Source: Thermococcus sp. (GTDB lineage Archaea; Methanobacteriota_B; Thermococci; Thermococcales; Thermococcaceae). From it: a stretch of DNA of 60,804 bases. Position numbers and translations under genes: made by a program. Below the pieces are notes generated by a model. The model was not told where the DNA came from, made no database searches, and was given only the letters and a program-made list of their open reading frames with translations. Numbering within the stretch: position 1 is the stretch's first letter; every line of letters begins with the position of its first letter. Shown one piece after another: positions 1 to 60,804 of the stretch. The stretch is taken from the NCBI RefSeq assembly GCF_026991495.1, contig NZ_JALXBJ010000021.1:1-60804 (forward strand), in the 5' to 3' direction.

Positions 1-113
1 TGTCAATCCCCGCTGTTGGAGGATACACCAATGCAGTTATATCCTCCATGATGTCAAAAGTTGCCCATGACTGGATAAAGAACCACGGGTCAGGCTGGGT
101 CACTGTAGCCTGA
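1..113 (+). CDS. C-terminal fragment of an unrecognised small protein
   Basis: Only the last 36 codons are in the window, read in the frame starting at base 3 and ending at TGA 111-113. The visible tail is Gly/Ser/Ala rich followed by an amphipathic stretch with Trp and Lys/His and ends SGWVTVA. I do not recognise the family. A Gly-rich segment followed by a helix with aromatic residues at the C-terminus is seen in some bacteriocin precursors, but that is a weak analogy. It is followed on the same strand, 60 bp later, by two small multi-pass membrane protein genes, so it could belong to the same unit. The N-terminus lies outside the window. Confidence 0.55.
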   Translation, partial: SIPAVGGYTNAVISSMMSKVAHDWIKNHGSGWVTVA

Positions 114-176
114 TACAAAGTTTTTAATTTTAAAAGGTAGCGTGATGTTGGAAGCGACAAAAGTGGAGGGGTTCGT

Positions 177-552
177 ATGCGGGGAGAAGGAGTACCATCC
201 TACGTTGCCATAATAGTGCTGGCGATTTTTGCTGCTGTCCTCGCTCTGGATGCCAGTTATTTTACCGCCCGCCACCTGCTCTCTGTCATGGGGATTATCA
301 TATCATCCCCTTCTGGGTACGGAGCTTTTTCTCATAAAACAGTACGTATCGCGGGTGGACATTGTAATGGGTGCCGCCATGATATGCATAGCCTTGGGCT
401 TTGCCCTGTATGTGGACTACACGTTTTATCCACATCATTTAACAATGAGAGCAGTTGCGATGTGGATGGCCGTGGGCATAATGTTTATGGTGGTAACGGA
501 GATGATGCAGTTGAGTAGACGTGGATCAAGAATAGAAAAGTCAGTGAGGTGA
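177..552 (+). pseudogene. small four-helix membrane protein, frameshifted
   Basis: ATG at 177 follows GGAGGG at 165-170. The first frame gives a basic N-terminus and two hydrophobic segments up to about base 306, then turns into non-membrane sequence with several Cys. The +1 frame from about 310 to TGA 550-552 continues as LLGTELFLIK and two more membrane segments. Removing one C from the CCCC run at 307-310 joins the frames into a ~124-residue protein that aligns along its length with the next gene (ASYFTARHLLSV versus RTYFITHHLLAI; ALGFALYVDY versus MIAALYVDH). The gene is therefore either a real frameshift mutant or carries a sequencing error. Function is unknown. Its 3' end abuts the next paralogue, suggesting a tandem duplication in one operon. 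Confidence 0.7.
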
Positions 553-557
553 TTGTC

Positions 558-830
558 ATGAGATCAGTCTCCGTTGTCCAGTGGGTTGGACTTGCCCTTA
601 CGGTGCTTTTCATGAGCCTCTTTCTCTTTGACCGGACCTATTTCATCACACACCACCTGTTGGCCATCTTTGCAGTTGCAATGGCAATCCTCGCCGAAAC
701 CGGGATTTACTTAGCAAAGAACGAGGGAGGAATAACCCCAAGGAATGCCATGCTTACCAGCCTGTTAATCCTCCTAATGATGATAGCGGCCCTCTATGTT
801 GACCACGCCGGGAGCCATGTTTTTTCATAA
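558..830 (+). CDS. small membrane protein, paralogue of the preceding gene, possibly truncated
   Basis: ATG 558 is preceded by GGTG at 548-551; a GTG at 549 overlapping the upstream stop is an alternative. The product has three hydrophobic segments and shares the pattern TYFITHHLL ... ALYVDH with the preceding gene. It stops at TAA 828-830, where the paralogue goes on into a fourth helix. Reading through the TAA in the same frame gives 25 further codons (831-905) of hydrophobic sequence ending in a charged tail and TGA 906-908, which looks like the missing fourth helix. The stop may therefore be a recent nonsense mutation. Function unknown. Confidence 0.6.
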   Translation: MRSVSVVQWVGLALTVLFMSLFLFDRTYFITHHLLAIFAVAMAILAETGIYLAKNEGGITPRNAMLTSLLILLMMIAALYVDHAGSHVFS

Positions 831-1135
831 TTTTCATTTCTGGCATTTATTTTCCCGGATGTGTGCCTTGGGGTTATCTCGTTCCTTGAGAAACTTCAAG
901 AACCGTGACTTGATGGCTAAGAAGATAACTTGTGAGAACCTGTGGGCGTCTGGCCGTTGCATGGTCATGCAACTTCTTTACTCAGGCTTCTTTTGGACAG
1001 TTCTAAGAGGAAAACTGAACTCGGAATGAACTTACACTCGAAAAAAAAAGGAAGAATTCTTACTTAAAGTAAAAGGAAAGACTTATAAAGAAAAGTTGTC
1101 AATATGTAATGCAAAAATTTTAGGAGGTGAAACCA
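831..1135 (+). promoter_or_regulatory. intergenic stretch with promoter of the 1136 operon
   Basis: The first 75 bases extend the upstream frame (see the preceding entry). No convincing gene follows. A TATA-like box CTTATAAAG lies at 1082-1090, and a near-perfect ribosome binding site AGGAGGTGA at 1122-1130 decides the GTG start at 1136. A purine/A-rich stretch around 1040-1080 precedes the TATA box. Confidence 0.55.
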
Positions 1136-1909
1136 GTGAGATGGAGGGCGTTGTTAGTGATTCTACTTGGGGCAATAATTATCTCAACAACACAAGCGGT
1201 ATCCGCATCTCAGGAAGTGGTCAGCAGTGATTATTCATATGGAGTCAATGGGATAATGAAACTGTCTGGTATCCTGTACAAGGATACTGGTGAGCTTGAT
1301 CCAAGCTATGACTACTATGCAATAAAGGTAACAACAGAAGACGTAAAATACAGAAACGATGGATGGATTGGGCCAATGTACATCTATGTGGATATTGCGG
1401 TCCTACCAGAGAGTGCAGCCGAGGTTCCGGCCAATCACGTTCCCAAAAGTGGGATAAAATTCTCCCAGCATTCGGTATCATTTGAGTACGAGAGCATCGG
1501 GTTCAACGTTAACATCCCAAGGACATTTGTTTCATATTGGGAGAAAAAGGACTGGGCTGAACATTTCGTCTGGGAAGTCAGTGGGATAAAACCATCGTTT
1601 ATAGGGTGGTGGTTTGTCTTTGACGACTATGCAGAATTTGCTGTGGGTTTTAGGGTGCCACAGAATTCATATGTAGTAACTGTACCATACGCATACGGGG
1701 AGTGGTACAAATTCTACGGGATATTTTTCAGGAAAGTTGGCTCAGATGAGGCAGTAGTGGGGATGTGGTACTCCCCGGGGGGTAGTGCGTGCTCTTCAGG
1801 GGTTGGTAGCCTTGAGAACCAGCTCATCCACGACAGGAACATAAAAGATCTCCCCGAAACGATAAAAGCGAGTCCAGGAACTCAGGCTTTGGCTGATCAA
1901 GAGGGGTGA
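1136..1909 (+). CDS. secreted protein of unknown function
   Basis: A GTG at 1127 is in frame but lies inside the AGGAGGTGA ribosome binding site, so GTG 1136 (8 nt from the site) is chosen, giving 257 residues. The N-terminus is basic (VRWR) followed by about 15 hydrophobic residues and an AVSA-SQ type signal peptidase site, so the protein should be exported. The body is rich in Tyr/Trp/Phe and beta-strand-like, with a hydrophilic tail containing a Cys near the end (GGSACSSGVGS). There is no C-terminal anchor. The next gene overlaps or abuts the stop, so the three genes from 1136 to 2942 form an operon. I do not recognise the family. Confidence 0.7.
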   Translation: MRWRALLVILLGAIIISTTQAVSASQEVVSSDYSYGVNGIMKLSGILYKDTGELDPSYDYYAIKVTTEDVKYRNDGWIGPMYIYVDIAVLPESAAEVPANHVPKSGIKFSQHSVSFEYESIGFNVNIPRTFVSYWEKKDWAEHFVWEVSGIKPSFIGWWFVFDDYAEFAVGFRVPQNSYVVTVPYAYGEWYKFYGIFFRKVGSDEAVVGMWYSPGGSACSSGVGSLENQLIHDRNIKDLPETIKASPGTQALADQEG

Positions 1910-1914
1910 ACACG

Positions 1915-2343
1915 ATGCTCCCATATCTACTTTTTGCATTTTTGATTGGCATAACAAAGGGAACCGTGCTGCTGATCCTCGGTCTAATCGGGATATTGGT
2001 TTCGGTCTTAATGCCGAAAACGCTTATGAAAAAGATTGAACTCCTCACTTTCGTTGCTTCCTTGGTTTGTCTCAGGGCTGTTTACCTGGTCGATAACCTG
2101 ACCCCACTCTGTTTGTTGCTGGCGCTCCTGATCCCGCTTGGATACGTGGCGGTGGCCCTTAGGAGTGTGGAGGCCACTAAGGCATTTTTAGCTGGGCTTT
2201 TCGTATTTGCAGTAGTCTCTACGATTACTTCTGGCTCATACGTCCCCACGGTAGTCATAACAGCACCCGCACTTCTGGGACTTTTGACCCTCTACGGCAT
2301 CGGGACAGCGAGGGGTGATAAAAGGTGCACAGGAAAAGCCTGA
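1915..2343 (+). CDS. polytopic membrane protein, unknown
   Basis: ATG 1915 follows GAGGGGTGA; a GTG at 1906 overlapping the previous stop is possible. The ~142-residue product is almost entirely hydrophobic, with about five membrane segments, short loops (MPKTLMKK; RSVEATK) and a basic C-terminal tail (ARGDKRCTGKA). No catalytic motif is visible. Its position between an exported protein and a type I membrane protein suggests a shared envelope role, but this is only inferred from the operon. Confidence 0.7.
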   Translation: MLPYLLFAFLIGITKGTVLLILGLIGILVSVLMPKTLMKKIELLTFVASLVCLRAVYLVDNLTPLCLLLALLIPLGYVAVALRSVEATKAFLAGLFVFAVVSTITSGSYVPTVVITAPALLGLLTLYGIGTARGDKRCTGKA

Positions 2344-2942
2344 TGGGATTGGTCTTATTGGCGGTTTTGATGCTACATGGGTATGCCCTCTGCGGAAGCA
2401 GCGCCGCGGTTGTCATGAAGGCCACGATAAACGAGAACTGGACGCAGTTCAACTTGACGCCGGGAGACGTTATGGTAATAAAAATCTTGAACATCAGCAC
2501 AGCCAACGTGACTTTCATCAGAGGGCCGGGAATCCTTGTGTCTCCGGTTGGGGGAGATTACCCCACCTTGGCTCCAATAGTGACGCTCTACTTTGATCTC
2601 AACGGCAGCGTTTATGCCTTCTTCCCATCAAAGACCCTCAGCTTGGGGGAGTGGAAAAAAGGAGGGAACGTGACCCTCATATTAACCGACAGAAAGATAC
2701 TGCTTAAAAACGGGAACGTTGCTGAATCCTTTGAGGCGCCGACTAAAATCGAGTCCGGCCACTACCTGACGGTCAGAACAACCTCAAGGATGATGAACGC
2801 CACCTTGGAGATTGAAAAATTCAGCCCTCTTAACAAAAAGCAGCAAAAAGCCAGCGAGGCAATTCCTTCAATGAGCTTCCTTTATTTCCTTATAGTGCTT
2901 GGTGTGGGGGCTGTGGCCATTGTTCTGTACAGTAAGAGATAA
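2325..2942 (+). CDS. exported protein with C-terminal membrane anchor, unknown
   Basis: GTG 2325 lies 7 nt after AGGGGTG and overlaps the end of the upstream membrane-protein gene by 19 bp; ATG 2343 is an alternative. The 205-residue product has a signal-like N-terminus (LMGLVLLAVLMLHGYALC), an Asn/Thr-rich beta-type ectodomain of about 140 residues with several N-x-S/T sequons, and a C-terminal membrane segment (FLYFLIVLGVGAVAIVLY) closed by a basic SKR tail. This is the layout of a surface protein anchored from the outside. It lacks the CGP motif of the CGP-CTERM family. Function unknown. Confidence 0.7.
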   Translation: MHRKSLMGLVLLAVLMLHGYALCGSSAAVVMKATINENWTQFNLTPGDVMVIKILNISTANVTFIRGPGILVSPVGGDYPTLAPIVTLYFDLNGSVYAFFPSKTLSLGEWKKGGNVTLILTDRKILLKNGNVAESFEAPTKIESGHYLTVRTTSRMMNATLEIEKFSPLNKKQQKASEAIPSMSFLYFLIVLGVGAVAIVLYSKR

Positions 2943-3097
2943 TAGCGGCAGCCTACATAGACCTAAGCTTCAAACGGGATGCTCCACGATATCGGACGGT
3001 GAGGAGAGGGAAAGGGACGCGGCTTTCCCCTGCAAATCCTTCTTTCAAAACCATGCCCCGCCGATAATGAAGAAAAGAGGGGATGAATATTCTAAAT

Positions 3098-5056
3098 TCA
3101 AATCCTCCACTCAACCCCGAGCTCCTCGCTGTACGCATCGAGAACCTTCTCAAGGTACTCCTTGGCGGTTCCGACCTTGTCCATCTTAAAGCGCTCGGCC
3201 CACTTCTCGTTCCCGAACTCCTCGCTCCCCCGGGCGACCAAGTCTATGACCCTCATCGAGTCCCAGAAGACGGGACTGTAGCCGGCTTTTTTGGCGAACT
3301 CTATGAGGCGCTTGATCTGCCTCTTAGAGTGCTCCTCCATGTCAACGTTCTCACCATAAGCCTCCATGAAGAGGGCCTTGAGAACCGACTTCATCCACTT
3401 GCGGTGGAAGCGGCACCAGCCGACGTTGTCGTACCAGAACTCCCAGAGGGCGGAGGCTATTATTTTGTGAGCGAGCTCCCCTGGCTCAAGGAACACGCCG
3501 AACTGATAAAACGTCCAGTATCTTCCCTGTATCGGGAGCGGGATGTAGTTCCCTATAGCCCAGTACATCGTGGGGGTTATCTCCCCGTCCTCGCCGAGCG
3601 GGGTAAAGACCGCGTAGTCCTTGAAGCTCTCCCCGTAGCTAAGCCTGTCCCTGAACCTCTCGTCAAAGACGGCGCTGGCCTTCCTCTTCCCGAGGCCGAT
3701 TATCTTCGCTATCTCGTTCTCGGCGAAGGCGACTCGGTGGGCTAATTCAGCAACCAGCTTCGCGTTCCTCTCGCTCGTTTCGACGGGCCTCTCAAGCAAA
3801 GCCTCCTTCGTGAACTCCGGCCTATCGCTTAAACCCACTTCCTCCGGCTTGAGGAACCCGCGGTGGACGAGCTCGAGAACCCAAGCGGCGGTTCCACCGA
3901 ACTCTATGGCGTCGAAGCCCATCGCATCCACAGCTGGGACGCTTATGTCGCTCGCGCGGAGCGTTATAACCCCGCTGAGCGGGCCGTTCGCTTCCCTCGG
4001 TTCGTACTCTATGTGGTGGCCGTGGGCGTACTTCTTGCAGACCACCGGGCACGGCTCACCGCAGTTCGTCCAGTTCTTCGTCTCTATTGCCTCCTTGTTG
4101 AAGGGCTCCCAGTAGTACTTCATTATGGCCTCGTGTATCTTTATGCGCTCCTCCTTCTCGATGTAGGGCATGCTCCAGTTGAGGATCGGGACGAAGTCTC
4201 CCTCGGCAGGGTAGTTGCCGCCAAAGGTTCCTCCAGTTTTCAGCTTTGGATTGTAGCGGTATTTAACCGTCTTCTCGGCGATGACGTCGTTGTAGGGCTT
4301 CTTGTGGATGCCCTCAACTATGGCCTTGGCGGTTCTGAAGGAGGAGATATCCTCTCCGGGAAAGGCCCTCTTTCTCGGCTTCCCGCCGAATATTATCCCA
4401 ACGACGTTGTGGGCTCTGAGGAGAACGCTTCCAGAGCCTCCGCGAGCCGCCCAGTCCTCGCTTCCCTCAACGCGCTTGCCCTTCCTCAGGGTCTGGGAGA
4501 AGATGGCTCCGTAGTTTGTGTTCAACGAAGCCGGTCCTACGACCGCTATGCGGTATTCAAAGTCAAAGAGGTTCCCAAAGTTGTCTATGAGGTACTGGGT
4601 CAGGGCGTAGACGCCTTCCTCACCTTTGTAACCCCTCCACACCTCGATGATCTTTTCAAGTTCGATCTCGTGGAGCTCCACCCTGACGTTCGAGCCGTCG
4701 TTGTAGAGCATGACGATAACCGGCTTCTCGGCTTTCCCCTCGAAGGTAACGAAATCAACCCCAACGTTCTTGAAGGCGTAGGCTGCTCCACCCATCGTTG
4801 ATGGGAAGAGCGTTCCATAGAGCGGTGAGCGGAAGAAGAAGACGAGTCTGTGGGCCCCCGGGAGGATTGAGCCTGAAAACGGCCCCATGCCCATAACCAC
4901 GGTATTCCTGGGATCGTAGGGGTCTATCGAATGGGTTCCGAGCTTCTCGTGGAGCTCGATGCCGTAGTCTACGATTCCGTAGACCCCTTCTCCCCCGTAC
5001 TCCTCCGGACTGACGCTACCGTCGTCGAGATTGACGTGAAGGACTGTGAACCTCAT
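3098..5056 (-). CDS. gor: glyceraldehyde-3-phosphate:ferredoxin oxidoreductase (GAPOR)
   Basis: A tungstopterin enzyme that oxidises glyceraldehyde 3-phosphate to 3-phosphoglycerate and passes electrons to ferredoxin in the modified Embden-Meyerhof pathway of Thermococcales. The 652-residue length matches GAPOR (about 653) rather than AOR (about 605) or FOR (about 620). The sequence shows the AOR-family N-terminal pterin-binding fold (GPFSGSILPGAHR; FRSPLYGTLFPSTMGG), the ARGGSGSVLLRAHN segment, and a Cys cluster NCGEPCPVVCKK around residue 340 for the 4Fe-4S cluster. It reads very like remembered P. furiosus GAPOR. ATG 5056 is chosen because GAGGTG lies just upstream; a GTG 9 nt earlier is inside that site. 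A Tgr-type operator lies between its TATA box and start. FBPase lies 94 bp upstream on the same strand. Confidence 0.93.
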   Translation of the reverse strand: MRFTVLHVNLDDGSVSPEEYGGEGVYGIVDYGIELHEKLGTHSIDPYDPRNTVVMGMGPFSGSILPGAHRLVFFFRSPLYGTLFPSTMGGAAYAFKNVGVDFVTFEGKAEKPVIVMLYNDGSNVRVELHEIELEKIIEVWRGYKGEEGVYALTQYLIDNFGNLFDFEYRIAVVGPASLNTNYGAIFSQTLRKGKRVEGSEDWAARGGSGSVLLRAHNVVGIIFGGKPRKRAFPGEDISSFRTAKAIVEGIHKKPYNDVIAEKTVKYRYNPKLKTGGTFGGNYPAEGDFVPILNWSMPYIEKEERIKIHEAIMKYYWEPFNKEAIETKNWTNCGEPCPVVCKKYAHGHHIEYEPREANGPLSGVITLRASDISVPAVDAMGFDAIEFGGTAAWVLELVHRGFLKPEEVGLSDRPEFTKEALLERPVETSERNAKLVAELAHRVAFAENEIAKIIGLGKRKASAVFDERFRDRLSYGESFKDYAVFTPLGEDGEITPTMYWAIGNYIPLPIQGRYWTFYQFGVFLEPGELAHKIIASALWEFWYDNVGWCRFHRKWMKSVLKALFMEAYGENVDMEEHSKRQIKRLIEFAKKAGYSPVFWDSMRVIDLVARGSEEFGNEKWAERFKMDKVGTAKEYLEKVLDAYSEELGVEWRI

Positions 5057-5070
5057 AAACCCCACCTCTG

Positions 5071-5109
5071 TATCACTCCGAGTGTTGGATTTGGGGGAAG
5101 AATATTTAA
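5071..5109 (-). promoter_or_regulatory. gor promoter with a Tgr/TGM-like operator downstream of TATA
   Basis: TATCAC-TCCGA-GTGTTG at 5071-5087 matches the Thermococcales glycolytic motif TATCAC-N5-GTGATA in 10 of 12 fixed positions. On the minus strand the AT-rich TATA box (TTAAATATT, about 5109-5100) comes first and the operator lies between it and the start. In the known system the sugar-responsive regulator Tgr (TrmBL1) represses when the motif is downstream of TATA, which fits a glycolytic enzyme. Binding itself is inferred. Confidence 0.65.
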
Positions 5110-5150
5110 GGTTTCCGGCCAGGAGAAAAAGAATAAAACCCGGGAGGGGG

Positions 5151-6278
5151 TCACTCTATCTTCTCGAACCTGTCCTCAAGCTTCTTGAGAACGCCGGGGA
5201 GGGTTGTGTACTCCATGTCCTCGAGTGGCAGCCTGTGGGGCTCAAAGGGACCGTGCCTGCGTATATAGTCCGTTATCTCAAGGGCCTTCTGCCGGGTGTA
5301 GTCAAAAGCCGGGTCGTCGAAGAGGTCAACGGGCCCGATGAGCTCTCCCTTCGGGCTTATCTGCCATCCGAGGGCGACAACCCTCGGCGGACCGTCGAAG
5401 CGGGTTGGGTTGGCGTAGTTCATGGGGACGGGCAGGAGGGGTCCGTTGTGGCTCCCGCGCATCCAGCCGCTGACGAGGTGTGGGAACGCGAAGGGCTCTA
5501 AAACCTCACCGAGTGCTGGAAGGCCGCTCTGGGCCCTGACTATTGCGACGGGGTCGTCTTTGCCGACGTACTCCCCCGCTATCTCGTAGAGCTTCTCCGT
5601 GCTGACCACCGCAACGGGCTCGTCCTTGCTTATCTTGTGCCCCTCCTTCGGGTAAACCCTCTTGATAACATAGCGGCCCTTCGCCCCTATGAGGGCTAAG
5701 AGGTCGTAGAGCTCCTCGGGGGAGTTGAGGACAACGCGCTTGTGCTTGAGGATGTCCCAGACTTCAAACCTGAAGCCCATGTGCATGTGGGGGTCTATGA
5801 CGAGGCCAGCGGTGTTGAAGGGGTCTGCAAACATCCTGAATATCGGAAGGTTAAATGCACCAGGCTCGGTCTTGTCCATGTGGAATGTAACCACCGGCTC
5901 GCTCTTCCTGAGGGTTATCTCCATCTCCGCGACCCCCGGCCCGAGGCCGCGGACGTTCCCGCTGAAAGCGTCCTTGAGGAGGTCCTGGCCCGCTCCGTAG
6001 AGGCCCAGCTCCTTGGCGACCTCCGTCGCCGCCTTGAACGTCTCCCAGGCGAGGCCGTGTATCTCCGGACTGTCGGTTCCCTTCGTGTGGGTCATTATGA
6101 GCTGGAGGTCATCGCCCGCGTGGGCGACGTAGAAGTCTATCAGCTTTCCCTCCTCCTTCGCCTTGCCGAGGATTTCCCTCGCTTTCTCCATCAGTTTCGG
6201 ATGAACCCTCGAATGGCCGGGCCAGCCGCCGATGTCCGCTTTTATGACGCTGATGGTTATTTTCTTCCCGACGAACAT
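5151..6278 (-). CDS. fbp: fructose-1,6-bisphosphate aldolase/phosphatase (archaeal type V)
   Basis: Bifunctional gluconeogenic enzyme that condenses triose phosphates and dephosphorylates the resulting fructose 1,6-bisphosphate to fructose 6-phosphate. The product is 375 residues, the usual length, when started at ATG 6278, which follows GGTGGT by 5 nt; an upstream in-frame start would add nine unconserved residues. Visible family marks are the metal-binding KADIGGWPGHS segment (residues 13-23), HAGDDLQLIMTH (53-64), DPHMHMGFRFE (162-172) and a Tyr-x-x-Lys pair (Y203, K206) that corresponds to the aldolase Tyr and Schiff-base Lys. Its promoter carries a TGM-like motif upstream of TATA, the activating position. 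GAPOR lies just downstream on the same strand but has its own promoter. Confidence 0.95.
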   Translation of the reverse strand: MFVGKKITISVIKADIGGWPGHSRVHPKLMEKAREILGKAKEEGKLIDFYVAHAGDDLQLIMTHTKGTDSPEIHGLAWETFKAATEVAKELGLYGAGQDLLKDAFSGNVRGLGPGVAEMEITLRKSEPVVTFHMDKTEPGAFNLPIFRMFADPFNTAGLVIDPHMHMGFRFEVWDILKHKRVVLNSPEELYDLLALIGAKGRYVIKRVYPKEGHKISKDEPVAVVSTEKLYEIAGEYVGKDDPVAIVRAQSGLPALGEVLEPFAFPHLVSGWMRGSHNGPLLPVPMNYANPTRFDGPPRVVALGWQISPKGELIGPVDLFDDPAFDYTRQKALEITDYIRRHGPFEPHRLPLEDMEYTTLPGVLKKLEDRFEKIE

Positions 6279-6310
6279 TGAAACCACCGATGAGATTAAG
6301 GGCACTGCAT

Positions 6311-6342
6311 CTTATAAAACGTTGATATCACCAAGGATGACA
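6311..6342 (-). promoter_or_regulatory. fbp promoter with a Tgr/TGM-like operator upstream of TATA
   Basis: On the minus strand TGTCAT-CCTTG-GTGATA (6342-6326) resembles the TGM consensus TATCAC-N5-GTGATA (10 of 12 fixed positions) and is followed 6 nt later by the TATA box GTTTTATAAG (6320-6311). Operators upstream of TATA are the activating arrangement reported for Tgr at gluconeogenic genes, opposite to the placement at gor and eno in this window. Confidence 0.6.
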
Positions 6343-6427
6343 CCAACACGGGCGTAGCATACCTTAGAAAATATTTCGGGGCGAGAGGGCAAAATTTATA
6401 AACCGCCCGGTCAAGCTACCCCTGGAT

Positions 6428-6567
6428 GGGGGCGTGGTGTAGCCTGGTCCATCATCGCGGGCTCCAGAGGTATGAGGACTTGCGGGTTTGCTGAGCGGGG
6501 ATGAGCCTTTGGAGCTCTGACCCGGAGAAACCCGCGGACCGGGGTTCAAATCCCCGCGCCCCCACCA
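6428..6567 (+). tRNA. tRNA-Trp (CCA anticodon) with a 62-nt intron
   Basis: Acceptor strands GGGGGCG (6428-6434) and CGCCCCC (6557-6563) pair, followed by discriminator A6564 and an encoded CCA (6565-6567). The anticodon stem GCGGG pairs with CCCGC, and the anticodon CCA is at 6464-6466. The anticodon loop is interrupted after G37 by an intron of about 6468-6529; mature length is 78 nt with CCA. A TATA box (TTTATAAAC) lies around 6396. Archaeal tRNA-Trp introns of this type are cut by the splicing endonuclease at a bulge-helix-bulge. Confidence 0.95.
6468..6529 (+). ncRNA. box C/D guide RNA in the tRNA-Trp intron
   Basis: The intron contains, in order, a C-like box (ATGAGGA, about 6472), D' (CTGA, 6491-6494), C' (GATGAG, about 6500) and D (CTGA, about 6517). 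The guide before D (TTTGGAGCT) pairs with the anticodon loop so that the fifth base upstream of D faces C34; the guide before D' (GCGGGTTTG) pairs with the 3' anticodon stem so that its fifth base faces position 39. This is the known self-guiding arrangement for 2'-O-methylation of C34 and residue 39 of tRNA-Trp. The C box departs from RUGAUGA. Confidence 0.85.
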
Positions 6568-6683
6568 TCGCAGGCCTTTCTGACGAATGTTGAGGCATTT
6601 GAAAGTGGACGCCGATATTATTCCCCCGTTCATGAGAAAGAGAATTCTTTTGGTCAAGCTTTCTTTGCGCAAGCAAAGGTTGC

Positions 6684-6733
6684 TCAGTGGTGACCGCTCT
6701 CATCACCCCTCAGGAGGGCTTGGGCGTCATCAT
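6684..6733 (-). ncRNA. box C/D small RNA
   Basis: Reading the minus strand: C box ATGATGA (6733-6727), a 13-nt guide (6726-6714), D' box CTGA (6713-6710), a 4-nt spacer, C' box TGATGA (6705-6700), a 12-nt guide (6699-6688) and D box CTGA (6687-6684). All four boxes and the guide lengths fit the archaeal C/D sRNA model exactly. The D guide is GAGCGGTCACCA and the D' guide is CGCCCAAGCCCTC; their rRNA or tRNA targets were not identified. A TATA-like TTTTTATG (about 6747-6740) lies just upstream. No protein gene overlaps it. Confidence 0.85.
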
Positions 6734-6781
6734 CGCTGGGCATAAAAACGCTCCTGACCTTTTAACCATGGTGGTTCAATG

Positions 6782-6934
6782 ATGCCCTTCATCCCGCTCA
6801 TAGTCGCTCGACCGGAGGTCCAGATGGCGATAGGTGAGGCGGTAATGCATGCGAAGATCGAAGGGAAAGCCCTGGCACTGTCCGCTTATAGTCTTCAACC
6901 CCTCCCTATCCCGAACTCCTCCGCGAGCCCGTAG
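6782..6934 (+). CDS. possible 50-residue small protein
   Basis: ATG 6782 (or 6779) follows GGTGGT and an AT-rich TTTTAA element about 20 bp further up. The frame runs 50 codons to TAG 6932-6934, overlapping the 3' end of the opposite-strand taw3 gene by 40 bp. The N-terminal 35 residues (PFIPLIVARPEVQMAIGE ...) look protein-like, with a mixed helix; the last dozen are Pro/Ser rich and overlap taw3. I do not recognise it. It may be a genuine small gene or chance. Confidence 0.35.
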   Translation: MPFIPLIVARPEVQMAIGEAVMHAKIEGKALALSAYSLQPLPIPNSSASP

Positions 6935-7521
6935 AACAGTTCGTCTTCACCTAACTCTTCCCTCAGCTTTTTGAATTTCTCCTTCAACCTCGGAAGCCTG
7001 GCCTTCGAGCGCCTCAGCATGGAGTTGCCGATCTCAATGGCAAAGCGGAGATACTCGTCGCCCACCAGAACCTTCCCGTCCCTTCCGAGGGGGGCGGTTA
7101 GGTACTCCGTTGCGTTTATCTCGACGAGGTACCTCCTTGAGATAGCCTTGAAGGTCGTGTACTTGAAGCCGCTCGCGAGGCCGAGCTCGTGGAGCCTCTT
7201 GGCCTTCTCCATGTCCTCCGCTATGACGTGGAAGATCGGTGGCTGGCTTTTGAGGAATATGAGGCCTTTCCTCGCGTCTTTAAGTGCTTCCCGGGCCTCC
7301 TCAAATTCAATTGGTCTGTGAACCTTTACCAGCCATCTTGAGAGGGGCTTTGCCCCCAAAGCCGGCTCCTCAATTATTCCTATCCTGCCGGAGCATGAGC
7401 TTGTGGTGTAGATTCCCTTGATGGAGTTAATGAGGAGGAGTAGCTCGATTATGTCCTCGTCCACCTTTCCTTCATTCATCGCCGTGAAGAGGCTCTGGAG
7501 GGCCTCGCGCTTGGCCTTCAT
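6895..7521 (-). CDS. taw3: tRNA(Phe) wyosine-pathway N4-methyltransferase Taw3 (TYW3 family)
   Basis: SAM-dependent methyltransferase acting on 7-aminocarboxypropyl-demethylwyosine at G37 of tRNA-Phe. The 208-residue product has the TYW3 hallmarks: an N-terminal helical KREALQSLFTAMNEGKVDEDI segment, the TTSSCSGRIG motif at about residues 39-49, the KVHRPIEFEE region, and the mid-protein FKSQPPIFHV-like strand (here FLKSQPPIFHVIAED). The ATG at 7521 is followed by a normal charged N-terminus. It stands alone between a C/D RNA gene and tRNA-His, in keeping with a tRNA-modification role. Confidence 0.9.
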   Translation of the reverse strand: MKAKREALQSLFTAMNEGKVDEDIIELLLLINSIKGIYTTSSCSGRIGIIEEPALGAKPLSRWLVKVHRPIEFEEAREALKDARKGLIFLKSQPPIFHVIAEDMEKAKRLHELGLASGFKYTTFKAISRRYLVEINATEYLTAPLGRDGKVLVGDEYLRFAIEIGNSMLRRSKARLPRLKEKFKKLREELGEDELFYGLAEEFGIGRG

Positions 7522-7661
7522 CTCAAGACCACCCCCGAACGCCTTTCGAGCTGGATTTCAGTTTTAAACCCTTCTCTCGCCACATAACCATCTATGGGGG
7601 CGTTTTTCTGGATTTCTGGCGAAAACTTTATAAAGCTAACCCAAAAGCTTTAGCTGGGCGT

Positions 7662-7739
7662 GGCCAGGGTGGTGTAGCCTGGTTAGCACAGGGGACTGTG
7701 GATCCCCTAGCCCGGGTTCAAATCCCGGCCCTGGCCCCA
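7662..7739 (+). tRNA. tRNA-His (GTG)
   Basis: Acceptor GCCAGGG (7663-7669) pairs with CCCTGGC (7729-7735); C73 is at 7736 and CCA is encoded at 7737-7739. A G at 7662 provides the histidine-specific G-1, facing C73. Anticodon stem GGGGA/TCCCC encloses CT-GTG-GA. No intron. TATA box ACTTTATAAAG lies around 7625-7635. Confidence 0.95.
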
Positions 7740-8324
7740 CAACAGCAAACTTCACCAGAAAAGTTTGATCAAAGTTTGCATGTCATTTCTAAAAATTCTC
7801 AGTTTCAAGAGCGGTTTGCTTGTTCATCCGCTAAGCTCAGTAAGGTTTCACCGTGAGAATAACGCCCTTCGGGCGTTGGGAACGTTGAAACCTGCTTTAG
7901 CTTGTTTTTTCAAGCGCAAACCCGCGTTGAGCTTCAATCTTGAGAAGACGTGCAGACTCTTTCCGGCATTTTCGCGGAAGTTCCCATTTGATCAAACTTT
8001 GTTTTGCAAAGTTTGTTTGCGCAAGCGCTGGCGGAGAGCTTGCAGTTCCTTCCATTGGAGGCTTTCTGAACAGGAGCTACAAACTTTTGGTGAAGCTTTT
8101 TTCAAAAAACTTCAGCGCTGGCGGAAGATGAAGTGCCTTTTTAAAATTCTGACTTCCAGAAGGGTTTAACAATTATTCTTGAGTGTTTGCTCCCCTCAAA
8201 GCATCCAAAAGTGCCCGCTCATCGAATAGTGATCTGATATGGAAGACTTTCTGGATTGACCTCCCCGAGTTGATTTACCCAAACCCCTAAAAACCCTGGC
8301 GATTATATCCACCTGGTGAATGAA
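7740..8324. repeat. non-coding block with inverted ends and internal repeats
   Basis: This 585-bp stretch has no convincing gene; a 134-codon frame through it is low-complexity and basic. It begins with CTTCACCAGAAAAGTTTG (7750-7767) and at 8081-8096 carries CAAACTTTTGGTGAAG, an inverted copy with one inserted base, so the ends could be terminal inverted repeats of a ~350-bp element. Inside are two TTTGATCAAA motifs (about 7764 and 7988), a perfect hairpin AACGCCC-TTC-GGGCGTT (7861-7877), and AGCGCTGGCGG twice (about 8024 and 8112). The last 150 bp hold only the promoter of the next gene (TATA-like GATTATATCC around 8300). Confidence 0.5.
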
Positions 8325-8852
8325 ATGTCGTGGAAAGACAGACTTGGTCTCGTGCACATCTACACCGGCAACGGGAAGGGGAAAACGACTTCAGCCTTTG
8401 GATTGGCCGTCAGGATGCTGGGTTCTGGGGGAAGGGTGATAATAATCCAGTTCCTGAAGGCTGGCAGGGCCTACGGAGAGCAGGTTAAGATAGAGGAGTG
8501 CGGAGCGGTTATAGAGTCCTTCGGGTTGCCAAAGTTCGTTCACGGGAAGCCGAGCGAGGAGGACATAAAAGCTGCAAAGAGGGCCCTTGAAAGGGCAGGG
8601 GAAGTCACTTCAAGTGGCGAGTGGGATTTGGTTGTCCTCGACGAGCTCTGCGTCGCCCTCGGCTTTGGCATGCTCGACGTGGGTGAGGTTAAGGAGCTGA
8701 TAAAGAAGAAAGCCCCCCGCACGGAGCTCGTCCTCACCGGAAGGTACTGTCCGGAAGAGCTCTTCGAGTTAGCTGACTACGTGACGGAGATGAGGGAGAT
8801 AAAGCACCCCTACCAGAGGGGTGTCCTAGCGAGGAGGGGCGTGGAGTACTGA
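8325..8852 (+). CDS. cobO: cob(I)alamin / cobyrinic acid a,c-diamide adenosyltransferase (CobA/BtuR type)
   Basis: Transfers the 5'-deoxyadenosyl group of ATP to corrinoid cobalt during cobalamin salvage or synthesis. The 175-residue protein has the P-loop GNGKGKTT near residue 16, the IIIQFLKAG segment, DLVVLDELCVAL as the Walker B-like strand and a TGRYCPEELFELADYVTEM C-terminal region, all typical of the family. ATG 8325 is chosen since GGTGA lies 5 nt upstream; an in-frame GTG at 8316 overlaps that site. No cobalamin genes are adjacent; the next genes are convergent. Confidence 0.92.
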   Translation: MSWKDRLGLVHIYTGNGKGKTTSAFGLAVRMLGSGGRVIIIQFLKAGRAYGEQVKIEECGAVIESFGLPKFVHGKPSEEDIKAAKRALERAGEVTSSGEWDLVVLDELCVALGFGMLDVGEVKELIKKKAPRTELVLTGRYCPEELFELADYVTEMREIKHPYQRGVLARRGVEY

Positions 8853-9530
8853 TCACCTCTTTATCGTTGTTACCCCTGGAATGTGGATCTTGAGCTCCAC
8901 GAGGCGCATTAGCTGGATTATCAGCGTTGCGAAGACCAGGTAAATCCCCGCGACTATCAGGTATATCTGGGCGTAGAGGAAGGTCTCCGATGCGGTGACG
9001 CTCGCCATGTACATGAGTTCTGGAACCGCGAGGAGCATGGCCAGCGAGGAGTACTTGAGGAGGTAGACCATCTCGTTCGTCCAGCTGGGGAGCATTATCC
9101 TGAAGGCCTGCGGGAACACGACGTGTCTTATTATCTCCCACCTCGTCATGCCAAGGGAGAGCGCGGCCTCTATCTGGCCCGACTCTATCGAGTTGAAGGC
9201 CCCCCTCATGTACTCAGCCTGATAAGCCGCGCTGTTGAGCATTATCCCGAGGAGGGCCGCTATCGTGGGGTTCATGACGAAGTTCGGGAGGTACTTCCTT
9301 ATGAGGAGGGGTAGCCCGAAGCCGATTATGTATAACTGGAGGAGCATGGGGGTGCCCCTTATTAGTTCTATGTAAGCTACCGCCAGCGCTTTGGAGATGC
9401 CGCCGCTGTAGGTTCTCGCTATAGCTAAGAGAAAGCCTAGGGCAAAGCCCCCGAGGAAGCCGAGGAGTGTCAGCTCAAGGGTAACTTCAAGCCCCTTGGC
9501 GAGCTGTCCTAATATGAATCCGTAGTCCAT
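8853..9530 (-). CDS. amino-acid ABC transporter permease
   Basis: A 225-residue integral membrane subunit of the His/Glu/Gln/Arg-type ABC family. It has about five membrane segments and the conserved EAA loop (AALSLGMTRWEIIRHVVFPQAFRIMLP, about residues 140-166) that docks on the ATPase. It is the last gene of a four-gene minus-strand unit: binding protein, permease, ATPase, permease. Two related permeases in one unit imply a heterodimeric channel. The gene lies 9 bp after the ATPase. Confidence 0.9.
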   Translation of the reverse strand: MDYGFILGQLAKGLEVTLELTLLGFLGGFALGFLLAIARTYSGGISKALAVAYIELIRGTPMLLQLYIIGFGLPLLIRKYLPNFVMNPTIAALLGIMLNSAAYQAEYMRGAFNSIESGQIEAALSLGMTRWEIIRHVVFPQAFRIMLPSWTNEMVYLLKYSSLAMLLAVPELMYMASVTASETFLYAQIYLIVAGIYLVFATLIIQLMRLVELKIHIPGVTTIKR

Positions 9531-9539
9531 CCTCCCACC

Positions 9540-10301
9540 TCACAGTGACAAATCCGCTATCCTCCTCAGGAAGGCCTTCGTCTCCTCCCTCTTCGGGTTG
9601 TAGAGCAGCTCCCTCGGCTCTCCCCTCTCCCAAATCCTTCCGTTGTAGAAGAAGAGCACCTCGTCAGCAGCGTTCAAAGCAAAGCCAATCTCGTGTGTAA
9701 CTACCAGCATCGTGACCTTCTTCTTAGCGAGCTCCTTCATGACATCCAAGACTTCCCCCGCGAGCTGGGGGTCTAAGGCGGAAGTTGGCTCGTCGAAGAG
9801 TATTATGTCGGGCTCCATCGCGAGGGCCCTCGCTATCGCTACGCGCTGCTGTTGCCCACCGCTCAGCTCGGCCGGGTACTTCTCAAAGGCGTCCTCCTCA
9901 AGGTGAACCGCCTTTAGAGCTTTGACCGCTATCTTCTCGGCCTCATCGTCGCTCAGGCCCTTCACCACCTTGGGCCCTATCTTGACGTTTTCGAGCGCGG
10001 TCAGGTGCTTGAAGAGGTTGAAGTGCTGGAAGACGAAGCCTATCCTCGCGCGGATTTTCCTTATGTCCACGTCCTTCGAGAGGACGTTTATCCCGTCGAA
10101 GATTACCTCCCCCTCATCGGGCTCGACGAGCCTGTTGATGCACCTGAGGAGGGTGCTCTTCCCCGCACCGCTCGGCCCTATTATGACCTTCGTTTCGCCC
10201 CTCTTCACGCCGAAGGAGACCCCATTGAGAACCGTCTTTTCCCCGAACTTCTTCTTCAGGTTTCTAATTATCAGAACGTCAGATTCTGACGTTGGAGGCA
10301 C
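9540..10301 (-). CDS. amino-acid ABC transporter ATP-binding protein
   Basis: The 253-residue ATPase has Walker A GPSGAGKST (about residue 43), the Q-loop in FVFQHFNLF, signature LSGGQQQR, Walker B DIILFDEPTSALDP and the switch His in VVTHEIG. It powers import of a polar amino acid by the adjacent permeases. Start is GTG 10301, overlapping the upstream permease by 23 bp, which suggests translational coupling. The substrate cannot be read from the ATPase. Confidence 0.93.
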   Translation of the reverse strand: MPPTSESDVLIIRNLKKKFGEKTVLNGVSFGVKRGETKVIIGPSGAGKSTLLRCINRLVEPDEGEVIFDGINVLSKDVDIRKIRARIGFVFQHFNLFKHLTALENVKIGPKVVKGLSDDEAEKIAVKALKAVHLEEDAFEKYPAELSGGQQQRVAIARALAMEPDIILFDEPTSALDPQLAGEVLDVMKELAKKKVTMLVVTHEIGFALNAADEVLFFYNGRIWERGEPRELLYNPKREETKAFLRRIADLSL

Positions 10302-11034
10302 CCCCCGTCCCCTTTATCCCGTACTTCCTCGCCAGAACCCCCGCCAGATAGGTGAGCGGGAGAACCATTATCAGGTACAGGAAGGCGGCGAGGCCGTAGT
10401 AGCGGAAGGGCTCACCTGTTATCGAAACGAGGTACTGGGCCTGCCTGGTGAGCTCGACTATGCCTATGGCGAGGGCTATCGAGGTGTCCTTCAGGACTAT
10501 GACGTATTCGTTCATCCACGCCGGAACGGCCATCCTTATCGCCTGCGGAAGAACAACGTACCTGAGGGTCTCCAACTTGGACATCCCGAGGGAGTACGCT
10601 GCCTCTATCTGCCCCTCGCCAACGGCCTGTATGGTGCTCCTGAATATCTGGGACTGGTAGGCGGAAGAGCGTATCCCGAGGCCTATAACCGCCGCCCAGA
10701 AGGCCGGCAGGCCTATCCCCGTCAGGAGAGGCATCGAGAAGAATATCACCATGTATATCGCAAGGAGCGGAATCCCCCTGAGGGTTCCCTCGTATACCAT
10801 GGCTACGTACCTCAGCAGCCTGCCCCCGTAGGTCTCCATTATCGCCACGGGAAGGCCAAGGAGGAGGCCGAGGATTATCGAGAGGACCGAGAGGACGACT
10901 GTCATCTTTGCCCCTTCGAGGAGCATCCTCATTGCAACGTCGAGAGAAACCGCCGTTCCTATCAACGCCAGCACCCTCCGGAAAAGGAAAAGGGGAGTCA
11001 GCTCCCGAAGTACTCCTCTACGAGCTTGTTCCAC
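10279..11034 (-). CDS. amino-acid ABC transporter permease
   Basis: Integral membrane subunit with about five membrane segments and the EAA loop (AAYSLGMSKLETLRYVVLPQAIRMAVP). It is clearly related to the second permease at 8853. The frame is open to 11034, which would overlap the binding-protein gene by 37 bp; a TTG at 10965 preceded by GGAGGGTG at 6 nt is a better placed alternative start and would leave a 32-bp gap. The N-terminal 23 residues should therefore be treated as uncertain. Confidence 0.88.
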   Translation of the reverse strand: MEQARRGVLRELTPLFLFRRVLALIGTAVSLDVAMRMLLEGAKMTVVLSVLSIILGLLLGLPVAIMETYGGRLLRYVAMVYEGTLRGIPLLAIYMVIFFSMPLLTGIGLPAFWAAVIGLGIRSSAYQSQIFRSTIQAVGEGQIEAAYSLGMSKLETLRYVVLPQAIRMAVPAWMNEYVIVLKDTSIALAIGIVELTRQAQYLVSITGEPFRYYGLAAFLYLIMVLPLTYLAGVLARKYGIKGTGGASNVRI

Positions 11035-11765
11035 TCCGGAGAGTTCATTATGGCCTTGAGGGCATTGTTTATCCCGTCGAGGAGCTTTTTGTTGCCCTTC
11101 TTGACCGCTATTCCGTAGTGCTCGCCCGTCTTTATTGTGTAGACGATTTCAACGCTGTACTTCTTGGAGAACATCTTCGCGACCGGACTGTCGAGGACAA
11201 CGGCGTCCACCTGACCGTTCAAAAGGGCCTCCGTTGCCGCAACGTAAGTTGGATACTCCTTTATCGTCGAGCTGTTGCCGAGGTGCTTCTTGACGTAGAT
11301 TGCTCCAGTTGTCCCCTTCTCGACCCCTATCTTCTTGCCCTTGAGGTCGTCCACCGAGGAGACCTTTATCCCCGAGCCCTTCCTCACGAGGACGGCTTGA
11401 TCAGCCTCCCAGTACGGGATGCTGAAGTCAACTACCTTTTCGCGCTCCTGTGTTATCGTCATGCCCGCTATGACAACGTCGACCTTTCCCGTCTGGAGGG
11501 CTGGAATGAGGGAGTCGAAGTCCATGTCCTTTACCTCGACCTTGTCGTAGCCCATCTTCTTGGCTATGAGCTTTATCAGGGAGATATCGAAGCCGGTGAT
11601 CTGGCCGTTGCTTGCGTTCTTGTACTCGAAGGGCGGGAAGTCTGCGCTCGTCCCGACCACGAGAACCTTCTCCTTTGTCCCGGTGCTGATGCAGCCGCTC
11701 GCGGCGACCGCTAACAGGAGGGAGACCGCTATGAAAACGCCGATATAGGGGGACTTCCCCTTCAT
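10998..11765 (-). CDS. amino-acid ABC transporter substrate-binding lipoprotein
   Basis: Extracellular solute-binding protein family 3. The N-terminus is a signal peptide ending in the lipobox-like AASGC (Cys about residue 25), followed by a Ser/Thr linker, so it is probably lipid-anchored outside the membrane. Family marks are GTSADFPPFEYKN, GFDISLIKLIAKKMG, FDSLIPALQTGKVDVVIAGMTIT and RE-KVVDFSIPYW. The conserved acidic and Arg positions indicate a polar amino-acid ligand; which one is not readable. First gene of the transporter unit. Confidence 0.92.
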   Translation of the reverse strand: MKGKSPYIGVFIAVSLLLAVAASGCISTGTKEKVLVVGTSADFPPFEYKNASNGQITGFDISLIKLIAKKMGYDKVEVKDMDFDSLIPALQTGKVDVVIAGMTITQEREKVVDFSIPYWEADQAVLVRKGSGIKVSSVDDLKGKKIGVEKGTTGAIYVKKHLGNSSTIKEYPTYVAATEALLNGQVDAVVLDSPVAKMFSKKYSVEIVYTIKTGEHYGIAVKKGNKKLLDGINNALKAIMNSPEWNKLVEEYFGS

Positions 11766-11990
11766 GAAGGGTCACCGCTCTAAATTTGGCAATCCAGTTT
11801 AAAAGCCTACTTTTATCCGGTTGTTAAAGTTCCAGGTCACAAATCCCATGTACCCTCGGGCCGGGGAGAAGAGGTTTCGCCTTCCGAGTCGGGCATGTTT
11901 CGACGTTGACCGAAAAGCTTTTTAGCCGAGAGAGCATAAGGTAAGCTGGGAAGGTTTTAGTAACAATTTTTAAGAAAAGGGGGTGATAGC

Positions 11991-12242
11991 ATGAGTGAAC
12001 TCATCCAGCAGATCGTCCAGGTTCTCAAGGATCAGGTCGTTCAGGACACGGTCGTCCCGAGGAACATAAGGCGGGCGGCCGAGCAAGCCATAGAGATACT
12101 CCTCGACGAGAGCAAGGAGCCGGCCGTCAGGGCGGCCGACGCCATAGTCATCCTTGAGGAGATAAGCGAGGACCCGAACATGCCCATGCACACGAGAACC
12201 ATCATCTGGGAGGTTCTCGGGGCCCTTGAGCAGGTGAAGTGA
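11991..12242 (+). CDS. UPF0147 family protein
   Basis: An 83-residue all-helical acidic protein matching the archaeal UPF0147 family ([40 protein letters not shown]). The family is conserved in archaea but has no known biochemical role. ATG 11991 has GGGGGTGA 6 nt upstream. The 225 bp before it contain an AT-rich promoter (TTTTTAAG around 11968) and nothing else I can name. Confidence 0.9.
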
Positions 12243-12257
12243 GCTTTATTTTTTCGC

Positions 12258-12827
12258 TCATTTCCCACCGGGCCCTTCAGTCAGGTACCAAAGCTTCGCG
12301 CTCTCCTCGACGAGTTCGGCCTTGTAAAAGGCCTCCCTTAGGGTTCTGCCGACGGTGACTACGCCATGCCTCTCCATTATAACCGCGTCGGCTTTTCTCA
12401 GAGCCTCTGAAGTCACCTCGGCGAGCTCCTCGGTTCCAGCGGGCCTGAACGGTGCTATCGGTATCTTTCCGAGGTAGAGCTCCGCCTCGGGGGTTATTAT
12501 CGGGAGCTCGCCCCTCAAAAGGGCCGAGACCGCTATCGAATAAGGTGGATGGAGGTGGGCTATGGCCCTAACGTCGGGCCTCTTCCTGTAAACGGCCAGA
12601 TGAAGGCGGTACTCCGAGGAGGGCCTTACGCCCGAGAGCTGGTTTCCGTTCATGTCGATAACAGCCACCTGAGCCTCGTTCATCTCGTCCATGACGGCAC
12701 CGGTCGCTTTTATGAAAACCCTGTTCCCGAGCCTTACGCTCAGGTTTCCGCCGAAGGCTGCGGTTAAACCGCGTTGGTGGGCAAGACGGGAGTATTCTAC
12801 CAGCTGGGATTTAATTACACGGCTCAC
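12258..12827 (-). CDS. class II aldolase (L-fuculose-1-phosphate aldolase family)
   Basis: Zn-dependent aldolase of the FucA/AraD family, cleaving or forming a phosphorylated sugar or a methylthio/deoxy-sugar analogue; the physiological substrate in Thermococcales is not settled by sequence. The 189-residue product shows GLTAAFGGNLSVR near the N-terminus, the SSEYRLHLAVYR segment, the metal-binding HLHPPYS pair of His and the MERHGVVTVG His. Start GTG 12827 follows AAGGTGATC; the frame remains open upstream but that part is the antisense-free coding region of the small HicB-like gene, with which it overlaps by 17 bp. Confidence 0.88.
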   Translation of the reverse strand: MSRVIKSQLVEYSRLAHQRGLTAAFGGNLSVRLGNRVFIKATGAVMDEMNEAQVAVIDMNGNQLSGVRPSSEYRLHLAVYRKRPDVRAIAHLHPPYSIAVSALLRGELPIITPEAELYLGKIPIAPFRPAGTEELAEVTSEALRKADAVIMERHGVVTVGRTLREAFYKAELVEESAKLWYLTEGPGGK

Positions 12828-13008
12828 AAAGATCACCTTTTGAAATATTCTCTCCCCTCTCGATTTCCTCCTCAAAATGAAGCTCAACGGCCTCGCGGAG
12901 GTTCTCCATGAGCTCATCGAGGGTTTTCCCCTGGGTGAATATATCCTCCTCGATCCCCCTAGCACACCAGTATTCCCCGTCAAAGTACACATCAAACTTC
13001 ACTATCAT
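12811..13008 (-). CDS. HicB-like (UPF0150) small protein
   Basis: A 65-residue acidic protein beginning MIVKFDVYFDGEYWCARGIEED, followed by FTQGKTLDELMENLREAVELHFEE. This is the partial RNase H-like fold of the HicB antitoxin family: beta hairpin, substrate loop, then the TLDEL helix. No HicA toxin gene is adjacent, so it is an orphan. ATG 13008 follows GGTGAGG. Its 3' end overlaps the class II aldolase start by 17 bp, so the two are probably cotranslated. Confidence 0.85.
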   Translation of the reverse strand: MIVKFDVYFDGEYWCARGIEEDIFTQGKTLDELMENLREAVELHFEEEIERGENISKGDLCEPCN

Positions 13009-13041
13009 ATCCTCACCGCCTACTGTTTGCCCTTTTGATAC

Positions 13042-13620
13042 TTATACCTTGTCTCCAATCTTAACCCGGTATCCGCAGTCGAGGCAGTGGGCTTCCCTTC
13101 CCCTCCACACCAGCTCTCCCCCGCAGATAGGACAGACGTTCAGCTTTCCGCTCTCCTTCCAGCGTCCAAAGGTCTCGCCGTCTATAAGAAGGTACGGCCC
13201 CTCCTCGTCCTCCGAAAAGTCACCCAAGACAGGCGTGCTGATTAGCTCCCCGCTCTCAGCGTCCACCATAACAGGCTCAAGACCGATGTTCCCCTCGTAC
13301 TCAAGTTCGTTGGCCGGCAGTATCTCAGCTATCAGGGCGTTGAGCTTCCTGTCGTGGTAAACGACGACTTCCAGGGCGTCGCTGAGCTCTCCCGTTGAGG
13401 GGATGATGTCGATTACCGTCCCGTTTTTTCTCGGGAAAATCAGCACAACGAACCAGCGGTTCCTTAAAACTGCCACCCCCCTGCCTGAATAAAGGCCTTC
13501 CAGTCCGAGGTTTACGAGGATTTTTCTTATTTCCTCGCCGTTCGGGAGTTTCTTGGTTCTCAGGATGTGCTCTTCGATGCTCTTCGCGAGGGGCATCGCC
13601 AGCGTCACCGGGTCGAGCAT
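13042..13620 (-). CDS. zinc-ribbon protein of unknown function
   Basis: ATG 13620 follows GGTGGT; two in-frame GTGs lie within the ribosome binding site. The 192-residue product has an N-terminal helical and beta region with no motif I recognise, an acidic middle, and a C-terminal zinc ribbon: NVCPICGGELV at about 166-175 and HCLDCGYRV at about 182-190. Zinc ribbons of this type bind nucleic acid or a protein partner. It lies between the HicB-like gene and tRNA-Tyr and may be co-transcribed with the aldolase. Confidence 0.75.
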   Translation of the reverse strand: MLDPVTLAMPLAKSIEEHILRTKKLPNGEEIRKILVNLGLEGLYSGRGVAVLRNRWFVVLIFPRKNGTVIDIIPSTGELSDALEVVVYHDRKLNALIAEILPANELEYEGNIGLEPVMVDAESGELISTPVLGDFSEDEEGPYLLIDGETFGRWKESGKLNVCPICGGELVWRGREAHCLDCGYRVKIGDKV

Positions 13621-13690
13621 TACCACCACCGGGTTTGGTATGGAGAAAAATTTATAAACCTGCTCTGAGGATTACCCTTCGGGCAGAGGT

Positions 13691-13768
13691 CCCGCGGTAG
13701 CCTAGCCTGGGAGTGGCGGCGGACTGTAGATCCGCAGGTCCCCGGTTCAAATCCGGGCCGCGGGACCA
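13691..13768 (+). tRNA. tRNA-Tyr (GTA)
   Basis: Acceptor CCCGCGG (13691-13697) pairs with CCGCGGG (13758-13764); A73 is at 13765 and CCA at 13766-13768. Anticodon stem GCGGA/TCCGC encloses CT-GTA-GA. The T arm CCCGG-TTCAAAT-CCGGG is intact. No intron. TATA box TTTATAAACC lies about 40 bp upstream. Confidence 0.95.
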
Positions 13769-13885
13769 CCAGAATTCTGCCGGTGTTCTGCCTTCCCTAA
13801 TCGGCTGGTTTTGGTCCGGTGCCCCTCAAAGAAGGCCAAACCCTGACTTCAGGATGTTCTGAATGAATCTAAAATCCTAACTTTT

Positions 13886-14185
13886 AGTTAGGTTTTCGAA
13901 CCATATATTGGCTCCTCCCCATCCCTTCCCCCATGGTATGTTGCTGATCCATACCATTCTCGTTCAAAATGTTCTCCGTTGAAGATTTCAGGCACCTTTT
14001 TTGTGAAGTTGGTTCCGTATTTTTAGCCATCCAGGGGAGCACAATGCTCTCTCTGTTATCTTTTTTCATTTGGAGGTATATACAACTCGTTAATGAGCCC
14101 ATCATCTTTCTTACAACTTCTCTCGTTTGTGAATGTATGGTTGTTGATGTAGTTTGTATATTGTTGCAGGAAATCTCAAAGCTTT
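13886..14185 (-). pseudogene. possible degraded coding sequence in the tRNA-Tyr to peptidase gap
   Basis: The 464-bp gap after tRNA-Tyr holds no intact gene. On the minus strand one frame runs from about 14185 to a TAA near 13886 with protein-like composition (for example TKKVPEIFNGEHFEREW and GLINELYIPPNEKR) broken by two stop codons. Base composition is clearly more AT-rich than the neighbouring genes. It may be a remnant of a transferred gene; I cannot name a family. The last ~40 bp hold the promoter of the M20 peptidase gene (ATTTAAAC around 14208). Confidence 0.3.
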
Positions 14186-14232
14186 GGCATCATTTTTAGA
14201 AAAGCATTTAAACATTAAGTTCTAAATAGGAT

Positions 14233-15372
14233 ATGGTGAAAAGGGTGTGGGATGAACTTTTGAGGAAGCTGGTTTCCATCCCCTCCCGGTTCGGTGAGGA
14301 GGGTAGAGTATCACAGTTCATAGGCTCCTACCTTGAGGAGCACGGCCTGCCCGTTGAGTATCAGGAAATCGAGGGTTTTGGAAGCAACGTTATCTCCCGT
14401 ATAAAAGGTAAGAGAACCACGGTGGTTCTCAACGGTCATATGGACACCGTTGGTCTCTCCGATGGATGGACGAGGAACCCCTGGGGTGAAGTGGAGGGGG
14501 ACCGTTTCTACGGCCTCGGGAGCGCCGACATGAAGGGCGGGCTCGCCGCCATAATCTCCGCTTTTGTAGAGGTGTCCAAGCTCCCGAGGAGGAAGAGGCC
14601 CACCGTTGTGTTCACTGCAGTCGTTGACGAGGAGGGCTACTCCCGGGGTGCATGGCGGCTCATAGAGAGCGGCTCAATAAAGGACGCCGACGTCGTCTTC
14701 GTGGCCGAGCCCACAAACGAGGCGGTGATGCTCGGGGCCAGGGGAAGGTTCGTTCTCCATCTGAAGGCCCATGGCAGGAAAGCCCACGCCGCACGGCCCG
14801 AGGAGGGCATCAACGCGATAGAGGAGCTCTCCAGACTCACCTCGTACCTGCCGACCGTGAGGATGAAAACCCACAGACGCCTCGGCAGGGGTTCCTACTG
14901 CACCCTCTACATCCACGGTGAAGCGGACGGTCTGAGCGTTCCCGACTACGCCGAGGCGATAGTTGACAGGCACGTTGTGATCGGGGAGGACTGGGATAGG
15001 ATAGAGGCCGAGGTAAGGGCCGCCATGGAGAAGCTTGGAATAAAGGCCAACATCGAGGTCAGCCGCTTTAACAGACCGACGCCGGAGATGCCCCCCTACG
15101 TTGTCAGGGACAACAACCGCTTTGCCTCCACGTTGATTAGGGTCTACAAGTCCCTCTGGGGGGAGGAACCCCGGAAGACCTACGGAAAGAGCGTTGGGGA
15201 CTTCAACTACTTCGGCGCTTACTTAGGGGTGCCAACCATCGTCTTCGGCCCGAGGGGCTCAAACTGGCACGCCGCAGACGAATGGGTCAGCCTCTCCTCC
15301 GTCCAGAGGGTTCAGATGACGTATGTGGAGCTTATGAAAACCTTAGGGACTTCAAGGGGGATGCTCACATAA
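14233..15372 (+). CDS. M20 family metallopeptidase / amidohydrolase
   Basis: Zn-dependent deacylase or carboxypeptidase of the ArgE/DapE/CPG2 family, 379 residues. Metal ligands are visible in LNGHMDTVGLS (about residue 70), GLGSADMKGGLAA (about 97), the DEEGYSRGA segment (catalytic Glu, about 135) and EPTNEAV, with the final His in SNWHAADEWV. The substrate cannot be assigned: some family members in Thermococcales work on the LysW-lysine/ornithine pathway, others are carboxypeptidases. ATG 14233 lies about 20 bp after a TATA box with no ribosome binding site, so the mRNA is probably leaderless. Its stop overlaps the convergent gene by 8 bp. Confidence 0.85.
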   Translation: MVKRVWDELLRKLVSIPSRFGEEGRVSQFIGSYLEEHGLPVEYQEIEGFGSNVISRIKGKRTTVVLNGHMDTVGLSDGWTRNPWGEVEGDRFYGLGSADMKGGLAAIISAFVEVSKLPRRKRPTVVFTAVVDEEGYSRGAWRLIESGSIKDADVVFVAEPTNEAVMLGARGRFVLHLKAHGRKAHAARPEEGINAIEELSRLTSYLPTVRMKTHRRLGRGSYCTLYIHGEADGLSVPDYAEAIVDRHVVIGEDWDRIEAEVRAAMEKLGIKANIEVSRFNRPTPEMPPYVVRDNNRFASTLIRVYKSLWGEEPRKTYGKSVGDFNYFGAYLGVPTIVFGPRGSNWHAADEWVSLSSVQRVQMTYVELMKTLGTSRGMLT

Positions 15373-16201
15373 CGCAGCACTCGTAAATTATCTCAACGTC
15401 CCTCAAAGTCTTTGCCCACTCTATGATTTTCCTCGGCGGGTTTGTCAGCCTGTTGACGCCAGCTAAAACCGCCCCCCTGTCGAATTCCAGCCTCCATTTT
15501 CCGAGCGGACGCATACAGCCGATGCTCAGCTCGCCGTCAAAGCGCTCCCTCGCGTACCTCACCACGTCAAGGCTCTCCTCGACGGAAGGCTTTGGAACGT
15601 TCTCCATCTCGGTTCCCTTAGTCGGGATGAGAACGTCAAGGACGAGGACTTTTAGGGGGTACTTTACCAGCAGGTCTATCGCCTTATACTCCCAGTGTAT
15701 CCTCCCAAAATCCAAACCGATGGTTATGTGGGGCGCAACCATTATCCCGTTCTCTGTGAGGAGATCGAGTACCCTGAGGTAGTCCCTGACTGTTTTGTCT
15801 ATCTTGTAAACTCGCTTTATCACCCCGTCGTCGCCAACGAAGTCGAGGGAAACGACGTCAACCCAACGGAGCCACTTCAAATCGTTCTCGTCTATAAAGC
15901 CGACGTGAGCGTTGAGTTTAAGGTTCGTGCGACGCTTTATCTCCCTTATCTCGTCGGCGTAGAAGTCGAGGGGCACTTTTAGGCGGCCGTCCATCCCGCC
16001 GCTCAGCAAACAGCCGAGGTAGCCTCTTTTAGCAAGGTCGAGGCAGTAGCTCAAAAGCTCCCCCCGCTCCGGCTTCTTCATGCCCTCAAGGTAGTGCCCC
16101 CCGCAGTGGGCGCAGTTCAGGGCACAGGCACTGCCCGTGACGGAAACGGAGGGAAACTTTATGCCCGGGATGTAGATTTTGAGCTTTCTTCTCTCGGCCA
16201 T
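15365..16201 (-). CDS. radical SAM protein, LipS1-like lipoyl synthase component
   Basis: The 278-residue protein carries a radical SAM cluster motif CALNCAHC near residue 24 (C-x3-C-x2-C spacing), GG-containing LLSGGMDGR, and a conserved Cys-Cys near the C-terminus (YECCVM) that may bind a second cluster together with IGCMRP. From memory, T. kodakarensis has a two-part lipoate synthase, LipS1 and LipS2, and the LipS1 gene (TK2109) lies three genes from enolase, the same position as here. The lipoyl synthase assignment rests on that positional recollection plus the motifs. ATG 16201 follows GGTG; longer frames would run into the RND gene. Confidence 0.65.
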   Translation of the reverse strand: MAERRKLKIYIPGIKFPSVSVTGSACALNCAHCGGHYLEGMKKPERGELLSYCLDLAKRGYLGCLLSGGMDGRLKVPLDFYADEIREIKRRTNLKLNAHVGFIDENDLKWLRWVDVVSLDFVGDDGVIKRVYKIDKTVRDYLRVLDLLTENGIMVAPHITIGLDFGRIHWEYKAIDLLVKYPLKVLVLDVLIPTKGTEMENVPKPSVEESLDVVRYARERFDGELSIGCMRPLGKWRLEFDRGAVLAGVNRLTNPPRKIIEWAKTLRDVEIIYECCVM

Positions 16202-16283
16202 TGAAACACCGTTCCTCTTCTCTGCCTGTTCAGAAAAAGATTGGGAGAATATAATGGTTTTGGGACAAAAATGGAAAAGGAAA

Positions 16284-19200
16284 TCACTCCCGTTCTTTCC
16301 CGCGGTTCTTGAACAGCGGCCACCAGGCCTTCTCACCGAAGAGGCTCATGAAGGCGGGCCCTATGAAGTAGACAGCCATCGTCGCCGTCAGCAGTATCCC
16401 CGCTGCCAGCGCGAAGCCCATCTCCCTCATTCCCCATGTGCTGCTGAGCATCAGCGCCCCGTAGGTGCTCGCTAAAACAATCGAGAGCCCTATGACCAGC
16501 GTATCCATTGTTCCAGCGGCGACGATGAGGGACTCGTCCGGCTTCCTGCGCTCGAACTCGTCCCTCGCTTTGACCAGGTAGAAGCTGTTGTAGTCTATGC
16601 CGACGCCCATGAGCACTACGAAGACCATCAGCGGGAGGAACCACATGACCTGCTGGTTGAAGACCTTCTCGAAGAGCCACGTTGAGACCCAGATGCTCGT
16701 CATGACGCCGAGGAATATCGTGCTCATCGTCGAGGCAACCGCAGGAAGTCCCTTGAGCGTCGGTATGAGCGACAGTAACATGAGCACCAAGGCAACCGGA
16801 ATTATCCTGTGCCAGAAGATGTCGTTTATCCTGTCCGAGAGGTCCATTGAGAGCGCCGCTCCGCCGCCGACGAGGCCGGCCTTGATCCGCGGGTTCTTCG
16901 CCGCCAGTCCCCTGACATAAGCTCTGAGCTCCTTCACGAGCTCCCTGGCCCCCTTGTCCGTTGGTCTGTAAACGCTCTCCACCTGGATCATCACCTTGTC
17001 TCCCTTTGAGGAGATGAACCTGTCGCCGCCGAGGGCCTTTATCGCTGAGAGCGTTAGGTTGCTGACGGGTTCTCCATAGGGCCGCGTTGGCGAGTAGACT
17101 GCCTTAACTCCCTTCATCGAAGCTATGTGGGCGGTCACCTCGTCTATGAGCTTGAGGTCGTCGCCGGTAACGTTGCCGTTGAACTCGATTATCACGTAGT
17201 TGGGCGACATCAGCGATGCGCCGAGCTTCTCCTCGCTCAGCTTCATGAACTTAAGCGTGTCGCTGTCCTTTGGAAGGAAGAGCGTCAGGTCGTGCGTCCC
17301 CTTGAATGTCAGGAATGTGTAGGTAGCGGGCGTCGCTATGAGGAGCGCTATCAGGAGGACGACCTTGGCGTGCTTGATGACCCACTCCGCTATTCTGCTC
17401 CTCTCGTGAACGTCCATGGCGCTTACGTGCTTTATATGCCTAGGCCACCAGAACCAGCTCTTGTCTCCTATCAGTGCTGTTATGGCGGGGATGAAGGTGA
17501 GGCTCGCGATGAGCACCGTGATTACCGCGAGTGGTGCTATTATGCCCATCTGCTGGAATATCGGGAACTCCCACGCTAAAACGAAGCTGGCGAAGGCTAT
17601 GATGTCTGTGAAAGCACTGGCCAAAACGGCATCCTTAGCCCTCCTCAGAGCCTCAGCAACGGCTTTCTCATGCTCGTAGCCCTCGGCAACGTACTCCTTA
17701 AAGCGGTGGACGTAGTAGGTCGAGTAGTCGATACCGAGGCCGAGGGCGGTCGTAATGGTCAGCATCTGGGCCCAGCTCCCGATGTTCAGTATTCCACCCC
17801 TCGCGAGCAGGTACGCTATTCCCAAGGCTGTCAAAGCGGAGGTCGCGACGCCGGTGAAGGGCAGGAAGGTTGCGAGCAGGGCCATTCCCATCAGGATGAA
17901 GAGGACTATCAACGCCATTATCATGCTCGCCTTCGTCGTCGTGGCGTTGTCCCTCTTTCCGTACTCCGTCATCTCGTGCATCTGGATCGGCGTTCCCCCG
18001 AGGGCGCCCTCGACTTTGGGGAAGTACTTTCCGAACTCCTCAAGGGCTATTCCCTTTACGCGCGTTGCGTTTCCGGCCCTGTACAGGTAGAGGTCGTCGC
18101 TCGGTCCCGGCTTCCCGTGGGGAACGAAGGTGATTAGCATCGTTGTGTTGTCCTTGCTCTTGAGCATGCTTAAGTAGATACCGGCCTTCTCCTTCACCGT
18201 CGGGAAGAGCTCCTCAGTCAGGGGCTTGACGTCGTTGGGGGTTATCTTGCCCGGATCGTCCTTGAATTTAAAGGCTATATCCGCGAGCTTTGTGGCGTTG
18301 AAGGTTATCTTTATGCCGTAGGGGTTGTTGCTCGCGTAGGAAGTAACGAAAGACTTCACCGTCTCCTTGACGAGCTTCTCTATCTCCCCACCGCTCATCG
18401 GGTAGTTCTTAACTACTGCCTCGGTGACGTTCAGGAAGAGCCCCTTGAACTCCTCCGGTGCGCTTATGTTGCTCATCCTCTCCCTGACTCCCCGGAGGAA
18501 GAGGTTCTCTGCGAGCTCCCTCGGATCTGAGCCTTCGTAGAGCTTCCTCACAATGGTGGAGACGTTGAAGTTTGCCCCACCGCTCATCTTTGAAGCCAGC
18601 GCCGAGACGACCTTCACCGTTGCATCCTCAAGCTTCTCACCGCTGATTATTCCTTCGGGGTCTTCTGTGGCCGTTTTGACGATGAGCTCTGCCACATCGC
18701 CGGCGTTCGGGAGCCCGGCCTTCTCCAGTTGCTCCGTGAGTCCGGCCTTAAGCATCCCAATGGCGATTTCACCGAGAACCTGGGGGTTCCCGTTGCTCTC
18801 GTAGATGCTCCTCAGCAGGTTCTCGTCAACTTTGACTCCCATCTTCGCCGTCATCGCCTTGAGGACTGAAAGGGTGGCGTTTTCAAGAACGGCAGGGTTC
18901 CTTGAGAGAACCGCTGTGGCGTTTCCGTCGTAGGCCAGAACGGTGTCAACTATGAGCGGGGCGAACCGGGAGGCTTCGCTTGGAAGGTTCTCCTCCATGC
19001 CCGAGAGGAGGAGGCTTCTCTCAAGCTCCTTCGTCGGCCCCTCAATAAGGAGCTCCCTCAGGACTTCCCTCGCGTTCGGAAGCTTTGAGATGGGGTTGTT
19101 GGGGGCGCTGCCGATGAAGGAAAGCGCAACCTCAACGGTAGCGTTCTCGACTGCCCCGGCGCTTGGGTTCGGCCCGAGCGAGATTGCGGTCTCTACTATC

Positions 19201-20393
19201 CCGGAAAAGCTCTTCGCATCAAGCTCACCAAAGCCCCTCACAACGACAGTCTGGTTGGCCTGCGCTATGGCCTTTGGAAGGCTCTGGAAAGCAGAGGTAG
19301 CTATTCCCGCGACAGCTTTGGCCAGCTCCCCGGGAGACATGCCCTGGAGGGCGTACTCGCTCCTGGCCCTTCCGTCGAATGCCCTAACACCGAGGTAGAA
19401 TGCCCTTCCGTAGGCCTCAACGAGGGGGGCCTGATCAGAGGACGAGCCTGCTTTTACGATCCCCTCAGTGACGTTGGCGAGGAACGCATCGGTGATAGCT
19501 TGGCTTCCCGCCTTTGAGTAAACGGAGTAAACCGAGTTGAAGACCGCGTAGACAAACTCTGGAGTTGTTCCCGTCTGGTTTGCTATCGCCCCCGCCTCGG
19601 CCTGGGTGAGGTTTCCCCTGCCGTAGGCTCCGCCCGCGAGGAGAGCCCTGTGAACTGCTATAACCCCCATGTACGTCCTTCCGTAGGTTGAGTTGAGCAC
19701 GTAGAGGCCGCGGTTGAGGTTTGCGAGTGTGGAGTTAAGGGATCTGAGCATTTCAGCAGTGGAGGTCAGGTTTCTCCCGAGGGCAACGTAAGCCGTATCC
19801 GTTTTGTTTAGCGCGTTCCTAAGGAGGAGGGTCTGGTTGTAGATGGATGTAACGTTCCTCTTTAAGGTCAGATAGCCCCTCGCCGCACCGACCAGGCCTT
19901 TCCTCACCATGGCCGTCGTGTTGTCGAGCTGGAACGTCGCGTTGAGGAGCCTGCCGAAGCCTTCGTTGCTCTGGACTGCCGTGGAGTAAAGGACTCCCGT
20001 GAGGTTTGCGGTCATCATCGTCAGGTTGAGGGTTAAATTGGAGGTCATGTTCCAGAGCTCGTTGAGGGCGTCGTAGTAAGAGGTTACGTTGTCGGCGTAT
20101 TTACCTTCGACCCGCTCCTTGAAGGCGTAATAGGCCTCTTTGGCCCTCTCGTCGCTGACGCTTATGTTCGTGATGAGCAGGTAAGTGGTGTTCTCGTTCT
20201 GGGCCCTCGTGAACTCCTTTGACATTATGTCCTGCACCTTTATGGACTCTATCTTGTGGGAGACCATCTGCTCCTCGCTGTAGTTGGTGACCTTGCTCAG
20301 CTTGGCCGCGAGGGGGCTCATGAGGATTATCACCACTATCCAGGCGAGGAGCACGAGCTTTGCGTGCTTTGCTATCCACTCGTTCCAGGCCAT
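16284..20393 (-). CDS. RND/MMPL superfamily exporter with a very large extracellular domain
   Basis: A 1369-residue membrane exporter of the HAE3/MMPL type. Residues 10-30 form the first membrane helix; a helical, Asn/Ala-rich ectodomain of roughly 750 residues follows before the first MMPL helix bundle (MIMALIVLFILMGMALLATFL). The fourth-helix Asp motifs are present in both halves: GLGIDYSTYYVHRFKE and GVGIDYNSFYLVKARDE. Exporters of this family move lipids, hopanoid-like molecules or drugs with ion counterflow; the substrate here is unknown. ATG 20393 follows GGTGGT. It is divergent from a PadR regulator, with a palindrome in between, so it is probably the regulator's target. Confidence 0.88.
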   Translation of the reverse strand: MAWNEWIAKHAKLVLLAWIVVIILMSPLAAKLSKVTNYSEEQMVSHKIESIKVQDIMSKEFTRAQNENTTYLLITNISVSDERAKEAYYAFKERVEGKYADNVTSYYDALNELWNMTSNLTLNLTMMTANLTGVLYSTAVQSNEGFGRLLNATFQLDNTTAMVRKGLVGAARGYLTLKRNVTSIYNQTLLLRNALNKTDTAYVALGRNLTSTAEMLRSLNSTLANLNRGLYVLNSTYGRTYMGVIAVHRALLAGGAYGRGNLTQAEAGAIANQTGTTPEFVYAVFNSVYSVYSKAGSQAITDAFLANVTEGIVKAGSSSDQAPLVEAYGRAFYLGVRAFDGRARSEYALQGMSPGELAKAVAGIATSAFQSLPKAIAQANQTVVVRGFGELDAKSFSGIVETAISLGPNPSAGAVENATVEVALSFIGSAPNNPISKLPNAREVLRELLIEGPTKELERSLLLSGMEENLPSEASRFAPLIVDTVLAYDGNATAVLSRNPAVLENATLSVLKAMTAKMGVKVDENLLRSIYESNGNPQVLGEIAIGMLKAGLTEQLEKAGLPNAGDVAELIVKTATEDPEGIISGEKLEDATVKVVSALASKMSGGANFNVSTIVRKLYEGSDPRELAENLFLRGVRERMSNISAPEEFKGLFLNVTEAVVKNYPMSGGEIEKLVKETVKSFVTSYASNNPYGIKITFNATKLADIAFKFKDDPGKITPNDVKPLTEELFPTVKEKAGIYLSMLKSKDNTTMLITFVPHGKPGPSDDLYLYRAGNATRVKGIALEEFGKYFPKVEGALGGTPIQMHEMTEYGKRDNATTTKASMIMALIVLFILMGMALLATFLPFTGVATSALTALGIAYLLARGGILNIGSWAQMLTITTALGLGIDYSTYYVHRFKEYVAEGYEHEKAVAEALRRAKDAVLASAFTDIIAFASFVLAWEFPIFQQMGIIAPLAVITVLIASLTFIPAITALIGDKSWFWWPRHIKHVSAMDVHERSRIAEWVIKHAKVVLLIALLIATPATYTFLTFKGTHDLTLFLPKDSDTLKFMKLSEEKLGASLMSPNYVIIEFNGNVTGDDLKLIDEVTAHIASMKGVKAVYSPTRPYGEPVSNLTLSAIKALGGDRFISSKGDKVMIQVESVYRPTDKGARELVKELRAYVRGLAAKNPRIKAGLVGGGAALSMDLSDRINDIFWHRIIPVALVLMLLSLIPTLKGLPAVASTMSTIFLGVMTSIWVSTWLFEKVFNQQVMWFLPLMVFVVLMGVGIDYNSFYLVKARDEFERRKPDESLIVAAGTMDTLVIGLSIVLASTYGALMLSSTWGMREMGFALAAGILLTATMAVYFIGPAFMSLFGEKAWWPLFKNRGKERE

Positions 20394-20409
20394 CGCAACC
20401 ACCCCAAAG

Positions 20410-20439
20410 CCTTTTAAACGGTTATCACATATGTGTCAA
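20410..20439. promoter_or_regulatory. palindromic operator and promoter between RND exporter and PadR genes
   Basis: CACATATGTG (20426-20435) is a perfect 10-bp palindrome, extending to TTnnCACATATGTGnnAA at 20422-20439. It lies immediately upstream of the exporter's TATA box (minus strand CGTTTAAAAG, 20420-20411) and about 40 bp before the TATA-like CATATATG (20476-20483) of the padR gene. PadR proteins are dimers that usually bind such palindromes and repress a neighbouring efflux gene; binding here is inferred. Confidence 0.6.
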
Positions 20440-20525
20440 TTGTAAATCTGTCCTTTCAGGATATGTTTAGTTCAGACATATATGGGACGGGTGAAGTTTA
20501 TAAGCCTTTCGCAGGTGGTGAGAGC

Positions 20526-21026
20526 ATGTCCGCGGACTCCAGCCTCGTGAGGAACCTCTTCACCGTCCCCCTGAAGAACCTCATACTCCTCATCATAGGC
20601 CTGAAGGGGGAGGCACACGGCTACGAGATACTGAAGGAGATAGAGAAGGTTACCTTCGGCAACTGGAAGCCCAGTCACGGGAACCTCTACACCATGCTCA
20701 ACAAGCTGGCCGAGGAAGGTTTGATAGAGCCGAGGGAGGAGTACAGGGGAAAGAGACGCGTTGTCAGGTACGCGCTTACCGAGCGGGGCTGGCTCTACCT
20801 GAGGGAGGCCAACGAGCTCGCCCTGAAGTCCCTCTACTTAGCGGTTCAGTACCACGAGAGGCTCCGCGAGAAGCTCAGGGAGATGGGTTACGGAAAGGAG
20901 ATTCCTGCCGAGGCCATAGGGGAGTACGTGAAGCTCCTCGACGGCATAATCGGCGTTTTGGAGGAGAAGAAAAGGGAGCTCGAAGAGCTGAAGAGGAAGA
21001 AGGAGCTCAGAGGAAGGGGTTCCTGA
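20526..21026 (+). CDS. PadR family transcriptional regulator
   Basis: The 166-residue protein has the PadR winged-helix: [23 protein letters not shown] then [22 protein letters not shown] (recognition helix, about residues 50-72) and the [12 protein letters not shown] wing, followed by a C-terminal coiled coil ([16 protein letters not shown]) for dimerisation. ATG 20526 follows GGTGAG at 5 nt; a longer frame upstream is not preceded by a site. It is divergent from the RND exporter, a common arrangement for drug- or lipid-responsive PadR repressors. Its stop overlaps the convergent enolase gene by 20 bp. Confidence 0.9.
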
Positions 21027-22299
21027 ACTTCCGCCCCGGATAGACGGCTATGCCCTCAAGCTCCTCCTCTATCCTTATGAGCTGGTTGTACTTGGCGTTC
21101 CTGTCCATCCTCGCCGGGGCACCGGTCTTTATCTGGCCCGTGTTGAGGGCAACGGCCAAATCGGCTATGAACGGGTCATCGGTCTCGCCCGAGCGGTGGG
21201 AGACGACTACTCCCCAGCCGGCCCTGTAGGCTGTGTAAGCCGCATCAATGGCCTCGCTGAGCGTCCCTATCTGGTTGACCTTTAGAAGGAGTGCGTTTGC
21301 CGCTCCCATCTCGACCCCCTTCCTTATCCTCTTCGGGTTGGTGACGAAGATGTCATCGCCGACGATCTGTATCTTGCTTCCAAGCTCCCTCGTTATGAGG
21401 GCGAAGTTCTCCCAGTCCTCCTCGTGGAAGGGGTCCTCGAGGGAAACCACGGGGTAGCTCGATACAAGCTCCCTGTAAAGCTCCAAAAGCTCGCCGCCGT
21501 CGTATTCCTTCCCAGCCACGACGTACTTCCCGATGTCGGCGTGGAAGAACTCGCTCGAGGCAGGATCCATGGCGAAGGCTATCTCGTCGCCCGGTTTGTA
21601 GCCGGCCTCTTCGATGGCCTCGATAAGGAGTTCGAGCGGCTCGTGCGGCTCCTTCACCGGGGGTGCGAAGCCGCCCTCGTCGCCGACGTTTACGGCGTCT
21701 TTGCCGTACTTCTCAGCGATGACGCCCTTTAAAACGTGGTAGGTCTCGGAAACCCACCTTATTCCCTCGCGGAAGCTGTCGGCTCCGACCGGCATGATCA
21801 TGAACTCCTGAAAGTCGAGCTCGTTGCCGGCGTGTACGCCGCCGTTTATGACGTTGCTCATCGGGACGGGCATTACGTAGGCGTTGGTGCCTCCGATGTA
21901 CTGGTAGAGCGGGAGACCGAGAGCGTTTGCCGCTGTCCTCGCAACTGCTAAGGAAACGCCGAGGATCGCGTTTGCGCCTAGGTTGCTCTTGTTCTCGGTG
22001 CCGTCGAGTTCGAGCATTAGCGTGTCGATGTCCCTCTGCCATGTGACGTCCATTCCTATTATCTCCGGCGCGATTATCTTGTTGACGTTCTCAACGGCCC
22101 TTCTAACGCCCTTGCCGTGGTAGCGCTTTCCGCCGTCGCGGAGCTCAAGGGCCTCGTGGGTTCCCGTTGAAGCACCGCTCGGAACCGCTGCGCGTCCCAT
22201 GCTGATCGGGGTGTAGACCTCGACTTCAACCGTCGGGTTGCCCCTGCTGTCGAGTATTTCCCTCGCTATTACGTTCGTTATCTCGAACGGGTTCTCCAT
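21007..22299 (-). CDS. eno: enolase
   Basis: Interconverts 2-phosphoglycerate and phosphoenolpyruvate in glycolysis and gluconeogenesis. The 430-residue product has all standard segments: [46 protein letters not shown], the metal-ligand [33 protein letters not shown] (catalytic Lys) and [14 protein letters not shown] 22299 is the conserved start (MENPFEI); its GAGGTGATT ribosome binding site overlaps a nearly perfect Tgr operator. Confidence 0.97.
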
Positions 22300-22302
22300 A
22301 CC

Positions 22303-22342
22303 AATCACCTCGGGTGATAACTCCATCGGGTGTCTTATAACG
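22303..22342 (-). promoter_or_regulatory. eno promoter with a near-perfect TGM (Tgr) operator
   Basis: AATCAC-CTCGG-GTGATA (22303-22319) differs from the TGM consensus TATCAC-N5-GTGATA at one fixed base. It lies between the TATA box (minus strand CCGTTATAAG, about 22342-22333) and the ATG at 22299, and it contains the ribosome binding site. Downstream-of-TATA placement is the repressing arrangement for Tgr/TrmBL1. Confidence 0.75.
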
Positions 22343-22426
22343 GTTTTGAAGGGAAAGCTTCAAACGCGCTTGAAGCCATGGTGTCCCTTAAATATGATGA
22401 CACCGAAGTGGATGGTGGTGAAGTGC

Positions 22427-23686
22427 ATGAGGCTCATCGCCGGGCTTGTGATAATACTGCTGATGCTGTCCCTTCCCCTGGCGGTCGCCTGTTTCAGCCC
22501 CAGGGATAGGTATGCCGTTGAGGTTGTTCTAAACAAGCCCGGGATAGCCTACAACCCCAATGCAACGGTTCCAGGCGTTCTTAACGTGGGTAAGAGGAGC
22601 TTTGTCATGAGGCTCTGGAACGGAAGCGATGGCCTTCACGTGAGGGTGGAGATCCCTCAGAAGAGGAAAACCGGGGCTTACTGGAGCTACTCCGGGGTTC
22701 TCGTGATCACTGGGGGGAACCTGAGCCAGCTGACGAAGATGGGCTGGGTCGGAACGTCAATGGTCAAAAACGGTTCGAGCGTCAACGTCTTCAAAAAGGG
22801 CAACGTAACGCTCAAGATCAGCTTCCCGAAGAAGGAGTGCAGTTCCGATTCGGACTGCGCCACCGGGGGCTGCTCCGGCGAGATCTGCGCACCCAAGTGG
22901 GAGGCGGGAAAGATCGTCTCGCCGTGCGTCTACGCTAAGTGGTACGACTGCCTCAAGCTCACGAGCTGCGGCTGTGTGAACGGAACCTGCTCGTGGAAGC
23001 CGAACCCGGCCTTCGAGAAGTGCCTCAAAGAACATGGGGTCGACCCCAACAGGGTGATAAGGGCTGGGAGGGTGAGGATTGAGGCAACGGGGCCAAATCC
23101 CGAGGAGCTTGAGAGGGCTCTTAAGGAGTTCTTCAGCGTTGTGGGAATAAACTGCACGAGGTTAAGCCTCGTGTCCGGCTCAAGGGAGGGACCAGCGTAC
23201 AGCCCGGAGGAAGTGAACGCCTCCAAAGTCGTGAAGGCGGCCCTCAACGAGCTCCTCAGGAACGGCGCGGTAAAGGGGCTCAGCGATCGGGACATAGGGG
23301 AGATCTCGGAGATAGCAAACTGGGGTGACGCAGGTTGGAACTCCCACATAGGCTGGTACGAGACCAAGAACGGGACCTACGCATGGGTACCCTACGACGA
23401 GAGCAAGGATCCACAGCTCGTGAGGTGCGGAGGAGGTTCAGGAGCAGGAAACGCCTCAACTGGCTGGGTTGGGCCGCCGGTTCAGAGCAACGGCTCTTCA
23501 TCTGGTGGAGCACGTCCCGGAACCGGTGTCCTCAACCCGGGGAGCGGGCCGAACGTAACGCCGGGCAGCCAGGCGGCGGAACCCTATGAACCGAAGACGA
23601 ATGCCGGGGGAGTGAAGGCCATCTGCGGCCCGGCTCTGATCTTGGGAATTGCAGTATTAGTGGGGATGATAAGGAGGAGAAGGTAA
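22427..23686 (+). CDS. CGP-CTERM-anchored Cys-rich surface protein
   Basis: A 419-residue exported protein. The N-terminal signal (RLIAGLVIILLMLSLPLAVACF) is followed by a beta-rich region, a cluster of about ten Cys between residues 135 and 205 (CSSDSDCATGGCSGEIC ... CGCVNGTC) of the kind called the eight-cysteine cluster, a helical region, a Gly/Ser/Asn-rich linker, and the C-terminal ICGPALILGIAVLVGM-RRRR sorting signal. CGP-CTERM is a Thermococcales-specific tail thought to be processed for surface anchoring. ATG 22427 follows GGTGGTG. Its own promoter (CCTTAAATATG around 22386) is divergent from enolase. The biochemical role is unknown. Confidence 0.85.
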   Translation: MRLIAGLVIILLMLSLPLAVACFSPRDRYAVEVVLNKPGIAYNPNATVPGVLNVGKRSFVMRLWNGSDGLHVRVEIPQKRKTGAYWSYSGVLVITGGNLSQLTKMGWVGTSMVKNGSSVNVFKKGNVTLKISFPKKECSSDSDCATGGCSGEICAPKWEAGKIVSPCVYAKWYDCLKLTSCGCVNGTCSWKPNPAFEKCLKEHGVDPNRVIRAGRVRIEATGPNPEELERALKEFFSVVGINCTRLSLVSGSREGPAYSPEEVNASKVVKAALNELLRNGAVKGLSDRDIGEISEIANWGDAGWNSHIGWYETKNGTYAWVPYDESKDPQLVRCGGGSGAGNASTGWVGPPVQSNGSSSGGARPGTGVLNPGSGPNVTPGSQAAEPYEPKTNAGGVKAICGPALILGIAVLVGMIRRRR

Positions 23687-23860
23687 GTTTTTCTTGGCTT
23701 TTTCTGCTTTTCTCTTTTTGTTTGGGGAGTAGTCCTATTTTAAAAAGGTTTATAAATACTTATAACATGTTGATAGCGAATACTTATCGAGAGATGAGCG
23801 CATGAAACGGACAATTGGCATATTAATAATTTTCACCGTCCCGGCTCCGGAGGTGGTCTC

Positions 23861-25537
23861 GTGAAGTCTAAATCGCTGGTATCTCTGTCTCTTTTGCTCC
23901 TCTTTCTTATCTCTGGACTTGAAGTTCCCCATGTCAGTGCCGGAGAGGAAATAACTGCCCCGGTGCCCCTCTACCTGCTGACGAGCAACTTCACGTATCA
24001 GGTGTACGTTGCTCCCCCCTGCTTTCAGTATCCCGACAGGTATCTCGTTGAGTACGCGGTGATCAACGGAACGATCTGGAGGATTGAGGGCTCCCTCTAC
24101 ACCGGCTGCAGGAACGTCTCGGGAATCGAAGTCAGGGTCACTGGAGTGGAGAATGAGAGCGATGAAGCACTTGCCTCTTTCATTAGGGGCTACTTCCACC
24201 TCGGGAACGATTCCCCTATGAAGCTCCTTCGCATGAACGTGTACACGAATACTCCCATCACCGTCCCGGTAGAACTGCGTTCCGAAAACGTTACGGTCTC
24301 CTACTCCCCCTACAACTCCACCCACGAGCTGGTTGAGGTCTCGGTTTCAAACATCACCCTCGGCCTTGATTTTGGAGGCATTCTGAACGATACCGGGGAT
24401 TCCTACCCGCTCCCCGGCAGAATTCTTGTAAAGTTTCTCGTTAACCGGAGGAGCGGCGAGGCATATCTGATCGACGGGGACGAGAAAACCCCCGTGGGCT
24501 TTCTTCCCCTCGTTCCGTTCGCAAAGAGCCCCAGGGATTTCTGGGAGAGGATTCTGAATTCAACCAGGTTAACGATGGATTCCCTGAAGAGGAACCCCTG
24601 GATACTTGAGAACATCATCCAGAAAGTCCGACTCTCAAACGACACGGAGAAGGCCTCAACTCTCATCTGGAACTTCGTGCTCAACCTGACCCCCCAGATG
24701 TTCCAGGATAAGTCGGTCTATCTTGGGGTTCCTCTGTATTTCAGCATGAGGGACGGATATCCCCTTGAGTACGGCGGCCTCTGGAGACCCTTTGATTCTC
24801 CCAATGCCACTACCGTTAACATAAAATTGTTTGACCTGATACCGCAGAACGTTACAGTCAGCTCGCTCAGGAAGTACCTCTCCACGGGGGATGAGAGCGC
24901 CCTACTGCCCGCGATAAAGGCGGCCCTCATCTTTCACACCCCCACCCCAATGGAATACGGTGTGGGTGACATGTACGCCCTCGCGGACGTGCTCTTTCCT
25001 CCCTTCCAGTATCGGAACGATTCGGAGCTGCTCACGATTCCGCTTCCGGGGGAATACCGGAGGATGCTGAACGCGAGCTATCTGATAATCTCGGCGTTCG
25101 ATTTTGCGAAGGGATACATCCACGTGCGCTACGACCCCACGTTCTTCTCCCCGGATGATTTCCAGCTGAAGGACTGGAACAAAACCTACTCCTGCATTGA
25201 TTACGTGGAAAGCGAGGTTCAGAACAATCTGACCAACACGATATGGGGCTTTGTAATGGACAACAGGGTAAAGCCGGGGGAGCTGGACGGGATATACCGC
25301 ATCGTTGAGAACGGAGCCGAGATGTGCGGGGGCGTTAACCTGAGTGCCCTCCGAAATGCTTCACTTACAACCTCGTCCTCCCCAGGGAATAAAACATCTC
25401 CGGGGACAAAAACTCCTGAGAATGAAGCGGGCTCCCCACAGAGAAAAGGCAGCCCCTCAGACAAGGGAATATGCGGCCCTGCATCGTTGCTCGCCTTAAC
25501 TGCCCTACCCCCTCTGATGAAAAAGAGGAAGAAATGA
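23861..25537 (+). CDS. CGP-CTERM sorting domain surface protein
   Basis: A 558-residue exported protein starting at GTG 23861, which follows GGAGGTGGT at 4 nt. It has a signal peptide (SLVSLSLLLLFLISGLEVPHVSA), a large ectodomain with more than twenty N-x-S/T sequons and few Cys, a Ser/Thr/Pro-rich linker (about residues 505-535) and the GICGPASLLALTALPPLMKKRKK tail. It is the second CGP-CTERM protein in a row but shares no obvious sequence with the first outside the tail. Promoter TATA GGTTTATAAATAC is at about 23745-23758. The function of the ectodomain is not recognised. Confidence 0.85.
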   Translation: MKSKSLVSLSLLLLFLISGLEVPHVSAGEEITAPVPLYLLTSNFTYQVYVAPPCFQYPDRYLVEYAVINGTIWRIEGSLYTGCRNVSGIEVRVTGVENESDEALASFIRGYFHLGNDSPMKLLRMNVYTNTPITVPVELRSENVTVSYSPYNSTHELVEVSVSNITLGLDFGGILNDTGDSYPLPGRILVKFLVNRRSGEAYLIDGDEKTPVGFLPLVPFAKSPRDFWERILNSTRLTMDSLKRNPWILENIIQKVRLSNDTEKASTLIWNFVLNLTPQMFQDKSVYLGVPLYFSMRDGYPLEYGGLWRPFDSPNATTVNIKLFDLIPQNVTVSSLRKYLSTGDESALLPAIKAALIFHTPTPMEYGVGDMYALADVLFPPFQYRNDSELLTIPLPGEYRRMLNASYLIISAFDFAKGYIHVRYDPTFFSPDDFQLKDWNKTYSCIDYVESEVQNNLTNTIWGFVMDNRVKPGELDGIYRIVENGAEMCGGVNLSALRNASLTTSSSPGNKTSPGTKTPENEAGSPQRKGSPSDKGICGPASLLALTALPPLMKKRKK

Positions 25538-25549
25538 CCCTTTCTTTTT

Positions 25550-25816
25550 TTATCCCCCGCTGACCGGCGGGAAGAGGGCCACAACGTCCCCCTCTTTCAA
25601 TATCTCATCAAACCTCACGTAGCGGCCGTTCCTTGAGACGTTGACGTCAGCGAGGTCGTCGTCCTCCGCGAAGACCTCGGTTTTAAGAACCGGATGGCGC
25701 TCCTTCAAAACCTCTATCAGGTCCATGACCGTTGCCCCCTCGGGGAGCTCCACCTCTTCCTCCCCGGTTCCGACGAGGGATCTGTACCGGGCGAAGTACC
25801 TAACCTTTACCCTCAT
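25550..25816 (-). CDS. MoaD family ubiquitin-like sulfur carrier
   Basis: An 88-residue beta-grasp protein ending in Gly-Gly (FPPVSGG), the carboxylate that is adenylated and thiocarboxylated by MoeB/E1-like enzymes. It would donate sulfur to molybdopterin (tungstopterin) synthase or to tRNA thiolation. The RVKVRYFARYRSLVGTGEEEVELPEG N-terminus and the DVVALFPPVSGG C-terminus match MoaD. ATG 25816 follows GGTGGG; an in-frame GTG 9 nt upstream is in the ribosome binding site. A pterin role would suit the tungsten enzyme GAPOR, but no partner gene is adjacent. Confidence 0.88.
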   Translation of the reverse strand: MRVKVRYFARYRSLVGTGEEEVELPEGATVMDLIEVLKERHPVLKTEVFAEDDDLADVNVSRNGRYVRFDEILKEGDVVALFPPVSGG

Positions 25817-25883
25817 TCCGCCCACCAGAGGGAGTAGGTTGGGGGTTTAAAAAAGGATTGTAAGAAGTGAGAAGGTCAAAGGG

Positions 25884-26102
25884 TCACTCGATGACCGATG
25901 CGAAGGCAAACTTTCTCTTAACTGAGTTGATAACTATCTCCACCTCGTCGCCGACCTGGGTGTTCGGGACGAAGATAACGAAGCCCTTGATCTTGGCGAT
26001 GCCGTCACCGCCCTTACCAAGGCTCTCGATTCTGACCCTGTACCTCTCCCCAACCTTAACGGGGGCTTCGTTTCCATATCCACCAAACCTGTCTCCGTAC
26101 AT
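25884..26102 (-). CDS. TRAM domain RNA-binding protein
   Basis: A 72-residue protein consisting of one TRAM domain ([45 protein letters not shown]), preceded by [13 protein letters not shown]. Free-standing archaeal TRAM proteins bind RNA and act as cold-shock-like RNA chaperones. ATG 26102 is chosen because the family starts near there and GGTG lies 6 nt upstream; the frame stays open further up. A TATA box (minus CATTTATATAC, about 26188-26178) would give a leader of some 50 nt. Confidence 0.9.
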
Positions 26103-26157
26103 ATCCAACACCAACTTTCCAACTTTGGGCTCTCCAGGGAAGACTCCGAGAAGAGCC

Positions 26158-26649
26158 TCACCCCCGGTTCGCGGGAGAGTATATAAATGTTTGGGTGCCC
26201 GCCAGCTTTTCAACCAGCTCGACAACCTTCGGAACTGCCCTCTTGACCTCCTCGCTCAGCTCCATGCCGAGGTCTATCTCCTTCGTGGCAACGCCTACGA
26301 AATGCACCTCTGCCCCCGCCAGGCGCTCATCGAGTTTCATGAGAAGCATCAGACCCTCCACAGCCCCCATGAAGTGGGCGCTCCTTATCTCAGCCTTCAG
26401 CTTCTCAAAGATTTCTCTGCCCTGCAGGTGAATTATCTCCCCAGGTCTAAGCTCATCGCTTAAAATCGCGTCGATGATTATCAGCCTGCCCTCACCCTTA
26501 TAGTGATTCTGAAGGAGGAAGATGTCGGTTCCGACCTCAAGGACGTTGTAGCCTTTCTCCGCTAAAATCCTGCCTGCCCTAAGCCCGACGCCATCGTCCT
26601 TCATAAGTTCGTTGCCGAGGCACAGTATCAGCGCTTTCTCCCCCGCCAT
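26158..26649 (-). CDS. NiFe-hydrogenase maturation protease (HyaD/HycI family)
   Basis: Endopeptidase that trims the C-terminus of a hydrogenase large subunit after Ni insertion. The 163-residue product has the family's [11 protein letters not shown] loop (nickel-sensing acid, about residue 16), the [12 protein letters not shown] acid and the SAHFMG His. ATG 26649 is used; longer frames run into the divergent promoter. It lies 2 kb from the SHI operon, whose large subunit HydA ends [13 protein letters not shown], so HydA is a plausible substrate, but MbhL elsewhere in the window or another hydrogenase cannot be excluded. Confidence 0.85.
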
Positions 26650-26733
26650 CACCTGCTCATTCCCCGAAAGGTTTATATCTCTATCCGTGACTAATTTAAG
26701 TGTTAATTGAAACTTTTTCGAGGGGGTGATGGC

Positions 26734-27492
26734 ATGAAGAGGAGCCTGCCCATCGTTCTCGTCCTGCTGCTCCTCATCATCATGGCGAGCGGCTGCACCT
26801 TTAAGGTTAGGACCGGCGGTGGCGCCAGTCAGTCCTTTTCCCTGAGCGTTATATCCCATCCCAGCTCAGGGGTCGTTAAAGGCTGGGACGCCGTGCTCCT
26901 GAAGCCGGAGGTCTACGCTATTCTCCACAACCCGGACAGGGAGGTAGCCTACGGCAGGCCACAGGTTCTCGTCTTTCTCAAGGTTTCGAGCGACGTTGAA
27001 AACCTCTCCGCCCCTTACCTTGGAAACAGCACCTACCTTGTCCCCCCGTGGGCCTTTCACAGGTTCGGTGACCGCATGCAGGCGACCCTGACTCTGACTC
27101 TGAAGAACGGCACGCCGGGGGACGTGGAGGTCTCCTACCGCGGCCTGCCGGGGAAAACCGTGGATCCGATTGTAAACCTTGAAGTCGTAAAGCTCAACGA
27201 GAGCGCCTACAAAGTGCTCCTCCTTTCCTTCACTCAGCCAAGCTTCAGCGTCCTCGGGGAGTCCTTCAGGGTTCTCCCCAGGCCCATCAACGGCACGGTC
27301 TCCTTCCACCGTCTTCCCTCCGTTAAACTCCTTCGGCCCGGCGTTTACATAGTCCCCGCGGAGAACACCGCCACCACAGGGAATGCTGTCCTCAGCGTAA
27401 GCGTTAACCTCCTTGAGCTCTACGTTTCCCGGGACGGCCGCAGTGCCTTCGTTGGAACCGTCGGCTTCCCCTACGATAAACTGGGCGGCTGA
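26734..27492 (+). CDS. lipoprotein of unknown function
   Basis: ATG 26734 follows GAGGGGGTGA. The 252-residue product has a signal peptide with a lipobox (IMASGC, Cys about residue 20) and a beta-rich ectodomain without Cys, containing N-x-S/T sequons and FSVLGESF/RVLPRP-like strands. No enzyme motif is visible. It is divergent from the hydrogenase protease with an 84-bp shared promoter region (TTTATATC around 26673 and CTAATTTAAG around 26691). No family recognised. Confidence 0.75.
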   Translation: MKRSLPIVLVLLLLIIMASGCTFKVRTGGGASQSFSLSVISHPSSGVVKGWDAVLLKPEVYAILHNPDREVAYGRPQVLVFLKVSSDVENLSAPYLGNSTYLVPPWAFHRFGDRMQATLTLTLKNGTPGDVEVSYRGLPGKTVDPIVNLEVVKLNESAYKVLLLSFTQPSFSVLGESFRVLPRPINGTVSFHRLPSVKLLRPGVYIVPAENTATTGNAVLSVSVNLLELYVSRDGRSAFVGTVGFPYDKLGG

Positions 27493-27569
27493 GCTTTCTT
27501 TTTCCACCGCTATGTTGTCTCGGCAACTGACCCCACCGCGCAAACCCCGGAGGATGGAAGGGAACTTTC

Positions 27570-28007
27570 TCAAGCTCTCATCCCAATGAGTTGAACCCCT
27601 TCCTCCTCCGCCGGAACCTTGAAATCCTCATCGAGGGCCGCCAGGGAAAAGCCGTGCTCCATGCAGGTTGCCAGGATTAATGCATCGTTCGGGAGCATGG
27701 CGTATTTGCGGATTAGGTCTTTTGCTATATGAGAGGTCTTCTCACCGAGTTCCACAAAGGCGTATTCCTCAAGAGTCTCAAAAACCAGGTCGATCTTCTG
27801 GGGCAGTTTTTCAGGCTTTCCCTTCAGACTTCTCGGAGATATACCTGAATAGAAGCCGAGAAGTAGGTAAACGACCTCACTGAAAACTATCGGGTTAATG
27901 AAGAGAACCACATCTGAGTCCATCAATCTCAAGAGAATGTCCTTGGCTTTGGGATTTCCCTTGAAATACTCAAGTAGAATCGAGGTATCGAGAAAGACGC
28001 CCTTCAT
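27570..28007 (-). CDS. vapC: VapC-type PIN domain toxin
   Basis: A 145-residue PIN-domain ribonuclease. The acidic residues expected in the active site are visible: LDTSILLEYF (Asp7), the SEVVY Glu (about 44), NDALILATC (Asp about 108) and ALDEDF (Asp about 127). VapC toxins cut tRNA or rRNA when freed from their antitoxin. It overlaps the upstream antitoxin-like gene by 38 bp, so the pair is cotranslated in the usual antitoxin-first order. Confidence 0.88.
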   Translation of the reverse strand: MKGVFLDTSILLEYFKGNPKAKDILLRLMDSDVVLFINPIVFSEVVYLLLGFYSGISPRSLKGKPEKLPQKIDLVFETLEEYAFVELGEKTSHIAKDLIRKYAMLPNDALILATCMEHGFSLAALDEDFKVPAEEEGVQLIGMRA

Positions 28008-28185
28008 ACATCTCCCTCTTTATTTCCTTCCATGTTTTGTCCGTTTCGAGTATTCCGAAGAGCTTTTCCATGTTTTCCTTTAACTTTCGCCTGTCTCGGA
28101 GGTATTTGGCCATCTCCTTAACCTCTTTTTTGAAAGCCTCCTCGTAGCCATCGGGAACTACAACATGAATGACAACCTCTCCCAT
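27970..28185 (-). CDS. vapB: VapB-like antitoxin
   Basis: A 71-residue charged protein preceding vapC. The N-terminal strand VVIHVVVPDGYEEAFKKEVKEM could form the dimerising part, and the C-terminal half (ETDKTWKEIKREMYEGRLSRYLDST) is the type of flexible tail that wraps the PIN toxin. ATG 28185 follows GGGGAGGAAG. Assignment is based on size, composition and gene order. Confidence 0.75.
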   Translation of the reverse strand: MGEVVIHVVVPDGYEEAFKKEVKEMAKYLRDRRKLKENMEKLFGILETDKTWKEIKREMYEGRLSRYLDST

Positions 28186-28234
28186 CTTCCTCCCCGGCCT
28201 TAATTAGCTAAAAGGCCTTAAAAAAGTTGAGAGG

Positions 28235-29521
28235 TCAGAGCCTCGCCACGTGCACCGAACAGGAGATGCACGGGTCGTAAGCCCTTACCACCATCTCTGC
28301 TAAAAGCTTCAGCCTCTCGGGGTCGTCGTTGTAGTGCTTTTCCGCCATCATCCTGACGTGCTCCTCCATCATCGCTAAGTTGAAAGCGGTCGGCGTTATG
28401 ATGTCCGCGTAGGAAACCCTTCCGTTCTCGACTTTGAGAGCATAAACCAGAACCCCGCGCGGTGCTTCCGTGGTGGAAACGCCGAAGCCGTCCCTTATCT
28501 CGACTTCGTCTCTAGCTTTGAAGGGCCACCTCGCGAGGGCCTCGTCTATGAGGTCTATTGCCCTCTCGGTGAAGTAAACCAGCTCGATGGCCTGAGCTAA
28601 GTTGTTGGCGAAGGGATTAGTTGACCTCAGCAGGTCTCTGTGACCCTCATAAAGCTCCTTGGCTTTCCCGTAGAGGAGGTTTGAGTTGTTGACGAGGCGC
28701 GATATGGCACCGACCATGAAGGGCCTTCCGTGGTAGTGGCTGTGCTTGGCGAAGCTGTGCTCGACCACGAACTCCCTTATGTGCTCCCTGTATTCCTCGC
28801 TCGGGAACTCGTTGCCGTCGCTTGCCTTTATGTAGTCCCCGTAGATTCCGTAAGCGTTGCCCCTCGGCTTAACCGCCAAGTGGGTTATCGGCCCCTCGAC
28901 CTCTTCATACTGCTCAAGCTTGGTAAAGAGCTCGAAGGTGTACTCTGCCTTCGGCAGGGCTTCCCTCAGCTTCCTCTTCATCTCCTCCAGCGTAGCTTTG
29001 TCCGGAAGCTTCCCGAAGCCGCCGAGGACGGCGTTCTCCTGATGGATTGCCCTTGAGCCGAGAACCTCCATGATCCAGCTCCCGAGGTTTTTAAGCTCCA
29101 AGGCTATGCCTATCTCCTTCTTGTACTCCTCAACCATGTGGAGCGGCCCGGAGTAGCCGAGGTAGTCGGGAAGCACTAAGAGGTAGAGATGCAAAGCATG
29201 GCTCTCTACCATGTCCCCTATGTAGAGGACTTCCCTCAGGGCCTGAATCTCCTCCCCCGGAGTGAAGCCGACCGCTTTTTCCGCCGCTTCCACCGCTGTG
29301 AGCTTGTGGGCGGCGGAGCAAAAGGAGCATATCCTCGGATAGATCGCTAAAGCCTCGTCGAGCTTTTTGCCTACGGTTATCGCCTCGAAAAACCTCGGCC
29401 CCTCGATGATGTTAAGCTTTACCTCCTTGACGCCCTCTTCACTGACAACTATCTCCACACCACCCTTGCCCTCGACGCGGGCTATGTGGTCAACGGTGAT
29501 CGGGAGGTAGACGTTCTTCAT
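28235..29521 (-). CDS. hydA: cytosolic NiFe-hydrogenase I alpha (large, catalytic) subunit
   Basis: Holds the NiFe active site of the soluble NADP-dependent hydrogenase (SHI). The 428 residues match P. furiosus HydA in length. Nickel ligands are in RICSFC (C65, C68) and DPCISC (C418, C421), followed by the SVHVARL end; the residues after the His would be removed by a maturation protease. It is last in the hydB-hydG-hydD-hydA operon and overlaps hydD by 4 bp (ATGA). SHI moves electrons between H2 and NADP(H), which the cell uses to make NADPH or release H2. Confidence 0.96.
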
Positions 29522-30306
29522 TCTTTCACCCCCTCGAATATCCTTTTAACCATCTCCTCAAGCTTTGGATTGTGGGCGTTGAACATCCTCATCCTCTCAA
29601 GGATTTCCTCCTTCGTGAGACCTTTTTCCTTGAAAACTCTCGCGAGCGAGTCGAACCAGGCTACGTCGTAGCCTACCGCGCCCCTGCAGCCGATGCACGC
29701 TATGCCGTAGGCTGGACATCTTGCATCGCAGCCGGCCCTCGTTATCGGGCCGAGGCACGGCTCTCCCTTTTCAAGGAGCACGCAGGGGTTTCCGTTCAGC
29801 CTGCACTCAAGGCAGACCGGGTAGTCTATGTCCTCTGGCCAGGAACCTATGAGGAGGGTTCCGAGGGTGTAGAGGAAGTCGCGCTTTTCAGGCGGACAGC
29901 CGTAGATTTTGTAGTCCACCTTGATGTAGTTCTCGACAGGCTCTGCCTTCTTTGGCTGGAACTTGACCTTGGCGTCGCCGTAAACGGTTTTCCAGAGTTC
30001 TTCGAGGGGCTTATCGGTCCAGCTCTGAACCCCGCCCTGCGTCGCGCAGGCGCCGACGGCAACAACGGTCTTAGCGTTCTCCCGGATTTTCTTCACCAGC
30101 TCGACCTCTTCCTCAGTTGAAACGCTTCCCTCGATGAAGGCTATATCGACAGGCTCGACCTCACTGCTATCCCTCTCCAGCATATACCAGCACTTCACCT
30201 CGACGTTGGGGATTAGCTGAAGAAGCTCGTCCATCATGGCAAACTGGAGCTGACAGCCGTAGCATGACGTTAAAGCGTAAAACCCAATTCGGATCTTCTC
30301 TCCCAT
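29518..30306 (-). CDS. hydD: cytosolic NiFe-hydrogenase I delta (small) subunit
   Basis: Electron-transfer small subunit of SHI, carrying three Fe-S clusters. Visible are SCYGCQLQ (C15, C18) and GACATQGG for the proximal cluster, and a C-terminal Cys-rich region ([13 protein letters not shown] ... [24 protein letters not shown]) for the medial and distal clusters. ATG 30306 ([18 protein letters not shown]) is the conserved start and follows GAGGTGG; upstream GTGs lie in that site. Tight spacing with hydG and hydA. Confidence 0.95.
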
Positions 30307-30316
30307 TCCCACCACC

Positions 30317-31195
30317 TCACTCCAGTAAGCCCGGCGTTGACACTATCTCGAAGTAGCCGAAAACCGGCCCGTCCTTGCAGACGTACTTCCAGCTCGTGCT
30401 CGTCCCGGCGACGCAGTGGCCGCACTTCCCGATTCCGCACTTCATCTTCCTCTCAAGGGTTACGTAGATGTTCTCTGGCCGGTAGCCGTAGTTGATGAGG
30501 GCCTCGAAGACGGCCTTGTACATCCTCGGCGGGCCACAGATAGCTACGGCCGTCTTCTTTGGATTGGTGTTGGCCTCGACTATGAAGTTCTGGGGCCTTC
30601 CGTGCCTCCCGGGCCAGTCCGGGTCTCTGGTTACGCTCTGGATTATCTTGACGTTTTCAGCTTCAGCCAAGTCCTTCATCGCCTCAAGCTCCCTGTAAAA
30701 GAGCAGGTCCTTTCCATAGCGGGCCGTGTTGATGAAGGTTACCTTTCCGTACTTCCAGCGGTTGTCCATCGCGTAGAGGAAGACGCTCCTGAGCGGTGCC
30801 GTTCCGAGGCCTGCAGCTATGAGAAGTATGTCCATGCCCTCCCACTCGTCAACGGGGAAGCCGTTGCCGTAGGGGCCTCTTACAAGGACGGTATCACCCG
30901 GTTTCAGTCTGTGAACGACCGTTGTCACCCTTCCGGCCTTCCTGATGCACAGCTCGAAGAAGCCCCTCCTCATCGGAGAGGAGCATATGCTTATCGGCAC
31001 CTCACCAACTCCGGGAATCGTCAGCTGGACGAACTGTCCCGGCCTGAAGGCCCACTTCTCCGCTAACTCCGGATCCTCAAAGCGGAACAGGAAGAGCTTC
31101 TCCCTCTCGGTGAGCTTATAGACCTTCAAAACCTTGGCCCTGTGGAGGGCGTAGGGGTTATCGTTGGGCATCATAACCTCCCTCGGAAGAACCAT
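30317..31195 (-). CDS. hydG: cytosolic NiFe-hydrogenase I gamma (NAD(P)H/FAD) subunit
   Basis: Flavin subunit of SHI that links the Fe-S chain to NADP(H). It belongs to the ferredoxin-NADP reductase family: FAD-binding [24 protein letters not shown] (about residues 50-75), nucleotide-binding [11 protein letters not shown] (about 130) and CGPPRM, then a C-terminal Fe-S binding [14 protein letters not shown]...VC motif. ATG 31195 ([13 protein letters not shown]) fits the family start; a GTG two codons earlier overlaps the hydB stop. Confidence 0.94.
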
Positions 31196-31197
31196 GC

Positions 31198-32301
31198 TCA
31201 CAGCCCATCCCCCCTCAGGTTTTGAACGTAGGCGAAGCCCCTCTTCGGTATCTCCTCGGTGATCTCGGAAGGACAGGTCTTCTCCTCAAGGCCGAGGATG
31301 ACGCGCAGGTTCCGCACGAAGCTTATTCCGGCCGGACAGAAGGCCGTACAGCGGCCGCAGCCGACGCAGTAGCTTATCCCCAGCTTCTCGTTGTAGGCGT
31401 TCTTGCAGAGGTAGCGGTTCATGAAGCGGGCCTTTTTGGTGGGCCTGAAGTTGTGGTTTCCGGCCACTAAACCGTGGCTCCTGAACTGGCAGGAGTCCCA
31501 GCGCCTCTCGCGGTAGCCGGTTTCCCCGTCGAGGTTGACTATATCTTGCACCTCGTAACAGCGACAGGTCGGGCAGGTCGTGTTGCATATCCCGCAGGCG
31601 AGGCACTTCTCGCTCTCCTCATCCCACATCGGGTGCTCCATCTCAAGTTCAAGGAGATACCTTAAGTCGCTCCAGTCCTCGTGGTACTTGAAGGCCTCGC
31701 TCCTCTTCCTCTCGAACTCCCTGAAGGCGCAGATGTCCTCGGTGGTGACCTCCTCGAAGAGTTTGATGTTCTTGTCCACTATCCTGTGGCCGGTGGGGGT
31801 TCCAACGCGGACGAGCCATCCATCGGGAAGCTCGTGGAGGAAGAGGTCGAAGCCGTCGTCGGCAAAATCGGTCTCCCTTAGGTTGCAGAAGCAGTATTCA
31901 TCTGGCATGCAGCTTATTCCTATGATGATTCCCTTCTCGCGCCTTACCTTGTAGTACTTGTCGGGAAGCTCGTCGAGGTATATCGTGTCGAGTATCTTGA
32001 GGCCGAAGATGTCGCAGGCGTGGACGCCGAAGATAACGAAGGGCTCGACGTCTTCTATGGTCTCCCTGTATTCCGCTTTCCTGATGTTGAACTCGAAGAG
32101 CTTCTCCCTCGGCTTGAAGAAGAACTTCTTCGGCGGCATTATCGTCCTCGTGTAGTGGAACTCGACCTTCCTGACGTCATCAATCTCCCTGAAGTCGTAG
32201 AACTTCTCTGAAATCTTGACCGGGGCGTGGAGCTTCCCCCACTCCTTGAGCCTTTCGAGGAAAGTGTAGGTGTTCTCCTTTGGAAGCTTAACGTACCTCA
32301 A
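31198..32301 (-). CDS. hydB: cytosolic NiFe-hydrogenase I beta (Fe-S) subunit
   Basis: First gene of the SHI operon. The 367-residue protein carries two ferredoxin-type 4Fe-4S motifs in its C-terminal half: [14 protein letters not shown] and [15 protein letters not shown], between which Cys in RCYE and RYLCKN lie. The conserved family N-terminus is (M)[11 protein letters not shown]; in this sequence that position is TTG 32301, preceded by GGAGGTGG at 5 nt, so I choose TTG. A GTG at 32310 is inside the ribosome binding site. The promoter faces the mbh operon and carries SurR-type sites. Confidence 0.92.
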
Positions 32302-32600
32302 CCCAACCACCTCCGGTGAACATAAATATACACGTACCCATTTCCGCCCCCTCAGTAGGGGCTCATCTGGAGACTAAAAAAGCGTTTTTAAACCCGAAAA
32401 TTGTAAACCAAAGGTTAAAGAGGGTATTTTAGCCGAGAAAAGCGCGGACAAAACTTCTTAGGATAACCTAACCTCTTAAACCTTTGGTTTACAACGGCCG
32501 GTTTCCTACCTTTTTTTGCCAAATTGAGCTTTGGAAAAGCGTTTTAAGTCGAAGGGAGAATTCACCATTGGGAGTGAATAAAAAGGCTGGAGGTGGTAGC
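32302..32600. promoter_or_regulatory. divergent hyd/mbh control region with SurR sites
   Basis: The 299-bp region separates the starts of the SHI and Mbh operons. GTT-TAC-AAC-GGCCG-GTT at 32487-32503 is an exact match to the SurR consensus GTTn3AACn5GTT. An inverted 16-nt copy, TTGTAAACCAAAGGTT at 32401-32416 against AACCTTTGGTTTACAA at 32479-32494, gives a second, imperfect site reading toward hydB (GTT-TAC-AAT at 32408-32400). TATA-like boxes are TTTAAAAACG (minus, about 32393-32384) for hydB and GCGTTTTAAG (about 32540) for mbhA. SurR is the known redox/sulfur regulator that turns on SHI and mbh without sulfur. Confidence 0.8.
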
Positions 32601-33104
32601 TTGCCCTTCATCGCGGCCTTTATCCTAAGCTACCTGCTGTGGCTCGTCTTAACCGCTGGAACGAACGGTCTGCTCTGGAGCACGCAGGAGCTCATAGCGG
32701 GAGTGATATTTTCCCTGATAGTTGGCTACGCTACGAGGGACGTGATCGGTGAAAAGGCGGGAAGGTTCCTGAACCCCGTGAAGTGGCTCGGCTTCATAGT
32801 CTACTCGCCGGTCCTCTTCTGGGGGATGGTCAAGGCGAACCTCCACGTTGCCTGGCTCGTCATAACCGGGAAGATAAGGCCCGGAATAGTGAGAGTCCCC
32901 GTTGACCTCGAAAACGACGCCCAGTACACGATAATGAGCAACTCGATAACGCTCACCCCGGGAACGCTGACGGTAGATGCCTGTCCGGAGGAGAAGGCCC
33001 TCTACGTCCACTGGATAAAGATACCCGAGGGGATGGAAAGGCCCCAAAGTTCGGAGCCCGTTGCAGGGCCCTTTGAGAAGTGGGCGAGGAGGCTGGGAAG
33101 ATGA
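32601..33104 (+). CDS. mbhA: Mbh subunit MbhA (MrpE-like)
   Basis: First subunit of the 14-gene membrane-bound hydrogenase. It resembles MrpE of Na+/H+ antiporters: two or three membrane helices (FIAAFILSYLLWLVLTAG; LIAGVIFSLIVGYATRDV), then a cytoplasmic domain ending in the NSITLTPGTLTVD motif typical of MrpE. TTG 32601 is chosen because GGAGGTG lies 5 nt upstream; an in-frame GTG at 32574 is a weaker alternative. Stop and mbhB start share ATGA. Confidence 0.88.
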   Translation: MPFIAAFILSYLLWLVLTAGTNGLLWSTQELIAGVIFSLIVGYATRDVIGEKAGRFLNPVKWLGFIVYSPVLFWGMVKANLHVAWLVITGKIRPGIVRVPVDLENDAQYTIMSNSITLTPGTLTVDACPEEKALYVHWIKIPEGMERPQSSEPVAGPFEKWARRLGR

Positions 33105-33364
33105 TGGAGACGGTTTTCTTCTACGCTGCACTGGTTGTCATGATAGCGGGCCTCATCACGATCCTCAGAATAATGCTGGGGCCGAGCGTCCCGGACAGGG
33201 TTGTAGGCCTTGACACGCTGAACACCCTCGTGGTTGCCGGAATGGTTCTACTTGGAGCAGCGTACGACAGGACGATCTACATCGACATAGCCATCGTTTA
33301 CGCCCTGCTGAGCTACATAGGGACGCTCGCCATAGCGCGCTACCTCCAGGGGGGATTGGCGTGA
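33101..33364 (+). CDS. mbhB: Mbh subunit MbhB (MrpF-like)
   Basis: An 87-residue protein with three membrane helices and the MrpF marks RIMLGPSVPDRVVGLDTL and DIAIVYALLSYIGTLAIARYL. Part of the ion-translocating module. ATG 33101 overlaps the mbhA stop (ATGA) and the end overlaps mbhC. Confidence 0.92.
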   Translation: MMETVFFYAALVVMIAGLITILRIMLGPSVPDRVVGLDTLNTLVVAGMVLLGAAYDRTIYIDIAIVYALLSYIGTLAIARYLQGGLA

Positions 33365-33732
33365 ACTGGGTAAGCTATCTCATCTACGCATTCTTGGCGA
33401 TAAGCCTGACCTTCAACACCCTCGGGAGCATCGCCCTGCACCGCTTTCCAGACGTTTACACGAGGCTTCACGGCGCGACCAAGTGCACTACTTTCGGAAC
33501 TATATTTGCGGTCTTAGCGGTCTTCACCCACGCCCTTTACAGGCTACACGTCACGGGCGATCCAAAGTACCTTCAGATGGCTCTCCACAGCATCGTGGCT
33601 CTGCTTGCCCTCCTCCTGACGAACCCGACCGGTGCGCACGCGATAGCCAAAGCGGCCCACCTGAGCGGCTACAAGCCGGTCAAGGCAGTGGTTGACGCCT
33701 ACGAGGAGAAGCTCGGGGGTGAAGGCAGATGA
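33361..33732 (+). CDS. mbhC: Mbh subunit MbhC (MrpG-like)
   Basis: A 123-residue three-helix protein with the MrpG pattern (NTLGSIALHRFPDVYTRLHGATKCTTFG; LLLTNPTGAHAIAKAAHLSG). Start GTG 33361 overlaps the mbhB stop by 4 bp. Ion-translocation module of Mbh. Confidence 0.92.
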   Translation: MNWVSYLIYAFLAISLTFNTLGSIALHRFPDVYTRLHGATKCTTFGTIFAVLAVFTHALYRLHVTGDPKYLQMALHSIVALLALLLTNPTGAHAIAKAAHLSGYKPVKAVVDAYEEKLGGEGR

Positions 33733-33992
33733 ACGTCCTCACGATAGACATGGCAATCCAGGCCATCGTCCTGCTGGGAGTGCTCATCACGGCCTATCTC
33801 ACGATTCGCTTCAGGGACCTGCTTGCGGCGGCTTTGATGTCCGCGGGAATGAGCCTGCTCCTCAGCCTTGAGTTCTACACCCTCCACGCACCGGACGTTG
33901 CCATAGCCGAAGCGGCGGTTGGAGCGGGTGTCGTGACTGCGCTTGTGGTTTACGGAATAGCGAAGACCGAGAGGTGGGAGGGGAGAGCATGA
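33729..33992 (+). CDS. mbhD: Mbh subunit MbhD (MrpA C-terminal-like)
   Basis: An 87-residue three-helix protein matching the DUF4040/MbhD domain: FRDLLAAALMSAGMSLLLSLEFYTLHAPDVAIAEAAVGAGVVTALVVYGI. The acidic DVAIAEA pattern is the part of MrpA thought to line the ion path. ATGA overlaps join it to mbhC and mbhE. Confidence 0.92.
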   Translation: MNVLTIDMAIQAIVLLGVLITAYLTIRFRDLLAAALMSAGMSLLLSLEFYTLHAPDVAIAEAAVGAGVVTALVVYGIAKTERWEGRA

Positions 33993-34285
33993 AGAGAACG
34001 CTTGCTTACCTCTCACTGCTCTTCATCCTTGGAGTGCTCCTCTACGTGGCGAACCCGAACTACGGCCTCAAGTTCGGGCCGGGGGGGAATGAGTGGCTTT
34101 CGTTGAGGTACACGGACAACTACTACATCACCCACGGGCTTCAGGAGGTTGGCGGTGCGAACATAGTAACGGACATAGTGTTTGATTATAGGGGCTACGA
34201 TACGATTGGAGAGGCGACCGTTCTCTTCACTGCCATCGCTGGAGCCGTGGCACTTCTCAGGCCCTGGGGGAGGGATGAGAGGTGA
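33989..34285 (+). CDS. mbhE: Mbh subunit MbhE
   Basis: A 98-residue protein with an N-terminal helix (LAYLSLLFILGVLLYVA), an extracellular loop with aromatic residues, and the NIVTDIVFDYRGYDTIGEATVLFTAIAGAVALL segment conserved in the MbhE/MrpA-B junction. ATG 33989 overlaps the mbhD stop. Ion-translocation module. Confidence 0.9.
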   Translation: MKRTLAYLSLLFILGVLLYVANPNYGLKFGPGGNEWLSLRYTDNYYITHGLQEVGGANIVTDIVFDYRGYDTIGEATVLFTAIAGAVALLRPWGRDER

Positions 34286-34302
34286 ACTGTGTTGGGGACG
34301 AC

Positions 34303-34737
34303 ATGGGAGTGATAGTGAGAACCGCCGCGAGGGCCACGATACCGCTCATAGGCATCTTCGGGTCTTACATAGTTGCACACGGCCATCTGACACCGGGAGG
34401 TGGCTTCCAGGGTGGGGCGACGATAGCTGGGGCCGGAATACTCTTCCTGCTGGCGTTCGGCCTCGACGAAATGAAAAAGCGCTACAACAAGAACCTCTAC
34501 TCAGCCCTTGAGGGGATAGGAGGTTTAGCCTTCCTCGGCGCGGCGATGCTCGGAATCGGCGTTGCCTTCTTCTACAACACGCTCTGGCACAACGGGCCGT
34601 TCTTCAGCGGAAAGCCTGGGACGCTACTCTCGGCCGGCTTCCTGCCGATAATGAACCTAGCGGTTGGGCTGAAGGTCTTCACCGGACTGGTAAGCGCGAT
34701 GGCCGGCTTAGCGCTCTACAGGAGGTGGAGGGAATGA
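34303..34737 (+). CDS. mbhF: Mbh subunit MbhF (MrpB-like)
   Basis: A 144-residue four-helix protein with the MrpB signature IVAHGHLTPGGGFQGGATIAGAGILFLLAFG. ATG 34303 has GGGGA a few bases upstream; GTG 34282, overlapping the mbhE stop by ATGA-like geometry, would add seven residues and cannot be excluded. Part of the ion-translocation module. Confidence 0.9.
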   Translation: MGVIVRTAARATIPLIGIFGSYIVAHGHLTPGGGFQGGATIAGAGILFLLAFGLDEMKKRYNKNLYSALEGIGGLAFLGAAMLGIGVAFFYNTLWHNGPFFSGKPGTLLSAGFLPIMNLAVGLKVFTGLVSAMAGLALYRRWRE

Positions 34738-35093
34738 TACAGTTCCAGTTCATAACGGCCTTCCTGCTCATAGTCCTCGGTATCTACGCCTTCCTCGCAA
34801 AGAACAACCTGCTCAAGCTGATCTTAGCTTTAGACATCATAGACTCGGGCATCCACCTGCTCCTCATAAGCCTCGGCTACCGTATAGAGCTCAACGAAAT
34901 CCCGACGGCGCCAATCTACACCGGCTACGAGACGCTGAAGAGCCCGATGGTCGGGCCTCTGCCCCAGGCCCTCGTCCTGACGAGCATAGTCATCGGCGTC
35001 TGCGTTTTAGCTCTCGCGATGGCTTTGACCGTTAACGCCTACCGCCACTACGGGACGCTTGACGTGAGGGCTTTAAGGAGGTTGAGGGGATGA
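34734..35093 (+). CDS. mbhG: Mbh subunit MbhG (MrpC/NuoK-like)
   Basis: A 119-residue three-helix protein of the NuoK/MrpC type (FLAKNNLLKLILALDIIDSGIHLLLISLGYR; PLPQALVLTSIVIGVCVLALAMAL). Start ATG 34734 overlaps the mbhF stop. Ion-translocation module. Confidence 0.92.
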   Translation: MIQFQFITAFLLIVLGIYAFLAKNNLLKLILALDIIDSGIHLLLISLGYRIELNEIPTAPIYTGYETLKSPMVGPLPQALVLTSIVIGVCVLALAMALTVNAYRHYGTLDVRALRRLRG

Positions 35094-36628
35094 GCGCGGA
35101 GATACTTCCATACCTCATAATCATCCCGCTCTTCGGAGCGTTCTCGATGCCGATGGTGAACTTGGCTGGAAGGAAGGCGAGGGAAGCCTGGGCCGTCCTG
35201 ATAAGCGGTGCAACGCTCGCGGTAGGCTCGTGGGTCTTCTACTGGGTCTACGAGAAGGGGACGGTCCTTTACACCCTCGGTGCAAAGAGCCCATTCGGCC
35301 AAGCAAACTTCCCGATAAGGATAGTCTGGGAGGTAGACCTCTTCGGCGCGCTCATGGTGCTGATGGTTACCTTTGTCGCTTTCATGGCAGTGATTTACTC
35401 CCTCGGCTACATGAGGCACGACACCGGGCTGGACAAGTACTACACGCTCATAATAATCCTCGAACTCGGAATGTTGGGCATAGCGATAACCGGAGACCTC
35501 TTCAACTTCTACGTCTTCCTTGAGATAATGAGCATAGCCAGCTACGCTTTGGTTGCCTTCAGGAACGACACGTGGGAAGCCATTGAAGCGGGCATAAAGT
35601 ACATGTTCGTCGGCTCGGTAGCGAGCTCCCTGATTTTACTCGGCATAGCGCTCCTCTACGGCGAATACGGGACTTTAACAATGGGTTACTTGGCCTTAAA
35701 GCTCTCCCAGAACCCCACGATCGTTGGAAAGGTCGCATTAGCGCTCTTCATCTCGGGACTTCTCTTCAAGAGCGGTGCTTCCCCGGTTCACATGTGGCTT
35801 GCCGATGCACATCCCGCCGCTCCAAGCTCGATTTCGGCCATGCTCTCCGGCCTGGTCATCAAGATAGGAGGAATCTACGCCTTAGCGAGGATAGCCTTCA
35901 GCATCTACGGGGCGAGCGTAAGCGTGAAGACGGTCGGATGGCTCATAATACTCTTCGCCTGCATCACCCTAATCGTCGGCAACGCGATGGCGGTAATCCA
36001 GACCGACATGAAGAGGCTCTTAGCTTACTCCTCTGTCGGGCAGATAGGGTACATCCTCCTCGGGATTGGTATCGGCTTAGCAGCTTATGGAAGCCAGACA
36101 GGAGAGATAGCCTTAGCTGGAGCGATCTACCATACCTTCAACCACGCGCTCATGAAGGGCCTGCTCTTCCTCATTGCAGGGGCGGTGATTCACCAGCTCG
36201 GAACGAGGGATTTGAACGAGCTGAGTGGTTTAGCGAAGACGATGCCGAAAACAACCTTTGCCTTCCTAATCGGCGCGGCCGCGATAATTGGAATGCCACC
36301 GCTGAACGGCTTCGCGAGCAAGTGGCTCATCTACGAGAGCTCGGCCCTCTTCAATCCCGTCCTGGGCGCGATAGCGATAATAGGCACTGCCTTCTGTACC
36401 GCTGCTTACGTCAGGGTTCTCTACACCTTCTTCGGAAGGCCGAGCGAAAGGGTTATGGAGGCGAAAGACCCAGAAAAGAGTATGCTCTGGCCGATGCTGA
36501 TCCTCACAATAGCGATAATCGTCATGGGCCTCTTCCCGTGGGGGATAAGCGATAAGGTCATGATTCCGGCGGCGAAGGCCCTCGAAAATCAGCTGGCTTA
36601 CGTAGCCACGCTAATGGGGGGTGGTTGA
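35090..36628 (+). CDS. mbhH: Mbh subunit MbhH (MrpD/NuoN-like antiporter)
   Basis: The large antiporter-like subunit, 512 residues with about 14 helices. Functional residues are visible in the NuoL/M/N pattern: FEIMS-type Glu in VFLEIMSIASYALVAFRND, Lys in GIKYMFVGSVASS, and Lys/His in LFKSGASPVHMWLADAHPAAPSSISAMLSGLVIKIG, then FNHALMKGLLFLIAG. It moves Na+/H+ across the membrane, driven by the hydrogenase reaction. Its stop is 2 bp before the mbhI start. Confidence 0.95.
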   Translation: MSAEILPYLIIIPLFGAFSMPMVNLAGRKAREAWAVLISGATLAVGSWVFYWVYEKGTVLYTLGAKSPFGQANFPIRIVWEVDLFGALMVLMVTFVAFMAVIYSLGYMRHDTGLDKYYTLIIILELGMLGIAITGDLFNFYVFLEIMSIASYALVAFRNDTWEAIEAGIKYMFVGSVASSLILLGIALLYGEYGTLTMGYLALKLSQNPTIVGKVALALFISGLLFKSGASPVHMWLADAHPAAPSSISAMLSGLVIKIGGIYALARIAFSIYGASVSVKTVGWLIILFACITLIVGNAMAVIQTDMKRLLAYSSVGQIGYILLGIGIGLAAYGSQTGEIALAGAIYHTFNHALMKGLLFLIAGAVIHQLGTRDLNELSGLAKTMPKTTFAFLIGAAAIIGMPPLNGFASKWLIYESSALFNPVLGAIAIIGTAFCTAAYVRVLYTFFGRPSERVMEAKDPEKSMLWPMLILTIAIIVMGLFPWGISDKVMIPAAKALENQLAYVATLMGGG

Positions 36629-36629
36629 A

Positions 36630-36977
36630 GTGTTCGGCTACTGGGACGCGCTCTACTTCCTCTTCGTCTTCATCATCGGGCTGATCTTGGCTTACCTCCT
36701 CGACCAGTGGGCGAAGAGGAGCGGTATGGGGACGAGAAAAACCGGGCCCGGAACAAAGATATTCATCAGCAGTGAAGACCCGGATAAGGTCATCCCGGGC
36801 TTCGAGCACCTTGAGGGCCACTACACTGGACGGAACGTCATGTGGGGCTTAACTTACGCCCTCAAGAACTTCTTCACAGCTCTCAGGAGGGAGCACACCG
36901 GTTTACTAACCGACTACGCGAGCTACCTCGTGATAACGACGGCCTTCGTCATGGGGGTGTTGCTGATATGGGGGTGA
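36630..36977 (+). CDS. mbhI: Mbh subunit MbhI
   Basis: A 115-residue linker subunit that ties the antiporter module to the hydrogenase module. N-terminal membrane helix (ALYFLFVFIIGLILAYLLDQWA), cytoplasmic stretch (TRKTGPGTKIFISSEDPDK...YTGRNVMWG) and C-terminal helix (YLVITTAFVMGVLLIW). GTG 36630 is chosen, giving MFGYWDALYF, as GGGGGTGG lies 5 nt upstream; GTG 36621 lies in that site. Confidence 0.88.
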   Translation: MFGYWDALYFLFVFIIGLILAYLLDQWAKRSGMGTRKTGPGTKIFISSEDPDKVIPGFEHLEGHYTGRNVMWGLTYALKNFFTALRREHTGLLTDYASYLVITTAFVMGVLLIWG

Positions 36978-36983
36978 AAGGAG

Positions 36984-37493
36984 ATGGCAATAACCGTTCC
37001 CGCTAACGGAGGCTCCAACTCACCGGAGCTCGAAAGGCTTGAGAGGAGAATAGCCCAGCTCTGCAGGTTCATAGGGAGGTCGCCGTGGGTCTTCCACATC
37101 AACAGCGGTTCCTGCAACGGCTGCGACATAGAGATAATAGCGGCCTTAACACCGCGCTACGACGCCGAGCGCTTCGGCGTAAAACTCGTCGGCAGTCCGA
37201 GGCACGCGGACATACTCCTCGTCACTGGCCCCGTAACCAACCAGAGCCTTGAGAGGGTTAAGCTGGCCTACGAGCAGACCCCGGAGCCCAAGATGGTCAT
37301 AGCCGTTGGGGCGTGCCCGACCGGCGGGGGAGTCTTCTACGAGAGTCCCTTCACCAACGCGCCCCTCGACAGGGTTATTCCCGTTGACGTTTACGTCCCG
37401 GGCTGTCCGCCGAGGCCCGAGGCGATACTCCAGGGGGTCGTTTTGGCGCTGGAGAAGCTGGTCGAGAAGTTAAAGGGAGGTTCCGAGAAATGA
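36984..37493 (+). CDS. mbhJ: Mbh subunit MbhJ (NiFe-hydrogenase small subunit)
   Basis: A 169-residue NuoB-like small subunit binding the proximal 4Fe-4S cluster: SGSCNGCDIE (Cys about 44 and 47), GACPTGGG and PGCPPRPE supply the Cys ligands. It passes electrons from MbhN ferredoxin clusters to the NiFe site in MbhL. Its stop overlaps (ATGA) the start of a small frame that fills the gap to mbhK. Confidence 0.95.
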   Translation: MAITVPANGGSNSPELERLERRIAQLCRFIGRSPWVFHINSGSCNGCDIEIIAALTPRYDAERFGVKLVGSPRHADILLVTGPVTNQSLERVKLAYEQTPEPKMVIAVGACPTGGGVFYESPFTNAPLDRVIPVDVYVPGCPPRPEAILQGVVLALEKLVEKLKGGSEK

Positions 37494-37714
37494 GGGGATT
37501 TTTGGAGGTTCACAATCACATATCGCCCGAAGGGCGTTCCAGAGAGGTGAACACTGGAAAAGGGCCAGTTGAGAAGCCTCCCTCTCTCCCAAGTGCCCAC
37601 TTGATTAGAAAAACGTTTTCCGCGATCCGTCAAGGACGTTCGAACGATAGTGAGAACGGCGCTTGCGCAAGCAAGGGCTCTAAGGGTGAGGTTCCGGAGG
37701 TGAGTAAGGAATGA
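37490..37714 (+). CDS. linker ORF between mbhJ and mbhK
   Basis: This 74-codon frame fills a 217-bp gap in the otherwise gap-free mbh operon. Its ATG overlaps the mbhJ stop and its TGA overlaps the mbhK ATG, both as ATGA, so it is placed for coupled translation. The sequence is hydrophilic, Ser/Gly/Lys/Glu rich and looks unstructured; no family is recognised. The DNA contains repeat-like pieces: hairpin CGCCC-GAA-GGGCG (37524-37536) and GCGCTTGCGCAAGC (about 37663-37676), resembling the non-coding blocks at 7861 and 6665. It may be an inserted repeat that happens to stay open rather than a protein gene. Confidence 0.4.
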   Translation: MRGFLEVHNHISPEGRSREVNTGKGPVEKPPSLPSAHLIRKTFSAIRQGRSNDSENGACASKGSKGEVPEVSKE

Positions 37715-38277
37715 ACGATAATCCCGCTAACAAGGCAAACGAGGTTAAAGAGCCTACCAAGGCCGAGAAGGTCGCGAAAGCCATAGAAGAACGCTTCCCA
37801 GAGGCTGAAGTCCAGGTGAAGACCAACAGGTGGGGAAGACAGAGGGTCTGGGTTAGAGTTCCGAGGGAGAAGTACAGGGAGCTGATGGGGTTCATAAAAG
37901 CGCTCGATAGAGAAGCACACTACTCGATAGGCATCGAGCAGGACTGGGGGGGCGAGCTTGGCTTCCTCAGCCACCTCGTGATCCACTACGGCGATGCTCC
38001 GGCCGTTTCCCTCATAGTTGACGTCCACGCGCCGAAGGACGACCCGGTGATTCCCGATGTGAGCGACATATTCCCAATAGCCCTCCAGTTCGAGAGGGAA
38101 GGAATGGAGATGGTCGGGCTGGACTTTGATGGAGCGCCAGACAAGAGGAGGCTCTTCCTGCCGGACGACTTCCCCGAGGGAATCTACCCACTCCGCCTCG
38201 ACGAGAAGGGAGTTTCAGACGAGATGGTCAAGAACGCGGGGCACCCCTACTATCTAAAGGGAGGTGCAAAGAAATGA
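37711..38277 (+). CDS. mbhK: Mbh subunit MbhK (NuoC-like)
   Basis: A 188-residue NuoC-type subunit: N-terminal charged extension (NKANEVKEPTKAEKVAKAI), the RVWVRVPREKYRELMGFIKALDREAHYS region, DVHAPKDDPVIPDVSDIFPIALQFEREGMEMVGLDF, and PDKRRLFLPDDFPEGIYPLRLDEK at the end. It scaffolds MbhL and MbhJ. The start overlaps the linker frame described above. A second spacer follows it. Confidence 0.93.
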   Translation: MNDNPANKANEVKEPTKAEKVAKAIEERFPEAEVQVKTNRWGRQRVWVRVPREKYRELMGFIKALDREAHYSIGIEQDWGGELGFLSHLVIHYGDAPAVSLIVDVHAPKDDPVIPDVSDIFPIALQFEREGMEMVGLDFDGAPDKRRLFLPDDFPEGIYPLRLDEKGVSDEMVKNAGHPYYLKGGAKK

Positions 38278-38447
38278 TGCCCATGAATGAGGTTCGCGCT
38301 CATCTGTCGTCAGGCATCGAAAGAGGAGCGAACGATGAAGGTTCCACTGGAAAGAGACCTCAAATTGCGAGAAAGCAGGTTGGTGAGTTGAATATCTTCC
38401 GCGAGCGCTTTGCGGAGCAAAGGGCTCTGGGGGGCGGATACCAATGA
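38274..38447 (+). CDS. linker ORF between mbhK and mbhL
   Basis: A 57-codon frame spans the 166-bp gap after mbhK. ATG 38274 overlaps the mbhK stop and TGA 38445-38447 overlaps the mbhL ATG (38444), again as ATGA on both sides. The product would be Arg/Glu/Gly rich (IERGANDEGSTGKRPQ; FRERFAEQRALGGGYQ) and probably unstructured. DNA shared with the mbhJ-K gap includes the ACTGGAAA element and GCGCTT(T)GCG-AGCAAAGGGCTCT (about 38405-38427). Whether it is translated is unknown. Confidence 0.4.
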   Translation: MMPMNEVRAHLSSGIERGANDEGSTGKRPQIARKQVGELNIFRERFAEQRALGGGYQ

Positions 38448-39724
38448 CCGAGAAGGTCGAGTACTGGGTGAAGATGCCCTTCGGGCCGATTCATCCCGGT
38501 TTGGAGGAGCCTGAGAAGTTCATACTCACCTTGGACGGCGAGAGGATAGTCGACGTTGATGTAAAGCTCGGCTACAACCTGCGCGGAATCCAGTGGATAG
38601 CCCTCAGGAGGAACTACATCCAGATAATGTACTTAGCGGAGAGAATGTGCGGAATCTGCTCCTTTTCGCACAACCACACCTATACGAGGGCCGTTGAAGA
38701 AGCGGGGGGAATAGAGGTTCCCGAGAGAGCCGAGTACATACGCGTCATCATCGGCGAGCTGGAGAGGATTCACTCCCACCTGCTCAACCTCGGAGTTTTG
38801 GCCCACGACATAGGCTACGACACTTTACTTCACCTCACTTGGCTGGCCAGAGAAAAGGTCATGGACACGCTTGAGGCCGTCAGCGGGAACCGCGTGAACT
38901 ACTCGATGGTGACCATTGGGGGCGTGAGAAGGGACATAGACGAGAAGAAGAGGCGGATAATCCTCGACATGATCAAATACTACCGCGAGGTCTTCCCGCA
39001 GATTGAGGAGGCATTCCTCCACGACCCGACGATAGAGGCCCGTTTCAGGGATACAGCGGTGATAAGCAAGAGGGTTGCCTTGGAGCAGGGAGCAGTCGGT
39101 CCAACGGGAAGGGGGAGCGGAATAAGGGACGACGCGCGCTGGAGCGAAAGGCTCGGCGTTTACCCGGACCTCGGGATAAAGCCCGTAATGCCTCAGGACG
39201 TCACCGGCGAGAGGCCGAGGGGAGACGTCTTCGACAGGATGGCGGTGAGAATAGGAGAGCTGTGGGAGAGCCTGGAACTCATCGAGAGGGCACTCGACGG
39301 GATGCCAGATGGAAAGATAAAGGCCTTCCCGAAGGACAACGTACTCTACGCGAAGCTCCGCCTTATGGTTGACGGGGAGGGAATCGGGCGGTACGAGGCT
39401 CCCAGAGGAGAGCTCGTGCACTACGTCCGCGGTAAGAAGGGGAGCGACAAACCGCTCCGCTGGAAGCCGAGGGAACCGACCTTCCCGAACCTCTTCGCTG
39501 TGGCGAAGGGGGTCATAGGCGACCAGGTGGCCGATTTTGTCGTTGCAGTCGCATCAATAGACCCGTGCCTGAGCTGTACCGACAGGGTCGCGGTGGTACA
39601 GGACGGTAAGAGGAAGATACTGACCGAGAAAGACCTCCTAAAGGCCTCGATAAAGAAGACGCGCGAGATAAACCCCGATATCAAGGGAGACCCGACTCCA
39701 GTGGGGTCGAGCTGTTCGAGGTGA
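38444..39724 (+). CDS. mbhL: Mbh subunit MbhL (NiFe-hydrogenase large subunit)
   Basis: The H2-evolving catalytic subunit, 426 residues. Both NiFe ligand pairs are present: ERMCGICSFSH (C69, C72) and the C-terminal DPCLSC. This separates it from the sulfane reductase Mbs/Mbx large subunit, which lacks the complete set. Unlike HydA it carries a tail of about 45 residues after DPCLSC, including TEKDLLKASIKKTREINPDIKGDPTP. It receives electrons from reduced ferredoxin, directly linked to GAPOR and other oxidoreductases. Confidence 0.96.
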   Translation: MTEKVEYWVKMPFGPIHPGLEEPEKFILTLDGERIVDVDVKLGYNLRGIQWIALRRNYIQIMYLAERMCGICSFSHNHTYTRAVEEAGGIEVPERAEYIRVIIGELERIHSHLLNLGVLAHDIGYDTLLHLTWLAREKVMDTLEAVSGNRVNYSMVTIGGVRRDIDEKKRRIILDMIKYYREVFPQIEEAFLHDPTIEARFRDTAVISKRVALEQGAVGPTGRGSGIRDDARWSERLGVYPDLGIKPVMPQDVTGERPRGDVFDRMAVRIGELWESLELIERALDGMPDGKIKAFPKDNVLYAKLRLMVDGEGIGRYEAPRGELVHYVRGKKGSDKPLRWKPREPTFPNLFAVAKGVIGDQVADFVVAVASIDPCLSCTDRVAVVQDGKRKILTEKDLLKASIKKTREINPDIKGDPTPVGSSCSR

Positions 39725-39729
39725 TGGCG

Positions 39730-40722
39730 ATGGACGTGATGGGGAACATCGTTTACCCCACTGTTGGACTGCTCGGCCTCTACGCCTTCGTCTCACTCGC
39801 CTCGCTGGTCTGGGAGGGGATAGACAGGAAATTAGTTGCAAGAATGCAGAGGCGCATCGGGCCACCCATACTTCAGCCACTCTACGACTTCTTTAAGCTG
39901 GCGAGCAAGGAGACGATAATCCCGAGCACGGCGAACTACATGTTTAAAGCTGCTCCGGTTTTAGCTTTAGCCACCGCCATAGCGCTCTTAGCCTACACGC
40001 CAATGGGCTTCGCGCCGATCTTGGCGAGCAAGGGCGACGTGATAGTCTTCATCTACCTGCTCACCCTGATCAGCTTCTTCAAAATAGTCGGTGCCATAAG
40101 CTCCGGCAATCCATACGCGAAGATAGGAGCGGCCAGGGAAGCTACTGTGATGGTGTCCAGAGAACCTGCGATGATGCTCGCTATCTTCGCCATAATGTGG
40201 CGCATAGGAAAGCTCGGCGTTCCAAAGCCCTTCAGCATGGGGGTCTTTTACGTCCACAACATCTGGGAGATAGGGACTCCGATGAGCTTCGTTGGGGCGG
40301 TAATACTCCTCTACGTCTTCACCGTCTGGCTGGCGAGCGAGATAGAGGTCGGGTTCTTCAACATACCCGATGCGGAGGAGGAGATAGCCGAGGGACTTTT
40401 GGTTGAGTACAGCGGGAGGTATTTAGCGTTGCTCAAGCTGACGAACGCCATGAAGGCCTTCATCTCGGCCTCGCTGGTCGTGGCGATATTCTTCCCGTGG
40501 GGGATTTCGGGCTACTTCAACCTCACCGGTCTCTCGGCAAACGTTGCAGACCTGCTCTTCCACACGCTGAAGGTCTTCGCCCTGCTCTTCGTCGTCCAGA
40601 GCGTCTTTAGAGCAGTTACCGGAAGGCTGAAGATAACTCAAGCTGTGGACTTCCTCTGGAAGAACGTCTTCCTTGCTTCCCTCGTCGGCTCGCTCCTCAT
40701 AGCTATGGAGGTGATAATGTGA
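39730..40722 (+). CDS. mbhM: Mbh subunit MbhM (NuoH-like)
   Basis: A 330-residue membrane anchor with about eight helices, homologous to NuoH: RKLVARMQRRIGPPILQPLYDFFKLASKE near the N-terminus and the acidic ASEIEVGFFNIPDAEEEIAEGLLVEYSGRYLALL loop in the second half, where charge is passed to the ion pumps. ATG 39730 follows GAGGTGAT; ATG 39724 is also possible. Confidence 0.94.
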   Translation: MDVMGNIVYPTVGLLGLYAFVSLASLVWEGIDRKLVARMQRRIGPPILQPLYDFFKLASKETIIPSTANYMFKAAPVLALATAIALLAYTPMGFAPILASKGDVIVFIYLLTLISFFKIVGAISSGNPYAKIGAAREATVMVSREPAMMLAIFAIMWRIGKLGVPKPFSMGVFYVHNIWEIGTPMSFVGAVILLYVFTVWLASEIEVGFFNIPDAEEEIAEGLLVEYSGRYLALLKLTNAMKAFISASLVVAIFFPWGISGYFNLTGLSANVADLLFHTLKVFALLFVVQSVFRAVTGRLKITQAVDFLWKNVFLASLVGSLLIAMEVIM

Positions 40723-41159
40723 GGGCGCCTCCGCTTGTTCCAACGGTCCTCAGGAACCTCCTCAGGAAGCCAGCGACCAACCCCTTCCCGAAGACGGAGC
40801 CGGTTCCTATTCCGGAGGACTTCAGGGGAATGATAACCTACAACGTGGACAAGTGCGTCGGCTGCAGGATGTGCGTCAACGTCTGTCCCGCTGGAGTCTT
40901 CGTCTATCTACCTGAGATAAGGAAAGTGGCCCTCTGGACGGCGAGATGCGTCTACTGTGGCCAGTGCGTTGACGTCTGCCCGACCGGGGCGCTCCAGATG
41001 AGCAGGGACTTCCTCTTAGCGAGCTACGACAACAAAGCAGACCGCTTCATACCTCTAAAGCCCGAGAAAGTCGAGGAGCTGAGAAAGAAGGCGGAGGAAG
41101 CTAAGAAGGCTAAGGAGAGGGGCAAAACTACAAAAAACACAGCCAAAAAGGGACGTTGA
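40719..41159 (+). CDS. mbhN: Mbh subunit MbhN (NuoI-like ferredoxin)
   Basis: Last subunit of Mbh, 146 residues, with two 4Fe-4S motifs, CVGCRMCVNVCP and CVYCGQCVDVCP, that accept electrons from soluble ferredoxin. The C-terminal 35 residues are Lys/Glu rich (VEELRKKAEEAKKAKERGK...), probably a solvent-exposed tail. Start GTG 40719 overlaps the mbhM stop by 4 bp. Confidence 0.94.
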   Translation: MRAPPLVPTVLRNLLRKPATNPFPKTEPVPIPEDFRGMITYNVDKCVGCRMCVNVCPAGVFVYLPEIRKVALWTARCVYCGQCVDVCPTGALQMSRDFLLASYDNKADRFIPLKPEKVEELRKKAEEAKKAKERGKTTKNTAKKGR

Positions 41160-41164
41160 ATCCC

Positions 41165-41350
41165 TTAACCTTTCCCGTTTCTTGTTATCGTGCCCCTACC
41201 GAGGATTTCGCCGGTTCTCTCTGAGAAGGCAAGAATTTCACTGTTTTCAACCTGGGTGAATACTACAATGCACTCACCGTACTTTAAAAGTTCCGCGACA
41301 AGGGGCTCATCCTCGATAAAAAGAGTTATGGTGAAGGAGAGGGACTTCAT
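41165..41350 (-). CDS. small protein of unknown function
   Basis: A 61-residue protein (SLSFTITLFIEDEPLVAELLKYGE; QVENSEILAFSERTGEILG) of alternating beta/helix pattern. It overlaps the upstream small gene by 4 bp (ATGA), so the two are cotranslated, and it ends 5 bp from the end of mbhN on the opposite strand. No family recognised. Confidence 0.65.
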   Translation of the reverse strand: MKSLSFTITLFIEDEPLVAELLKYGECIVVFTQVENSEILAFSERTGEILGRGTITRNGKG

Positions 41351-41547
41351 TCCCCTCCCCCGCTCCCTGCGACGACAACCTTCTCTTCAGCGGGCTTAGC
41401 GGTTATGACGAGCTTGCCTCCGACGTCCTTGATCTCCATGACGACCTCGGAGACTCCCTTTCCCGCGCCACCACCGAAGGCCTCGGCCATCTTCCCAAGA
41501 ACCTCGTCGGCCATCTCAACCGTCATGTTGGCAACAAGCTTCGCCAT
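41347..41547 (-). CDS. small protein of unknown function, partner of the next
   Basis: A 66-residue protein: AKLVANMTVEMADEVLGKMAEAFGGGAGKG followed by EVVMEIKDVGGKLVITAKPAEEKVVVAGSGGGE. ATG 41547 follows GAGGTGATTCC. Promoter: AT-rich box (minus AAATTTAAATATTTTG, about 41606-41590). It diverges from an HTH regulator across a region with two overlapping palindromes and may be under its control. Confidence 0.65.
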   Translation of the reverse strand: MAKLVANMTVEMADEVLGKMAEAFGGGAGKGVSEVVMEIKDVGGKLVITAKPAEEKVVVAGSGGGE

Positions 41548-41621
41548 GGAATCACCTCCCTCGGTTTTTCATACCCCAATCTGAGTTCAAAATATTTAAA
41601 TTTTTCGATAATTTTCGTTTA

Positions 41622-41649
41622 TTCAGTTTAAACTGAACAATATGTTCAG
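41622..41649. promoter_or_regulatory. overlapping palindromes in the 41547/41688 divergent promoter
   Basis: TTCAGTTTAAACTGAA (41622-41637) is a perfect 16-bp palindrome. CTGAACA-ATA-TGTTCAG (41633-41649) is an inverted repeat that shares its left arm with it. Together they give three regularly placed TTCAG/CTGAA half-sites directly upstream of the TATA-like GGATTAAAACG (about 41657) of the HTH gene. This is the arrangement of an autoregulated operator. Confidence 0.65.
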
Positions 41650-41687
41650 CCAAAAGGATTAAAACGATTGGAACAATATTTGGAACT

Positions 41688-42110
41688 ATGAAAGGCGAAG
41701 AAAGTCCCAAGTTCTATGTGGAAAAGATCCTCGAAAGCTTTGGCTATCCACCTGCTCCCGCCAGGATCTATGCCCAGTTGCTCTTTTCAGAGAGACCGAA
41801 AACGATAACAGAGCTCGCCGAAGAAACCGGACTCGGAAAGTCAACGGTCTCCACATCCCTGAGACTTTTAGAACACGACGGGCTGGTCTATTCAACGAAG
41901 GTGGGGAAGAAAAAGCTCTACTACGCCAGAAGTGCCCTGAACAGGCTGTTGCTTTTCCCAGACAGAATCCTTAAGGAGTACGTTGTCCCCCTGAGGAAGT
42001 TGCTGGAAAAGAACCCGGAGAAAAACAAGAACATACTCAAGGACGTCAAAGAGTTCGAGGAACTTGCCCGTGCAATACTCAAACTGATGGAGGAGTACTC
42101 AAAATCCTAA
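41688..42110 (+). CDS. winged-helix transcriptional regulator (GbsR/MarR or TrmB-like HTH)
   Basis: A 140-residue protein with an HTH at about residues 34-75: KTITELAEETGLGKSTVSTSLRLLEHDGLVYSTKVGKKKLYYA, where GKSTVSTSLRLLEHDG is the recognition helix and the following strands the wing. The C-terminal half is a Lys/Glu-rich helix (LRKLLEKNPEKNKNILKDVKEFEEL) likely to dimerise. ATG 41688 lies about 25 bp after the TATA box without a ribosome binding site, so the mRNA is probably leaderless. The likely targets are itself and the divergent small genes. The ligand is unknown. Confidence 0.8.
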   Translation: MKGEESPKFYVEKILESFGYPPAPARIYAQLLFSERPKTITELAEETGLGKSTVSTSLRLLEHDGLVYSTKVGKKKLYYARSALNRLLLFPDRILKEYVVPLRKLLEKNPEKNKNILKDVKEFEELARAILKLMEEYSKS

Positions 42111-42179
42111 ACGCTGAATGTCTGCCAAGTTGACCCTCATCAAAGAAGCTGGGCCGGAAACGAAAGGAGCAAAAAGCAG

Positions 42180-42719
42180 TCATATGAAGCCCCTTTTCAT
42201 TATCTCCCCCTCTATCTTCTTGACATCAACCCCCATGAGCTCAGCCTCGCCGCGGAGCCTCTGGTAGTGGGCCCACTCAACGTTTGCCAAGAACTCGTAG
42301 AGCTCTCTCGACTCCCTGTTCTCGGTTATTGAAGCCAAGTGCTCATAGAGCTTTTTGGCGATGAGTTCCGTCTCCATCGCAACCCTGAAGACGAACTCAA
42401 GGTTCGCGGGATTTTCAAGGGCCCTCGCGAGGTTGACGACCTCTACGTAGGGAACGTCAACCCTCTTTGGCTCCTCGCCGTAGGTCTTGACGTAGAGCCT
42501 TTTAAGGCAGTCTCCATGCTCCTCCGACTCCTTGGCAAGCTTCCTGAAGGTTGATACAAGCCCTGGGGGGAGCCGGAGCTCCTCGGCCTTCTTCGCTAAC
42601 TCCCAGTAAACCTCGGCTTCCTCGTACTCCCCGAAAGTCCAGTAGGCCAAGACACCCCTCTCGGAGAGTGAAAGGAGCATTTCCCTGAACCTCTTCAGCG
42701 TATCTTCAAGGTTCTCCAT
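42180..42719 (-). CDS. ferritin-like / rubrerythrin-type diiron protein (copy 3)
   Basis: A 179-residue four-helix protein with diiron-type Glu/His motifs: GEYEEAEVYWEL (helix 1 Glu), AKESEEHGDCL (helix 2 E-x-x-H), METELIAKKLYEHL (helix 3 Glu) and ANVEWAHYQRL (helix 4 E-x-x-H). Such proteins reduce peroxide or bind iron. It is the last of three tandem paralogues and lacks the rubredoxin domain of classical rubrerythrin. It starts 2 bp after its neighbour. Confidence 0.78.
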   Translation of the reverse strand: MENLEDTLKRFREMLLSLSERGVLAYWTFGEYEEAEVYWELAKKAEELRLPPGLVSTFRKLAKESEEHGDCLKRLYVKTYGEEPKRVDVPYVEVVNLARALENPANLEFVFRVAMETELIAKKLYEHLASITENRESRELYEFLANVEWAHYQRLRGEAELMGVDVKKIEGEIMKRGFI

Positions 42720-42721
42720 CC

Positions 42722-43204
42722 TCAGTCCTCCAGACCGAGCTGCCCCTTGAGGGAGGCCAGAGACTCGTAGTGCCCCCTTTCTATCTCCGCAAGCCGGAGG
42801 TAGGTCTCCCTGAGCCTCTCGTTACTGCATTCCTCGGCGAGCCTCCGATATATCGTCTCGGCGAGCTTCTCGCTCTCCATCGCTATCCTGAGGACGTCTT
42901 TGATGTCCTCCACCTTCCAGAACTTGCCGAGGACGTTCAGCGCTTCAACGTTCGGAACGTTAACCTCAACGAGCTCCTTCCCGTACTCAGCCCTGTAAAT
43001 CTTCAGAAGCTCGTCGCCGTGCCTCTTGGACTCATCGCCGAGCCTTTTGAAGGTCTCCACGACGTTATCTGGAAGGCCGAGCTCCTTCGCTCGTTCGGCC
43101 AGCTTCCAGTAAGTCTCGGCCTCCTCGTATTCGCCCTTAATCCAGTAGCTGAGGAGTTCGCGCTCGTCCAGCTTCCTTATCTCGTTCAAAATCTCCACGA
43201 CCAT
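42722..43204 (-). CDS. ferritin-like / rubrerythrin-type diiron protein (copy 2)
   Basis: A 160-residue paralogue: GEYEEAETYWKLAERAKELG, DESKRHGDELLK, AMESEKLAETIYRRLAEE and AEIERGHYESLASL give the same E, E-x-x-H, E, E-x-x-H order. ATG 43204 follows GGGTGATTGAA; the frame is open to 43261 but that part overlaps the upstream gene. It ends 2 bp before copy 3. Confidence 0.78.
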   Translation of the reverse strand: MVVEILNEIRKLDERELLSYWIKGEYEEAETYWKLAERAKELGLPDNVVETFKRLGDESKRHGDELLKIYRAEYGKELVEVNVPNVEALNVLGKFWKVEDIKDVLRIAMESEKLAETIYRRLAEECSNERLRETYLRLAEIERGHYESLASLKGQLGLED

Positions 43205-43205
43205 T

Positions 43206-43694
43206 TCAATCACCCAACCTTTCATATTCCCTTTTGAGGGCCTCGTAGTGAGTTTTCTCAACGGTGGCCAGCCTGAAGTAGAGCTCCTTTAGTTTCGGAT
43301 CCTCAACCTTCTCGGCGAGGGTCTTATAAGCGTTCATTGCTATGAGCTCGCTCTCCATGGCCGTCTTCAGGACTTCCCCGACCTGATCTGCTCTTTCGAA
43401 CTTTTCGATGACCGGGAGAACTTCTATCGGCGGTAGATCGCTCTCCGGTTCCTTAGAATAGCTCTCCCTGAAGAGTCTCGTCAGTTCTTTTGCATGTCTC
43501 TCCGAGTCCCTTGAGAGCTTTTCAAAGGCCTCAACCAGGCTTTTAGAAAGGCCGAGGTTCCTGGCGCGCTCGGCAAGCTGGCGGTAGAACTCGGCCTCCC
43601 CCCTTTCGCTCTTTATCCAGTATGCCAAGCCTTCCTCATAGGATAGCTTTGAGAGCCCCTCAATGACCTCATCAACGTCGAGCACCTCATTCAC
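43206..43694 (-). CDS. ferritin-like / rubrerythrin-type diiron protein (copy 1)
   Basis: A 162-residue paralogue: SERGEAEFYRQLAERARNLG, SRDSERHAKELTR, AMESELIAMNAYKTLAEK and ATVEKTHYEALKRE repeat the four-helix diiron pattern. GTG 43694 overlaps the ASCH gene stop by 8 bp; GTG 43685 is an alternative. First of three tandem copies, so local duplication is evident. Confidence 0.76.
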   Translation of the reverse strand: MNEVLDVDEVIEGLSKLSYEEGLAYWIKSERGEAEFYRQLAERARNLGLSKSLVEAFEKLSRDSERHAKELTRLFRESYSKEPESDLPPIEVLPVIEKFERADQVGEVLKTAMESELIAMNAYKTLAEKVEDPKLKELYFRLATVEKTHYEALKREYERLGD

Positions 43695-44031
43695 CCCCTA
43701 TCCACCCGACCGGCTCTATCTCTATGGCCACCACACCGTACTTTTTCTCCTTTTCCTCGCTGTAAAAGCGCCTGTAGACCTTTACGCCATCCTCGATGCT
43801 CTTTACCTCCGGAAGAACGTTCTCGATGCCTTCCTTTTCAAGCATCTCCCTGAACGATGAGTAAACGCGGACGTCCTTTACAACCGCTATGAGCTGGTTT
43901 TCGAAGATTACCATGTCACCGGGCTTTATCCCCTGCCTCTTCTCGTCGTATAGGCGCCCCTCGACCTTCTTTCTCCCCTCGGCTATGGCCTTCAGGTACT
44001 GGGGCTGAAGTCCCATCCTCCAAGTGGTCAT
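43687..44031 (-). CDS. ASCH domain protein
   Basis: A 114-residue PUA-like beta-barrel with the ASCH signature: LQPQYLKAIAEGRKKVEGRLYDEKRQGIKPGDMVIFEN, where GxKxxEgR and the PGD turn form the RNA or nucleotide binding cleft. Some ASCH proteins act on modified RNA; the target here is unknown. ATG 44031 follows GGTGAGCCC. It is translationally coupled to the diiron gene that follows. Confidence 0.88.
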   Translation of the reverse strand: MTTWRMGLQPQYLKAIAEGRKKVEGRLYDEKRQGIKPGDMVIFENQLIAVVKDVRVYSSFREMLEKEGIENVLPEVKSIEDGVKVYRRFYSEEKEKKYGVVAIEIEPVGWIGGE

Positions 44032-44040
44032 GGGCTCACC

Positions 44041-45153
44041 TCACAGCAGTGCCCTTATCAAGCTCGGGCTGACCCTCAGCAGACCGGCGAGGAGGCGCGG
44101 TCTCTTGGCTATCGCCTTGAAGGTTCTCAGGTGGTCGTCGAAGTCAGCCTCCTCCTCTATGACCCTCCTGGCTTCCTCGCTCGAGAGAACCCTGAAGATC
44201 CTCTCAATGCCCTCCTGGGTCAGGTTGAGGAAGACCCTCCTGAGCGTCAGCCCAAAGGATATCTGCCTTCTCACAGCTCTGCAGGAGCGCTCGTAGGAGC
44301 TTATCTCCCCCGAGAGAATGGCCCTGGCCAGGTGGTGGGCGCATATGGCCCCAAATACTATCCCGCCTGCTGTCGTTGGCTTTATCTGCAGTGCAGCGTC
44401 CCCGAGGAGGGCGGTGTTCCCCCTCACCCAGGGCTCCCTCCAGCCGAGCCCCACGACCCCGACCTTGAACTCAATCGCCGACGTTGGCTTTAGGTTCCTG
44501 AGCCTGAGAAAGCGTTCAAGGGAGCTCAGCTCCCCGAAGGTCCCCACCCGGGCGACTTCGTCCCCCAAGGGGGCAACCCACAGGAAGAACTCCTTGTTCA
44601 GGGACTTGTTCACCCACACCTCCGCGAACTCCCTTCTGAACTCCCCGAAAACCTCCAGCTCGTATCCCCTTAGGAACTCCGCCCTGCTCTTACTGCCGAT
44701 CTCCCTCGCAACAGTGCTCGCAACCCCGTCCGCTCCAACGTAGAACTTTGCCTCGACCTCGAACTCCTCCTTGAGGTGCGAGAGGCGGGCCCTCCTCCCC
44801 CTGAACCCTAAGAAGTTCGTGGCCATGAAGTAGTCGGCCCCCTTTCTGATTGCCTCCTTTGCGAGCTCCTTCTCAAGGTTTTCCCTGTCCACCACGTATG
44901 CCTGGGTTTTTTTCCTGGAAACCTCGAAGCTCTGAACCGCGGAATGAAAGACCGCTCCTCTGAGCCCGTTGATTACCGCCTCCTCGGGTAGGTTGAGGGC
45001 CTCGAAGCTCTCGGCCCCGATTATTCCGGTGCAGGCCTTGCCCCCGAAGGAGCCCTTCCTTTCAACGACGGCCACTTCGAGCTTTCCGGCCAGGAGCCTT
45101 GCGAGGTAGTTGCCAGCGAATCCCCCGCCGATTATGAGAACGTCGTACCTCAT
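44041..45153 (-). CDS. geranylgeranyl reductase family FAD-dependent oxidoreductase
   Basis: A 370-residue flavoprotein. The N-terminal Rossmann motif IIGGGFAGNYLARLLAG binds FAD ADP; the middle has YVVDRENLEKELAKEA and FYVGADGVASTVARE; GDAALQIKPTTAGGIVFGAICAHHLARAI is the second FAD motif. In archaea such enzymes saturate geranylgeranyl chains of membrane lipids. Another paralogue usually serves as the main reductase, so the substrate here is unsure. It could be co-transcribed with the ASCH gene 9 bp downstream. Confidence 0.82.
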   Translation of the reverse strand: MRYDVLIIGGGFAGNYLARLLAGKLEVAVVERKGSFGGKACTGIIGAESFEALNLPEEAVINGLRGAVFHSAVQSFEVSRKKTQAYVVDRENLEKELAKEAIRKGADYFMATNFLGFRGRRARLSHLKEEFEVEAKFYVGADGVASTVAREIGSKSRAEFLRGYELEVFGEFRREFAEVWVNKSLNKEFFLWVAPLGDEVARVGTFGELSSLERFLRLRNLKPTSAIEFKVGVVGLGWREPWVRGNTALLGDAALQIKPTTAGGIVFGAICAHHLARAILSGEISSYERSCRAVRRQISFGLTLRRVFLNLTQEGIERIFRVLSSEEARRVIEEEADFDDHLRTFKAIAKRPRLLAGLLRVSPSLIRALL

Positions 45154-45221
45154 CTCCTCCCCCGACTGGATTTGCCTTTGAACCCTAAAAACCTAACCTT
45201 TCTGGTTTAAAATCCGGCGGG

Positions 45222-46469
45222 CTAACTTATCTTGTACCTCAGTATCGCGGCGAGTCCGCCGAAGGCCTTGTAGAACTGCTGGCCCTCCTCCGTGTCGAGG
45301 GATATGACCTCAACGTTCGAGCCGGCTTCTTCGGCCATTTTTATTAGCTCCTCCGCCACGTCCCACTTCTCAAAGCTGATGTTCTGGCTGCCGCACCTCG
45401 GGCAGTGGGTGAGCCTCTTTTTGTAGGCCTGGAACTCGGCCTCGCCCATCGTTTTCACCTCTTCCCAGCCGCAGTTGTTGCACTTCGCGCGCACTCTAAC
45501 GCGGTCGTACCCCTCGCTTATGAGGAGCGTGTCAACGGCGCCGAGTTCGAGGGCCCTTCTGACCTCCCTTTCCCCGTAGGTTATCATCCCTGTGTCCTTG
45601 ACGAGGTGCCTGAAGAACTCCTGTATGAGCTTCTTCTCCCTGACGGCCTCCTGATCCTTCAGTATGTCGCTGGCCTTCTCTACGAGCTCCCTCAGACCGT
45701 ACTCCCCGCTGTAGCTTATGTCGACGACGCCTATTATCCTCTTCCTCAGCTCGTGGTGGAGGTAGTCGCCCTCTATGAAGTCCTCCTTCGTCGGCCCCGG
45801 GCCACCCACGATGATTCCCCTGAGCTCTCCCTTCTCAAGTAGGGGGAGGAACGCCCTGTTGGCGTGTTCCGCTATGCGCTTCATGAACTCGTGCGTCTCC
45901 TGCTCGCGGATGCGCTCGTAACGCCTCGCCGACTGACCACCAGCTCGGGTCTTTCCGGGGACGTTCGAAGTGAGGTCGTCTATGAGCTCTATCCTCTTTC
46001 CCCTTAGGAGGCCTATCGTGGCCTCGTTCTTCTCCACGGTTATGAGGCCGTAGGCGTCCTTTACTCGAAGCATCTCCTCAAGAGGCTCCGTGACAAAGGT
46101 CTGGTCGCATCGGTAGAGGCGGATCCTCAGCGGTTCGGGGGGGACGATGGCCCATAGCTTTATATCGCTGACGCCCTCCTGCTCGCTCACGTTGCCGACG
46201 AAGAGGGCGAGGCCGTTCTTTGGGGTCTGCCTGTAGAGCTTGAGGTGCTGCATGGCCCTCTCAAGCGCCCCTAAGACGTTCTTTCGCGTTGATTTGCTCT
46301 TTATGTTCTGAGCCGTCCCGTACTCCTCGCGGAGCTGCTGCATGACCTTGTTTATGTCATACCCGTCTGGTATGTAGATGCTGACGAGCTCCGTTGCCCG
46401 GCCTCGATACTTCTTCAGCTCCTCAACCCTCTTCTTGAGTTCGTACATTTCAGCCGACTTGTGAGACAT
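45222..46469 (-). CDS. prf1: peptide chain release factor aRF1
   Basis: Recognises all three stop codons and triggers peptide release in archaea. The 415-residue protein carries the NIKS codon-recognition motif ([13 protein letters not shown], about residue 58), the GGQ loop ([15 protein letters not shown], about 180) and a C-terminal domain with a zinc-finger-like CNNCGWEE ... HCPRCGSQN pair. Start ATG 46469 follows GGGTGATT; an ATG three codons earlier is less likely. Confidence 0.96.
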
Positions 46470-46554
46470 GAGAATCACCCCGTTACCTCGCCTGGGAAAA
46501 GCACGAGGGGGAAATTTATAAAGGTTTGGAGGGGGGCCAAAATCCCTCGGTGGG

Positions 46555-47118
46555 TCAGGTGAGCTTCTCCAGGGTTTCCCTCGCTATCTCGCCGAGCGGG
46601 ATCCACTTCTTTCCCTCGAACGGAAGAACAACCTTGTCCTCAACGTTCAGGAGCCCTTTAACGTCCTCCTCAAACTCCTTGAGCTTCAGCTCCCCTATAA
46701 CCACCAGCAAAAAGCCCTTCTGTTCGCTGTTGGCCGAGCTTAAGCTGCTCCTTATCTCCTCGACTATCCAACTTCTGTACCTCCCTATAAGATCCGGGAA
46801 CGTTTTGATGATGGAGTAGGCGAGGATCATGGCGTTCTCCTTGACGTAGGGATTTCTGCTGTGGATGAGGCCTAAGAGCTTTTTAAAGCTCTCTGGGGAG
46901 AACTGCTTCCCCATAAAATCCGGGTTGAGCTCAAGGAGCTGGGTGAAAACGAGCAGGGTATCCCCAACGATCCCCGGGTTCTCGTCGTCGAGGAGCTCAA
47001 CGAGTGCCTCGAAAACCTTCCTGTCCTTCACGGCCTCCTGGGTCAGAACCTCAAACTGGCCGTCCTCAAGCATCCCCCTGACCTTTTTCTTTTTCGATCC
47101 GAAGGAAAGGAACCCCAT
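46555..47118 (-). CDS. HEAT-repeat-like protein of unknown function
   Basis: A 187-residue all-helical protein. N-terminal basic [12 protein letters not shown] is followed by repeating helix pairs with Asn/Pro-marked turns ([49 protein letters not shown]), the pattern of HEAT or Armadillo-type scaffolds. ATG 47118 follows GGTGGT. No enzymatic motif. It is monocistronic, downstream of no obvious partner. Confidence 0.7.
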
Positions 47119-47224
47119 TATTACCACCGGCTTACCGCTCTATCCTTAATATATTCTAAATCAGGTTAAAGGTTTTTTGGACGCTAACGTTTTTAACCGA
47201 GACGATTATGGTGAAGGGGGAGCC

Positions 47225-49417
47225 ATGGTGGGTAAACCTCAGCTCAACGGAAGGATAACACTCGTGCTTGTAATCATTGCCTACCTTGCGACCAGGTTTT
47301 GGGCAGTATCTGGGGCCATGAACGAGTACTTCGACTACGATGAGGGGACTTACCTCCTGATAGCGAGGCTCATAAACCACGGCATCCTCCCCTACAGGGA
47401 TGTAATAGCGGTGCACCCGCCTTTTTACTACTACCTCCTCGCTCTCTGGATGAGGATTTTTGGGGACAGCTACGTTGTCGGGAGGTCTCTCTCCGTAGTC
47501 CTGGGCTTAGCTGCAGTTTACGTTGCCTACCTCACCGGAAGGGAACTCAGGGACTGGAAGCTGGGCGCCATCTTCGCAACTCTGGTAACCCTCGACCCGG
47601 TTATGGTCCAGATGAACAGCCTCGTCTTTCACGAGACCTCAATAGAGCTGTTCACGCTGCTCTCGCTCTACTTCTTCGTCAGGTACTTCAAGGGCGGCGG
47701 CTTAAAGCAGGCCTACATCTCACTCTTCTGGGCCGGTCTCGGGACGACATCGAAGTTTACAATAATCCCCTACGCGGTGGCACTTTACTTTGCAATCCTG
47801 TTCTTAGAGATGAGGGGGAGCAGAAAGCACTTAGAGGGGGTCTCGCGGGCCCTCCTGAGCAGGAAGCAGGTTTACATACTCCTCGGGTCGTACGCTCTCC
47901 TCGTTTCCCTCTTCGTGAGCGTGGTGGTTCTCTTCCCCTCGGATTTCCTGAGGGGTATCCTCATAGTCCCGGGCGTCCACGGGGTTGAGACCATAGGTCA
48001 GCTGATCTCGGTTGGCGTCTTCCTCGTGGTCTGGTCAACTTTAACCGTCTACGCCTTCAGGATCAGGTACATGCGCCCTCTCTTGGAGACCTGCCGCGAG
48101 CTCATTGGAAGCCTTTATCCTGCTCTCAAGCTCGCGCTTGCCCTCATTGCCCCGAAGCTGATCGTTGAGGTCCCCCTGGGTCTCCTCGTTTCCCGCGATT
48201 ACGTGCACCAGACCTACCTCTCCCAGAGCGCCCGCTACGCCCCGATCATAAACCCCTTTGAGTACATGAATTTCATTCTGAAGGACCTCAGAAACGGCAA
48301 GCCTGATTACCTCATAACCCGCGTTCCCCTTCTGCTCCTCCTCTTCCTTCTCTTCTTAGCCCTTGCGAGGGGGAAGAAGCCCAACGCCCCAATCGAGCTC
48401 AAAACCCTCTTCATCTTCAGCTTCATCTCCTACTTCTTAGTTTTTCCGATAGTCCCCATCCAGAGGTTTCTCTACCCCTTCTTCCTCGTTCTGTACATTA
48501 CAGTGCTCTACTCCCTGCTCGACATAAGGGTTGGAAGGCGCACCTTTGCAGGCTTTCTGATCGTTTCCATCATAATCCTCGGCTCGGCTGCTGCTGGAAT
48601 GGCCTACAGCTTCCCGCGGGGGAAGCTCCTCATCGCCTGGGCCTCCCACAGCCGGGAGCTTCGCGATGACCTCGGCGGCTACATAACCTCCAACTCCCTC
48701 CGGAACGGCACCTACCTCTCAATGAACCCCTTCAACGCCTACTACCTCCACCTCCCCGTGAACCCGCGCTACCTCGACGTCTTCGGGATAACCTACTTGG
48801 AGAGGGGCAACCTGCTGGAGAAGGCCTTCAATTCAAGTGACTACGTCCTGATAAGCACGTGGACGTATGCAATGATGGAGGCTTCTCCCGTCTTCAAGGA
48901 AAGGTTTGGGAGGCTCCTCTCGTACTGCCGGCAGAACTGCACCCTCCTCTTCGGCGGCTCCTACGAGAGAGGGGACGTTATGGAGCTCTACACGAGAACC
49001 GGCTTCCCAAAGAACGTCTCCTTCTCGCCGTACTTCGGGAAAGTGCGGCTCTGGCTCAGAGGTAGGGAACTCGGGTACCTATCCATAGACAACGAGAGCT
49101 CAGTTCTCATCAAAAGAACGGGTTCAGGGGAGTACCGCCTCCAAGTGAGGGTTAGAAGAAGGACCATTGGGTTCAAGGCAGTTCAGTCGAGCGGGGGAGT
49201 TGAGTTCCTGTTTCCCAACGCCACCTTGGTAACGCTGGAGTTCGCGGAACCTGCCGTGGTCATGAAGGGCAGCTCTCTCGCAGGGATCGGGCAGGGGGGA
49301 ACCTTTAGGGTTTACTTGGCCAGAAGGTCGTTCGAGGTTGATGTTAAAGGAACCATTGAGAGGATCGGCGAGAGAAAGGTGGTTGTGAGATGCTCCTCCC
49401 TCGAACTGCGCTCGTAG
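47225..49417 (+). CDS. GT39-family membrane glycosyltransferase
   Basis: A 730-residue protein of the dolichyl-phosphate-mannose protein mannosyltransferase (PMT/ArnT-like, GT-C) type. The catalytic acidic pair is visible in NEYFDYDEGTYLLIARL (about residues 33-49), followed by DVIAVHPPFYYYLLALWMRIFGDS and about 10-12 membrane helices, then a C-terminal soluble domain of about 200 residues that is beta-rich. It probably moves a lipid-linked sugar onto a surface protein or lipid outside the cell. ATG 47225 follows GGGGGA. It overlaps the next gene by 28 bp. Confidence 0.82.
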   Translation: MVGKPQLNGRITLVLVIIAYLATRFWAVSGAMNEYFDYDEGTYLLIARLINHGILPYRDVIAVHPPFYYYLLALWMRIFGDSYVVGRSLSVVLGLAAVYVAYLTGRELRDWKLGAIFATLVTLDPVMVQMNSLVFHETSIELFTLLSLYFFVRYFKGGGLKQAYISLFWAGLGTTSKFTIIPYAVALYFAILFLEMRGSRKHLEGVSRALLSRKQVYILLGSYALLVSLFVSVVVLFPSDFLRGILIVPGVHGVETIGQLISVGVFLVVWSTLTVYAFRIRYMRPLLETCRELIGSLYPALKLALALIAPKLIVEVPLGLLVSRDYVHQTYLSQSARYAPIINPFEYMNFILKDLRNGKPDYLITRVPLLLLLFLLFLALARGKKPNAPIELKTLFIFSFISYFLVFPIVPIQRFLYPFFLVLYITVLYSLLDIRVGRRTFAGFLIVSIIILGSAAAGMAYSFPRGKLLIAWASHSRELRDDLGGYITSNSLRNGTYLSMNPFNAYYLHLPVNPRYLDVFGITYLERGNLLEKAFNSSDYVLISTWTYAMMEASPVFKERFGRLLSYCRQNCTLLFGGSYERGDVMELYTRTGFPKNVSFSPYFGKVRLWLRGRELGYLSIDNESSVLIKRTGSGEYRLQVRVRRRTIGFKAVQSSGGVEFLFPNATLVTLEFAEPAVVMKGSSLAGIGQGGTFRVYLARRSFEVDVKGTIERIGERKVVVRCSSLELRS

Positions 49418-51495
49418 GTTTGGCGGCGGCCATTCTCCTGATTTTTCTCTCGTCTGCCTCCCCATATGGAAGCCTTCTCATGCTTTGGTACCTGGGCTTC
49501 CTTTCAATGAGAGGTTTTGAGCTTGAGACTAAGCTCCTCTTAGGCCCGGCGGCCGGCTTTGTCGTGGCCATAATCCTTATGCACGCGGTGAGCTTCACAG
49601 GCCTTTCCCTCTCCACCGTGGTTTTTGTGGCTTATTTCCTCCTCCTTATCCTCTCCGCAACGGAGAACTGGGAAGAAGCCCTGAATTTTGGGAGAATTGA
49701 CCGTTTTGCGGTTGCAATCTTAATTTTTTCTGTTCTGTTCTCGGCGGGGATGAAACTGCCCTTCCTCCAGATACCATCGTATCCCGGAGGGGTTGGTTCG
49801 GATTCGATATTCCACGCCTACAAATCCCAGGAGATCCTTGCTGAGGGAACTGTCTTCATCAAAAGAAACCCCCTGAACCTTCCAATGTTCCTCAGCTACC
49901 CAGCGGGCTACCACTCCCTCATAGCCTTCATAAGCCTGGCAAGTGGAAGCACCGTTCCCATCTCCATGAAAGCCCTGAAGCTCTTCGTATGGATCCTCCT
50001 TCCCCTCGGAACATACACCCTCGGGAAGGGCATCCTCGGGCGGAGAGCTGGTCTGGCCGCGGCCTCCCTCATGCCCCTTTCCTACATGTTCTACTACTAC
50101 TTGAACTACTCCCTCCAACATATGTTCCTTGACTATTATCTCTTCTTAAGCGCCCTAACCGTCGTCCAGAGGGTTAAAAGGAAGCTTTCACTCCTCCTCT
50201 GGGGGTCTCTGCTTGCGTTCTCAGTTCTCGTTGTCCACCCTTACGTTTACCTCCTCTTTATTGCTTACGTTGGCTTTCTGGCCATGCTGTCCCCCTCGGA
50301 ATGGCGGCAGAAACTCTGGCTGTACGCTACGGTGGTCGGGGTCAGTCTTGTGCTCTACTTCGCCCTTGAATACCCCATGAGGCTCCCTGTTGGACATTAC
50401 GCAGGGGCCGTTTTCAACAGGCCCGCGTATTCATTTAAGGACAACCCTCACTGGTTCGCCTGGATCCTTCGGGAGACCTTCTGGAATCACGGCCAGTTCG
50501 TCCTTCTACCCTTCTACGTTGTGGGCATTTTTGCGCTTAGGAGGAGGGGGCTCCCGCTCCTCCTGACCCTCGCCTACGACCTCTTCCTTGTTTTGAATAA
50601 GATGTGGTTTCACGTTCCTGTCCCGTATTACTCCTCTATCTGGAGCTCTGAAAGGGTATACGTGCTCATAACACCCCTGCTTCCAATAGTCTCCGGCGCT
50701 GGAATGTCAGTGACTTTTTCAGTGGTAGGATTTAGGAGGAAATTCCTCGCGGGGGTAATTGCCCTGCTCATAATCCCCTCCTTTTACGTGAACCTGACCA
50801 ACTACTCGCACGAGGAGTGCTCCGTCCTAAGTGGGCCCGCACTCAATGCAATGTCCTTCATTGGGAGGAGGATCGACGAAGGAACGATCTACATAGGCAA
50901 CTTCAAGGACTCCGGCTACTGGATTCCGTTAATGACGGGTAAAAGGATAATAAGGGTGTCCACGCCTCCGGAGAGGGGTGTTCTGTACGTTGATGGAAGG
51001 GGATATGGAGATCTGCGCGTGAACCCCATAAACCCGCTGGAAGCCTGGAAGAGGGGTTCCCTGTTATACTATCATGGGAACATATGGCTTTTTAGGATCC
51101 CTGGAAGTGAGGATAATCCAGCGGCCTTCAGAAACCTGACGGCTGAGCTATCCCTTAGAGATGCCACTATTGACGCAAAGAAAAGAAGCGACTGGAGGTA
51201 TTTCGTCTACGGTTTCCTGCTGAGGCATCCCGCGGTGTTGGAGGGTATGATACTCGGCGAGTGGAACGGCGTTTTCTCAATGAGGAATACCTCTTACATC
51301 ATGTTCATCCCGCTAAGGAACTACACCTCCCTCTCAATTGAGGGGCTCAGTGAAAACGCAAGCGTTTACCTGAACGGCTTGCTTATAGGGACCCTGGGGA
51401 GGAGAATCACCTTCAAAGGGAGAATTAGGGCCGGCAGACCGTGCATCATAAAATTTGTTGGGAACGTGATGATAGAAAGGATCAGCCTGAGTTGA
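49390..51495 (+). CDS. large membrane protein, GT-C glycosyltransferase-like
   Basis: A 701-residue protein with about 12-13 membrane helices and a C-terminal soluble beta domain. A loop GGVGSDSIFHAYKSQEILAEG (about residues 135-155) holds the Asp/His often seen in the first outer loop of GT-C enzymes, and FLSYPAGYHSL follows, the layout of archaeal DUF2206-like or Wzy-like sugar enzymes. No exact family is asserted. Start ATG 49390 lies in the end of the GT39-type gene, so the two are coupled and probably work on the same glycan. Its end overlaps the convergent pilin-like gene by 14 bp. Confidence 0.7.
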   Translation: MLLPRTALVGLAAAILLIFLSSASPYGSLLMLWYLGFLSMRGFELETKLLLGPAAGFVVAIILMHAVSFTGLSLSTVVFVAYFLLLILSATENWEEALNFGRIDRFAVAILIFSVLFSAGMKLPFLQIPSYPGGVGSDSIFHAYKSQEILAEGTVFIKRNPLNLPMFLSYPAGYHSLIAFISLASGSTVPISMKALKLFVWILLPLGTYTLGKGILGRRAGLAAASLMPLSYMFYYYLNYSLQHMFLDYYLFLSALTVVQRVKRKLSLLLWGSLLAFSVLVVHPYVYLLFIAYVGFLAMLSPSEWRQKLWLYATVVGVSLVLYFALEYPMRLPVGHYAGAVFNRPAYSFKDNPHWFAWILRETFWNHGQFVLLPFYVVGIFALRRRGLPLLLTLAYDLFLVLNKMWFHVPVPYYSSIWSSERVYVLITPLLPIVSGAGMSVTFSVVGFRRKFLAGVIALLIIPSFYVNLTNYSHEECSVLSGPALNAMSFIGRRIDEGTIYIGNFKDSGYWIPLMTGKRIIRVSTPPERGVLYVDGRGYGDLRVNPINPLEAWKRGSLLYYHGNIWLFRIPGSEDNPAAFRNLTAELSLRDATIDAKKRSDWRYFVYGFLLRHPAVLEGMILGEWNGVFSMRNTSYIMFIPLRNYTSLSIEGLSENASVYLNGLLIGTLGRRITFKGRIRAGRPCIIKFVGNVMIERISLS

Positions 51496-51679
51496 GGTTG
51501 CTTGAGACCTCGCTGAGGATTTTCCGGTTCAGAGTCTGTTCGTCAGAGGAGAGGGAGCTGGCGAGATGCTCTTGGCCTCCCCTGATTACTTTGATGTAAT
51601 AGAGGCTCCACACAATTACAATCAGCACGAGACCCACCATCAGCAGATACTCAACGGCACCCTGAGCCCGGTACTTCAT
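51482..51679 (-). CDS. class III signal peptide (type IV pilin-like) protein
   Basis: A 65-residue protein MKYRAQGAVEYLLMVGLVLIV...: short basic leader, QGAVEYL at the processing site and a hydrophobic helix. This is the archaeal class III signal peptide (pilin) motif cut before the Gln by an EppA/PibD-type prepilin peptidase. The remaining 40 residues are hydrophilic and helical. A single subunit or minor pilin is likely. Confidence 0.85.
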   Translation of the reverse strand: MKYRAQGAVEYLLMVGLVLIVIVWSLYYIKVIRGGQEHLASSLSSDEQTLNRKILSEVSSNLNSG

Positions 51680-51798
51680 GTTTCCACCCCATGCTGAAGC
51701 ACACCGTAGAGTGTACAGTTAAAAACTTAAAAAGTTAACGAGTATGAATATTTATAAAACAAAGTCATTAAAAAATGTCATGGTGTCTGATGGGGTTA

Positions 51799-51978
51799 TC
51801 AGCTGAGGGCGCTGCTGAGCTCACTGCTGACGGCGTTGTTGAGCTGGCTCTGGCCGGAGCTTATGGTCTGGCCGGTGCTGCTTGCCGAACCTCTGAGGTA
51901 TTTAATAACCACTGCAACTATTATGAGGGCCGCTGCAATCATAAAGAGGTACTCGATTGCACCCTGGGCCTTCCTCAT
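51799..51978 (-). CDS. class III signal peptide (type IV pilin-like) protein
   Basis: A 59-residue protein MRKAQGAIEYLFMIAAALIIVAVVIKYLRG with the same QGAIEYL signature and a short Ser/Gln/Asn-rich tail. ATG 51978 (or 51981) follows a weak site. Its promoter lies around 52030 (minus CATTTAAATTC). It is a paralogue of the preceding pilin-like gene in the same orientation, separated by 119 bp containing another TATA-like ATATTTATAAAAC. Confidence 0.85.
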   Translation of the reverse strand: MRKAQGAIEYLFMIAAALIIVAVVIKYLRGSASSTGQTISSGQSQLNNAVSSELSSALS

Positions 51979-52221
51979 CATTCTACATCACCCCCTTAGA
52001 GTTATCTCAAAAGTATTCTCCGTGGGGGAATTTAAATGCCTTTCTCCCCAATTTTGCCGGATGTTCTACCAAAATTGAGGAGAGGAGGTGTAAGGTTAAC
52101 AAGCCAGAAAAACTTTTGCGGAACTTACAAGCTGAGTGCATACGGATTGGATACATATCAAATGTGGTTTCCACATGTTAGGTTAAGTCCTGATTGGCGC
52201 CCTCCCGATTATCGAAACAAC

Positions 52222-52261
52222 CTTTATATATTTTTTGGAGAAATAACATTGAGGAGGCATA
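52222..52261 (+). promoter_or_regulatory. promoter and ribosome binding site of the 52262 gene
   Basis: TATA box CTTTATATAT at 52222-52231 followed by GAGGAGG at 52251-52257 just before ATG 52262. The remainder of the 280-bp gap from 51982 holds no gene I can support. Confidence 0.6.
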
Positions 52262-52828
52262 ATGAAGCTTATACACGTCTCCAGCGAGTCCGCGAGCGTT
52301 GAGGAGTGCGTTAAAGAGTTCCAGAACAGGTTTAAGCAGCTTCTTCATCCCCCAGAGAGTTACATTAAAGATGCCCAAATTAACCTGACGTTCGGTGCCT
52401 TCATGCACCTTTCGATGACCCTCCTCGTTGATCCCACGAGAACGGGAGGGGGGCTGATAATAGAGCACGCGTCGGGGGGTAGGGATCGGGCGATACGGGA
52501 GGTTCTCGAGAGGATAAACGCGAGGATAAAAAACGCCGAGGTTGTGGCGTTCAGGATTGGAACTTATACAACCCCCGTGACGAGGAGGACGTACGCGGTC
52601 GGGGTCGTCGTTTTCAACTCTATTCCCAAGGTTGAGGGGGAGAGACTTGAGACGTCCAGCAGGAGGAAGGTGATAGCGCACGTTCTTGAGCTCTTCGATT
52701 ACAACCCCAAGGTTCTGAACATCTCGGAGCTTTCGAGGGTCTTTGGGGTCTCAAGGGACACGATATACTACGACATAGAGCAGATACTGAAGGAGAGGGC
52801 TATCCCGTATAGAAAGGAACGGGTGTGA
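52262..52828 (+). CDS. putative HTH DNA-binding protein of unknown function
   Basis: A 188-residue protein. The C-terminal 55 residues hold an HTH (LNISELSRVFGVSRDTIYYDIEQILKER, about residues 157-184). The N-terminal ~130 residues (KLIHVSSESASVEECVKEFQNRFKQLL; RTGGGLIIEHASGGRDRAIREVLERINARIK; FRIGTYTTPVTRRTYAVGVVVFNS) form a domain I do not recognise. The C-terminal HTH suggests a regulator. It is convergent with, and overlaps by 29 bp, the site-2 protease gene. Confidence 0.65.
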   Translation: MKLIHVSSESASVEECVKEFQNRFKQLLHPPESYIKDAQINLTFGAFMHLSMTLLVDPTRTGGGLIIEHASGGRDRAIREVLERINARIKNAEVVAFRIGTYTTPVTRRTYAVGVVVFNSIPKVEGERLETSSRRKVIAHVLELFDYNPKVLNISELSRVFGVSRDTIYYDIEQILKERAIPYRKERV

Positions 52829-54059
52829 CGGTTATTATGAATATCAGCGCCGCGATTAGTGCCAGTGCCTTTCTACTCAACGGTACTGGTGACACCTCAT
52901 CGAGGGCTCCCGGGTTCCCTGCGGCCCCGAGGAAGAGCACTAAGATCGCCCAGATCGCCCAGCCGGCCCAGTAGTAGCTCATTAGGAGGATGAGGAGGCC
53001 GAGCCCTAAGGTCAGGTATCTGTGGGCCCGCTCGGGCAGGAAGGCCCTGGCAACGTGACCGCCGTCGAGCTGGGCGGCGGGGATCAGGTTCAGGAAGGTC
53101 ACGAAGATCCCAACCCATCCGGCTATCGCAACCGGATGGAGCTGGATCAGGTAGTTGTCACCGCTCCTCGCACCGAGTATCAGCTTTTCCAGCAGGATGA
53201 ACACCAAGTTTGTGCCGAAGTATATCCCCTTTCCGGCGGCGCCGGGGAGGGCGCTCATCGGGATGACCGGGGAGAGCTTGATCCCTATCATCGTCACGGG
53301 GATCGCCACGAGCAGTCCCGCGATGGGCCCGCTGACCCCTAAGTCCACGGCGGCTTTCCTCGTGGGGATGGGCGATTTCACCCTTATTACGGCACCTAAG
53401 GTGCCGAGGAGGTTCGGAAAGGGGATGAAGTAGGGGAATGTGGAGCGGACGTTGTGCATTGAGGCCGCGACCTTATGCCCGAGCTCGTGCGTTCCCAAGA
53501 TCCCCATAACGCTCACGGAGAATGCCACCGCTATTAAATACGGGCTCTGTCTTGTAGGTATGCCGAGGTCAGAGAGAGTGCGGACGTACGAGAGGCCGAG
53601 AACGTAGCCCGCCCACAGCGTCGAGATCAGGGTGAGCACGAAGAGTGTTGCGCCTACGAGAGGGTTGTCCTTCTTCGGCTGCTCGGCCGGGAAGAGGAAG
53701 AGCCTCACCTCGTTTCCTGCCCTCTTGAGGGCGGCCCAGTAGCCGAGGGGTTCGAGCTCAGCTAAAACCGCCTCAAAGTCCTGCTCGTGGATCTCAGTTA
53801 CCCGGAAGACCGCAACCGCCCCCTGAACCTCGATGAGCTCAAGCGAGTAGAACTTCCTGAGGAGGGCCTCGACGTCCGCTCTTATTCCGGCCGCTTCCCC
53901 GGCTTCTTCGCTGGATTCAGGGCTTTCAGAGCCCTCCAAAACCTTCACCAGTATCATATCTCCCCCACACTTGGGGCACGCCCCCTCGAGCAGTGGCTCC
54001 GTCGAGTCCATTACCTCCCTGTGGCCGCAGTTAACGCACTCATAAAGTCCCTTTGGCAT
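52800..54059 (-). CDS. site-2 protease family (M50) membrane metalloprotease
   Basis: A 419-residue intramembrane zinc protease. It has an N-terminal zinc ribbon (YECVNCGHRE ... ACPKCGGD), a ~100-residue soluble domain, then membrane helices containing the catalytic THELGHKVAAS motif (about residue 195) and the third zinc ligand in AAQLDGGHVARAFLP. Such enzymes cut membrane-bound substrates, often anti-sigma-like or signal-peptide remnants. ATG 54059 follows GGAGGGAAAGG; an upstream frame would overlap the neighbour's end. Confidence 0.88.
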   Translation of the reverse strand: MPKGLYECVNCGHREVMDSTEPLLEGACPKCGGDMILVKVLEGSESPESSEEAGEAAGIRADVEALLRKFYSLELIEVQGAVAVFRVTEIHEQDFEAVLAELEPLGYWAALKRAGNEVRLFLFPAEQPKKDNPLVGATLFVLTLISTLWAGYVLGLSYVRTLSDLGIPTRQSPYLIAVAFSVSVMGILGTHELGHKVAASMHNVRSTFPYFIPFPNLLGTLGAVIRVKSPIPTRKAAVDLGVSGPIAGLLVAIPVTMIGIKLSPVIPMSALPGAAGKGIYFGTNLVFILLEKLILGARSGDNYLIQLHPVAIAGWVGIFVTFLNLIPAAQLDGGHVARAFLPERAHRYLTLGLGLLILLMSYYWAGWAIWAILVLFLGAAGNPGALDEVSPVPLSRKALALIAALIFIITVTPVPFYTG

Positions 54060-54099
54060 CCTTTCCCTCCAGTGTAAAGTGGGCGGTGGGGTTAAAAAC

Positions 54100-54513
54100 T
54101 TACCCTCCACCCGAGGGCCTGCCATTCAATACCTCGACTTCCCCCCTGTCCGCGTCCACCCTGACCCTCTCGCCGCTTTTGAGCCTCGAAACATCTATCC
54201 CCTGAACCATCGGGATCCCAGCTATTATGGCCCCGGTGGCGACTATCGTCTCCGCCTCCTCGACTATTATCGCCTTCGGCCCCTTACCGTTCTTTTTGAG
54301 TGCGTAGAGGACGTAGGAGCCAACGGTGGAGCCCTTCCCCCTTGGAAAGGCGAGGATCTTTCCCACGATGCTCTGGCCCTTTATGTCGCTCTCGGCGTCT
54401 GTGACAACGCCCGTCTCCGGGTCTACCCCACCGAGGAAGGAGAGGGGCTTCCTCGACACCACGAGCTCTCCCTCCGCAGTCCCCCCGACGACCTTCCTTC
54501 CCTTCAGCAGCAT
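54100..54513 (-). CDS. phosphomevalonate dehydratase small subunit (aconitase X swivel, DUF126)
   Basis: Small, swivelling domain of the archaeal phosphomevalonate dehydratase, which converts 5-phosphomevalonate to trans-anhydromevalonate 5-phosphate in the archaeal mevalonate pathway for isoprenoid lipids. The 137-residue protein matches DUF126: LSFLGGVDPETGVVTDAESDIKGQSIVGKILAFPRGKGSTVGSYVLY. ATG 54513 follows GAGGTGAGG; GTG 54522 is possible. It follows the large subunit directly. Confidence 0.9.
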   Translation of the reverse strand: MLLKGRKVVGGTAEGELVVSRKPLSFLGGVDPETGVVTDAESDIKGQSIVGKILAFPRGKGSTVGSYVLYALKKNGKGPKAIIVEEAETIVATGAIIAGIPMVQGIDVSRLKSGERVRVDADRGEVEVLNGRPSGGG

Positions 54514-54523
54514 CTCCCTCACC

Positions 54524-55684
54524 TCACGGGGCCTCCTTTATCAGGTTCTCAGCGTCGTCGAGCCTGACTTTGAAGCCAAAGGACCTGAAGTAGAAGGCGG
54601 ACTTCCCACTGTTCGTGGCAATCCCGCGGTACCAGCCCTTTATCGGCGAGACAACGAAACAGGAATCTGGGACTATCTTCCCGTTGTAGCGCTCTATCAC
54701 ATCGGTGTAGCCGAGGGCATCGGAGAGGGCCTTAACGGCCCGGCTCGCGGTTATGAAAAGGGGCACCCTCAGAGGCCTCCCGCGCATGGAGAGCAGCTCG
54801 GCCACCTCCTTGACCTCCGGCAGGGATGCGTGAGGGCAGCCTATGAGAATCATGTCCATCTCACTCCAGTCGTCGCTGAACGCCTCCCTCACCGCCTTCA
54901 GGTCGGAGTCCTCGACGGTTATCTCCTCCAGGTTATCGCCGATTGCACCCCTATACTCAGGGGTCTCCCCCTCAACGTGGTAGAGCGCTACCGAGCCGGT
55001 GGCGGCCATTGCGGCCCCCATCTCCTTCAGGGACTCTGCCCTCTCCGGCCTCAGGTTCTTGAAGTAGGGAACGTCGTTTCCAAGGCTCTTTCCGAGGTGG
55101 TAGCCAAGCGAGGCGTAGTCCACGAAGCTCTTAACTTCCGCCTCGACCTCCACCAAAACGGTAGCTTTTCTGTTCTCCTCAAGGTGTAGCCCGTAGTTGG
55201 GCGTCCTTCCGGCTATTGCCGCCGCGAGGCTTGATGGTCCCCCCTCCCTGTTCGTCCGTGCCCCGATTATCGAGTTGGCGAAGATCACCGCGGAGCTCTC
55301 GCTCCAGGCTATATGGTCGCCGAACTTGGGGAGGTTTGCACCGTAGTAGGGTGTGCAGGTTGAGGTCACCTCTATTCCCATCTCCCTGTAGAGTTCGAGA
55401 ACCTCTCGCTGCTTCTCCATGAAGGCCTCGTCACCGATCCCGGCCGGGTTGAGGGTCGTGTAGACCGAGACCTTGGCGCCTGCCTCCACAAAGTCCCTGA
55501 GGAACTCAACCCCAGCATCGCCTATGTTTTTGTAGGACACCCCGGCTACCTGGGCGCTCTTTATGGGGATGAGGCGGTCGGCCCCGTAGATGTCGCCGAG
55601 GGCTACGAGTATCTCCATCGCCTTCTGAAGGGCGTATCCATACTCCCCCGCTAAGGCCAGCTCCTCCTCCCGGGTCAGGTACAT
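54524..55684 (-). CDS. phosphomevalonate dehydratase large subunit (aconitase X, DUF521)
   Basis: Catalytic Fe-S subunit of the same enzyme, 386 residues. Family marks: MYLTREEELALAGEYGYALQKAMEILVALGDIYGADRLIPIKSAQVAGVSYKN at the start, Cys in STCTPYYGANLPKFG, NSIIGARTNREGG and IGCPHASLPEV, and the SCFVVSPIKG end, where the Cys residues would ligate the cluster. The two genes form an operon with a 1-bp or negative gap. It is the first step unique to the archaeal variant route. Confidence 0.92.
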   Translation of the reverse strand: MYLTREEELALAGEYGYALQKAMEILVALGDIYGADRLIPIKSAQVAGVSYKNIGDAGVEFLRDFVEAGAKVSVYTTLNPAGIGDEAFMEKQREVLELYREMGIEVTSTCTPYYGANLPKFGDHIAWSESSAVIFANSIIGARTNREGGPSSLAAAIAGRTPNYGLHLEENRKATVLVEVEAEVKSFVDYASLGYHLGKSLGNDVPYFKNLRPERAESLKEMGAAMAATGSVALYHVEGETPEYRGAIGDNLEEITVEDSDLKAVREAFSDDWSEMDMILIGCPHASLPEVKEVAELLSMRGRPLRVPLFITASRAVKALSDALGYTDVIERYNGKIVPDSCFVVSPIKGWYRGIATNSGKSAFYFRSFGFKVRLDDAENLIKEAP

Positions 55685-55777
55685 TCACTTCACCGTTTAC
55701 CCTTTGACCGAGGGGTTATAAAACCGCTCCCGCAAACTTTATAAACTCTCGCCCTCTCAGTAGAGAACGGGTCAGAC

Positions 55778-55855
55778 AGCGGGGTGGGGCAGCTAGGAGT
55801 GCCCGCCGGGCTCATAACCCGGAGGTCGGAGGTTCAAATCCTCCCCCCGCTACCA
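55778..55855 (+). tRNA. initiator tRNA-Met (CAT)
   Basis: Acceptor AGCGGGG (55778-55784) pairs with CCCCGCT (55845-55851), A73 at 55852 and CCA at 55853-55855. Anticodon CAT lies in loop CTCATAA, with stem CCGGG/CCCGG containing three consecutive G-C pairs. The A1-U72 pair and the GGG/CCC stem are initiator features. TATA box CTTTATAAAC is at about 55737-55746. Confidence 0.93.
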
Positions 55856-55986
55856 CTTCTCCCGATGTTCATCCCAGAACTTTCGCCATCGCGTTTCGGG
55901 TCACGATTCCACGCTTTCTTTGGGCTCATTTCCCTTGAGAGCCTCGCCGTTTGGAGGGGTTAAGGGTGAATAAGGAAAGCTTTGGA

Positions 55987-58797
55987 TCACTTCTTCCCCA
56001 TTCCGAGCCACGCCCCCAGTCCGACCTGCCGCGTCTTCTGGTAGCGTAGGTCCTCCCCTTTGTAGCCAAAAGCCTTTAGAATCCTCTCCACCGCTGGCAG
56101 AACCTGGTTTTCGATGTAATAGTCTGCATCGTACTTGTGTTTTGTCGGGTCGAACTCGTCCGCCGGAATCGCCCTGTCCCCTATCCTGCCTGAGCCTTTG
56201 AGAACGATGTAGCTGATGACCGTCCCGGGCCGGATTTTAATCCCCTTTGCAGCCAAGCGCTTCGCTATCGCCACGTGCGGGCCGGTGGCCTTGTAGTCCT
56301 TTAGATCACGGGTTATCTGCTCGTGGATAACCAGTTTTTCGGGCGGAACCTCGTACTTGCTCAGCTTTTCCGTCACCTCTTTGACAATCCTTACAGCTTC
56401 CTTAACGTCACCGTGCTTGAGTATAGCCTCAAGAACCCTCGCCTGCGTCTCCTTTGCTATCTCGCTCCAGTCGCGCCGGACTATCTCAAGTCCGCGCGTC
56501 GTTATCTTGCCCTCTTCGTCTATGACCGCGTACTTCTTCTTCGTCACAAAGAAGCCGCGCCTGTAGAACCCCTCGTACTCAAGCTCCAGAAGGCCAGGCA
56601 GTCTGGGGTTGATGTAATCGAGGAACTCCTTAGCCTTCTTTTTGACGGTTTCGGTGTCTGCTCCAGGTATTGTCGCGAAAAAGCCGTCGGTATTGTGAAC
56701 GAGTATTCCGTTGGCAAAGAACCTGTGGGTTTCTTCAACCTCAATGTCGTAGACGTAGCCGTTGTAGGAGATTTCTTCAATCCTCGATGGATTTCTGAAC
56801 CTGACTTCCTGCAAATCGCGGGATGCAATGGTTATCAGTTTCATGTCTGGAGTTTTGAGGATATCAACGGGTTTTATCTCCAAGTATTCTCCATTTAGGT
56901 AGCCGATGAGCGAGTGATCCTCCGTAACATCCAGATACCAGCTGTTGGTCAGCCAGACGCGGTAAATTTTTTTGTCGGTCCTGTGCCTCATGACGTACGG
57001 AACCTTCCTCCACACGAGCCTGCCTCTGTTGTCCAGCGTTAGTGCCTCAACGCCTTCAAGGATGCAGTACTCCTTCCCACCAATCCTGTAATCAACACGC
57101 TGGAAGAGTTTCTCGATTAGAATGAGCTCAATCCTGCCGTTTCTCTTTATGATAATCTCCGTATCACCAGTAACACTATCAGCATAGAGCACCTTAAAGC
57201 CGAATTTCTCCTCTATTTCCCGCATTGTCATCTCAATGTACTGCCTGCCCCAAGCTGTCACGCTCTCGGCACACTCTTTACAGTACCAACGTGCTTTCGC
57301 ATAACCATAGTAACCATAATATGAGTTGGCCAGGATCTTGATGGCGCGCTGCCTGTAATCGAGGAGCTTCCTCTCGATTGGGTCGATGGTGGCCTTCATG
57401 CGCTTCTTTATCTTCTGCCTCTCCTCCAAAAGGTCTCCGAGGAGGCTCGGAATGAAGCCTGGGAAGTCCTTGCAGAACTTATGGCCGACCTCAGGGGCGG
57501 TATCGTACTCCTTGCAATCTTCCCTGTTGAGCGTGTCTGGTGAGATATTATGTGTTATAATTATGGAAGGATATAACGATTTGTAATCTAAATAAGCTAT
57601 GTTCTCCCACAGCCCCCTCTCCGGTTCCTTGACGTAGGCCCCCGTGTAGCTCTCCCTCCTCCTTTCAAGCTCCCTTGCGCTCGGCTTGTTCGGGGCGAGC
57701 TCGTTCCTCTCGTAGGCTTTCCTCAGCAGGAACCACTCGACGAGGTTGCCGGTGCTCGAGCGCGAGACGTCCCAGAGGCTCTGGCCGATTAAACGGGAGA
57801 GCTGGGCCTCCATTGGGAAGAACTCCCTTCCTAACTCAAAGGTAACCTTCGCATCCTCCATAGAGTAGTGGGCGACCCTTTCTAAGCCCTCTCCCGTTTC
57901 CCAGGCCTGCGCTATCTCCTCCGCGTATACCTTCTCCTTCGGCTTTCCGAAGATGGCCTCGTAGACGGCCTCAAGGGTGTAGGTCGGCAGGTTGACGGTG
58001 CGCCTTATGACTGGATAGAGGTCGAAGTGGAGCCTTCCCTTAACTTCAACGGCAAAGCGGTCGCCCATTCTCTGTATCTTCGGCTCACTCCCGTCCCTTC
58101 CGAGGATGAACTTGACGCCGAGCTTCTCCGAGCGCTTCTTGAGGTAGGCGAAGTCGAAGTTGTCGCCGTTGTAGGTTATGAGCACATCGGGATCCTTCTC
58201 CTTCACGACCCTCAGAAAGCGCTTTATCATGTCCTTCTCGGTGGAGACGACATCGACGTACGGCAGGTCGATCTTCTTCCAGGTTATTACGCGCGCTCCC
58301 CCCTCGTCGGCGTAGCTTATCATGAGAACCGGCCCCTCGGCGAACTCCTCGCCCTCGTGGTAGAGGGTCTCTATGTCGAAGGCGAGCATCTTGAGTTTCT
58401 CCTCGCCCTCCATCGGGATTAAGCCTTTGTCTATGAGATAGCGCTTCGCGAAGGGTATGTCGTACTCGTAGATCTCCACAACGTCTGGATGCTTCCTTAT
58501 CCTGTCCCTTATCGCCGGGACGTCCTGGGGGTGGGTGAAGTAGAGCTTCCAGACCTCTATCGGCCTGCCGAGGAACTTCTTCTCCACCTTCTCGGCCCTG
58601 ACGACCCTAACGGTAGTGCCGTGCCTCTCGGCCGTGATTTTCTTGACGTTCTCGATCGCGGAATCGTCCCTCAGGAGGGCGTAGATGTAGGGCTCGAAGT
58701 TTCTGTCGTAGTCTATCTTGAACTCGCCCTTCTCCTTCTTGAAAATCCTAATGACGGGCCTTCCGTTCTCGGTTATGTAGTCTGTATCGAGGATCAT
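55987..58797 (-). CDS. polB: family B DNA polymerase with in-frame mini-intein
   Basis: Replicative/repair polymerase of Thermococcales. Starting at ATG 58797 ([14 protein letters not shown]) the precursor is 936 residues; removing the intein leaves a 774-residue extein, the length of KOD polymerase. Exonuclease acid residues are visible in [15 protein letters not shown] (D141, E143), [11 protein letters not shown] and DAKVTFELG. Polymerase motifs are [11 protein letters not shown] (motif A), [14 protein letters not shown] (motif B) and YAD/TDGFF (motif C, split by the intein). An in-frame GTG 12 nt upstream is less likely as the start. Sites a and b known to hold inteins in relatives are unoccupied here. 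Confidence 0.95.
56692..57177 (-). other. mini-intein in PolB at site c (motif C)
   Basis: A 162-residue intein begins with Ser after YAD and ends with VHN followed by extein Thr (TDGFF). Splicing blocks are present: the N-terminal [11 protein letters not shown], block B TEDHSLIG (His), a C-terminal [24 protein letters not shown] with the penultimate His and final Asn. No LAGLIDADG homing endonuclease is present; relatives at this site are often over 500 residues. Removal restores YADTDGFF, the catalytic Asp motif. Confidence 0.95.
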
Positions 58798-58862
58798 GAG
58801 GAACACCAAGAGAAGTTTAAGACTGCATCCTAATAAACCTCACGAGGACACTCAGACTCACT

Positions 58863-59066
58863 TCAAGACGTTGGCGAAGAACGAGAGGATTTTGGCTGTT
58901 TCTTAAGCTCGCCCTTTATCTTAAGGTACTCCTCCTTTGTGAGTGGAAAGTCTTTAGCGGACTGCAGGAAGGAATTGACGAGCTTGACCTGTTGTCTAAA
59001 CACCCTATCCGGATTCTCCTTCAGCTTTTTCACGTAGAGCCGTATAAAGGCCAGTCTCTCATCCAT
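58863..59066 (-). CDS. small helical protein paired with the nucleotidyltransferase
   Basis: A 67-residue basic helical protein: DERLAFIRLYVKKLKENPDRVFRQQVKLVNSFLQSAKDFPLTKEEYLKIKGELKK. It directly follows the nucleotidyltransferase gene (8 bp gap). ATG 59066 is chosen since the earlier in-frame start would overlap that gene. Gene pairs of an NTase with a small helical partner often work as toxin-antitoxin modules; that role is inferred. Confidence 0.7.
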   Translation of the reverse strand: MDERLAFIRLYVKKLKENPDRVFRQQVKLVNSFLQSAKDFPLTKEEYLKIKGELKKQPKSSRSSPTS

Positions 59067-59073
59067 GTCACGT

Positions 59074-59655
59074 TTAGAACGGGATTTCAACCCCGAGCTT
59101 TTTCGCGTAGTCATTCAGAGCCCCCCAGTCCAGGTAGTCCTTGAACATTTCATACAAGAAAAAGGCATCTTCAATGTCCTTATCACTTCCGAGGTAAAGT
59201 TTGTAGGCGATTTGAAGCTCTATAGGAGAAACATAGAGGGTCTCGTCGTTCAGCCTTATAGTGATTCTCTTTCTTAGAGCCTCTTTGTGAAAACTATCCT
59301 TTGGAAACTTGATTTCCGCATTGGGTATTATCTCTCCCTTTCTGACCATCCTGATTCCCATCTTCTCTTCAAGCATTTCGTAGAGTCCTCCGCAGTCCTC
59401 CGGATTTAAAAACTCAAAACCTGCGTTCAGGGCTTCCCTACACATGGCTATGAATCTCTCTTTGGATACTTTCTCCATTACAAAATCTATATCCTCCGTA
59501 CCCCTCGAACGGCCGAAGAGTATGGTTACGTAGCCGCTGACTATCACGTAGTTGGCATACCTCTCTATGAGGTGCACAACGTCAAGAACAAACTTGTCTA
59601 AGTTGCTGAGCTCCCGTGAAATTCTTATTTCCTCCCTTCCCACTTCAATTCCCAT
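59074..59655 (-). CDS. nucleotidyltransferase-like protein (AbiEii/MNT type)
   Basis: A 193-residue protein with the NTase core VSGYVTILFGRSRGTEDIDFVME (about residues 40-62): G-S/Y loop, Arg/Gly and the Asp-x-Asp pair (EDID). The remainder (KERFIAMCREALNAGFEFL; RITIRLNDETLYVSPIELQIAYKLYLGSDKDIEDAFFLYE) fits the AbiEii-like toxin/antitoxin NTase fold. It could adenylate or otherwise modify a partner or tRNA. ATG 59655 follows GTGGTG. The short helical gene downstream is its likely partner. Confidence 0.75.
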   Translation of the reverse strand: MGIEVGREEIRISRELSNLDKFVLDVVHLIERYANYVIVSGYVTILFGRSRGTEDIDFVMEKVSKERFIAMCREALNAGFEFLNPEDCGGLYEMLEEKMGIRMVRKGEIIPNAEIKFPKDSFHKEALRKRITIRLNDETLYVSPIELQIAYKLYLGSDKDIEDAFFLYEMFKDYLDWGALNDYAKKLGVEIPF

Positions 59656-59755
59656 TGGCACCACTTTAAGTCCATTCTCACACTGATATTTATCGCTTTT
59701 GCAGGCGGGATTTCAGATGCATCATCTTTTTAAACCTCCCATCGAAGTCCCGCCC

Positions 59756-60804
59756 ATGGAGCTGTTTTACCGCGTGAGCTTTCAGGAAGTAGTTGTGGAC
59801 GCTTTAACCCTCGTTGAGGAGCGCGAGCTGTCGTCGAAGCACGCCCTCGAGAGGGTCTTTAAGCGAGTGGCGGGAAGGGACCGCGAGAAGGCGCGCGGCT
59901 TAGCTCACGCCTACGTCTTCGAGATTGAGAAATGGCGCGCTAAAATAGATTTCATAATCAACTCCGTTCTCAAAGGTTCAACCGTTGAAGATTTGGATCT
60001 CTACTTAGCGAACCTCCTCCGTATAGGGACGTTTGAAATCCACTTCCGAAAGGTCCCGCCGGCAATAGCTACCGACTCGATAATCCGCGTCGTCAAGGAG
60101 CGCTTTGATTTCTCCCGCGCCAAATTCATCAACGCACTCATGCACTCCATCGAAAAGTTCAACGTCGAGAAGGCTCTGAAGAGGCTTAAGGAACGGGACA
60201 GAATTGAGTGGTTGAGCGTCCGCTTCTCTCACCCGCGCTGGTACGTGGAGTACGCCATTGACATGTTCGGCTACGACGAGGCCGTTCGCTTGCTCCTCAG
60301 CAACAACAGGCCGCAGAGGTACTATGTCAGGGCCAACACGCTGAAGACGGACGTGGACTCGCTGAGGGACTACCTTGAGGAGAAGGGTGTTAGAACGACT
60401 TTGACTCCGGTTCCAGATGTTCTGAAGGTCCTCGAGTACAAAACGCCGGTCACAAGGCTCGACTGGTATAAACAGGGGAAGTTCGTGATTCAGGATTTAG
60501 CTTCAGCTTACGTCGCACACGTTCTGAATCCGGAGCCGGGCGAGAGGGTTCTCGATTTGGCAGCGGCCCCCGGGAGCAAAACCTTCCACGCGGCGGCGCT
60601 GATGGAGAATAAGGGGGAGGTAGTAGCGGTGGACTACTCCCACGACCGCCTGATGAGAATGAGGGAGAAGATGAAGCTTTTAGGGATTAAAAACGTTAAA
60701 CTGGTCCACGCGGACGGTCAGAACTTCAGGGGCAAAGGTAAGTTCGACAAGATAATCCTCGACGCGCCGTGTTCAAGCTCCGGAACCTACCGGCAGTTCC
60801 CGGA
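59756..60804 (+). CDS. RsmB/NSUN family RNA m5C methyltransferase, 3' end cut by the window
   Basis: SAM-dependent RNA cytosine-5 methyltransferase. About 350 codons are in the window. The N-terminal 140 residues resemble the NusB-like domain of RsmB (ALTLVEERELSSKHALERVFKRVAGRDREKARGLAHAYVFEIEKWRAKID), then the catalytic domain: VQD-like FVIQDLASAYVA, motif I DLAAAPGSKTFHAA, motif II VVAVDYSHDRL, and motif IV DAPCSSSGT with the conserved Cys at the very end. The catalytic motif VI Cys lies beyond the window. ATG 59756 lies about 30 bp after a TATA-like TTTTTAAACC. The target RNA is unknown. Confidence 0.88.
   Translation, partial: MELFYRVSFQEVVVDALTLVEERELSSKHALERVFKRVAGRDREKARGLAHAYVFEIEKWRAKIDFIINSVLKGSTVEDLDLYLANLLRIGTFEIHFRKVPPAIATDSIIRVVKERFDFSRAKFINALMHSIEKFNVEKALKRLKERDRIEWLSVRFSHPRWYVEYAIDMFGYDEAVRLLLSNNRPQRYYVRANTLKTDVDSLRDYLEEKGVRTTLTPVPDVLKVLEYKTPVTRLDWYKQGKFVIQDLASAYVAHVLNPEPGERVLDLAAAPGSKTFHAAALMENKGEVVAVDYSHDRLMRMREKMKLLGIKNVKLVHADGQNFRGKGKFDKIILDAPCSSSGTYRQFP

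Follow-up and report, generated by a model that had tools for sequence, protein, structure and literature searches.

Foreign-looking, recoded tracts at empty intein insertion points in a Thermococcus polB gene, and codon spelling linked to intein occupancy among its relatives

Introduction

Why intein-free targets survive alongside active homing endonucleases is a long-standing puzzle, on which the locus described here bears. The homing-cycle model of Barzel and colleagues (2011; PMC3229294) includes an empty allele of low susceptibility, X′, and its authors argued that escape has to alter a conserved motif at a cost to the host. A 2023 study of haloarchaeal mcm genes (PMC10643990) described MCM-d-resistant alleles with a proline at the splice junction, a change that stops splicing and not cutting. 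In polB of Haloferax volcanii, Naor and colleagues (2011; PMC3024317) reported that the endonucleases tolerate single synonymous changes, and that when codons were changed on both sides of the site, homing dropped to 27% of colonies. In polB of Thermococcus kodakarensis, the spliced inteins at sites a and b are both endonucleases, PI-PkoI and PI-PkoII (PMC6759347).

The polB gene analyzed here lies in a 60,804-nucleotide stretch of Thermococcus sp. DNA (the window). Its insertion points a and b are identical to those of T. kodakarensis (PMC6759347), but its site a is empty and departs at 7 positions from a KOD1-like 19-base string. X′ of Barzel et al. 2011 (PMC3229294) is likewise a changed-target empty allele, one that supports poorer homing and can spread amid inteins; in the window, site a is empty where relatives are occupied, and its target differs from those of occupied alleles beyond background. 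Unlike X′, the changes seen here are mostly synonymous or conservative, they are found at four sites in two genes, the spellings travel between lineages as short tracts, and the resistance is one that we infer. As in the haloarchaeal mcm genes (PMC10643990), where co-conversion of the flanks was also considered, the position that follows the insertion point separates occupied from empty alleles. There an amino acid differs, whereas here the residue is the same or similar and the difference lies in how the DNA spells it. Gene conversion centered on the intein site, which in H. volcanii polB depends on flanking homology (PMC3024317), is a further point of likeness, but the site-a tracts described below run mostly from empty allele to empty allele, with no intein copied.

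Results

The polB gene of the window, which encodes a family B DNA polymerase, occupies 55987..58797 on the minus strand. Its open reading frame translates into 936 amino acids, including a mini-intein at site c, and full-length Thermococcaceae relatives are 71–92% identical to it. Insertion points were placed by the intein boundaries of occupied relatives. Point a lies between K406 and S407 (57579..57580, minus strand), where inteins of 1029–1086 bases sit at the same point in 14 relatives. Point b lies between N491 and S492 (57324..57325, minus strand), where inteins of 1380–1614 bases share one point in more than 30 relatives; the window polB has a gap of 0 at both. The boundaries confirm the original prediction, made from the sequence of the window, in its placement of site a at 57579/57580. 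Site c holds a 486-base insert (56692..57177, minus strand) that lies between D540 and the T of TDGFF and has an identical size in four relatives. At 162 amino acids, this mini-intein is of insufficient length for an endonuclease domain.

Around point a, the composition of the gene changes sharply. Over 57541–57600, 14 of 60 bases are G or C, against 35/60 in the preceding block and 39/60 in the following one, exactly as first counted. The AT-rich coding run itself extends slightly beyond the limits first given for it (57541–57600): patch A, the recoded codons 400–420 round the empty site, spans 57538..57600 on the minus strand. Third positions are G or C in 4 of these 21 codons, vs 18 of the 19 upstream codons 381–399; GC3, the share of such third positions, is 75% over the window polB. 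The amino acids had been described as conserved, which holds for most of the patch but not for Y405-K406 (F-R in intein-bearing alleles) or I418 (V in most). As a background for GC3, we used 52,784 segments of 21 codons from 180 GC-rich genes in a 309-kb sample of the same genome. The window polB is the sole gene in which a segment with four or fewer G/C-ending codons is set between GC-rich flanks (0.85); two further segments as low were found, both in one gene whose flanks reach just 0.42–0.50.

Within the window polB, the lowest GC3 segments start at codon 400 (0.19, site a) and codon 489 (0.38, site b). The milder AT shift that had been noted at motif B is real (GC3 0.32 over codons 492–510). 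For a view of the family, polB codons were mapped in the 93 genomes in which the gene was matched, in most cases at full length. Among the 54 high-GC genomes, the polB segments of lowest mean GC3 lie at sites c and a, and site b was not seen as a general AT trough. It is also in the segments at these two sites that third-position GC is most decoupled from that of the whole gene, with slopes of 0.55 (site a) and 0.62 (site c) where the median is 1.01. The lowest mean of all (0.53 vs 0.75) falls on codons 534–554, exactly at site c. This trough is common to empty and occupied alleles, and no codon at site c follows occupancy.

Over the whole of polB, the nearest relative of the window allele is that of genome G051 (allele L012), with 90% identity and a joining support of 99%. 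Patch A has other kin: it is 95% identical to polB of genome G056 (L115) and 70% identical to that of G051, and whole-polB identity to G056 is 83.5%. Informative sites delimit tract A, a G056-like mosaic covering codons 401–453 (57439..57595, minus strand), with 32 sites for G056 and 2 for G051 (permutation P=0.0002). Tract B, which is G038-like, covers codons 489–507 and the empty site b (57277..57331, minus strand), where the serine codon TCA replaces AGY; here 15 sites favor G038 (L032) and 1 favors G051 (permutation P=0.0002). The quartets behind the 32:2 and 15:1 counts were picked after the patch had been seen, and each donor is the best of about 80. Both tracts have bounded ends and a local kinship to a distant lineage that exceeds kinship to the overall nearest relative. 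The gene neighboring polB is not especially close to that of G056, which is 82% identical there vs 85% for G051 and three other genomes. Window polB and G056 also have in common the G/C-ending codons TAC405, TCG407, TCC411, and ATC418, plus the residue I418.

A 20-base core, GATTACAAATCGTTATATCC (codons 404–410; 57569..57588, minus strand), spans insertion point a. Despite a degenerate search pattern, it was found exactly in 4 of 115 genomes (G000, which is the window genome, G001, G042, and G056), always at polB site a, and all four carriers are empty there. Over the first 380 codons of polB, an AU test rejects the grouping of these four alleles (p=0.0004), whereas the tract unites them (support 95). 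Inside the short tract, with 72–135 columns and low power, a grouping of the window allele (L001) with L012 was not rejected (AU p=0.62). An all-pair GENECONV-like scan gave the pair L001 and G056 a pairwise P of 0.04, globally non-significant, and found recombination throughout polB; intein sites were not singled out, and the scan was dropped as a pointer to them. Since these two analyses are indecisive and recombination in polB is frequent, the case is built on three things: the counts of informative sites, the 20-mer common to four genomes, and the rare codons. Judged by sequence, the patches at sites a and b are best described as short foreign, gene-conversion-like tracts, and the foreign-allele origin first proposed for patch A is supported by its 95% identity to G056 and the 32:2 informative sites.

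A donor in mobile DNA was considered and rejected: the tract had no match among plasmids or phages, and the degenerate core pattern had none in viral contigs, where the sole polymerase is 22% identical. Elsewhere in polB, the window agrees with many genomes over codons 610–676 and L012 differs, probably through a foreign tract in G051. Genome G001 is a member of a different genus group. Its polB (L122) is 84% identical to that of the window, but the rRNA-methyltransferase-like gene beside the window polB is only 69% identical there. The polB of G001 may be a wholesale transfer.

To relate spelling to inteins across the family, every polB codon (774) was scored against site-a occupancy in 80-odd Thermococcaceae polB genes. 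Codons 406 and 407, which flank the insertion point, outranked all the others as predictors. AGR-TCN at this pair is found in 14/14 occupied vs 2/70 empty alleles (Fisher p=4e-14), with both exceptions in genus g3, and the link held by about 11:0 in eleven independent tree comparisons. Empty alleles have CGC/CGT, AAA/AAG, or ATG at codon 406, or AGC/AGT/GCT at codon 407. The AGR and TCN spellings are jointly depleted among them (2 vs 5.9 expected, P=0.015). In the KOD1-like allele L156, codons 404–410 of the joined site give the 19-base string GATTTTAGATCCCTGTACC, which we take to be the PI-PkoI target. This string ranks first of 766 for excess mismatch of empty over occupied alleles; the window allele mismatches it at 7 of 19 positions, compared with means of 3.0 for occupied and 5.5 for empty alleles. 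At site b, S492 is spelled AGY in 33/33 occupied alleles, TCN in 11/51 empty ones, and TCA in the window, and AGY-TAY is present in 30/33 occupied vs 14/51 empty alleles. No clear association between codon and occupancy emerged at site c in the 774-codon scan. A serine codon changes between the TCN and AGY boxes by two base changes. On the polB tree, such switches number 14 at S407 and 9 at S492, compared with 0–3 at 15 other conserved serines.

The association was replicated in RfcS (80 genomes, 326 codons). At the P-loop site, the top occupancy predictor of the 326 codons is T60, directly after the insertion, and codons 84 and 85 lead the ranking for the NA|S site. GCY-TCN at the NA|S site is found in 16/16 occupied vs 8/63 empty alleles (p=3e-11), with GCG-AGC in 40/63 of the empties. 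AAG-ACA, also in RfcS, is found in 17/24 occupied vs 3/55 empty alleles (p=3.5e-9). Independent pairs for the two RfcS sites gave about 8:0 of 9 and about 9.5:0 of 13. At RfcS site c, whose insertion point is 146|147, codon 147 had no link to occupancy. S85 of RfcS has 23 serine-box switches; the other serines that switch (150, 151, and 159) are all 13 codons or fewer from site c, and no switch is needed at the four others. Serine switching near vs far from an insertion differs at p=0.006, for a distance cut-off that was set after the data had been seen.

Mosaic tracts were identified across the family by sister–donor comparison, with the expectation corrected for the density of informative sites. 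Summed over the three sites of polB, the 50 tracts span an insertion point 27 times vs about 12.1 expected (total P<0.00025; P=0.003, 0.04, and 0.02 for single sites). Nucleotides around the sites are conserved to about the median degree for the gene, so the enrichment is not explained by extra homology. At site a, 8 of 10 mosaic tracts involve empty alleles only, which fits an exchange of recoded targets, and at sites b and c an occupied allele is involved in most, which fits homing with co-conversion. AT-rich or foreign codons do cluster at insertion sites, as the original prediction had anticipated, in GC3 troughs at c and a (not b) and in these mosaic tracts (27 vs about 12). A dip in tree congruence, tried as a sign of a recombination hotspot, is strong family-wide, but within high-GC genomes other segments equal it; consequently, the dip is partly a loss of GC signal at sites a and c, and it was rejected.

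Discussion

We consider it probable that the patch is a short foreign tract, acquired from an empty and differently spelled allele through an endonuclease cut and its repair. The polB copy of the window would have been overwritten round site a by DNA of another Thermococcus whose allele was empty and spelled differently, and round site b, in a separate event, by DNA from a third lineage. The presumed trigger is cleavage of empty alleles at these points by intein homing endonucleases, with the break repaired from any polB template available. An intein-bearing template would lead to homing. An intein-free template with a recoded target would leave a short conversion tract, recognition by the endonuclease would be lost, and such tracts would accumulate. 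This account draws on the mosaic structure of the gene, the confinement of the core to empty alleles, the link between codons and occupancy, and the enrichment of tracts at insertion points, all of which were observed; that cutting set off the exchange, that the DNA moved into the window polB, and that the new spelling resists cutting are the parts supplied by interpretation. On the evidence of its letters, the window patch is a foreign, recoded, and probably homing-resistant target. The original prediction had named recoding that blocks homing as one option, and this fits well because recoded targets mark empty alleles family-wide in polB and again in a second gene, RfcS, with the cleavage step being the conjectural part. 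Against resistance stand the two polB empties with AGR-TCN and the eight RfcS empties with the supposedly sensitive GCY-TCN. The lack of a clear codon link at site c of polB and at codon 147 of RfcS also counts against the account, as does the published tolerance of these enzymes for single synonymous changes (PMC3024317).

The main rival is minimal co-conversion, by which inteins bring a few base pairs of donor flank with them, empty alleles are native rather than resistant, and the patch is an ordinary recombination tract. Homing is a form of gene conversion in which donor flanks are copied (PMC3024317, PMC10643990), recombination is common across polB, and occupied alleles keep to one serine box with variable third positions, in line with a founder effect. 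We regard this explanation as rather unlikely, but it keeps real weight, and the evidence against it is indirect. The occupancy link is limited to about two codons, a very short reach for co-conversion by recombination; AGR and TCN occur together in fewer empty alleles than expected, and the empties also switch serine box among themselves 8–11 times; and the site-a tracts are mostly empty-to-empty. Co-conversion also leaves unexplained why the donor tracts of the window genome center on two empty sites.

The original prediction also offered the patch as a scar of intein loss, in which a former site-a intein was removed by recombination with a foreign empty allele whose codons stayed behind. 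An identical footprint would be expected, namely a foreign empty-allele tract over the site, and related species do have site-a inteins. However, none of the nearest relatives (G051, G067, G027, and G020) has an intein at site a, and site a of the window holds no remnant of an intein or of its usual flank, so a loss is unsupported, and we judge it improbable. The whole tree has 11 changes of site-a occupancy, which may be gains or losses. Nor are the patch codons like those of intein-bearing alleles, a match that had been put forward as a check: the best occupied allele is 73% identical and the best empty one 95%, and the 20-mer occurs in empties only. An origin apart from inteins altogether, through AT drift confined to the patch, a regulatory signal inside the gene, or an artefact of metagenome assembly, seems more improbable still. 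The window assembly is a draft in 92 contigs and several of the nearest relatives are metagenome-assembled, but the core recurs in two other assemblies, within contigs 906 kb and 378 kb long. Over 81 bases, the identity of the patch to G056 is 94% and falls short of the 100% that a simple chimera with that genome would give. Drift would have to produce a patch that is unique among the 52,784 segments, and AT pressure alone is insufficient for the G/C-ending codons and I418 in common with G056.

We also put forward a broader proposal, synonymous immunity, tentatively and as possible rather than probable. Under it, empty copies of intein-targeted genes in Thermococcales would stay intein-free largely through silent or near-silent recoding of the target, and resistant spellings would move between species as short tracts, probably spread by endonuclease cuts. 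The pattern suggests that hosts can often evade the intein through codon changes that preserve the protein, and can bring in the altered spelling on a short tract. Two codons would predict which natural alleles are cuttable, at four sites in two genes, and this prediction is directly testable, as the enzymes are available and a genetically tractable archaeon exists. In a partial coverage of the literature, we found no report of synonymous recoding at insertion codons that splits empty from occupied alleles, nor of short inter-lineage tracts carrying such recoding; given that coverage, the absence of reports is not proof of novelty.

Several other features of these genomes were observed. In the polB genes of L034 (G058), L155 (G061), L167 (G088), and L168 (G083), the contig ends just after or near an intein site. 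Sites with inteins may therefore be frequent break points in draft assemblies, and counts of occupancy may be too low. The polB of genome G016 (L119) has a +1 frameshift near codon 503, about ten codons downstream of site b, which leaves frames of 538 and 304 codons and is either a broken gene or a sequencing error; polB is dispensable in T. kodakarensis (PMC6759347). Upstream of the window polB, at 59074–59664, lies an AT-richer gene (about 40–50% G+C per 60-base segment) for a 196-amino-acid nucleotidyltransferase-like protein, possibly a recent arrival. Elsewhere in the window genome, an MCM helicase frame (L003, on G000:C81) has about four intein-like inserts, and L002 (G000:C56) and L004 (G000:C20) include an RfcS gene interrupted by two full-size inteins and a gene for a radical-SAM-like protein that has a single intein.
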